Shown here one piece after another: positions 1 through 34,004 of a stretch of 34,004 nucleotides of DNA; position 1 is the stretch's first letter; every line of letters starts with the position of its first letter. The DNA is taken from contig VYDB01000041.1 of NCBI GenBank assembly GCA_009843635.1, positions 1-34,004 on the forward strand, in the 5' to 3' direction. Both the position numbers and the translations under genes were made by a program. Source of the stretch: Gammaproteobacteria bacterium. GTDB taxonomy: Bacteria; Pseudomonadota; Gammaproteobacteria; Pseudomonadales; Azotimanducaceae. The notes beneath the pieces are model-generated. The model was not told the DNA's origin. It saw only the letters and a program-made list of their open reading frames with translations, and did not search any database.

Positions 1-50
1 GCCATGCCCCCCCACTCAGGCGTCAGCCAAAGGCGCGGGGGTGCGAGTAG

Positions 51-1808
51 TTACGTATTGTCTAAAGACCCGCCGGGCACAATCACGGCCAGCAGCCGGG
101 GGGCGATGCCATAGCTAAGGTCGTAACCACCGGACTTGAACCCTTCCCTGTAGCTGCCAAAGAACATGACATCGTCATTGTATTGGTAGCTTAACGTCAC
201 CTCCGGCGAAAAATTGCTCCAGTCCGTTTTCGGGTTGAGGTGGGGAACATCGGTTGGCACAGGAAGGCCAGGCAATCCGGCTGCAGCATAGACATGGGGA
301 TCTTTGATTTGGATTTGTGCGGCGGCTTTTTTTTCTTCATCCGAATAGCGTCCACCAATCGCCAGCGTCCAGTCTTCGCTCAAGTCCCAGTTTAGCTGGC
401 CGAACACTGACCATGCGGTACCGTCTTGCTCACTGATCTGTCGACCAACAAAAAGCGGAAAAGCAACACCAATGACCGGTATCAGACTCGAAACCCCGAG
501 TGCAACATCGCTATCCCGGCCGATTTCTTTGTCCTCGTAGTAGGCACCCAACGTAAAATTCACATTTCCATCGAATTCCGATACCAGGCGAAGCTCCTGG
601 CTCCATTGATCCAAGTTCGTCAAAAAGGCCGCAGGCAACCCGGAGGCAACTTGAAAGTTGGAATCCGTAAAGCGCGTTTCCTCATTCTCAAAAAAGCCCG
701 TTACTGACGTCAACGTGAGGCCATTGTCTAGGTGATAGTTCATCTCCAGCGCAGCGAAGTTGTTTTCGTTGTCGAAATATCCCTCGGTTTCACCTAGGAA
801 CTCGCCATCCTTGAGCACTCCGGTGAATGCTGGATTGACTCCCGAGCCAATAGCTACGTCATCAGCCTTGCAAGGGACGCCGGGGACCGGGTAGACGGCA
901 CCCTGGGGTTCACCACTTGGGCACCAGACCTTTTGAATCGCGCCATACCCTGGGCCGGTCTCGTCATCCTGCAGATGGGCTACTTTAAGCTTCGCAGAAA
1001 AGTTCTCCGTCGGTTCCCACAGCAAAGTTGCCAACACGAAGGTGGTTTCGAGCTCAATGTCTCCAGATTCGAAAGCCGTCTGTACGGGGCCCAAGGGTCC
1101 TGTCTCAAACCGATCAAAGTTAATGACATCGATCCAACTGTCGTTCGCGTCAGACCGGTTAAATGCGATGCGCGCACCCAGAGTGTCCGTTATGGGGCCA
1201 GAGATAATGCCGCGCACCGTCGTCTCTTGCCCTTGGTCCTCGTACATTCCGGTGAGTTCCAACTCAAACTCATCTCCCGGATCATTGGTATGAATTGCAA
1301 CCACGCCACCGGGGCTATTCTTGCCATAAAACAGCGCCTGCGGCCCTTTCAGCACTTCGATCTGCTTGAGGTCAAACATGCCAGCATTCATCATTTGGGC
1401 ACTGTTGATCCCCATGCCATCCACGTTGATGGCCACCGCCTGATCGAACGCGGGGTTTCCTGAGCCTGTGCCGATGCCTCGGATGTAAATCATCCCGGAA
1501 GTGCCCGAGATGGTCTTACTGGCAACCATGCCCGGCACGATGGTGCCAATATCTCTAATCGACTCGATGCGCTGCGAGTTGATCGCATCCTCGGTGAGCA
1601 CATTCACCACTACAGGCACTTCCTGCAGGGACTCTTGCCTTTTTCGCGCCGTGACCACAATTTCCTCGATCCCCTGGACACTCTCTGCGTGAACCACCTT
1701 GGTAGGCACCAGAACCGAGGTCGCAAGCAGCGCGACCGCGAGTGCGACGGACGTTGATCGAGCGAAACTCATATAGCGCACACAAAATGGTTGGTTAAGT
1801 TGATGCAC
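51..1808 (-). CDS. TonB-dependent outer-membrane receptor, C-terminally truncated
   Basis: Outer-membrane active-transport receptor of the TonB-dependent family, presumably importing the substrate of this locus. I place the start at GTG 1808 because AGGAG lies 7 nt upstream; an upstream ATG at 1871 lacks such a site and an internal ATG at 1772 is possible. From GTG, residues 1-41 form a signal peptide (hydrophobic core about 21-35, cleavage after VHA). A TonB box-like EEIVVTA at 48-54 follows, then the plug domain with the characteristic IRGIGTG and VLKGPQALFYG motifs, then part of the beta-barrel. The protein is 585 aa; relatives are usually about 700-850, and the frame stops just after GGSLDNT, where barrel strands and the terminal aromatic residue should still follow. 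It is either a pseudogene or broken at an assembly or insertion junction. A candidate operator lies at 1880-1913. Confidence 0.85.
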   Translation of the reverse strand: MHQLNQPFCVRYMSFARSTSVALAVALLATSVLVPTKVVHAESVQGIEEIVVTARKRQESLQEVPVVVNVLTEDAINSQRIESIRDIGTIVPGMVASKTISGTSGMIYIRGIGTGSGNPAFDQAVAINVDGMGINSAQMMNAGMFDLKQIEVLKGPQALFYGKNSPGGVVAIHTNDPGDEFELELTGMYEDQGQETTVRGIISGPITDTLGARIAFNRSDANDSWIDVINFDRFETGPLGPVQTAFESGDIELETTFVLATLLWEPTENFSAKLKVAHLQDDETGPGYGAIQKVWCPSGEPQGAVYPVPGVPCKADDVAIGSGVNPAFTGVLKDGEFLGETEGYFDNENNFAALEMNYHLDNGLTLTSVTGFFENEETRFTDSNFQVASGLPAAFLTNLDQWSQELRLVSEFDGNVNFTLGAYYEDKEIGRDSDVALGVSSLIPVIGVAFPLFVGRQISEQDGTAWSVFGQLNWDLSEDWTLAIGGRYSDEEKKAAAQIQIKDPHVYAAAGLPGLPVPTDVPHLNPKTDWSNFSPEVTLSYQYNDDVMFFGSYREGFKSGGYDLSYGIAPRLLAVIVPGGSLDNT

Positions 1809-1813
1809 TTTCT

Positions 1814-1820
1814 CTCTCCT
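1814..1820 (-). promoter_or_regulatory. Ribosome binding site deciding the TonB receptor start
   Basis: On the minus strand AGGAGAG is followed, after a spacer of about 7 nt from AGGAG, by GTG at 1808. This favours a GTG start over the longer ATG frame at 1871, which would put the operator-proximal sequence inside the coding region. Confidence 0.6.
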
Positions 1821-1879
1821 TTGCGTAACTGGATGTTCAGCCCTAATGGTCATTGCTACAAACGGCAACATTTGTATAT

Positions 1880-1913
1880 TGACGCCAAGTTACACTATTT
1901 TTATCTTGTGTCA
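1880..1913. promoter_or_regulatory. Candidate shared operator, site D (TonB receptor promoter)
   Basis: Imperfect inverted repeat TGACGCCAAGTTA ... TATCTTGTGTCA. The right arm, read on the other strand, is TGACACAAGATA. The arms agree at most positions and match the half-site seen upstream of other operons in this window. It sits 72 bp upstream of the receptor GTG and just after the MFS stop, so the receptor probably has its own regulated promoter. TTGACA within the right arm on the minus strand could also be a -35 box. Confidence 0.5.
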
Positions 1914-1930
1914 ACACTGAGGCCAACGCC

Positions 1931-3514
1931 CTACTGTTGAACCGGTTCACCTAACGCACGGGCTCTATCGAGCCTTGTCGCTTCTTCCTCCGGCAACCGA
2001 CGCCAAGCCATCGTGAGAAACACAAGGGTGACCAGAAAAATCAGGAATGAGCTAGCCAGCCCCATCTGCAGGGATGACCGGGCGTCATACCCCTGCGACA
2101 AATACAAATCCGACAAGTAACCAACGACAAACGGGCCTAGGGCCAGCCCCACAAACACACCGACGAGAATAAGAAGGGACACTGCAATGCCGCGCATGCG
2201 CGGCATAACCAAGTCTGTTGCCGTTGCAGCAGGCACCGATGTGCTGGCGACGGTGCAAACTAGAAAGAGAAAGTTAAACCCGGCGGCGCTGAGTAAGTCC
2301 TCCGAATAGATTGTCAGCAGACCAAAGGGCACCCCGCCAACAATAGCCAGATAAACCATAATCAACCGGCCGCACGGGTGTCTGCGCTTGAGGAAATCCC
2401 CTGCAAACCCACCCAGGATGACACCGGCAAAGCCGCCAATCGCCGTACTCAAGCCGATGTAGAGCCCGACATCGGTGGGATTGGTGCCCTCGATCCGCAA
2501 CAAGAGGGGAGCGACCCAAAAGCCCATGGCATAGATCACGACACCTTTGACCGGCACTGCGATCAGCAAGTACACGAAGGCTTTGGACTTTAAAGTCATG
2601 TTATAGGTGGCCGGATCCCGAACAGCCAGCGATTGGACCCAGGTAACCACGATATACGCGCCGACACCGAGCGCCACCCACTGCGCCGGGTTTCCAGTCA
2701 GCGAAGTCAACGCCCAAGCCAAGGCGGCAATCAAAAGCGCATAGAGCGTGTTGGCCACCACTGACCCGCCGTCACGCTTTAGATCAACTAGGTTGATCCC
2801 CGGTGTCATGGCTCTCATTTCGGCACCCAGTACGGAAAAAGGTGCCGGATGTTCGGGAACCTCAAGACCTTCGCTCGAGCCTCGCACGGGTTCGCGCAGC
2901 GTCCGTACCCAAATCGCCAACAGCAGACCAGGAATGCCGACCGCCATAAAGGCCACCTGCCAGCCTTTCAGCCCCAATGGCGCCTGCTCAGTCACTGGGT
3001 ATGCAGCTTCCCAGGCGTCCAACAGGAATCCGCCCAGGAATAGACCGACACCACTGCCGATGTAAACACCTGATTGAGCGATGGCGATGACAGTAGCGCG
3101 CAGCCTCGGCGGGTAGTAGTCCGATAACATGGAATAGGCGGCCGGTGAAGCACTGGCTTCGCCAATGCCCACTCCCATGCGGTAAACCGTCAACTCAGTA
3201 AACGAACGGGCAAATCCAGAGAGTGCGGTAAATCCACTCCACACAGCCAGACCCACGGCGATCAGGCTGCGCCGAACCCAGACGTCAGCGAATCTTCCCA
3301 GAGGTATGCCGAACAAAGCAAAGAATATCGCAAAGACCGTGCCGTACATGAAACCTAGCTGGGCATCGTTAATGCCCAGATCGAGCCGAATGTCTTCCGC
3401 CAGAATGGAGATGATGTTTCGGTCAATAAAATTGAAAGCGTAGACGAGAACCAACACAAACAGCGCATAGTTTGCGTAACCTCGGCTAGGCGGCTCTTTT
3501 CTTGCTAAAGCCAT
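1931..3514 (-). CDS. MFS transporter, spinster-like
   Basis: Inner-membrane major facilitator superfamily permease of 527 aa, resembling the spinster-like group often found beside TonB receptors in marine proteobacterial catabolic loci. The N-terminus runs into TM1 ending FNFIDRNIISILAEDI, and an MFS motif A-like GIPLGRFADVWVRRS lies between TM2 and TM3. An extra hydrophobic stretch after the central loop (around LYALLIAALAWALTSL) makes it longer than the usual 400-450 aa. I chose ATG 3514 because GAGGAG lies 7 nt upstream; the longer TTG frame at 3529 begins inside that site. It is transcribed toward the TonB receptor and away from the crotonase at 3700. The substrate cannot be read from sequence. 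Confidence 0.85.
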   Translation of the reverse strand: MALARKEPPSRGYANYALFVLVLVYAFNFIDRNIISILAEDIRLDLGINDAQLGFMYGTVFAIFFALFGIPLGRFADVWVRRSLIAVGLAVWSGFTALSGFARSFTELTVYRMGVGIGEASASPAAYSMLSDYYPPRLRATVIAIAQSGVYIGSGVGLFLGGFLLDAWEAAYPVTEQAPLGLKGWQVAFMAVGIPGLLLAIWVRTLREPVRGSSEGLEVPEHPAPFSVLGAEMRAMTPGINLVDLKRDGGSVVANTLYALLIAALAWALTSLTGNPAQWVALGVGAYIVVTWVQSLAVRDPATYNMTLKSKAFVYLLIAVPVKGVVIYAMGFWVAPLLLRIEGTNPTDVGLYIGLSTAIGGFAGVILGGFAGDFLKRRHPCGRLIMVYLAIVGGVPFGLLTIYSEDLLSAAGFNFLFLVCTVASTSVPAATATDLVMPRMRGIAVSLLILVGVFVGLALGPFVVGYLSDLYLSQGYDARSSLQMGLASSFLIFLVTLVFLTMAWRRLPEEEATRLDRARALGEPVQQ

Positions 3515-3645
3515 TGGCGGTCTCCTCAACGTGCTCTCACCCGAGCGGAATTCAAAGGCGTTTCGTCACCCTACGGGCATTAGCCTAAGCGTCCGCCCAA
3601 TGAAGTCGTAGGCCGATATTGGACAAGACTCGCTGTTGCAGAAAA

Positions 3646-3677
3646 GGACATGGTACAACTAGAATGTCTTGTGTCAA
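3646..3677. promoter_or_regulatory. Candidate shared operator, site E (crotonase/MFS divergent region)
   Basis: GGACATGGTACAACT ... TGTCTTGTGTCAA. The right arm reads TTGACACAAGACA on the minus strand, nearly identical to the right arm of site D. The left arm GGACATGG is weaker and the spacing about 2 bp shorter than in sites A and B. It lies 24 bp upstream of the crotonase ATG, between divergent genes, so it could control both. Confidence 0.45.
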
Positions 3678-3699
3678 ACTGCATTCTCGAGGAGACCCC

Positions 3700-4542
3700 A
3701 TGGAATACTCAGAAATCATCGTTGACCGCCCCAGAGAGCGCGTCCAACGCATTACGCTCAACAATCCGGAAAAACGCAATCCAATAACGAATGAAATGCG
3801 CACGGAGATATTTCATGCTCTGGAAGCCGCAGATCTCGACGACTCTATTCGGGTGACCGTCATTCGTGGTGCCGGCAAGTGCTTCTCGTCAGGCTACAAC
3901 CTCAAAGCTGGCGTACAAGGTGCCAATGAACAGAACCAGCCGTTTTACACTGCGGGGGGCCTGGGGAACTGGGCGAGGCATCTTGTTGAAGGCGGTTTTA
4001 AGATGTGGGACATGGCTAAACCCATCATCGCCCAGGTACACGGCTACTGCATCGCGGGCGCTACCGAACTGGCCTTGGCCTGTGATCTTGTGTATGTCGC
4101 CGATGATGCGACCATTGGCTATCCCATAGTCCGCAACGGGACCCCACCAAACGTCCAGTTTTACCCATGGCTGATGGGGATGCGAGACGCCATGGAGATG
4201 ATGCTGACGGGCGACTCGATATCAGGTGCGGAAGCAGCCCAAACCCAGTTTGCCAACCGTGCCTATCCTGCGGACGATCTTGAAGACGCGGTTTTGAAAT
4301 TGGCCGAACGGGTGGCGAAGGTCCCATCTGACGTCCAGCAATTCAACAAACGCGCAGTACACGCGCAGATGGAGGAGATGGGTATTCGATCTGGCCTTCG
4401 CAAGGGTACGGAACTTCATACTTTGGCTCGGTTTACCGAGACTTGCGTGGCCATGCAGGAGGCGGTGCGCGCGGATTTTGGCGGCGCACTCGCCAAACGC
4501 GATGCGGCTTTTGGTGACTACGAAAAAAAATCGAAAGACTGA
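3700..4542 (+). CDS. Enoyl-CoA hydratase/isomerase (crotonase) family protein
   Basis: Crotonase-fold protein of 280 aa acting on a CoA thioester in the cytoplasm. Start ATG 3700 follows GAGGAG by 5 nt; the frame extends upstream only through the putative operator. The oxyanion-hole region is GAGKCFSSGYNLKAG, and HGYCIAGATELALACD contains Glu123, matching Glu144 of rat mitochondrial hydratase. Exactly 20 residues on, where hydratase has its second catalytic acid Glu164, this protein has Ile143 in IGYPIVRNGTPP. A classical syn-hydratase mechanism is therefore doubtful; isomerase, hydrolase or another crotonase reaction is possible. It is followed by the CoA-transferase at 4599 and is clearly paralogous to the minus-strand gene at 9295-10131. 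Confidence 0.88.
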   Translation: MEYSEIIVDRPRERVQRITLNNPEKRNPITNEMRTEIFHALEAADLDDSIRVTVIRGAGKCFSSGYNLKAGVQGANEQNQPFYTAGGLGNWARHLVEGGFKMWDMAKPIIAQVHGYCIAGATELALACDLVYVADDATIGYPIVRNGTPPNVQFYPWLMGMRDAMEMMLTGDSISGAEAAQTQFANRAYPADDLEDAVLKLAERVAKVPSDVQQFNKRAVHAQMEEMGIRSGLRKGTELHTLARFTETCVAMQEAVRADFGGALAKRDAAFGDYEKKSKD

Positions 4543-4598
4543 GTTTGTACAGCCCGAACGAAGGAAGCCAAAATGGGCACCTTAGGAGTGACTAGCCT

Positions 4599-5792
4599 AT
4601 GCCTGGTCCCCTTGACGGCATAAGAATCGTCGACGTATCACAGGTGGCGTTCGGGCCATTCGCCACCATGATTCTTGCCGACCAGGGCGCCGACGTAGTG
4701 AAAATCGAACCACCCGGAATCGGCGAATCGACGCGGCGGCCTAGTTTCGAGCGCGGCGGTCTGACAGCGGTGTTTGCGAACTATAACCGCAACAAGCGAG
4801 GGGTGGCCGTTGACATCACTCAGCCGGAAGGGCTCAAGATCGTCCAAAAGCTGGTGGCAGATGCCGATGTGTTTGTTCAGAATTGGCGGCCGGGTGTGGC
4901 GGAGCGGAACAGCCTGGGAGAGGCAGACCTGCGCAAGGTCAAGCCTGACCTGATCTACTGCTCACTCTCCGGATACGGGCCCACCGGGCCCTATGCGCAA
5001 CGACGGGTTTATGACGCCGTCATCCAGGGCCTCACGGGAATGCCGGCTGTCCAGAAGAATCCGGATTTTCCGATGCCCGATCTGGTACGGCACCTTGTCG
5101 CAGACAAGGGGTCGGCTCTCTTTGCGGCACAGGCGATCACCGCGGCGTTGTTTGCTCGCGATCGAGGCGCAGGCGGCCAGCATATCGAGGTGCCGATGAT
5201 TGATGCATCCCTCGCCTTCTTCTGGCCCGATGGCATGTTGCGTCAAACCTTCATTGGCGGCGATGTATCACCAGGGACGACAACAACAGATTCATACCGC
5301 CTTTGGCATACCAAGGACGGACAAATCATTTACCTCTTGGCGACCCAGATTGAACATGAGGGGTTCTTTAGAGCCCTAGGTCATCCTGAGTGGATTGATG
5401 ACCCCCGCTTCGGAACCACAGAAGCACGCGCGGATATGGACAATCGAGCGGCACTCGGCGCATTGGTCGAAGAAGCGATCCACTCGATGACGACCGAGGA
5501 ACTGCTGCAGAGAATGATCGACAATGACGTTCCTGCAACCCGCGTTCTGGAACTGGAAGAAGTATTGAAAGATCCTCAGATCGTACACAACAACTGCGTA
5601 CTGGAATTCGAGCATCCGACCGCGGGCAGGTACAGGCAGGCAGGTCCCGTAGCTAGATTCGACGCAACGCCGCAGGATCCCAGGCGGTACATGCCACCTT
5701 TGTTAGGCGAGCACACCGAGGAGATCTTAGGCGAATGTGGGTATTCGGCTGAAGACCTCGAGGATCTGCGTAGCAAGGGGGTTATACCCTGA
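4599..5792 (+). CDS. Type III CoA-transferase (CaiB/BaiF family)
   Basis: Family III CoA-transferase of normal single-domain length (397 aa), moving CoA between an acyl-CoA donor and a carboxylic acid. The N-terminal LDGIRIVDVSQVAFGPFATM and LADQGADVVKIEPPG are signature sequences. Asp169 in HLVADKGSAL falls at the position of the catalytic aspartate of formyl-CoA transferase, followed 24-25 residues later by GGQHIEVPM. It therefore looks catalytically intact. It starts 56 bp after the crotonase stop with AGGAG about 10 nt upstream, probably in the same operon, and is convergent with the ACAD at 5837. The substrate is unknown. Confidence 0.88.
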   Translation: MPGPLDGIRIVDVSQVAFGPFATMILADQGADVVKIEPPGIGESTRRPSFERGGLTAVFANYNRNKRGVAVDITQPEGLKIVQKLVADADVFVQNWRPGVAERNSLGEADLRKVKPDLIYCSLSGYGPTGPYAQRRVYDAVIQGLTGMPAVQKNPDFPMPDLVRHLVADKGSALFAAQAITAALFARDRGAGGQHIEVPMIDASLAFFWPDGMLRQTFIGGDVSPGTTTTDSYRLWHTKDGQIIYLLATQIEHEGFFRALGHPEWIDDPRFGTTEARADMDNRAALGALVEEAIHSMTTEELLQRMIDNDVPATRVLELEEVLKDPQIVHNNCVLEFEHPTAGRYRQAGPVARFDATPQDPRRYMPPLLGEHTEEILGECGYSAEDLEDLRSKGVIP

Positions 5793-5836
5793 GACAACAG
5801 CAGAGGTAATCAGCATGCGCACTCCGTGCTCATTCC

Positions 5837-7030
5837 TCAAAGACCCAGAACTCGAGACGCGATGATGTTTTTCTGAACCTCCGTAGTCCCTGATGCGATC
5901 GTCATGGCACGATCTGAGAAGTATTGAGAGACAGCAATTGCAGTATTGGCAGTCGGCTCACCGATGAGCTTATGCAACGAACCCTGTTCCATTAGTCGCG
6001 GTTGCTGTGGTACAGCGTAGACCCCCATCATTTCCACCGCGAGTTCAGACGCACGCTGTCGTAACACACTGCCATGAATCTTGCTCACTGAAGCCAATGC
6101 CGACGCCGCTCCCTTGTCCCGCTTCATCAGCTCCAAGGTTTTCTGTTCCATGGCATCGAGGCTTGCAAGTTCGACTTCAATGCTGGCCAGCTTCGCTCGA
6201 AGCGCAGGGGCCTGTATTGGCGACTGGGGACTTGATGCATGCTGATTCACGAAATCTCGGATTCTCTCCAGGTAGTCGTGCACATAGACCGCGTAGCTGT
6301 ATGCCCGCTCACCCACGAGCAAGAATTTGGCCACAGTCCAACCCTCGTTTTCTCTACCGAGCAGAGCAGACCCTGGCACTCTGACGTCCGTGAAAAACAC
6401 CTGGTTAAAATCATGCTCTCCACCAAATGTGAGAATTGGACGAACTTCAATGCCCGGCAAATCCAGGTCGAACATGAAAAACGAGATACCCGCCTGAGGC
6501 TTGCCCTCATTGCTGGTGCGCACCAAGCAGAAGATCTTATTGCACTCATGTGCGTAAGTGGTCCAGATTTTCGTGCCGTTGACAACGTAGTCTTCGCCAA
6601 CTCGCACCGCCCGGCACTTCAATGACGCCAGATCAGATCCAGCGCCTGGCTCGGAGTACCCCTGTGCCCACCAGTCGTTCCCGCGACGGATACGTGGCAG
6701 AACAGCTCCTTTCTGTTCATCGGTACCGAACTCAATAACAACCGGCCCGACCATGTCCACACCCTGCACCGCCATTCGCGGGGCATGTGCCAGCGCTAGT
6801 TCCCGCTTGAAGATCACTAACTGCTCGGTACTCCAGCCGGTCCCACCGTGTTCGACCGGCCATCCTGGGACCGACCAACCCTGATCGTCGAGGATACCTG
6901 TCCACTCCTCCGCGATCACGCGCGGGCAATCGTATCCGGTAAACGCCTCACCAAAGTGGCGAAGTTCAGGCGTCAGTTTGTCACTAAGGAAATCACGAAT
7001 CTCTTCGGTGAATTCCCTCAAACTACTCAT
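5837..7030 (-). CDS. Acyl-CoA dehydrogenase, catalytic-type subunit
   Basis: FAD-dependent acyl-CoA dehydrogenase of 397 aa. FAD-site sequence WWAQGYSEPGAGSDLASLKCRA is at about 120-141, VNGTKIWTTYA follows, and the C-terminus ends TTEVQKNIIASRVLGL. The MCAD-type glutamate before that final GTTEVQ is a serine, but Glu241 in VGERAYSYA matches the alternative catalytic position used by isovaleryl-CoA dehydrogenase. It lacks the RxQFG segment typical of one subunit in steroid-type heteromeric ACADs, so it may need a partner. Its ATG overlaps the stop of an upstream 26-codon frame as ATGA, and its own ribosome site is weak, so translation is probably coupled. Confidence 0.87.
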   Translation of the reverse strand: MSSLREFTEEIRDFLSDKLTPELRHFGEAFTGYDCPRVIAEEWTGILDDQGWSVPGWPVEHGGTGWSTEQLVIFKRELALAHAPRMAVQGVDMVGPVVIEFGTDEQKGAVLPRIRRGNDWWAQGYSEPGAGSDLASLKCRAVRVGEDYVVNGTKIWTTYAHECNKIFCLVRTSNEGKPQAGISFFMFDLDLPGIEVRPILTFGGEHDFNQVFFTDVRVPGSALLGRENEGWTVAKFLLVGERAYSYAVYVHDYLERIRDFVNQHASSPQSPIQAPALRAKLASIEVELASLDAMEQKTLELMKRDKGAASALASVSKIHGSVLRQRASELAVEMMGVYAVPQQPRLMEQGSLHKLIGEPTANTAIAVSQYFSDRAMTIASGTTEVQKNIIASRVLGL

Positions 7031-7107
7031 GGGGGAAGCTTCTGCTTGAGAAACTGGCGCACTTCGACGCGAAACTCCCCGGCTTCTGCTGGGAAATCTA
7101 GGTCCAT
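7027..7107 (-). pseudogene. 26-codon relic of an acyl-CoA dehydrogenase N-terminus
   Basis: A short frame starting at ATG 7107, with GGGAGA about 8 nt upstream, encodes MDLDFPAEAGEFRVEVRQFL and six more residues, then stops at TGA overlapping the next ATG. The peptide matches the first residues of the two other ACADs here (MNFDLPESAERFRSDLRKFL at 19520 and MNFEYPAEAEAFRNELRAFL at 26455). It is not simply the shifted N-terminus of the downstream ACAD, which has its own helix of that kind (REFTEEIRDFL). The simplest reading is the remnant of a second ACAD left by a deletion. It may now act as a translated leader. Confidence 0.6.
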
Positions 7108-7173
7108 TACCCTATCTCCCTAATCCAAAAACGCCCAAACGTTCAGTACGTATCGGTAGACTATCAGCTCAAA

Positions 7174-7206
7174 TGACATAAAATATGCTTTCTGTACTTT
7201 ATGTCA
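7174..7206. promoter_or_regulatory. Candidate shared operator, site A (best palindrome)
   Basis: Perfect 9-bp arms TGACATAAA and TTTATGTCA flank a 15-bp centre, giving a 33-bp inverted repeat centred at 7190. The centre has TATGCTTTCTGTA, closely matching TATGCTATTTGTA in site B, which has the same 33-bp span. It lies between divergent genes, 67 bp from the ACAD-leader ATG (-) and 74 bp from the GTG of the iron alcohol dehydrogenase (+). The arrangement suits a TetR-family dimer. Confidence 0.6.
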
Positions 7207-7279
7207 TACAGAGAATACTATTTCCGCTAAGCAAATTGCCAGACCGGTGAATTGGAATGAAACCGGAGGAGATTGACAA

Positions 7280-8473
7280 GTGACCAAACCCAAAAAGTTA
7301 GGCTGGGGCTTTTTAACCGTGATCAAATTGGGACCTGGGTGTCGCTCGTTAGTGCCGCAAACTTTCGCAGACCAGGGCTGTCAACGTGTGGCACTCATAA
7401 CCGACAAAGGGTTGATCGAAGCAGGTGTTGTCGAAAAGGTGCGCGAGGCTTTCGAAGGCCAGGACGTGCAGATAGCTGGCACGTTTGACAACGTTCGCCA
7501 GGACAATGACACCAGAGACATCAGTGAATGCGCTCAATGGTACCGCGAGGTCGGTGCGGACGGTCTACTGGCTGTTGGAGGCGGGAGTGTTCTCGACACA
7601 GCCAAGTGCGTCAAGGTCTTGCTGGGAATGAAGGTGGACGACATCACTGACCTGATGACGGGCCACATCACCTTTTACAAGCGGCCCAATGCTCAGCCGC
7701 TTGGAATCCCACACATCTCCCTCCCCACCACGGCCGGCACTGGCGCCGACGTTTCTGCGAGTTCGGCTCTGTTTGATGCGAAGTCCAAGAAGAAACTCAT
7801 ATTTTTTCATGCCTATATGGGCTCGGACTTCGCCTTCCTGGATCCCGAGCTGACTGTTACGCTGCCACCCAAACTCACCGCCGAACCGGCGTTCGATTCC
7901 TTGAGCCACAGCATCGAGTCATTCTTTTCCACCAGAGCCAACAGCATGGCAGACGCATTTGCCCTCCGCTCTGCCCGCCTGGTTTACCAAAACCTGCCCG
8001 TTGCGGTAGAAAACGGCAACGATATCGACGCCCGAGCGGAGCTGCAGACCGCCAGCGCCATGTCGGTTATGGCGTCTGTGTCCGCGCTCGGCTGCAACCC
8101 CATACACAATTTCGCCGACGCGATTGGCCCCTTGTTCGGAGTTTCCCATGGGCTGGCCAATGCGGTGTACTTGCCGATCGTCATGAAGAACTTGCCATCC
8201 CATTATCGACCTAGGATAAAGGAATTCGCTCAGGGCCTGGACATCCCTATCGACTCCAACGACGACGATCAACAGATTTTGGATAGGGTGATTTCCGAGT
8301 TCATCTCGTTGCAGGAAAAGTGCGGCATCCCGGCCAGACTCGCCATTGAGATTGAAAGGGACCGGCTCGACGGCTTGAAGGCGGCAGTCAAAGAGGACCC
8401 GGCTGCCGCCGGATTCCCGCTTCCGGATGACGTGATCACCGCATGCTTGGAGGAGAGCATGACGATTAAGTAG
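7280..8473 (+). CDS. Iron-containing alcohol dehydrogenase family protein
   Basis: Group III (iron-activated) alcohol dehydrogenase of 397 aa, oxidising an alcohol or reducing an aldehyde or ketone with NAD(P). GGGSVLDTAK (100-109) is the nucleotide-binding signature and LPTTAGTGAD follows. The metal ligands are visible as Asp206, His210, His276 and His290, with the spacing of FucO-type enzymes. The start is GTG at 7280, supported by GGAGGAG at 7265-7271. The SDR at 8476 starts immediately after its stop, so they share a transcript. A maleylacetate reductase-like activity is an alternative within the same superfamily. Confidence 0.87.
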   Translation: MTKPKKLGWGFLTVIKLGPGCRSLVPQTFADQGCQRVALITDKGLIEAGVVEKVREAFEGQDVQIAGTFDNVRQDNDTRDISECAQWYREVGADGLLAVGGGSVLDTAKCVKVLLGMKVDDITDLMTGHITFYKRPNAQPLGIPHISLPTTAGTGADVSASSALFDAKSKKKLIFFHAYMGSDFAFLDPELTVTLPPKLTAEPAFDSLSHSIESFFSTRANSMADAFALRSARLVYQNLPVAVENGNDIDARAELQTASAMSVMASVSALGCNPIHNFADAIGPLFGVSHGLANAVYLPIVMKNLPSHYRPRIKEFAQGLDIPIDSNDDDQQILDRVISEFISLQEKCGIPARLAIEIERDRLDGLKAAVKEDPAAAGFPLPDDVITACLEESMTIK

Positions 8474-8475
8474 TC

Positions 8476-9285
8476 ATGGGCAAACTCAAGGAAAAAACTA
8501 GCATCATCGTAGGCTCGGCTACGGGAATTGGCGCCACTACAGCACGACTGATGGCAGCAGAAGGCTCCAGAGTTGTATTAGCTGATGTGAATTTTGAAGG
8601 TGCCCAACAAGTGGCCTCTGAGATCATGCAGACCGGAGGGGAGGCACTGCCTGTTAGAGCAGACATTGCTAACGAGGCGGACGTCAGTCAAATGGTTACG
8701 CAAGCCTTGGATGCATTCGGGGGCATCAACGTCTTGGTCAACAATGCTGCGGCATTAGGGCCGGATGTTATCGGGCGCGATAGCCAAGCAGACGCGGCAT
8801 CCTTGGAGCTTGAAGTTTGGGATCAAACCATGGCCGTTAATCTGCGCGGATATCTACTGTGCATGAAATATGTCATACCCGAAATGTTGAAGCTTGGCGG
8901 AGGATCCATAGTCAACACGTCGACTGTATCCAGTCTCGTAGCGGAGCCGGTTCGCGGTGCCTACGCGGTGTCAAAAGCGGGCGTGAACCAGTTATCCAAA
9001 CACATCGCGACAGCCTATGGAAAACGAGGGATTCGGTGCAACGCCGTGGCTCCCGGGTGCATTTCGACGAACCCGACGACTGAGAAGATGTACCAAGCAT
9101 TCACTCCCCTTTTGTTGACACCTGATCTGGGGTCTACCGAGGATGTCGCGCGCGTCATCGTATTTCTTGCCTCTGATGATGCTGCGTATGTTACTGGTCA
9201 AGTCATTCAGGTTGACGGCGGCATGCTTTCCCGCTTTCCCCTTTCTGTTCGTGCCCTGGAAAGACAAAAAAATCCGAAACCTTGA
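8476..9285 (+). CDS. Short-chain dehydrogenase/reductase
   Basis: Classical SDR of 269 aa, an NAD(P)-dependent alcohol dehydrogenase or ketoreductase. The cofactor glycine motif is GSATGIG (13-19), with an acidic residue in VVLADVN suggesting NAD preference. NNAA at 89-92 replaces the usual NNAG. The catalytic set is Ser149 or nearby, Tyr163 and Lys167 in YAVSK. The C-terminus carries VTGQVIQVDGG. Its ATG lies 3 nt after the preceding stop, with little room for its own ribosome site, so it is probably translationally coupled to the alcohol dehydrogenase. It is convergent with the crotonase at 9295. Confidence 0.88.
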   Translation: MGKLKEKTSIIVGSATGIGATTARLMAAEGSRVVLADVNFEGAQQVASEIMQTGGEALPVRADIANEADVSQMVTQALDAFGGINVLVNNAAALGPDVIGRDSQADAASLELEVWDQTMAVNLRGYLLCMKYVIPEMLKLGGGSIVNTSTVSSLVAEPVRGAYAVSKAGVNQLSKHIATAYGKRGIRCNAVAPGCISTNPTTEKMYQAFTPLLLTPDLGSTEDVARVIVFLASDDAAYVTGQVIQVDGGMLSRFPLSVRALERQKNPKP

Positions 9286-9294
9286 TCCGAGATC

Positions 9295-10131
9295 TTACTT
9301 CTTCGCAGTGTAATCGCCGAAGGCCGCGTCGCGCTCGGTAAAGCTAGCTTTGACATTCTCGCGGAGCGACGCGATTTGCGCCTGGCAGCTATCAGTGTGT
9401 CTGGCCAGCGAATTCATTTCCGCACCCATGCGGATGCCGGTTCGAATGCCCATGATTTCCATCTGCTTGTGCAATGCGCGTTTGTTCATCTGTTGCACGT
9501 CGATGGGCACCTTGGCAACCCGCTCCGCCATGCGCAGCACGGCATCGTCGAGCTCATCGGCCGGGAAAGCGCGGTTGGCGAGCCCACCCTCGACAGCTTC
9601 CACGCCAGTAATGGAGTCGCCAGTCAGCATCATCTCCGAGGCGCGCCGCATACCTAAAAGCCAGGGGAAAATTTGCAGGTTTGGCGGGGTCCCATTGCGA
9701 ACGATCGGATAACCAATCATCGCGTCTTCGGCGACATACACGAGATCACTGCCGGCGGCCAGTTCGCCCGCACCGGCGATGCAGAAGCCGTGCACCTGGC
9801 AAATAATCGGTTTGCACAGGTCCCACATTCGGATGCAGCTTTCAACAAGGTGCCTTGGCCAATTGCCGAGCCCACCCGCCGTGTGAAACGGCTGGCCCTG
9901 CGTATTAAGATTGGTTGCCCCTTCATAAAGGTCGTAGCCCGTCGAGAATCCCGGGCCAGCACCGCGAATGATAGTGACGCGAACCGTATCGTCGACATCT
10001 GCGGTCTCCAGCGCATGAAACAATTCCCGACGCATTTCATTGGTGAGCGCATTCCGCTTTTCAGGGTAGTTGAGCGTTATGCGTTGAACGTACTCCAGCG
10101 GACGATCGACGATGATTTTTGCGTATTCCAT
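9295..10131 (-). CDS. Enoyl-CoA hydratase/isomerase family protein, paralogue of the 3700 gene
   Basis: Crotonase-fold protein of 278 aa, aligning with the gene at 3700-4542 almost without gaps (for example TAGGLGNW, RHLVE, IGYPIVRNGTPPN). Glu123 in IAGAGELAAGSD corresponds to the first hydratase glutamate. The second is again Ile143, so the two copies share the non-classical active site. ATG 10131 follows GGGAGG by about 4 nt; the longer TTG frame at 10143 runs through that site. It is divergent from the SDR at 10242, with candidate operator B between. It probably arose by duplication within the locus and may act on a related intermediate. Confidence 0.87.
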   Translation of the reverse strand: MEYAKIIVDRPLEYVQRITLNYPEKRNALTNEMRRELFHALETADVDDTVRVTIIRGAGPGFSTGYDLYEGATNLNTQGQPFHTAGGLGNWPRHLVESCIRMWDLCKPIICQVHGFCIAGAGELAAGSDLVYVAEDAMIGYPIVRNGTPPNLQIFPWLLGMRRASEMMLTGDSITGVEAVEGGLANRAFPADELDDAVLRMAERVAKVPIDVQQMNKRALHKQMEIMGIRTGIRMGAEMNSLARHTDSCQAQIASLRENVKASFTERDAAFGDYTAKK

Positions 10132-10163
10132 TGGACCTCCCAAGCTTAATGGCTTATCAGTTA

Positions 10164-10196
10164 TGACACATTCTATGCTATTTGTATATTATGTCT
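10164..10196. promoter_or_regulatory. Candidate shared operator, site B
   Basis: Same 33-bp span as site A: TGACACATTC, core TATGCTATTTGTA, then TATTATGTCT. GACA and TGTC arms are symmetric. It is centred in the divergent region between the minus-strand crotonase (ATG 10131, 33 bp away) and the plus-strand SDR (ATG 10242, 46 bp away). TATGCT could also be part of a -10 box; the site is distinct from the nearby ribosome binding sites. Confidence 0.55.
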
Positions 10197-10241
10197 TTTG
10201 CAACTACGATAGCTTAAGTTGAAACAGAGGATGCAAACCCC

Positions 10242-11189
10242 ATGACTGACCGACTCGAGGGCAAAAGCATCGCGATCACCGGGGCCGGACGGGGTATCGG
10301 CCGCTCGCTCGCACTCAAGTTTGCCGAGGAAGGCGCGCGGATCGTGGTGTCCGACCTCGGCGGCGATGGCGAAGGCGGCGGAACAGCCTCGCAGGCCCCC
10401 GCCGATGAGGTCGTCGCTGAAATCCACGAGCTCGGCGGCGAAGCGGTCGCGGTTTACGACGACGTTGCGACGATCGCGGGCGGGGAGCGCGTGGTGCAGG
10501 CAGCAGTCGAGAGCTTCGGCCGCCTCGACGGACTCGTGTGCAACGCAGCGATCATGGCCCCGGCGAAGCCGCTTTGGGAACTGTCCGAAGACGAGTGGGA
10601 TACCGTGGTCCGGGTAAACCTCAGGGGGCAATTCTGCCCGGTGCGTGCCGCCATCCCGGTGATGCGCAAGCAAGGCACTGGGCGGCTTATCTACTTCTCA
10701 TCGTCGGCCGCCATCGCAGCCGACCATGGCGCTGTTAGCGCCTTCGATACCAGTCTATACGGTGCCTCCAAAGCGGGTGTGCTCGGCCTGATGTGGGGGA
10801 CCGCGACCCAATTCTCCGAGTACGGGATCACTTCGAACGCCATCATGCCTGGTGCGGCCACGCGGCTCATCGATATACGGCTTCCCGATACGGAACAGGC
10901 CGCCGCATTCCGCAGTGACAAAGCCCTCGGAACCTGGCGCGACCCGAAGCATGTTGCACCCATTGTTGCCTACCTCTTGAGCGACGCAGGCGCACGCGTG
11001 AACGGCCAACTCTTCGGAGTGATGGGCGGTCGGCTGGCGCTCTATCGCCCTGTCGAGCCGAATAACGTGATCAACGCCAAAGAGGGCGTCGGCTTCTCGA
11101 TGGATGAGCTGTTCCGCCGGTTCCCCGCAGAATTCGGGGTGGATCTCAACTACGAGCCGGCAACGTTTCCGCCGCCCGTTGGCAACTAG
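10242..11189 (+). CDS. Short-chain dehydrogenase, MFE-2/HSD17B4-like
   Basis: SDR of 315 aa. TGAGRGIGRSLALKFAEEGA (13-32) binds the nucleotide. The following VVSDLGGDGEGGG and ADEVVAEIHELGGEAVA resemble the 3-hydroxyacyl-CoA dehydrogenase domain of peroxisomal multifunctional enzyme 2 (HSD17B4). Catalytic residues are Ser153-155, Tyr173 and Lys177 (YGASK). A C-terminal extension of about 50 residues after the Rossmann domain (from about NNVINAKEGVGF) is also seen in that subgroup. Oxidation of a 3-hydroxyacyl-CoA is plausible, but the substrate is not established. The gene is visibly richer in GC than those on either side and is followed 11 nt later by the fusion gene at 11201. Confidence 0.86.
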   Translation: MTDRLEGKSIAITGAGRGIGRSLALKFAEEGARIVVSDLGGDGEGGGTASQAPADEVVAEIHELGGEAVAVYDDVATIAGGERVVQAAVESFGRLDGLVCNAAIMAPAKPLWELSEDEWDTVVRVNLRGQFCPVRAAIPVMRKQGTGRLIYFSSSAAIAADHGAVSAFDTSLYGASKAGVLGLMWGTATQFSEYGITSNAIMPGAATRLIDIRLPDTEQAAAFRSDKALGTWRDPKHVAPIVAYLLSDAGARVNGQLFGVMGGRLALYRPVEPNNVINAKEGVGFSMDELFRRFPAEFGVDLNYEPATFPPPVGN

Positions 11190-11200
11190 GAGTATCATTG

Positions 11201-12487
11201 ATGGCCGACAATGATCGAGAATCGCGTTCAATCGAAATCTGGGAAGGAATTCGCGAACGCCTGCGAGCCGACGTCGGCGAGGTGGTGTATGGCCCCTGGC
11301 TGGAACCCCTGACCTTTGTGGAGTCGCGCGGCGGCGTCGTGCGCCTCGCGCTCCCGTCACGATTCAGGCGCGAGTGGGTGGCGGACACTTACGGGGCGCA
11401 CATCCTTGCCCTGTGGCGCGAGGAAGACGACGACATCACCGAGGTGGAGATTGTCGTTCGGCCGCAGTCCCGCCCGACGCCCAAGGACGGCAGACAGAAG
11501 GACAATCGTGAGCCTACGGAAGCCAAAGACGCCCGTGTGGTGGACCGCGCACAAGAGGACCGCCGTGGGACTGCGGCGATCAAAAGTGCATGTGTGACGG
11601 ATCGCGGAACCAAGCAACCAAACCTGAATCCGGTGCGTGAGCAACTAGGCAAGGTCGGCGTGTGGAGCCGCTCGCCGTACTTCTATGAAGCGGAAAAGGC
11701 GACGAGCTTGGCTGTCGCGGCAGAGGAACTCGGCTACCGAGCGTTGTGGATCCCCGGGTTCGATGGTGGCCACATCTTCGAGCGATGCGAGCTGGCGCTA
11801 AAAGCCTCTACGCGGCTGACGATCGCCACGGGTGTTGTCAACATCTGGCGCCACGACCCCGCCGAGGTCGCCCAGACCGTGAACAAGCTGCGGGCCGCCA
11901 GTGGTGGCCGGTTCCTGCTTGGGATCGGTGGGAGCCACAAATTTCTGATCGGTGACGCCTACGACGAGATCTCTCCATTGGCAAAGATGGGCAGCTACCT
12001 CGATGAGCTCGACGCCGCAGGCCTGCCGGCGGAGGATCGCCTGCTGGGCGCGCTTGGTCCAAGGATGCTGGCGCTCTGCGCAGAACGAACTGCCGGAACC
12101 CATCCCTGCTTCATTCCCCCGGAGTTTACCGGCGCCGCGCGGGAGGTGCTCGGTGACGGGCCGTTGCTCGTGCCCGAAGTGACGGTGATCCTTGAAAGCG
12201 ACCCCGGCGTGGCTCGAGCACTGGCCCGAAAGTTTGCCGGTCTGTATTTCAAGGGTCCTAACTACGCCAACATGCTACGCCGGTTCGGCTTCACCGACGA
12301 CGACTTCCACGGGGAAGGCAGCGATCGTCTCATCGACGCGGTCGTCGCCTGGGGCGACCCGGAAACCATCGCGGCCCGGGTACGCGCCCACCTCGACGCG
12401 GGCGCCGACCATGTGGCCATCCAGTCCCGGGGGCCAAAGCCGGAGGCTGATGTCTGGCGAGAGCTCGCTCCCCGGGTTCTGGGCTGA
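11201..12487 (+). CDS. Fusion of DnaA N-terminal domain (domain I) and LLM-class oxidoreductase
   Basis: 428-aa protein with two unrelated parts. Residues about 11-88 match DnaA domain I: IWEGIRERLRADVGEVVYGP, WLEPLTF, then LALPSRFRREWVADTYGAHI and WREEDDDITEVEIVV, in the style of alphaproteobacterial DnaA. In DnaA this domain mediates self-association and helicase and cofactor contacts; no AAA+ or DNA-binding domain follows here. Residues 89-147 are a charged, probably disordered linker. Residues 148-428 form a luciferase-like (LLM) barrel (KVGVWSRSPYFYEAEKATSL, ITIATGVVNIW-like strand, FLLGIGGSHKFLIG), resembling F420- or FMN-dependent oxidoreductases. ATG 11201 has AGGAG 8 nt upstream. The frame is open throughout, and no good internal start was seen before the barrel. 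GC-rich like the preceding SDR. Confidence 0.82.
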   Translation: MADNDRESRSIEIWEGIRERLRADVGEVVYGPWLEPLTFVESRGGVVRLALPSRFRREWVADTYGAHILALWREEDDDITEVEIVVRPQSRPTPKDGRQKDNREPTEAKDARVVDRAQEDRRGTAAIKSACVTDRGTKQPNLNPVREQLGKVGVWSRSPYFYEAEKATSLAVAAEELGYRALWIPGFDGGHIFERCELALKASTRLTIATGVVNIWRHDPAEVAQTVNKLRAASGGRFLLGIGGSHKFLIGDAYDEISPLAKMGSYLDELDAAGLPAEDRLLGALGPRMLALCAERTAGTHPCFIPPEFTGAAREVLGDGPLLVPEVTVILESDPGVARALARKFAGLYFKGPNYANMLRRFGFTDDDFHGEGSDRLIDAVVAWGDPETIAARVRAHLDAGADHVAIQSRGPKPEADVWRELAPRVLG

Positions 12488-12525
12488 TCCATCTAGCTTC
12501 AGTTGAATCGCGGCCATCATCGGAA

Positions 12526-12549
12526 TACAGTTGTTGTTTCTTGGATCAA
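12526..12549. promoter_or_regulatory. Candidate shared operator, site G
   Basis: TACAGTTGTTG TTTCTTGGATCAA aligns with site F (TACACTTCTTG TTTCTTGCGTCAA) at about 20 of 24 positions. The right half on the minus strand is TTGATCCAAGAAA. The left arm is not clear. It lies 24 bp upstream of the amidohydrolase ATG at 12574, which argues against the TTG at 12541 as the start. Confidence 0.38.
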
Positions 12550-12573
12550 GCTATCCATCTTGAGAGAGCAAAC

Positions 12574-13776
12574 ATGTCATCAAATTCACCTTTTCCGTTG
12601 TTTGATTGCGACAACCACATTTATGAGCCGCCAGAGGCCTTCCTACGTCATTTGCCGGACAAGCACAAAAACGTAATGACCTATGTTGAAGTAGATGGTC
12701 GTACCAAGATTGCTTTTAACGGTGAAATTACTGAATACATACCGAATCCGACATTTGAAGTTGTGGCGGCTCCAGGCTGTCATGCTGAGTTCTATCGTGG
12801 AAACAATCCTGATGGAAAGTCATTCAGAGAATTCAACGTGGTTGAAAAAGGCAAAGCTGAGTATCAGTACAAGACACCTGAGCGCTTAAAGATGCTCGAT
12901 GAGCACGGCATAGTTGGAGCGCTCGTGTTCCCATCGCTTGCGAACGTCATCGAGGGTCATATGGATCATGACCCGGACTTTTGCCACGCCGCAATCCATT
13001 CGTTGAATCTATGGATAAGGGAGGAATGGGGATTCGGTGACGATGGCAGGTTCTACGTTACCCCTGTAATTACTTTCATGGACGCAGCCAAAGCGCTGGA
13101 AGAGACGCAGTGGATTATCGAGAATGGCTCCAAAGTCGTTCTGATTCGCCCCGCCCCGGTTGCTGGCGTTGACGGTTACCGCTCAATGGCATCACCTGAG
13201 TTTGATGCGATATGGAAACTACTCGAAGAAAACAAAATCTTCGTTACGTTTCATACCTCAGACAACGGATACAATGACGTCTACCAAAGGCACAAAACTG
13301 AGGCTGCTGCTGATGGTGAAGAATATCTCCCGTTCGATCGGACATCTACGCTAGAGCAGGTAATGGACGTTAACCATCTTGCGTGCCAGCATCATCTCGC
13401 TTCGTTGATCTGTCACGGTCTGTTTGATCGCTTCCCTAAGCTGAGTATTTCCTATGTTGAAACTGGCACTTACTGGGTTTACCCGCTATGGGATAGGTTT
13501 GACCTTGTTTACAGACAGATGCCTCAGGCCTTCGGTCGTCATCCCCATGAAATTATGCGTAGCAACGTTTTCTACCACCCGTTCTATGAGGAAAATGTCT
13601 ACCGTTTGGTTGAAATGGTAGGCGTGGATCAAGTCATGTTCGGCAGCGATTGGCCTCATCCCGAAGGTTTGGCGCAGCCATCAGACTGGGAAGACGAAAT
13701 TTCTAAACTGAGCGAAAAGGATAGAGCAAAAATCATGGGAGGTAATATCATGAGAGTCATGGGCTTGGTTGCTTGA
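12574..13776 (+). CDS. ACMSD-like amidohydrolase family protein
   Basis: Amidohydrolase_2 (PF04909-type) TIM-barrel metal enzyme of 400 aa; members hydrolyse or decarboxylate carboxylic substrates. The first metal region is FDCDNHIYEPPE (Asp13, His15), with His227 in VTFHTSDNG and Asp359 in VMFGSDWPHPEG. ATG 12574 is preceded by GAGAG; a TTG in frame at 12541 overlaps the putative operator. The gene is noticeably richer in A and T than its neighbours, especially the GC-rich pair just upstream, which suggests a separate origin. It is a distant relative of the gene at 21944. The substrate is unknown; the neighbouring LLM fusion and ligases suggest ring or ester processing, which is only inference. 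Confidence 0.86.
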   Translation: MSSNSPFPLFDCDNHIYEPPEAFLRHLPDKHKNVMTYVEVDGRTKIAFNGEITEYIPNPTFEVVAAPGCHAEFYRGNNPDGKSFREFNVVEKGKAEYQYKTPERLKMLDEHGIVGALVFPSLANVIEGHMDHDPDFCHAAIHSLNLWIREEWGFGDDGRFYVTPVITFMDAAKALEETQWIIENGSKVVLIRPAPVAGVDGYRSMASPEFDAIWKLLEENKIFVTFHTSDNGYNDVYQRHKTEAAADGEEYLPFDRTSTLEQVMDVNHLACQHHLASLICHGLFDRFPKLSISYVETGTYWVYPLWDRFDLVYRQMPQAFGRHPHEIMRSNVFYHPFYEENVYRLVEMVGVDQVMFGSDWPHPEGLAQPSDWEDEISKLSEKDRAKIMGGNIMRVMGLVA

Positions 13777-13794
13777 TGTCTGGCAGAACCCATT

Positions 13795-15483
13795 TCAATC
13801 TGCACACTCCTGCGCTGCCTGGTCACGAAGCATCTTTTTGTCGATCTTACCGACTGGCGTTAAGGGGATGGCGTCTACCAGGTGAATGACCTTCGGCACC
13901 TTGTAAGCTGCCATTTCAGCACGGCAGAACTCACGAATGTCTGTTCGAACTTGGTCCGGGTCCAACTGTTTCGCCTCCGGGGTCAGCTCCACATAAAGAT
14001 TGACGATTTCACTACCCGGCCGTTTCACATCCGGGCTGCCAATCAACGCGGATAGCCCAATGAACTCAAGCCCAGCTAGCTTGTCTTCAACTTCCACCGA
14101 GAACACCTTGAAACCACTGACGATGATCATGTCCTTGGCCCGGTCTTTGAGATAAACGTAGCCCTCTTTATCCATGACGCCTACATCACCCGAATGCATC
14201 CAGGTTCTGCCGTGCCATTCGCGCAGAGAATTGGTGGTTTCATCAGGTCGATTCAGATAGCCTTTCATCAACGAGGGGCTCGAAATGATGATCTCCCCCG
14301 CTTCCCCATAGGGCATTTCCCGCGTACCCGTTTCAACGTCGACAATACGCACGTCGACGGAAGGAATAGGTATGCCCACCGATTCCGGCTTACAACGTTG
14401 CGGCGGGTTAACGATGACTGTCGGTCCTCCTTCCGTCATGCCATAGCCGTCTGAAAGCACCGTGCCCTCCAGCATGCCTTCGATTCGCTTTCGATCCTCT
14501 CCGGTGATGGGTGCCGCTCCGCACATAGCGAATTTCAGATGAGAAAAATCGATCTCTGCACTTAAGGGATGATCGGCAATCATCTGGTATAGCGTCGGCA
14601 CACCCGACAGTCGTGTTGGCGGGCACTCGATCATTTGCTGACAGTAGTGGTCAATGTCACGCGCATCGGGAATCAGCACCATCCGTGCCCCGTACCTGAA
14701 GGCCCAGAGAAATGTGCCACAACCACCGATATGGGTTGGTGGTAGCGCATTGAATGCCGTTTCTGTCCCCACTTCCCATGGACGGAAAAGATGGGCGATC
14801 ACTATGTTGTACATGATGCCGCGCAGCGTCAGCATGGCACCCTTGGGCTTGCCTGTCGTGCCGCCGGTGTACTGGATCAGGCAAATGTGATCAGGCGGCA
14901 GGTCAACCTGGTTAAACTCCGGGCTCGCATCGGCGGTGAGTTCGAGGTAGGCCTTGCATGTGACTGATTCCAGTATCGGCAATTCCAAGCCCACAGGTTG
15001 CCTGAGATCATCAGCACCTGTGACGATAACCGCCGTCACACATTGCGGAAGACTGTCCAGGGACTCAAGGGTGGATTTCGCCAAACTATCGAGAGAAATC
15101 AGTACCTTGATCCCAGCGTCTTCGAGCTGGTTCGCGACCTCTGCGCGTGCGAGCGGCGGTGACACGCCACAAGCCACGGCGCCGAGCTTGGAAAGCGCAA
15201 CCAAGGCAATGCCATACTGCGGAACATTGGGCAATTGCAGACCCACCACATCACCCAAACCCACGCCCAGTGTCACCAGACCATTGGCCAGGCGATTGGA
15301 TAGTTCATTCAACTCCCGGTAGCTGATTTCCCGCTCGAAGTACCGCAACGCACTGTTATCGGCAATGGACTCTGCATAATCCTCTACAAACGTCCCGAGC
15401 GGCCGGTTGTCAAATGCCGGAGGCTCTACGCCCAGTTCCTTGTGAATTGTCAGCCATGGGCCGGGCTTGAGTTGATCACTCAT
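13795..15483 (-). CDS. Acyl-CoA synthetase (AMP-dependent ligase), copy 1
   Basis: ANL-superfamily acyl-CoA ligase of 562 aa, activating a carboxylic acid with ATP and CoA. The P-loop is YTGGTTGKPKG (205-215). YGMTEGGP (347-354), the GDVGVMDKEGYVYLKDRAKD hinge region and catalytic Lys546 in PVGKIDKKML are all present. RBS CGGAGG is 6 nt before the ATG. It is the last gene of a minus-strand operon and closely paralogous to 17645-19324, sharing even the GATGTTCGGAGGAA leader. The two differ strongly at about residues 225-270, in the expected acyl-pocket area (LPPTHIGGCGTFLW here), so their substrates probably differ. Confidence 0.9.
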   Translation of the reverse strand: MSDQLKPGPWLTIHKELGVEPPAFDNRPLGTFVEDYAESIADNSALRYFEREISYRELNELSNRLANGLVTLGVGLGDVVGLQLPNVPQYGIALVALSKLGAVACGVSPPLARAEVANQLEDAGIKVLISLDSLAKSTLESLDSLPQCVTAVIVTGADDLRQPVGLELPILESVTCKAYLELTADASPEFNQVDLPPDHICLIQYTGGTTGKPKGAMLTLRGIMYNIVIAHLFRPWEVGTETAFNALPPTHIGGCGTFLWAFRYGARMVLIPDARDIDHYCQQMIECPPTRLSGVPTLYQMIADHPLSAEIDFSHLKFAMCGAAPITGEDRKRIEGMLEGTVLSDGYGMTEGGPTVIVNPPQRCKPESVGIPIPSVDVRIVDVETGTREMPYGEAGEIIISSPSLMKGYLNRPDETTNSLREWHGRTWMHSGDVGVMDKEGYVYLKDRAKDMIIVSGFKVFSVEVEDKLAGLEFIGLSALIGSPDVKRPGSEIVNLYVELTPEAKQLDPDQVRTDIREFCRAEMAAYKVPKVIHLVDAIPLTPVGKIDKKMLRDQAAQECAD

Positions 15484-15510
15484 CGCGTTCCTCCGAACAT
15501 CAATCCTCTC

Positions 15511-16596
15511 CTAGTAAACCTTGTCGGAGGTCGGTCGACCGAGAGGAGACTCCGGGAAACTCTCTCCGTTGATGGTCAAGCCGCCGTATCCGGTCAGGCG
15601 GCCTGTAGAAAGAATGTTGATCGGGTAGCTCAAGCGCGGTCGCGTCAGATCATCCAGCGCTGCGATGTCGTCAGCGGGTAGTTCCACTTCCAGCGAGGCC
15701 AGGTTCTCTTCGAGCTGCTCCATGGTTCGCGCCCCGATAATGATTGAGCTGACCGTTGGGCGTGATCGCAGCCATGCCAATGCTACGCGCGCTACCGTAG
15801 TGTCGTTGCTCGCGGCAAATTCCTGCAACCGATCGAGAATAGTGAACGTGCGTTCGTCGATCCTCGACTTCATCAAATCCCCACGTCCCGGTTTCGATTC
15901 AGCGAGGTTGTCGCGTGTGTATTTTCCACTGAGGATCCCGCCCCTGAGCGGACTCCAGGGCGTCACCCCAAGTCCGAATTCTTCAGCCAGTGGCAGCAGT
16001 TCACCCTCCACGGTTCGCTCCAACAGGGAGTACTCGATCTGCAAAGCGATGAGCGGGGTCTGCTTCAGGAAGCTTGCCGTGACCTGTGCCTGGGCTATCT
16101 TCCAGCCGGGGGTGTTGGAAAAGCCGATGTAGCGAACCTTGCCGGAGGTGACCAAGCTGTCAATGGCGGCCATGGTTTCTTCGATCGGCGTGAACTTGTC
16201 CCACCAGTGCATCCAGTATAGATCGATGTAGTCGGTCTGGAGCCTGCGCAACGACTGTTCGCACGCAGCAATGATTGACTTGCGGTTTCCCCCGCCGCCG
16301 TTGGGATCGCCGTCATAGAGGTTGGCACTGAACTTGGTCGCAACAACAATCCGATCACGCTTGGATCGGTCGTTGGTGATGTGATCGCCGATGATCTTCT
16401 CGGAATGGCCCAGGTTGTAGCTATTGGCGGTATCGATGAAGTTTCCATTCCGGTGGAGGTAGCGGTCGATAATCTGCTTGGATTCCTCAACGGACGACCC
16501 CCACCCTCGTTCAAGGCCGAAGGTCATGCCACCTAGGCACAAGGGGCTTACCCTTAAGCCGGATCTGCCCAGTGTTGCGTAGTGATCAAGTTGCAT
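15511..16596 (-). CDS. Aldo/keto reductase
   Basis: AKR-superfamily NADPH-dependent oxidoreductase of 361 aa with a TIM-barrel fold. The catalytic tetrad is visible as Asp55 and Tyr60 (FIDTANSYNLG), Lys88 (VATKFS) and His130 (LYWMHWWD). GVTPWSPLRGGILSGKY and the late SIIIGARTMEQLEENL cofactor segment match the AKR group that includes YajO/Tas-like enzymes. A tail of about 40 residues after the barrel (from RLSYPINIL) is of unknown role. It lies between the cyclase-family gene and ligase copy 1 in the same operon. It could reduce a ketone or aldehyde intermediate. Confidence 0.88.
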   Translation of the reverse strand: MQLDHYATLGRSGLRVSPLCLGGMTFGLERGWGSSVEESKQIIDRYLHRNGNFIDTANSYNLGHSEKIIGDHITNDRSKRDRIVVATKFSANLYDGDPNGGGGNRKSIIAACEQSLRRLQTDYIDLYWMHWWDKFTPIEETMAAIDSLVTSGKVRYIGFSNTPGWKIAQAQVTASFLKQTPLIALQIEYSLLERTVEGELLPLAEEFGLGVTPWSPLRGGILSGKYTRDNLAESKPGRGDLMKSRIDERTFTILDRLQEFAASNDTTVARVALAWLRSRPTVSSIIIGARTMEQLEENLASLEVELPADDIAALDDLTRPRLSYPINILSTGRLTGYGGLTINGESFPESPLGRPTSDKVY

Positions 16597-16673
16597 AGCG
16601 GTTCCTTGGTCAAAATGGTCTGCCGTTTAAAACCTTACTCGCGGCCCCGAACCAGATGTTAGAACAATGTCAC

Positions 16674-17648
16674 CTAGAACACGGCCAGCGGATTGAGGGG
16701 AGCGCCCGTCCCGCCCTCAACGCGCAATGGCGCAGCAACAAACAAAAACTCCCATCTCTCATGCTTCAACGCCTCACTGGCCAGGGCATCGAGATCAAGA
16801 CTGTCCAGCACCGGCATGCCCAACCCGGCCAAGACCAGTTCATGGAGGGGAGCCTGCATGCCTTCAATTCCGGAGGGAATCACATCATTGCCCCCATCAG
16901 CGCCGAGAACAGCGACATCTCTTCGCTTCAGCCACTTGGCAACAGATGCATGCAAACCGGCAGCCCCATCGGTTAAGTGGCTGGGCCCAAGCTGCCGGGT
17001 GCGCTCCCACCGGCCGGTTCGGACCAGCAGCGCATCACCGGTGCCAATGGTGATGCCGGTTTTCGCCTCCCAAGCCTCAAGATCAGCCGCTGCAATGGCA
17101 TCGCCCAGCTCAAGAAAATCCACGCCACGAAACCAGGCCATGTCCACCAGCACGCCACGGGTGAAGATGCCATCCTTCATATTGTGGATGCCCAGTTTCC
17201 CTGAGCCGCTCAATCCGATGAAGTGAGCAGAGTAGCCGTTGTACAGTTTGCCTTGGTGGATGACGTGAGCCAATGCATCAATATGCGAATGTGTTGCGCC
17301 GTGATACTCAACTGCATATCTATCGGATGCAAAAGACTGGCTGCCAACGCGAGCCACAGAAGATGTGTGTTCAAAGGGATGCGGGTTGTAATCGCTCTTG
17401 ACCTTGTTGAGATCGAGCGACAGGGAAACGGTGATTCCGTGCCTCACCAAACCGGCAGCCTTTATCTTAACTTGCGGTGTAATGAGATTAAGGGTGCCAA
17501 GCTCATCATCCTTTCCCCAACGCCCCCAGTTGGATACCTCGTTGAACCATTGTTCAAATTGTTGCCTGCCAATCGTCTTGGGCCCAGGTTCTGCTGAGAT
17601 CGCATATAACGGAATGCAAGCTAGCGCAGCAATGATGACCTTAATCAT
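16674..17648 (-). CDS. Cyclase family protein (kynurenine-formamidase-like), probably secreted
   Basis: Putative metal-dependent hydrolase of the cyclase family (PF04199), 324 aa. YHGATHSHIDALAHV contains His116, His120, His122, Asp124 and His128, fitting the family HxxTHxDxxxH metal motif. Residues 1-19 (MIKVIIAALACIPLYAISA) look like a signal peptide with cleavage before EPG, so the enzyme may act in the periplasm although its operon partners are cytoplasmic. Its ATG overlaps the ligase copy 2 stop as ATGA. Such enzymes hydrolyse amides, esters or cyclic ketones; the substrate here is unknown. The cysteine at position 11 does not sit in a convincing lipobox. Confidence 0.86.
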   Translation of the reverse strand: MIKVIIAALACIPLYAISAEPGPKTIGRQQFEQWFNEVSNWGRWGKDDELGTLNLITPQVKIKAAGLVRHGITVSLSLDLNKVKSDYNPHPFEHTSSVARVGSQSFASDRYAVEYHGATHSHIDALAHVIHQGKLYNGYSAHFIGLSGSGKLGIHNMKDGIFTRGVLVDMAWFRGVDFLELGDAIAAADLEAWEAKTGITIGTGDALLVRTGRWERTRQLGPSHLTDGAAGLHASVAKWLKRRDVAVLGADGGNDVIPSGIEGMQAPLHELVLAGLGMPVLDSLDLDALASEALKHERWEFLFVAAPLRVEGGTGAPLNPLAVF

Positions 17649-19324
17649 GCCTGCGCCGCCTGGGCACGCAGCACCTTCTTGTCGACCTTGCCCACCGCCG
17701 TCAGGGGTATCGCATCCACCAAGTGGACGATCTTAGGCACCTTATAGGGTGCCATTTCAACTCGGCAGAACTCGAGAATTTCCGCTCGAACCTGGTCGGA
17801 GCCCAACTGTTTCGCCTCCGGCGTTAACTCCACGTACAGGTTTACGACCTCACTACCAGGCCGGTTCAGGTCAGGGCTGCCAATCAGCGCGGAACAGGCA
17901 ATGAAGTCGAGTGCCGACAGCTTGTCTTCCACTTCCACTGAAAATACCTTGAAGCCACTGACGATGATCATGTCCTTGGCCCGGTCCTTGAGATAAATGT
18001 AGCCCTCTTCGTCCATGGTCCCCACGTCACCCGTGTACATCCAGGTTTTGCCATGCCACTCGCGCAGTGAATTGGCGCTTTCATCAGGTCGATTGCGATA
18101 GCCTTTCATCAAGCAAGGACTCGAAGCGATGATCTCCCCCGCTTCCCCATAGGGCAATTCCCGCGTGCCGGTTTCGACGTCAACAATGCGCACATCCACG
18201 GTAGGCAGCGGCATGCCCACCGATTCCGGCTTGCACCGCTGCGGCGGGTTGACCACGAGTGTTGGTCCTGCCTCCGTCATGCCATAGCCGTCCGAAAGCA
18301 CAGTGCCCTTCAGCATACGCTCGATGCGCTTCCGATCTTCTCCGGTGATTGGCGCCGCTCCGGTCTGTGCGCTCTTTAGATGGGAAAAGTCGATCTCCGC
18401 ACTCAGGGGGTGATCAGCAATCATCTGGTAGAGCGTCGGCACCGCCGCCAGTCGCGTCGGCGGGAAATCGACCATCTGCTGACAGAAGTGGTCCAAGTCC
18501 CGCCCATCGGGAATCAACAATGACCGGGCCCCAGCCGTGAGCGCGATGAGCATCAGTGACACGCCAGCAACATGGAACAGCGGGAACGCACTGGCCACGG
18601 TTTCCGCTGCCACTTCCCATGGGCGGTAAATGTTGAAGATGGCCATGTGGTACATGATGGCGCGAAGGGTCAACATGGCACCCTTAGGCTTTCCCGTCGT
18701 GCCTCCGGTGTACTGGATCAGGAGGACGTGATCAGGGGGCAGGTCAACCTGTCGAAACTCAGAGCTTGCATTGGCGGTGAGCTCTAGGAAAGCCCTGCAG
18801 ACGACTGAGTCCGGGGCTGGCAATTCCAGGTCCGACGGTTGTCGAAGATCATCTGCACCCGTCACGATCACCGCCGTCACACAATCCGGGAGACCGCCGA
18901 GTGCATCAAGGGTGGGTTTCGCCAAGCTGTCGAGAGAAATCAGCACCTTGACGCTTGCGTCTTCAAGCTGGTGCGCCACTTCCGCAGGTGCCAGCAGAGG
19001 TGAGACCCCAGAACCCGTCGCCCCAAGCTTTGACAGCGCAACCAGGGCAATCACATATTGGGGAATGTTGGGCATGTGCAGACCCACCACATCATTGCGA
19101 CCAATACCTAGTGTCACCAGGCCATTGGCCAAGCGGTTGGATAACTCATTCAACTCCCGGTAGCAGATGTCCCGCTCGAAATACCGCAATGCACTGCTGT
19201 CCGCAATGGTCTGCGCATAAAGCTCCACAAACGTACCCGGGGGCCGGTCGTCAACCTCCGGAGGCTGGACGCCCAACTCCTCGTGAACGGCTAACCACGG
19301 GCCAGGCTGAAGTTGACCACTCAT
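17645..19324 (-). CDS. Acyl-CoA synthetase (AMP-dependent ligase), copy 2
   Basis: ANL-superfamily acyl-CoA ligase of 559 aa, first gene of the four-gene minus-strand operon. It has IQYTGGTTGKPKGAML, YGMTEAGP, GDVGTMDEEGYIYLKDRAKD and a C-terminal AVGKVDKKVLR with the catalytic lysine. ATG 19324 follows CGGAGG. Sequence on both sides of the pocket is very like copy 1, but around residues 225-270 it reads AFPLFHVAGVSLMLIALTAG, closer to the common acyl-CoA synthetase pattern. The four-base overlap with the cyclase gene implies coupling. It may be the ancestral copy, with copy 1 the diverged one. Confidence 0.9.
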   Translation of the reverse strand: MSGQLQPGPWLAVHEELGVQPPEVDDRPPGTFVELYAQTIADSSALRYFERDICYRELNELSNRLANGLVTLGIGRNDVVGLHMPNIPQYVIALVALSKLGATGSGVSPLLAPAEVAHQLEDASVKVLISLDSLAKPTLDALGGLPDCVTAVIVTGADDLRQPSDLELPAPDSVVCRAFLELTANASSEFRQVDLPPDHVLLIQYTGGTTGKPKGAMLTLRAIMYHMAIFNIYRPWEVAAETVASAFPLFHVAGVSLMLIALTAGARSLLIPDGRDLDHFCQQMVDFPPTRLAAVPTLYQMIADHPLSAEIDFSHLKSAQTGAAPITGEDRKRIERMLKGTVLSDGYGMTEAGPTLVVNPPQRCKPESVGMPLPTVDVRIVDVETGTRELPYGEAGEIIASSPCLMKGYRNRPDESANSLREWHGKTWMYTGDVGTMDEEGYIYLKDRAKDMIIVSGFKVFSVEVEDKLSALDFIACSALIGSPDLNRPGSEVVNLYVELTPEAKQLGSDQVRAEILEFCRVEMAPYKVPKIVHLVDAIPLTAVGKVDKKVLRAQAAQA

Positions 19325-19416
19325 CCTATTCCTCCGAACATCACTGGGACTGCACCTAGTTTTTCAGCATTATGGATCAGGGCGGTTCGACGCAGAACCA
19401 GCATAGATTCCCATGA

Positions 19417-19440
19417 TACACTTCTTGTTTCTTGCGTCAA
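19417..19440. promoter_or_regulatory. Candidate shared operator, site F
   Basis: TACACTTCTTG TTTCTTGCGTCAA matches the right part of site D (TACACTATTTTTATCTTGTGTCA) at about 18 positions. The minus-strand half-site is TTGACGCAAGAAA. The left arm is weak. It sits in the 195-bp divergent region between the ligase operon (ATG 19324) and the paired ACADs (ATG 19520); otherwise that region holds only the two ribosome binding sites. Confidence 0.42.
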
Positions 19441-19519
19441 TCTACCCCAGGTTCCACAACCGGTGGATGCCAGACACAATGCGCAAACCGCCTAAACCCT
19501 CCAATAGAGGATGTCTGTT

Positions 19520-20695
19520 ATGAATTTTGATCTACCCGAATCAGCAGAGCGGTTCCGGTCCGACCTTCGCAAGTTTCTGGATGAGGAATTGCCTGACTGG
19601 TGGACACATCTGTTCAATGTGGACGAGCGTGTGCCCGGATTTACCGTCGAGCTTTGCCGAAAACTTGCTGAACGGAATTGGTTGACCATGGCGTGGCCAA
19701 GGGAATTTGGCGGTCAGGATGCTGACATCTGGATGCGGATGGTTCTAAACGAAGAGATGCGTTACATCGGCGAGCCTCGCGGCTCACACTACATGTGCAT
19801 TAACTACATCGGACCGTTGATCATGCAGGTGGGTACACCGGAGCAGCGCGAGCGTTTTCTGAAACCCATGACTTCGGGCGATGCGCTTTGGTGTCAGGGT
19901 TTCTCAGAACCCGGTGCCGGTTCGGATCTCGCGGCGCTGCAAACGAAAGCCATCGACAATGGAAAATGCTTCGTCGTCAATGGCCAGAAGATCTGGACCA
20001 GCTATGCCACGCATGCCGAGTGGTGTCTGCTAATTGCTCGTTCAGACCCGGATTCGAAGCGGCACAAAGGTCTGTCGGTGTTTGCCTTGGACATGAAGTC
20101 ACCCGGGATCACCGTGCGGCCTATTGACTCGCTTGGCGGTCCTTCGGAAATCAATGAACTCTTCTTTGAGGATGTGGAGATTCCCTACGACTGCCTGCTG
20201 GGGCCGGTTCACGAAGGCTGGTCAGTGATTGTCAATGCACTGGCCAACGAACGCCTTGGCATCGCATTTCATGCCTATATCCTTGATCCGCTCGACAAGC
20301 TGCTTGAATACGTAAAGACCACTAAGGATGAAGATGGCCGGCTGCTCTCGGAAAAGCCATCGGTTAGAGCCGGGCTGGTCAGGATGCACGCTCGCTGGCG
20401 CGCAGCCAGGATGCTGTTTTATCGCGTGGCAGCGGATTTCGAACTGGGGAACACCGACGTGGTTGGCCCCGCAATCTCCAAGGTCTTCGCCTCCGAGGCC
20501 GCCATGTTCGCCGCTGATGTCGCCTTCAATACGCTGGGGCCAAAAGCGCAGCTCGGCGAATATGATGAGTCCGCGCCGCTTGCCGGTCTGGCCGTTAATC
20601 AGTGGGTTTACACCATTCCCACGTTGATCGCCGCAGGGACCAATGAGATTCAACGCAACATCATCGCCCAACGCGGGCTCGGCTTACCGAGATAA
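19520..20695 (+). CDS. Acyl-CoA dehydrogenase, catalytic-type subunit of a pair
   Basis: ACAD of 391 aa (MNFDLPESAERF). WCQGFSEPGAGSDLAALQTKA (124-144) is the flavin/substrate signature, followed by VNGQKIWTSYA and the terminal TNEIQRNIIAQRGLGLPR. The MCAD-type glutamate before GTNEIQ is alanine, while Glu244 in ANERLGIAF fits the isovaleryl-CoA dehydrogenase-type base. There is no RxQFG segment. ATG 19520 has GAGG 9 nt upstream; ATG 19511 is too close to that site. The next ACAD begins 10 nt after the stop with complementary features, as in alpha2beta2 steroid ACADs such as ChsE4-ChsE5. Confidence 0.89.
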   Translation: MNFDLPESAERFRSDLRKFLDEELPDWWTHLFNVDERVPGFTVELCRKLAERNWLTMAWPREFGGQDADIWMRMVLNEEMRYIGEPRGSHYMCINYIGPLIMQVGTPEQRERFLKPMTSGDALWCQGFSEPGAGSDLAALQTKAIDNGKCFVVNGQKIWTSYATHAEWCLLIARSDPDSKRHKGLSVFALDMKSPGITVRPIDSLGGPSEINELFFEDVEIPYDCLLGPVHEGWSVIVNALANERLGIAFHAYILDPLDKLLEYVKTTKDEDGRLLSEKPSVRAGLVRMHARWRAARMLFYRVAADFELGNTDVVGPAISKVFASEAAMFAADVAFNTLGPKAQLGEYDESAPLAGLAVNQWVYTIPTLIAAGTNEIQRNIIAQRGLGLPR

Positions 20696-20705
20696 GGAGC
20701 AGGCG

Positions 20706-21824
20706 ATGCAATTTCATCTCAATGAAACTCAAGCCATGCTACGGGATGGCGCACGGCGCCTTTTTTTTAATGAGTTCGACTCGGCACAGGCCCGCGCTGT
20801 CGAAGCAAGCGCCGATGGTTTCTCGCAGGAAAACTGGTCTCAACTGACGCGCCTCGGTTGGAATTCAGTCGCGCTGCCGGAGACGGCGGGTGGTGGCGGC
20901 CTGGGCGTGCTGGAACTCTGCGTGTTGGCAGAGGAGATGGGCCGCGCCGCCGCCTCAACGCCATTGCTCATCAGTTCGGGAGTGGCTGCCACCTGTCTCA
21001 AGCTAGTGCCCTCCCACCCGCTGGCGACGCAGCTCCTGAAAAGGCTTGCCAGCACAGACACTGTGATCACTGCAGCCCTGATCGATGAATCGGGGCGGGA
21101 TGAGCGAACCCCGCCAAGGCTCCTTCTACAGGAAGGCGGGAACAGCCTGCGGCTCTCCGGCATCAAGCAACTGGTGCCCTATGCCTCGATTGCGCGGGTG
21201 CTGCTAGTTTCAACTTCAACGGCGGATGGTCAGACAGCCATTGTTGCGATTGACCGCGAATCCCCCGGCCTTACCCTCAGGCGCAATCAGACGCTCGGCG
21301 CAGATCCCCTATTTGAGGTGCGATTCAGCGATGTCACGGTTGCTGACGACCGAGTCCTGGCACGTGGCCCTGCCGCCGTTGCGGCACTAAACAAAAGTCT
21401 TGAGGTCGCAACCGTTGTTGCGATGGCGGAGGCCGTCGGGTACTGCGAGGGGATCATTCGTCTTACTGTGGAACACGCAAAAGTCAGGGAACAGTTCGGG
21501 CAGGCCATAGGTGCCTTTCAGGCGGTCTCACATCCCTTGGCAGATATGCGCATCCAGACCGATGCCTGTCGCCTGCTGACCCTGGAGGCCGCCTGGCTTC
21601 TGGACCAAGGCAAGTCTGCAGAGCTTGAGATTGCATCGGCAAAGGTGCTAGCAAATGAAGCGATAGAGAAAATCGCAGTCGACGGGCACCGGCTGCACGG
21701 TGCCATTGGGTACTCGAAGGAACACGACGTGCAACTCTACACACGTCGAGCCAGGGCGTTCTGCGTGGCTTGGGGTGACACCGAGCGACAGATTGAGCGT
21801 GCCGCCGTCGCGCTTGGTCTCTAG
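20706..21824 (+). CDS. Acyl-CoA dehydrogenase, partner-type subunit of the pair
   Basis: ACAD of 372 aa. It has VREQFGQAIGAFQAVSHPLADM (from 260) and HRLHGAIGYSKEHDVQLYTRRA, both missing from its neighbour. The EPGAGSD signature is absent, and where the other ACADs have a catalytic ER this one has VAT (SLEVATVVAMAEAVG). It is therefore probably non-catalytic alone but completes the flavin site of a heteromer. AAGGAG overlaps the preceding stop and precedes ATG 20706 by 6 nt, so the two are translated together. It is the only subunit of this type in the window, against three of the catalytic type. Confidence 0.88.
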   Translation: MQFHLNETQAMLRDGARRLFFNEFDSAQARAVEASADGFSQENWSQLTRLGWNSVALPETAGGGGLGVLELCVLAEEMGRAAASTPLLISSGVAATCLKLVPSHPLATQLLKRLASTDTVITAALIDESGRDERTPPRLLLQEGGNSLRLSGIKQLVPYASIARVLLVSTSTADGQTAIVAIDRESPGLTLRRNQTLGADPLFEVRFSDVTVADDRVLARGPAAVAALNKSLEVATVVAMAEAVGYCEGIIRLTVEHAKVREQFGQAIGAFQAVSHPLADMRIQTDACRLLTLEAAWLLDQGKSAELEIASAKVLANEAIEKIAVDGHRLHGAIGYSKEHDVQLYTRRARAFCVAWGDTERQIERAAVALGL

Positions 21825-21844
21825 ATCGCCAATATGGCTCAAAA

Positions 21845-21868
21845 CTCACTATTTGTAACCTTGCGCAA
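21845..21868. promoter_or_regulatory. Candidate shared operator, site H
   Basis: CTCACTATTTGTAACCTTGCGCAA keeps the ACTATTTGTA core of sites B and C and ends in a variant half-site (TTGCGCAAGGTTA on the minus strand). It is 76 bp upstream of the amidohydrolase ATG at 21944. No left arm is evident. Confidence 0.35.
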
Positions 21869-21943
21869 AAAGGCAGCATGAGTTAATTTTGTGTTCGAAG
21901 GCCGAGACCCATGATTGAGCATTCGGTCACCTAAGGAGGACTT

Positions 21944-23068
21944 ATGACTTTCCCAATCATTTCAGCCGACTCGCACATCACCGAGGCACCGAACACCTAC
22001 CTCGACTACATCGACGCCAAGTGGCGCGACAAAGCTCCCCATATCGTTGACGCCGGTGAACGTGGTGACGTCTACGTGATCGACGGCATGAAAAGCACCA
22101 TCTCAATGGGTCTGGTGGCAGCCGCCGGGAAAAAGCCGGAGGAGTTTGCCCAAAGAACAAAGTTCGACGACCTCCACAGAGGAGGTTGGGACCCTGAAGC
22201 CCGCATGGCGGATCAGGATACTGACGGGGTGTCTGCCGAGGTGGTGTATCCAACCGTCGGCATGGTGGTGACCAATCATCCGGATTTTGAGTACAAGAAA
22301 GCCTGTTTCGATGCTTACAATCGCTGGCTTGCCGAGTACTGCGGTGCCCACCCGGATCGATTGCTTGGCTGCGGGCAAACCGCAATGCGCACGCCGCAAG
22401 AGGGTGTGGCTGACATGCATGCCATCAAGGCCGCAGGTCTGCGGGGCGTGATGATGCCGAACGTACCCGCTTTGGAGGACTACGACTCCGAGACGTACAA
22501 CCCCGTCTGGGAAGCCGCCATCGAGCTCGGGCTGCCGCTCAGCTTCCACATCGTCCCCGCGCGTGACCCCAACCAACGTGGCTCTCGCCTAAACGGTTTC
22601 CTCGGGGTCATCCGCTTCAACCAAGACATCATAGGCACGATGATCTTCGGCGGCGTTTTCGAGCGCTACCCGGCACTCCGGGTCGTCTGCGTCGAAGCGG
22701 ATGCGGGCTGGGTGCCTCACTACATGTACCGCATGGATCACGGCTATGAACGCCATCGCAACTGGATGGATCCGGGGGTACAACTGTCGAAGATGCCTTC
22801 TGAGTATTTCAGTGAAAACATCTACACTACCTTTCAGGATGACCATGTGGCGTTCAGGAGTGCTGACCAGATGAACTGGCGCCGGTTGCTGTGGGCGAGC
22901 GACTTCCCGCACAGCGATTCAACCTGGCCCTGGTCGCAAGATGTACTGACTGAGCAGACCGAAGGGCTTAGCGCGGAACAACTTGAGGGGATCCTCTCGG
23001 GCAATGTCGCTGAGCTTTACGGCATCGACCGCGAAACGCTGGTGCCTACCCATCGGCTTGCAAGCTAG
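21944..23068 (+). CDS. ACMSD-like amidohydrolase family protein
   Basis: Amidohydrolase_2 family protein of 374 aa. ISADSHITEAPNTYLDYID at the N-terminus includes metal-binding His11. His202 is in LSFHIVPARD, Glu251 in VCVEADAGWVPHYM, and Asp320 with His323 in LLWASDFPHSDSTWP. The reaction is expected to be metal-dependent hydrolysis or decarboxylation; the substrate is unknown. AAGGAGG four to five nt before ATG 21944 is one of the strongest ribosome sites here. It follows the ACAD pair by 119 bp with its own candidate operator and precedes a TetR gene. It shares family and metal pattern with the gene at 12574 but is not close in sequence. Confidence 0.88.
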   Translation: MTFPIISADSHITEAPNTYLDYIDAKWRDKAPHIVDAGERGDVYVIDGMKSTISMGLVAAAGKKPEEFAQRTKFDDLHRGGWDPEARMADQDTDGVSAEVVYPTVGMVVTNHPDFEYKKACFDAYNRWLAEYCGAHPDRLLGCGQTAMRTPQEGVADMHAIKAAGLRGVMMPNVPALEDYDSETYNPVWEAAIELGLPLSFHIVPARDPNQRGSRLNGFLGVIRFNQDIIGTMIFGGVFERYPALRVVCVEADAGWVPHYMYRMDHGYERHRNWMDPGVQLSKMPSEYFSENIYTTFQDDHVAFRSADQMNWRRLLWASDFPHSDSTWPWSQDVLTEQTEGLSAEQLEGILSGNVAELYGIDRETLVPTHRLAS

Positions 23069-23113
23069 CTGGAAGGTGAGTTTAAAACAACACTATAGTC
23101 TATGAGGGCCTCT

Positions 23114-23722
23114 ATGCCGAGAAAGCAAAATTCCCAGATCGCCTGGGGGAATGCGAAAGAGTCCAAGCGGGAGATCATCAACGCTGCAGCAAGATGCTTT
23201 GAACAGTACGGACCTCAGCGCACATCAATGGACGACATCGCAGAGGCTGCCGGAATCTCCCGCAAAACGCTCTACAGGATATTCAACGACCGCCCGAAAT
23301 TGATCCAAGCAATCCTGGAATCGAGATGGGCCACAATCGCAAAGAAGATACAGCGTCGGATTGCCAAGGCCACCTCCTTCGAAGAAGCCCTGCTAGAAGG
23401 TTCCGTCACCGCCGTCTCCGCCGCACGAAGCGACAAGCTGACCAACGACATCATTCACAAAGCAACAGACCATAACCTGGAGCAGTTCCTGCTGCGGGGC
23501 AATGAGCGAATCTACAAAGCCAATCAAGACATCTGGCTGACCGCCATCGAAGAAGCTCGACGAGAGGGAGCCATCAAGCCGCATCTCTCAAACGACCGGA
23601 TCATCGAGATTATTGCGAGCATACACGCTTTGCTGTTAATGCGTGATGACCCCCCAGTCAAACAAAGACCATTCCTGAAAGACGTACTGTTACCGGCAAT
23701 TACGGTTGCGCAGGAGGGTTGA
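23114..23722 (+). CDS. TetR-family transcriptional regulator, copy 1
   Basis: TetR-type repressor of 202 aa. The HTH is at about 35-58, with RTSMDDIAEAAGISRKTLYR then IFNDRPKLIQ; the rest is the helical ligand and dimer domain. I prefer ATG 23114 over ATG 23102 because GAGG precedes it by 6 nt and the resulting MPRKQN matches MARRKN of the second TetR at 32905. The recognition helix ISRKTLYR is identical in both, so both may read the operator repeated in this window. It heads an operon with the zinc alcohol dehydrogenase, whose frame touches its stop. The ligand is probably a pathway CoA ester or free acid (inference). Confidence 0.88.
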   Translation: MPRKQNSQIAWGNAKESKREIINAAARCFEQYGPQRTSMDDIAEAAGISRKTLYRIFNDRPKLIQAILESRWATIAKKIQRRIAKATSFEEALLEGSVTAVSAARSDKLTNDIIHKATDHNLEQFLLRGNERIYKANQDIWLTAIEEARREGAIKPHLSNDRIIEIIASIHALLLMRDDPPVKQRPFLKDVLLPAITVAQEG

Positions 23723-23757
23723 GCTTAAGAGGCAATCAACTCTGCGGGATCCCGACC

Positions 23758-24723
23758 ATGAAAGCGATCAAGATCGTTAACAGCTTGCCTCTATTCTCTG
23801 ATTGTGCGGAGCCCCAAGGCAGCGGCGTCCTGGTCCGCGTAGTCTCGAGTTCCATCTGTGGTACCGACCTCCACCTGTTACCAACGGGCATGTTGGAAGG
23901 GCTAATACCAGGTCACGAGTGTGCTGGCTACACGCCCGACGGAAAAGCCGTGGCAATCGAGCCGTTTCACTCCTGCGGCAGTTGCCTGGCTTGCGCAGAC
24001 GGCCTCATCGCGCATTGCCAAGCACAAGACTTGCCAACGGTGTCGGGCTTGACAAGGGATGGCGGCATGGCCGAATCGGTGCTCGTGCCGGAAGCCTCTC
24101 TGGTGGAGTTGCCCACGGGGTTAGATGTACGCATCGCTAATCTGGTTGAAACACTGGCAGTTTGTGTTCGAGGGTTTTCACGTTGCAGGCTGAATAGCAA
24201 AGACAAGGTGCTGGTGATTGGCGCTGGCTCGATTGGTCTGGGAAGTGCAGCCTGCCTGCAGGCACGGGGCATGGATTTTGCGGTCAAAGCGCGCTATCCA
24301 CACCAACAGGCCGCTGCCGAGCAGCTAGGCGCCAGCTTAAACGTCGGCGACGGCTACGACTTGGTGGTCGACGCTGTCGCCAATGAGAAATCGATGGAAG
24401 AAGCAGTCAATTGCGCAAAGCCCGATGGCCGTATTCTGCTATTGGGCAACTTCTGGGAGGCTACACCGATTGTGCCGGAGCTTTGTCAAAAGGAGCTCAC
24501 CGTCATCACTTCGATAGCTTACAAGTGCACGCAACCGAATCGCAGTTTTGTTGAAGCGGCGAGCATATTGTTCGAGCACCCTCACATCGCTGATGCAATG
24601 ATTACACATCGTTTTCCACTCGATGGCGCAGCGGAGGCATTCGCCACTGCGGCCGACAAAAACTCTGGGGCCATAAAGGTCACCTTTGATGTTGCGCCAG
24701 CAAGGAGGAGTGTCCGATGTTAA
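23758..24723 (+). CDS. Zinc-dependent alcohol dehydrogenase (MDR family)
   Basis: Medium-chain dehydrogenase of 321 aa. The catalytic zinc ligands are Cys34 (SSICGTDLH) and His53-Glu54 (PGHECAG). The structural zinc site is Cys73, Cys76, Cys79 and Cys87 (CGSCLACADGLIAHC). VLVIGAGSIGLGSA binds NAD(P). ATG 23758 gives a normal MDR start but has only a weak ribosome site; an upstream in-frame TTG at 23719 directly abuts AGGAGGG and is unlikely. The end overlaps the next gene by 7 nt. At 321 aa it is slightly short for the family. It may oxidise an alcohol made by the adjacent PhyH oxygenases. Confidence 0.87.
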   Translation: MKAIKIVNSLPLFSDCAEPQGSGVLVRVVSSSICGTDLHLLPTGMLEGLIPGHECAGYTPDGKAVAIEPFHSCGSCLACADGLIAHCQAQDLPTVSGLTRDGGMAESVLVPEASLVELPTGLDVRIANLVETLAVCVRGFSRCRLNSKDKVLVIGAGSIGLGSAACLQARGMDFAVKARYPHQQAAAEQLGASLNVGDGYDLVVDAVANEKSMEEAVNCAKPDGRILLLGNFWEATPIVPELCQKELTVITSIAYKCTQPNRSFVEAASILFEHPHIADAMITHRFPLDGAAEAFATAADKNSGAIKVTFDVAPARRSVRC

Positions 24724-25511
24724 CGGCGGCCCACAAAAGCAGCCTTGAGGAGCAAGGCTACTGCGTCATCGAGGACGTCCTGGATGCACCGAAAACCGTT
24801 GAAGTGCGCCATCGCCTAGTGGAAGCTGCGGCCGAGAGTGAGCGTAGAGGCATACCGACCTACATGGAGGGGCTGGACCCGAATCCGAATAATGTGCGCG
24901 TGTTCAATCTGCTCGATCTCGATCCGGTCTTTGTCGAGCTTATTTCTCATCCCGTAGCTTTGGAGGTCGCTTGCCACTTGCTCGACGATGACTTCGTCAT
25001 CTCCAACTTCACAGCCAACATCGCGAAACCAGGTAGTGGCTCGATGACAATTCACTCCGATCTTGCGCTCGTTCTACCTGAACCCTGGCACGCGCCCTGG
25101 AGCCTCAACGTGATCTGGTGCCTGGATGACGTTCGCGGCGAAAACGGAGGGACATTGTTCATGCCGGGCAGTCACTGCTTTGAGCGTAGGGAGGACGTTC
25201 CGGCAGACATGGCAGATAGGATGATCCCGCTTGAAGCCAAGGCGGGAAGTGTTGTTGCGATGGACGGGCGGATCTGGCACACGTCTGGCGCCAATAGGAC
25301 GCAAGACGAAGAACGAGCTCTGCTGTTCGGCTACTACAGTCGCTCCTTCATTCGACCGCAATGGAACTTCAACGTGGGGTTGTCGGAAGAAACCAAGGCA
25401 ACGCTCAGCCCCGATCTCACAGAATGGCTGGGCCTTGGCGTCGTGGCGAACACCAATGCCGGCCAGCAGGTTCAACTGAAAGGTAGGGACAAGGTAACTA
25501 ATCTGTTTTGA
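24717..25511 (+). CDS. Phytanoyl-CoA dioxygenase (PhyH) family protein, copy 1
   Basis: Fe(II)/2-oxoglutarate-dependent oxygenase of 264 aa. The iron facial triad is His113 and Asp115 (IHSDLAL) with His188 (RIWHTSG), and Arg194 in ANRT fits 2-oxoglutarate binding. PGSHCFER is a family landmark. AAGGAGGAG is 6 nt before the ATG, which lies inside the end of the alcohol dehydrogenase gene. PhyH proteins hydroxylate CoA esters or small free molecules, so hydroxylation feeding the adjacent dehydrogenase is a reasonable guess. A second PhyH follows, sharing the NVRVxNLL and VFVEL segments. Confidence 0.88.
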   Translation: MLTAAHKSSLEEQGYCVIEDVLDAPKTVEVRHRLVEAAAESERRGIPTYMEGLDPNPNNVRVFNLLDLDPVFVELISHPVALEVACHLLDDDFVISNFTANIAKPGSGSMTIHSDLALVLPEPWHAPWSLNVIWCLDDVRGENGGTLFMPGSHCFERREDVPADMADRMIPLEAKAGSVVAMDGRIWHTSGANRTQDEERALLFGYYSRSFIRPQWNFNVGLSEETKATLSPDLTEWLGLGVVANTNAGQQVQLKGRDKVTNLF

Positions 25512-25606
25512 CTTCAAGCCCACGCACACAACCAAGGTGAGAGAACGGGGATCGGAAACGTGATGGAACGCCGCACACGCACGGAGCATCGCTGTAGGGT
25601 GGTTGG

Positions 25607-26383
25607 ATGAGCATTTTTCCACCGATGGCAGGCTCCACCCAACAGGCGATCCAAGACCTCAAGGAGTACGGAATTGCGCTACTCCCTGAGTTACTCACTG
25701 GGGACAAACTTCGCGAAGCACGCGATGCCGTTTACGCCGGTCCAACGGACGACGCCGACAATGGGCGCACCCCGGACAGATATCTCATAGACTACGGCAC
25801 GGGCAATGTGCGGGTATGGAATCTCCTGAACCGGGGTTTGGTGTTCGTGGAACTGGTACAGCATCCGTTGGTGCTTGAGTTGCTGGAGGAGCTGCTTGGT
25901 CCGCGAGCGCTGCTCAGCGGCATATCCGCAAACATCGTAGAGCCGGGAAGTGAAGGGGGGGCTCTACACGCGGATCAGGGTGGTTATCCGCCGCCATGGC
26001 CTGCGGAGCCCCAGGGGTTGAACTTCACCTGGTTGCTTGATGATTTCACCGCGGACAACGGCGCCACCGAAATGGTGCCCGGCAGCCATTGCCGCGAAGA
26101 CCCCTCCGAACCACCTCTGGAGAGGCCGCTGCCCGCAACAGCGCCGGCGGGAACAGTCATCGCGCTCGAAGGCCGGGTATGGCATCGAACCGGTCGTAAC
26201 CGGTCAGGGGCTCCCCGCGCAGCAGCCTTCGCCTGGTACGTAAGACCAATCTACCGCACTCAGGAGAACTGGTTCCTCGCGTTGAATGACGACGTGTTGG
26301 AAGGCGCATCTGATGAATTGCTGACGTTGCTCGGATACCGCACCGAGGTGCTCGGCACCGTTTACGGGCGTTCCCCGCGATGA
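25607..26383 (+). CDS. Phytanoyl-CoA dioxygenase (PhyH) family protein, copy 2
   Basis: Second Fe(II)/2-oxoglutarate oxygenase, 258 aa, related to the preceding gene but well diverged. His121 and Asp123 (LHADQGG), His193 (RVWHRTG) and Arg199 (RNRS) form the expected iron and cosubstrate sites. MVPGSHCREDPSEPP corresponds to the family landmark. The ribosome site before ATG 25607 is poor (GGTGG). The 95-bp gap after copy 1 shows only an isolated TGACTTCAAG that resembles an operator half-site. The two copies may perform successive or alternative hydroxylations, or form a heteromer; sequence does not decide. Confidence 0.87.
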   Translation: MSIFPPMAGSTQQAIQDLKEYGIALLPELLTGDKLREARDAVYAGPTDDADNGRTPDRYLIDYGTGNVRVWNLLNRGLVFVELVQHPLVLELLEELLGPRALLSGISANIVEPGSEGGALHADQGGYPPPWPAEPQGLNFTWLLDDFTADNGATEMVPGSHCREDPSEPPLERPLPATAPAGTVIALEGRVWHRTGRNRSGAPRAAAFAWYVRPIYRTQENWFLALNDDVLEGASDELLTLLGYRTEVLGTVYGRSPR

Positions 26384-26454
26384 TTGAAACATCAAGGCAA
26401 AGCTGGTTTGCAAATGCCCGGCTGGTAGCGCGTGTTTGAAAGGGAGATGGGGTA

Positions 26455-27561
26455 ATGAACTTCGAGTACCCGGCAGAGGCTGAGGCGTTTCGCAACGAAC
26501 TGCGAGCGTTCTTGGAAGCCGAGCTACCAGCCTGGTGGACAAATCTGTGGGTGAATGATGACCGAATCATCCCTTTTACCCTTGAGTTTTGCCAAAAGAT
26601 GGCTGCCAAAGGCTGGCTGGCCATGGCTTGGCCGAAAGAGTATGGCGGCGGTGATGCAGACATTTGGCACCAAAATGTCGTGCGGGAGGAGATGTGGGGC
26701 CGGGGCGAACCACGCGGTCCGCAGTTTATGAATCTCAACTACATCGGCCCGGCCATCATGATGTTCGGCACCGACGCGCAAAAAGAGAGATACATAAAGC
26801 CGATGGCGGCAGGTGAAGTGATCTGGTGCCAAGGCTTCTCCGAACCTGACGCGGGTTCGGACCTTGCGAGCCTAAGAACGCGGGCTGATGATACAGGCGC
26901 GGGCTTCAAGATTAACGGGCAGAAAATCTGGACGAGCTACGCAGCGCAGGCCCAGTATTGCTTTTTGATGGCGCGCACTGACCCGAATGCTCCGAAGCAC
27001 AAGGGCATTTCCGTCTTTCTGGTGGATATGCAAACACTTGGCATCACGGTCCGCCCCATTCAATCGATGGGTGGACCGATAGAGTTTCACGAAGTGTTTT
27101 TTGACGACGCCGAGGTACCGTACGACACCCTGTTAGGTCCGCTAAACCAAGGTTGGCGTGTCGCCATGTCAGCGCTGGAAGGAGAGAGAGCCGGTGTTGG
27201 CTTTGCCGGGCTCTATGGGTTGCAACTCGAAAAGCTCTCGCAGTTCGCCCGGGAGTCGCAAGACATCTCAGGGGAGCCCCTTTCTCACCGAGCCGATGTG
27301 CGTTCAAAGCTCGTGCGTCTGCGTGCGTTGAACAGGGCTCTGCGGCTATTGATGTACAAAGTCGTGGCAAACCAGACTGGAGGTGATTCCGTGCTGGTTG
27401 ATTCCGCCATCTACAAGACGCTCGCTGGAGACATGTCGATGCAGATTGCGCATCTTGCCATGGACGTCGCCGGCCCCAGGGGCTTTTGCCTGGAAAACGA
27501 TCCTATGGTGACGCTGGGTGACGGCGCCTTTAGGTGGTGGACCCACGCACTGCCCGTGTAG
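26455..27561 (+). CDS. Acyl-CoA dehydrogenase, catalytic type, cut short by an in-frame TAG
   Basis: ACAD closely related to the gene at 19520 (same residue numbering for WCQGFSEPDAGSDLASL at 124-140 and for Glu244 in GERAGVGF). Reading stops at TAG 27559-27561 after THALPV, giving 368 aa. The missing end is encoded directly downstream in the same frame (27562-27633). The start ATG 26455 has AGGGAG 8 nt upstream. PDAGSD replaces the usual PGAGSD. The truncated protein would lack the conserved C-terminal helix region that contacts flavin and partner, so it is probably inactive unless the TAG is a sequencing error or is read through. Last gene of the TetR-led operon. Confidence 0.85.
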   Translation: MNFEYPAEAEAFRNELRAFLEAELPAWWTNLWVNDDRIIPFTLEFCQKMAAKGWLAMAWPKEYGGGDADIWHQNVVREEMWGRGEPRGPQFMNLNYIGPAIMMFGTDAQKERYIKPMAAGEVIWCQGFSEPDAGSDLASLRTRADDTGAGFKINGQKIWTSYAAQAQYCFLMARTDPNAPKHKGISVFLVDMQTLGITVRPIQSMGGPIEFHEVFFDDAEVPYDTLLGPLNQGWRVAMSALEGERAGVGFAGLYGLQLEKLSQFARESQDISGEPLSHRADVRSKLVRLRALNRALRLLMYKVVANQTGGDSVLVDSAIYKTLAGDMSMQIAHLAMDVAGPRGFCLENDPMVTLGDGAFRWWTHALPV

Positions 27562-27633
27562 ATCGCTGTCGGGTCAAGCGAGATCCAGCGCAATATTATC
27601 GCTCAGCGTGGTCTAGGATTGCCCAGAAGATGA
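27562..27633 (+). pseudogene. Detached C-terminal tail of the preceding acyl-CoA dehydrogenase
   Basis: In frame after the TAG come 23 codons, IAVGSSEIQRNIIAQRGLGL then PRR and a TGA at 27631-27633. This is the canonical ACAD terminus (the 19520 gene ends IAAGTNEIQRNIIAQRGLGL plus PR). No frameshift is needed, so one base change in the stop codon explains the break. It has no start codon or ribosome site of its own. Confidence 0.75.
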
Positions 27634-27645
27634 CATTGACCGAAT

Positions 27646-28494
27646 CTAGAGTACATATCTTTCACCAGAGGCGCGCACTGTCACCTCTGCGATTGAAACA
27701 CCCCAAGGTTGATTAATGGCATGAACCACCTGGTCAGTCAGGCTGTCCGCGTCCAGCCCAAAGTAGGCAATGCTGTCCTTGTCTAGGACTTCAGGAGGAG
27801 CCTGCCCTGCAAGGATTTCAGCATATCGTGCGCCGGTTACTTCGGCATTCTGCCCGGTGATGCCAACAATGGCTTCCTGATTGACAATAGTACCGACCAG
27901 CCCAGTCATGGGGACGCCGGTGGGTCTAACGATGGTCACCTTAATCTTGCCCTGGGCCTCCACTCTGAGTGACTCGGAGAGGAAGTTAACGGCAGCTTTA
28001 CTCGCACCGTAGACTGCTGCGCCCACTACGGGAAAGTTGCCATAGATGGACGAGATATTGACCACATGGCCGCGGCCCTGACTGATCATCTGGTCGTGCA
28101 CTGCAGCAATGCCATGCAGCACACCCTTGATGTTGATATCGATGCAGCGAGTCCATGCGGCCATTGCCTGCGCATGGTCACTGTAGAAAGCAAGCGGCAT
28201 CGTACCGGCATTGTTTACCATGACGTCTATGGCACCAAACTCGTTGACTGCCTTTGCGGCAAGCGCTTGCAAATCAGAATAACTGGTGACATCCGTTCGC
28301 TGCGAGATGCCCTGCCCGCCCGCTTCTGTGATATTTGTGATGGTTTGGTCCAGTCCTTCTTCATTGATGTCTGCGCAGACAATTCTGGCGCCAAGCGCTG
28401 CGCATTTCTGGCTGATCAGTTGACCGAAGCCCCCGCCTGCACCTGTAACGACTATGACTCTGTTCTTTATGGGTTGGTCCATGTGTATGTCCAT
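27646..28494 (-). CDS. Short-chain dehydrogenase/reductase
   Basis: Classical SDR of 282 aa (278 if the second ATG at 28482 is used). VTGAGGGFG (16-24) is a slightly unusual glycine motif with Phe where Ile is common. NNAGTM is at 94-99, and Ser148 or Ser149, Tyr162 and Lys166 (YGASK) form the catalytic set. ADINEEG after the second strand suggests NAD. No clear ribosome site precedes either ATG; the gene starts 17 nt after the CoA-transferase stop and is probably coupled. It is the third gene of the minus-strand operon and converges with the interrupted ACAD 12 bp away. Confidence 0.87.
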   Translation of the reverse strand: MDIHMDQPIKNRVIVVTGAGGGFGQLISQKCAALGARIVCADINEEGLDQTITNITEAGGQGISQRTDVTSYSDLQALAAKAVNEFGAIDVMVNNAGTMPLAFYSDHAQAMAAWTRCIDINIKGVLHGIAAVHDQMISQGRGHVVNISSIYGNFPVVGAAVYGASKAAVNFLSESLRVEAQGKIKVTIVRPTGVPMTGLVGTIVNQEAIVGITGQNAEVTGARYAEILAGQAPPEVLDKDSIAYFGLDADSLTDQVVHAINQPWGVSIAEVTVRASGERYVL

Positions 28495-28511
28495 TGTTTG
28501 TTACAAGCGCG

Positions 28512-30959
28512 TCACTCGATCACCTGATCCGCCATCAGGTCCGCAACCTGCTCATCGTCGAGGCCAAGCGACCCCGTCAATATCTCAAAACTGTCCCCGC
28601 CGATCAGCGGTGCCGGTGCGCGAGGTCCGTGATCATATCCGCTTACCCGGTACTGATGGCCACTGTAAGGCACCAAACCCATCTCGCCGTGCTCAAGGAA
28701 CCGGTGAAATGCACGATGCTCGTACTGAGGATCCTCGAGTAGATCGCTGCTTCGCTGAACATGCCCAGCGGGGATTCCCGCACCAGTTAACTGCGCCATG
28801 GCATTGGTCGGCGTGTGCTCCCGCGTCCAGTCCGCCAGGTTTTCATCAATCAGGTCATGTGCCTCGATACGTCCGGCAGCTGTGTTGTATTTCTCCGAAC
28901 GCGCCCAACCAGGGTCACCCAATACGCCTCGCAAGGCACGCCACTGCGCATCGTTTTCGACCGCAATCGCAATCCATTCATCTTCACCCACGCAGGGATA
29001 AGCGCCCTGTGGGGCAGCATCCCGCGAGCGATTGCCGCTACGCGTGAACCTTCGGTCTGTTGCCTGTACTTCAAGGATCTCAGGCGCCAGAAAGTGAAGC
29101 GCGGCTTCCATCTGACTGAGGTCAATGTACTGACCGTCACCGGTTCGCCTGTGATGATCAATGGCAGCAAGCAAGGTCGCGGTAAGGAATCGCGGTGCGA
29201 TGGTATCCGTGTAGGCGTTCCAGGGACCACAGGATGCTCGGTCCGGCCAGCCGGTGAGGCGGTAAAATCCCGCCAGGGCCGCGGCGTGGTAACCGTATCC
29301 GGCCATATGCGCGAGCGGCCCGGTCTGCCCTGCCAAGCAGGTGCTGACAAAAATCACGCCCGGATTCGCTTTTTTTGCATCCTCGTAACCGATTCCCAGC
29401 CGATTGACGGTGCCCGGCGTAAAGCTCTCAATGACGACGTCCGCCCACTCCAGGACTTTTTTTGTCACTTCGCCAGCACGCTCGTGACGGAGGTCAAGCT
29501 TCAAGCTGCGCTTGGATGTATTGAATTCCCCGAAAAACTGAGAGCGGTTCCAACCATCGATGTTGTCCTTGTACGGACCTGCCGTACGTAGCGCATCTGC
29601 CCGCGTCGTCGACTCAATCCGGATAACATCCGCGCCGTGGTCTGCCAAGCATTTGCCAGTCATGGGGCCCACACCCACCCAACTGAAGTCCGCCACCTTC
29701 AGCCCTTCGAAGGGCAGAGCGGGAGTTGGTGTGGGCCTGCTCTGGCGAGTTGGTTGCCTCGGTTGATTGGCTAGCTCCTCTAGAACTTCAGCGGTGTGTT
29801 CGCCAATGGACGCTAGGGTACGCCTAACGAGGCGATGCCTCAGACCCCCGCTCGAACACTTCGCAAAGGCACCGGGCGCCTGGCATGAAACGCCGTTCGG
29901 CAATTTCACTTCCTGGAAGTAGTCCCGGGCCAACAGTTGCGGGAACTTCACCAGTTCCTCAATCGACATGATCGGTGCCAGAGTCACCCCAAGTTCCAGG
30001 CCTCTCGCAAAGATGGTTTCCTTTGTCTGCCCTGCCAGGAAAGCATCAACCTTGTCGTTAAGCTCATCGATATCAATCGCAAAGCCATCACCTCGAAACA
30101 GACGGAAGTCGTAGTCCTCCCATTGCTCCCTGGCGAGCCAAGCATCGTCAATGGCTCCCTCCTCTTTCATCCAAGGAACCATTTTCTCGAGCTGTTGCCA
30201 GATCACTGGTCCGGCTACATGGCCGTCTTTTGCCGGATGTACGATCGGGATCCTGCGACGCCCGATCTGCGCGAGGGAGCCATCACGCACATAGTCATAA
30301 CCTTGGATTGCTGCGGCAGTCATGGCTTGCAGCATGGTCCAGGTCATCGCCGCTTGGGCGGAAACATCAACGAATACACCCTCGCCCGTGGTCCGCATGC
30401 GCGCATGCCCGACAAGTGCCGCAACTGCGGCTTCGGCGCCCGCATGGCGCCATACCTGGGGTGCGCTGACCCTTACCGGCGGCCTGTCTGAGTCCCCTTG
30501 CAGTGACATCTGGCCACTCATGGCCGCAACGCTCAGATCGGCGGCAGGCAAATCCGCATGAGGTCCGTCGTTCCCATAGGGCGTTACCCTCACTTGGACG
30601 AGCTGAGGATTTGCTTCGCAAAGCACTTCATGGTTCAACCCCGCCTCGTCCAGCAAGGCCGGCGGGCCGGAATCCAACACGAAGTCCGAACCGCGAACCA
30701 GGTCGAGGAACGTCGCCCGCCCCCCATCGGTCGCAAGATCCAGTTGGATGGATCGCTTGTTCCGGTTGTACGCCGCAAAACTCAGGCTGCACGGTCCGTC
30801 AGGTCCATCATCAGCGAAGGGACCGACCCGGCGGGCTTCACTGCCGCCGGGTGGCTCGATCCTGATGACATCGGCACCCAAGTCAGCCAGCACCATGCCA
30901 CCCAACTGACCTCGAACGTCAGTGAGATCAAGCGCTCTATAGGCTTTGAGCAAGCTCAC
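28512..30959 (-). CDS. Double-length type III CoA-transferase (two fused CaiB/BaiF domains)
   Basis: 815-aa protein with two tandem family III domains joined by a proline-rich linker at about 398-416. Domain 1 has the fold markers LADLGADVIRIEPPGG and AAYNRNKRSIQLDL, but at the catalytic-aspartate position (24 residues before the G of TGEGVFVDVS) it has Trp170. Domain 2 keeps Asp585 in NAYTDTIAPRF at the same distance from GDGQYIDLS. Domain 2 is therefore probably catalytic and domain 1 structural, mimicking the second subunit of the usual interlocked dimer. The start is GTG 30959, chosen because the following LKAYRALDLTDVRG is the family N-terminus; there is no good ribosome site, so coupling to the upstream gene is likely. 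Confidence 0.87.
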   Translation of the reverse strand: MSLLKAYRALDLTDVRGQLGGMVLADLGADVIRIEPPGGSEARRVGPFADDGPDGPCSLSFAAYNRNKRSIQLDLATDGGRATFLDLVRGSDFVLDSGPPALLDEAGLNHEVLCEANPQLVQVRVTPYGNDGPHADLPAADLSVAAMSGQMSLQGDSDRPPVRVSAPQVWRHAGAEAAVAALVGHARMRTTGEGVFVDVSAQAAMTWTMLQAMTAAAIQGYDYVRDGSLAQIGRRRIPIVHPAKDGHVAGPVIWQQLEKMVPWMKEEGAIDDAWLAREQWEDYDFRLFRGDGFAIDIDELNDKVDAFLAGQTKETIFARGLELGVTLAPIMSIEELVKFPQLLARDYFQEVKLPNGVSCQAPGAFAKCSSGGLRHRLVRRTLASIGEHTAEVLEELANQPRQPTRQSRPTPTPALPFEGLKVADFSWVGVGPMTGKCLADHGADVIRIESTTRADALRTAGPYKDNIDGWNRSQFFGEFNTSKRSLKLDLRHERAGEVTKKVLEWADVVIESFTPGTVNRLGIGYEDAKKANPGVIFVSTCLAGQTGPLAHMAGYGYHAAALAGFYRLTGWPDRASCGPWNAYTDTIAPRFLTATLLAAIDHHRRTGDGQYIDLSQMEAALHFLAPEILEVQATDRRFTRSGNRSRDAAPQGAYPCVGEDEWIAIAVENDAQWRALRGVLGDPGWARSEKYNTAAGRIEAHDLIDENLADWTREHTPTNAMAQLTGAGIPAGHVQRSSDLLEDPQYEHRAFHRFLEHGEMGLVPYSGHQYRVSGYDHGPRAPAPLIGGDSFEILTGSLGLDDEQVADLMADQVIE

Positions 30960-30984
30960 CTGCAGGGATTCGAGACGCGCAAGT

Positions 30985-32682
30985 TCAGCGTATCAGCCGG
31001 CCCGGCAACGCCTCCGTGGCCTCTCCGTTGCAGTAAGTGACCTCACCGCTGACCACGGTGGCGAGATATCCGCTGGTCCTTTGCTCGAAGCGCCAACCGC
31101 CGGCGGGCAGGTCCCGCACCATTTCCGGGGCACTCATGTTGAGATTGTCGAAATCAATCACGTTGAGGTCCGCCTTCATCCCCGGCGCGACGACGCCTCG
31201 GTCGTACAGGTCCACCGCCCGCGCGGTGTCATGCGTCTGGTTTCTCACCAGCGTCGGCAGGTCGATGCGCTCGCCGCGGTCGCGGTCGCGGCCCCAGTGC
31301 GTGAACAGCGTGGTGATGAAGCTGGCGTCGCAGATGGTGCCGACATGCGCCCCGCCGTCGCCCAGCCCCATCACGGTGTTCTCATGCAGGATCATCTCGC
31401 GGCAGCAGTCGAGGTTGTTGTCCTCGTAGTTGGCGAATGGCGAATAGAAAATGTTCCTGCCGCCGTTCTCGATCAGGCGGTCGTAGATGTATGACCACGC
31501 ATCCTGGCCTGCGGCCGCCGCACCTGCAGCCATGCTGCTTTCCGGCGCCGGCTCATAGTCCGGTGGATCACCCAAGAGCCATACCTTGCGCCCACCGTCC
31601 ATCTTCTGCTGCATGACGGCAAAGCCTGGGGACGGCTCGCCTGCGAGGATCGCCGCCCGTCGCGCGGGGTCACCCATGGCCTCGATGCGTTGCGCCACCG
31701 GCAAGGCGGCGATTTCCTTGTAGGCCTTGCGCGTTGAGAACGGGCATATCGTCGTTGTGAGCCCCATCAACACCCCAATCGGGCGCGGCGCGACCTGACC
31801 GCGCATGACCAGCCCGTCGGCATTGGCCTGCTCAATCTTGCAGAGCACCGCACGCCAACCGCAGGCATTCAACCCCTGGGCCAATGACACGGACATCGGC
31901 CGTCCGCTCTCGGAGACCATGCCACGGAAGAAGCTGAACTCCTCGTCGAGATCTTCCAGTTCGGAAACCATCTCGAAGACACCGCGACCTGCATCCTTCA
32001 AGCCGTGCGCAAGACCAAGCAATTCATCGTAACCCGCCGTCAGCGATGGCGTATGCTCACCCTTGCTGCTGCGGTGATTAAGGAAACGCGAAGTGGATAC
32101 GCCGAGAGCACCGGCATTCACGCCTTCTGCGACGATGCGACGCATCTCGGCAATCTCATTAGGAGTTGCCGGCTCACGATCGGCGCCGCGCTGGCCCATG
32201 ACGTAAACCCTGAGCGCCGCATGCGGGATCTGCGCGCCGACGTCGACGTCGAACCGCCTCCGGGCCAACACGCCCATGTATTCCGGAAAGGTCTCCCAAT
32301 CCCACGACAGCCCCTCGTGCAGAATGGCGCCCGGGATGTCCTCCACCCCTTCCATCAGCTCGATCAACATGTCGTGATCGTCAGGACGCACGGGCGCAAA
32401 ACCAACGCCGCAGTTCCCCATCACTACCGTCGTCACGCCGTGGTGACTAGAAGGATGCAGACGATTGGCCCAGGTAACCTGGCCATCGTAGTGCGTGTGA
32501 ATGTCAACGAATCCTGGTGTGACGATGGCGCCATCCGCAGCAATCTCCTGCTTGCCCTTGCCAGCCACCTTGCCCACCTCAACGATGGTGCCACCGAGCA
32601 CCGCCACATCCGCGGCACGGCCATCGGCGCCACTGCCGTCGATCACTTCACCGCCACGCACGACCAGATCGAATTCAGCCAT
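30985..32682 (-). CDS. Amidohydrolase of the N-acyl-D-amino-acid deacylase type
   Basis: Metal-dependent amidohydrolase of 565 aa with a small beta-domain (VVRGGEVIDGSG at the N-terminus) and a TIM barrel. His62 and His64 in GFVDIHTHYDGQ are metal ligands, and GLGDGGAHVG holds the catalytic aspartate. The closest named family is D-aminoacylase/N-acyl-D-glutamate deacylase; many catabolic-island members have unknown amide or ester substrates, possibly conjugates. ATG 32682 has GGAG 7 nt upstream; the 19-residue longer frame to 32739 is unlikely. First gene of the operon with the double CoA-transferase, 25 bp apart. GC-richer than the TetR gene divergent from it. Confidence 0.87.
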   Translation of the reverse strand: MAEFDLVVRGGEVIDGSGADGRAADVAVLGGTIVEVGKVAGKGKQEIAADGAIVTPGFVDIHTHYDGQVTWANRLHPSSHHGVTTVVMGNCGVGFAPVRPDDHDMLIELMEGVEDIPGAILHEGLSWDWETFPEYMGVLARRRFDVDVGAQIPHAALRVYVMGQRGADREPATPNEIAEMRRIVAEGVNAGALGVSTSRFLNHRSSKGEHTPSLTAGYDELLGLAHGLKDAGRGVFEMVSELEDLDEEFSFFRGMVSESGRPMSVSLAQGLNACGWRAVLCKIEQANADGLVMRGQVAPRPIGVLMGLTTTICPFSTRKAYKEIAALPVAQRIEAMGDPARRAAILAGEPSPGFAVMQQKMDGGRKVWLLGDPPDYEPAPESSMAAGAAAAGQDAWSYIYDRLIENGGRNIFYSPFANYEDNNLDCCREMILHENTVMGLGDGGAHVGTICDASFITTLFTHWGRDRDRGERIDLPTLVRNQTHDTARAVDLYDRGVVAPGMKADLNVIDFDNLNMSAPEMVRDLPAGGWRFEQRTSGYLATVVSGEVTYCNGEATEALPGRLIR

Positions 32683-32766
32683 TACCAATCTCCAACTCCA
32701 CGAGCTTCCCGCCGCACAGCGCTGCCGCTGCACCGACATCCGTGCAGCAAGGCTTGAGTCTAAGCC

Positions 32767-32788
32767 ATAACGGATTGCTTTGCATCAA
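32767..32788. promoter_or_regulatory. Weak candidate operator half-site before the amidohydrolase operon
   Basis: ATAACGGATTGCTTTGCATCAA resembles the right half of site F (CTTGCGTCAA). It lies 85 bp upstream of ATG 32682, in the 222-bp region divergent with the TetR gene. No matching left arm is seen. Confidence 0.22.
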
Positions 32789-32831
32789 TGTCACACAACT
32801 TGTTATTTGGGCCATCTACGCATTTGATCGA

Positions 32832-32873
32832 TGGACGCCAAGTGATACCATTTTCACCACATTAGCAGCGTCA
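32832..32873. promoter_or_regulatory. Candidate operator before the second TetR gene (site I)
   Basis: The left arm GGACGCCAAGTGATAC is nearly the same as the left arm of site D (TGACGCCAAGTTACAC; GACGCCAAGT is identical), followed by CCATTTTCA against CTATTTTTA. A GCGTCA arm follows but at about 8 bp longer spacing. It lies about 30 bp upstream of the TetR GTG at 32905, where an autoregulatory site is expected. Confidence 0.38.
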
Positions 32874-32904
32874 GCCCCAGTATTCGCAGTTTTCAGGAGA
32901 TTTC

Positions 32905-33510
32905 GTGGCGAGAAGGAAAAACACAATTGGCGTCACTTGGGGGGATAACCCTACTTCGAGACAGGTCGTGCGCGAAGCTGCGCTTTCGTGCTTCAGGCAA
33001 TACGGGGTTCACCGAACGTCCATGGCGGACATTGCGGAGGCCGCTGATATCTCCCGCAAAACCCTGTACCGAGTGTTTGCGGATCGCACGGCGCTGATCG
33101 AACACCTAATCGCATATCGCTTGGCAGAATTGGGAACGAGTATCCGAGAAAAAGTCAGAGGATTCAAAGACTTCGAAACAGCACTGATTGACGGTCCGAT
33201 CGCCACGGTCGCATTGGGACAGGAAGACCCCTTGTTTGTTGAGATCATTCTGGCGGCAACCAACCATCGCATCGAGCAGTTCCTGCTTCGGGGAAATCCT
33301 CAGATCATCAGTCATATGAATGAGACCTGGTTCCCTGTTCTCGAAGAGGGCAGAAAACAGGGGATCGTCAGAAAAGAGCTTTCCAATGAGCGAATTGTCG
33401 AGATCATCATGCATATGCAGTTGCTGCTATGGATGGGAGACGATTTAGGGCCCGCTGAACAGCGATCCCTCATGCGAGACGTTCTCTGGCCCGCTGTCAC
33501 CTACGCCTGA
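32905..33510 (+). CDS. TetR-family transcriptional regulator, copy 2
   Basis: TetR-type regulator of 201 aa. HTH RTSMADIAEAADISRKTLYR (37-56) continues with VFADR. It is collinear with the TetR at 23114, with strong identity also in the ligand domain (for example NHRIEQFLLRGN against DHNLEQFLLRGN, and LSNERIVEII against LSNDRIIEII). The start is GTG 32905, with AGGAG 5 nt upstream. It is divergent from the amidohydrolase operon and 77 bp before the truncated crotonase. An identical recognition helix in the two copies suggests overlapping operators, while the C-terminal domains could respond to different intermediates. Confidence 0.88.
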   Translation: MARRKNTIGVTWGDNPTSRQVVREAALSCFRQYGVHRTSMADIAEAADISRKTLYRVFADRTALIEHLIAYRLAELGTSIREKVRGFKDFETALIDGPIATVALGQEDPLFVEIILAATNHRIEQFLLRGNPQIISHMNETWFPVLEEGRKQGIVRKELSNERIVEIIMHMQLLLWMGDDLGPAEQRSLMRDVLWPAVTYA

Positions 33511-33534
33511 CAACACCCCATCCCGACCAGTTAT

Positions 33535-33566
33535 TGACACGTCGTATACTATTTGTGTCTGTGTCT
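33535..33566. promoter_or_regulatory. Candidate shared operator, site C
   Basis: TGACACGTCG, core TATACTATTTGTG, then TCTGTGTCT. It matches site B through the core; the right arm is about 1 bp closer. The site ends 22 bp before ATG 33588. TTGACA and TATACT are both present but only 5 bp apart, so they are not a -35/-10 pair with each other. Confidence 0.5.
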
Positions 33567-33587
33567 CAATAATCGAGAAGGCTACCA

Positions 33588-33974
33588 ATGAGTGAACTCC
33601 TGGAGTCCCTTGAGGATGGCGTTCTGACGTTAACCATCAATCGCCCTCACGCACACAATACACTCAATCAGTCCCTGTCCGCTGCCTTGAGTGATGCGTT
33701 GGTTCGCGCGCAAGACAATGCCGATGTGCGGTGCATTGTGCTGACAGGTGCCGGTGGAGTTTTCTCTGCCGGTGGTGATGTCAACGATCAGGCATCCGGC
33801 AACATCGGCGGTGATGAAACCGATCCTGAGGCTGCACAGGCCGCGATGGTGAAAACCATACGCGATGGCATGGAGATGAGCAGGTTGTTGCGGGAAGTGC
33901 CGAAGCCCACACTGGCGGTCATCTCCGGTGCTGCCGCTGGTGCCGGGCTCGCCAGGGCTATTCAAAAGTCCTGA
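33588..33974 (+). CDS. Enoyl-CoA hydratase/isomerase family protein, truncated
   Basis: N-terminal half of a crotonase, 128 aa against the usual 255-280. LTLTINRPHAHNTLNQSL, VLTGAGGVFSAGGDVND and VPKPTLAVISGAAAGAGLA are normal, the last being the oxyanion-hole region. After GAGLA (residue 122) the expected ALACD is replaced by RAIQKS and a stop. The remaining 30 bases to the window end show no recognisable crotonase sequence in any frame. ATG 33588 has AGAAGG 6 nt upstream. It is a different crotonase from the 3700/10131 pair. Either a truncating rearrangement or an assembly junction is likely. Confidence 0.82.
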   Translation: MSELLESLEDGVLTLTINRPHAHNTLNQSLSAALSDALVRAQDNADVRCIVLTGAGGVFSAGGDVNDQASGNIGGDETDPEAAQAAMVKTIRDGMEMSRLLREVPKPTLAVISGAAAGAGLARAIQKS

Positions 33975-34004
33975 CGGCGGTTGGCTGAGGTTTCCGGTTG
34001 GTTT

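Follow-up and report, generated by a model that had tools for sequence, protein, structure and literature searches.

The window analysed here, the whole stretch of 34,004 nucleotides, contains a gene whose product carries domain I of DnaA in front of an LLM class oxidoreductase (Table 1). Only 11 bp separate the stop codon of the upstream short-chain dehydrogenase (SDR; TAG, 11187-11189) from the ATG of this fusion gene.

Table 1. Features of the fusion gene and its immediate neighbours in the window.
Feature	Position	Strand	Remarks
Short-chain dehydrogenase	10242..11189	+	Pfam adh_short_C2; directly upstream, same order in L037
Ribosome-site-like TAGGAG	11187..11192	+	Overlaps upstream SDR stop; 8 nt ahead of ATG 11201
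Fusion gene	11201..12487	+	428 codons plus stop; ATG 11201 to stop at 12487, uninterrupted frame
Residues 1-97, DnaA domain I and start of domain II, probably alphaproteobacterial type	11201..11491	+	Pfam DnaA_N; L222 alignment
Residues 98-147, variable charged linker	11492..11641	+	49% orthologue identity over residues 89-147, omega 0.87
Residues 148-428, F420-dependent LLM class oxidoreductase (TIGR03620)	11642..12484	+	NCBIfam; Foldseek
Amidohydrolase (Amidohydro_2)	12574..13776	+	Downstream neighbour, kept in L037
AMP-forming acyl-CoA ligase	13795..15483	-	Neighbour kept in L037

The product is matched by DnaA_N (PF11638) over residues 12-74 with 59.6 bits (E 2.5e-16; Pfam cut-off 24.6), by Bac_luciferase with 67.6 bits (Pfam), and by TIGR03620 over residues 149-424 with 311 bits (NCBIfam; cut-off 219.8); taken in isolation, residues 1-92 reach DnaA_N at 63.6 bits (E 1.4e-17). 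Both family scores lie far beyond chance. DnaA domain I has a KH-like fold, and LLM enzymes are usually dimers. With phmmer, the solved structure that best matches residues 1-92 is 2e0g, domain I of E. coli DnaA (E 0.0046); the predicted models have low confidence in this part, with a pLDDT of 46 (two-row alignment) and of about 35 (full-length model). Foldseek with the full model returned F420-dependent oxidoreductases on top and other luciferase-like enzymes lower, among the best 50 of 1604 matches; 63 columns are identical across the fusion, its orthologue and seven unfused relatives. Pfam found no AAA+ ATPase or DNA-binding domain of DnaA in the fusion, only DnaA_N and Bac_luciferase, and the DnaA model TIGR00362 scores 37.5 bits, under its cut-off of 343.9. 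Between the two domains, 24 of the 59 residues from 89 to 147 are charged (D, E, K, R).

A full-length orthologue lies at 6001-7287 of locus L037 (contig G058:C50 of the MAG Pseudomonadales bacterium r_calh23_24), in a genome of another genus of the same family as the window genome; Pseudomonadales belong to Gammaproteobacteria. The orthologue is 83% identical over residues 1-427 of the fusion, and scores 59.9 bits to DnaA_N and 68.1 bits to Bac_luciferase (Pfam). Window and L037 have in common the order of two SDRs, an enoyl-CoA hydratase, an amidohydrolase and an acyl-CoA ligase around the fusion. Nine relatives were found in the named genome contigs; the other eight are unfused, 39-53% identical to the fusion, and their matches start at residues 121-143. 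To an assembly chimera, a dnaA fragment joined artificially to an oxidoreductase gene, we give practically no credence: it is refuted because a contig from another genus carries the same fusion with the same neighbours, unless both assemblies are chimeric at the same codon, and the orthologues have diverged synonymously in all three parts. The preliminary description, which had seen a DnaA N-terminal pattern near residues 11-88 and a luciferase-like barrel at residues 148-428, and had taken the open frame and the charged linker as signs of a real fusion and not a sequencing join, is thus borne out by the separate Pfam match of the N-terminal part and by a second genome with the same arrangement.

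Gene neighbourhood and genomic setting

Around the fusion gene lie CoA ligases, acyl-CoA dehydrogenases, CoA transferases, hydratases, amidohydrolases, PhyH and TetR genes, and 24 of the 25 window proteins scanned have catabolic, transport or regulatory matches (the one at 16674-17648 is without an NCBIfam match). This inventory suggests the breakdown of some CoA-activated substrate. No plasmid or integrative-element setting with replication or transfer genes was found among the 25 proteins. The upstream SDR is 88% identical to its counterpart in G058 and at most 44% identical to proteins of the other family genomes listed, and it has no close relative in the eight other genomes of the genus; the gene cluster is therefore accessory.

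The cofactor of the enzyme can be expected in the host, as far as gene content tells. Contig C14 of the window genome holds an F420 gene set side by side, with NCBIfam scores (cut-offs in brackets) of 1175 (1018) bits for CofGH, 154 (105) for CofC, 292 (257) for CofD, 274 (181) for CofE and 187 (150) for the NADPH-dependent F420 reductase NpdG.

We read the window as an acquired island within this genome. The alternative, that an alphaproteobacterial contig was wrongly binned into this MAG and the fusion arose within one class, is very improbable. It would account for the GC content of the window (56-57.5%, where 16 stretches sampled from the genome have 60-66%), for its mean tetranucleotide correlation (0.41-0.49, against 0.65-0.81) and for the upstream SDR being without close relatives in the genus. 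Both ends of the window, however, tie it to its genome: the first 54 bp are a repeat that recurs with 95-100% identity where many of its other contigs end, and the last 52 bp are identical to bases 2-53 of its contig C14. The orthologue is found in a second MAG from this family, in which the GC of three further sampled stretches is close to that of the orthologue's contig, and the stated contamination of the window MAG is 0.73.

Several minor features of the region were seen. The repeat at positions 1-54 recurs at 84-93% identity in two genomes of the same genus (G007 and G002), and is an interspersed, genus-level element that breaks the assembly. The enoyl-CoA hydratase genes at 3619-4542 and 9295-10143, on opposite strands, are a duplication with 73% DNA identity over about 720 bp. 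At 28512-30959 the window encodes an 815-residue protein of CoA-transferase family III in which two stretches match, so that it is probably a tandem fusion. The downstream amidohydrolase, whole in the window, is split into two frames in L037 (7305-8311).

Origin and distribution of the DnaA domain

The host's own DnaA was considered as the source of the domain and rejected, being 27% identical to it (12.7 bits) and grouping with its own family and class in trees. Because of this low identity, and because own DnaA is the only other place above the DnaA_N cut-off in the window genome, the DnaA part is no copy from a nearby contig, an origin that the preliminary description had named as one to be checked.

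Closer relatives lie outside the class. The best other match to the domain in 369 class genomes reaches 41.1 bits, and the best matches in 398 phylum genomes reach 81.4, 80.6 and 79.9 bits. In the order of genome G1212, matches at E 1e-18 or better occur in 57 of 61 genomes, the strongest reaching 102 bits (residues 2-92); in that of G1074, they occur in 32 of 179 genomes. All 23 loci fetched from these two orders carry the DnaA signature, with the ATPase pattern missing three of them. Apart from these 23, another 91 domain-match loci were read, and 88 are DnaA-like, including L047 and L140, which were recognised by reading the sequence after the motif pattern had missed them, and L104, which is incomplete; the remaining three comprise the fusion (L046) as well as L052 and L162. 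In the plasmid collection, the listed matches nearest to the L131 and L222 DnaAs are those of Paracoccus (59.5% and about 63-67% identity, respectively); the gammaproteobacterial DnaAs listed reach at most 44.4%. From this closeness to Paracoccus, a member of the Alphaproteobacteria, we infer that both orders are of alphaproteobacterial type.

Phylogenetic trees place the domain in the same company. In a tree of 69 rows, which were chosen as best hits and span a short alignment, the fusion pair is nested with 14 rows of the G1212 order at a support of 96/92; the inner forks around the pair have 96/77, 99/87 and 98/84, support for any exact sister drops to 95/31, and the gammaproteobacterial rows stand apart at 100/100. 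A tree of 92 rows that leaves out the later loci likewise groups the pair with the other class and not with own DnaA (97/77). Of the 12 columns that are at least 85% conserved in 53 DnaA domains of alphaproteobacterial type, 10 are kept in both fusions, W14, F55 and W59 among them; the two that deviate are G26, which is D in L037, and T53, which is S in both.

The joint can be followed in the alignment with the L222 DnaA, which runs from M1 to residue 97 with 53 of 97 residues identical and fades afterwards; at its end VVRPQSRPTPK of the fusion stands opposite VVQPPARPTPK. Local alignments to some other such DnaAs extend to residues 112-134 at lower identity. On the L222 alignment, the captured piece is DnaA domain I together with the beginning of domain II. 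The best reading of these comparisons is a fusion across classes, between a dnaA 5' end and a catabolic oxidoreductase gene. The two-domain architecture of the preliminary description stands, but it had missed the origin in another class, the start of the match at the very start of dnaA, and its end early in domain II.

A phage origin was also considered and rejected: only two matches came from the phage collection, both unannotated fecal records named "Bacteriophage sp." with 36-37% identity. A scan of viral contigs yielded no match to the domain, and a DNA search of plasmids with L132 gave no match. One of the two phage-collection records (L161, 2840-4318 of MT838018.1) has a DnaA-like frame with ATPase motif and signature, and is probably bacterial DNA.

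The fusion is rare. Among 206 family genomes the full domain match (195-198 bits) occurs in two, the window genome and G058; 45 of the 206 have some match at E 0.01 or better, all but the pair with at most 32.7 bits. No domain match was seen in the eight other genomes of the genus, nor in one other shown genome of the genus of G058. Within 390 order genomes, a list that does not include G058, residues 1-428 are covered in the window genome alone; the matches of 30 other order genomes at E 1e-40 or better start at residue 91 or later, and no further fusion was found, with at most four candidates scored in the listed genomes. The overlapping samples of 206 family, 369 class and 398 phylum genomes hold no fusion beyond the pair, and the two orders of alphaproteobacterial type (179 and 61 genomes) hold none at E 1e-18 or better. 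In the family, class, phylum and two-order scans, some of the matching places were read in sequence, and score and frame length decided on the others; domains that have diverged strongly would escape the scans.

Constraint on the parts and the possible role of the domain

Selection on the parts was estimated as Nei-Gojobori omega with our own script, from the two orthologues aligned by codon without gaps, one sequence pair only, with bootstrap 95% intervals. Omega is 0.32 (0.16-0.59) for residues 11-88 of the DnaA part, 0.87 (0.46-1.72) for the linker (residues 89-147) and 0.08 (0.05-0.13) for the enzyme (residues 148-428); residues 25-76, a stretch picked post hoc from the alignment, give 0.10. 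On the thin base of this one pair, the DnaA part is constrained, less so than the enzyme, and the linker is nearly free to evolve. The DnaA piece appears to be kept in the fusion by selection, and its constraint may perhaps reflect just a need to fold.

We tentatively suggest, at somewhat less than even confidence, that recombination put a dnaA 5' end in front of an F420-dependent oxidoreductase gene, and that the N-terminal domain now acts as an interaction module, most likely for weak self-association, and not in replication. The recombined piece would be of alphaproteobacterial type and would have supplied the LLM oxidoreductase gene, at its front, with a start codon, domain I and the opening residues of domain II; the joining would have happened inside a catabolic gene island that is now found in two gammaproteobacterial genera of one family. 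On its flexible tether the N-terminal domain would fold and mediate contacts, most likely weak ones between enzyme subunits, and the enzyme would thereby be clustered or stabilised, with no role in replication. In favour of this reading, both domains are constrained and the linker is not, and the N-terminal domain is placed among DnaAs of another class.

What domain I does in DnaA offers a guide. In E. coli it dimerises via a patch with Trp6 and contacts DnaB via Glu21 and Phe46, according to one review (PMC5448010); for Actinomycetes DnaA, another paper puts the affinity of domain I dimers in the micromolar range (PMC13270200). In the structure-match alignment, W14 of the fusion occupies the position of Trp6, F55 that of Phe46 and V29 that of Glu21. 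Against self-association, only Trp6 is identical among the six dimer-patch positions that the review lists for E. coli; Leu5, Gln8, Cys9, Leu10 and Leu33 are replaced by I13, G16, I17, R18 and S42.

A simpler account is that of expression capture, in which a dnaA 5' end replaced the start of the enzyme gene and the domain was kept for its start codon and harmless folding, with no binding role. We consider this nearly as likely. In its favour, similarity to DnaA sets in right at the start codon; most of the listed matches of unfused oxidoreductases start no earlier than residue 134, and all of those listed start at residue 86 or beyond; and the fusion was found in two genomes only. Against it, residues 11-88 are still constrained, and the equivalents of Trp6 and Phe46, partner-contact positions in E. 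coli, are kept in both copies.

That the domain docks onto the replication machinery, binding host DnaA, DnaB or a DiaA-like factor and so tying the enzyme or a redox state that it senses to initiation, is unlikely. Domain I of E. coli has many partners, and the review cited above lists DnaA monomers, DnaB, DiaA, HU, Dps, L2, YfdR and the clamp-Hda complex (PMC5448010); F55 also sits at the Phe46 position. The domain, however, belongs to another class and shares only 27% of its residues with the host DnaA domain, it has Val in place of Glu21, and 24 of the 25 scanned neighbours look catabolic, transport or regulatory. A link to DnaB or DnaA partners, which the preliminary description had put forward, has accordingly become less likely, even with Trp and Phe conserved at the Trp6 and Phe46 positions; its other suggestion, reuse of the domain for oligomerisation or docking, is plausible. 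The fuller version, in which the captured domain binds replication proteins, so that the F420-dependent enzyme is physically tied to initiation and links the cell cycle to catabolism or redox state, is less probable still. We would thus rank self-association or docking first among the roles of the domain, an inert front end as a close second, and replication docking as a distant third.

DnaA domain I is usually studied as a hub of replication, and a part of that system seems to be reused elsewhere here. A copy on a metabolic enzyme, if it is under selection, would show that the domain is a portable interaction module and, freed from DnaA, would let its binding activities be probed apart from the other functions of DnaA. 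The gene further offers a clear-cut example of two bacterial classes contributing to one protein, and its joint can be mapped. If the domain is inert, the case is one for caution in annotation, as such proteins could be labelled DnaA fragments.

DnaA_N domains outside DnaA

The fusion resembles chromosomal DnaA in a sequence of 63 residues (59.6 bits), in the start codon, in the Trp and Phe positions and in the first residues of domain II; in DnaA an AAA+ ATPase and a DNA-binding domain follow, whereas an LLM barrel follows here. TIGR03620 enzymes are matched at full length, and the fusion has about 147 extra N-terminal residues. DnaA_N outside DnaA is already known, in DnaA-like proteins (DALP) of Rickettsia plasmids (PMC4316617) and in genes of Orientia RAGE elements (PMC10732058); these lie on plasmids or integrative elements and the DnaA_N of DALP is C-terminal, in contrast to the N-terminal DnaA_N of the fusion on a metabolic enzyme. 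In the open-licence literature, judged in part by titles and the starts of abstracts, we found no report of DnaA_N on a metabolic enzyme, and from the architectures compared this placement would be the new part.

Two further proteins from our searches score above the DnaA_N cut-off and are not DnaA. One, on a Paracoccus plasmid (WP_127899552.1; L162, 442-1137 of NZ_CP034811.1), has its DnaA_N at the C-terminus, and its helix-turn-helix matches are weak and below the Pfam cut-off. The other comes from the same family as the window genome (L052, 1501-2703; G203:C616) and, like the fusion, has DnaA_N in a non-DnaA protein (41.7 bits); the roughly 340 residues that follow have neither a Pfam match nor the DnaA ATPase motif. 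By eye only, this protein resembles a plasmid replication initiator.
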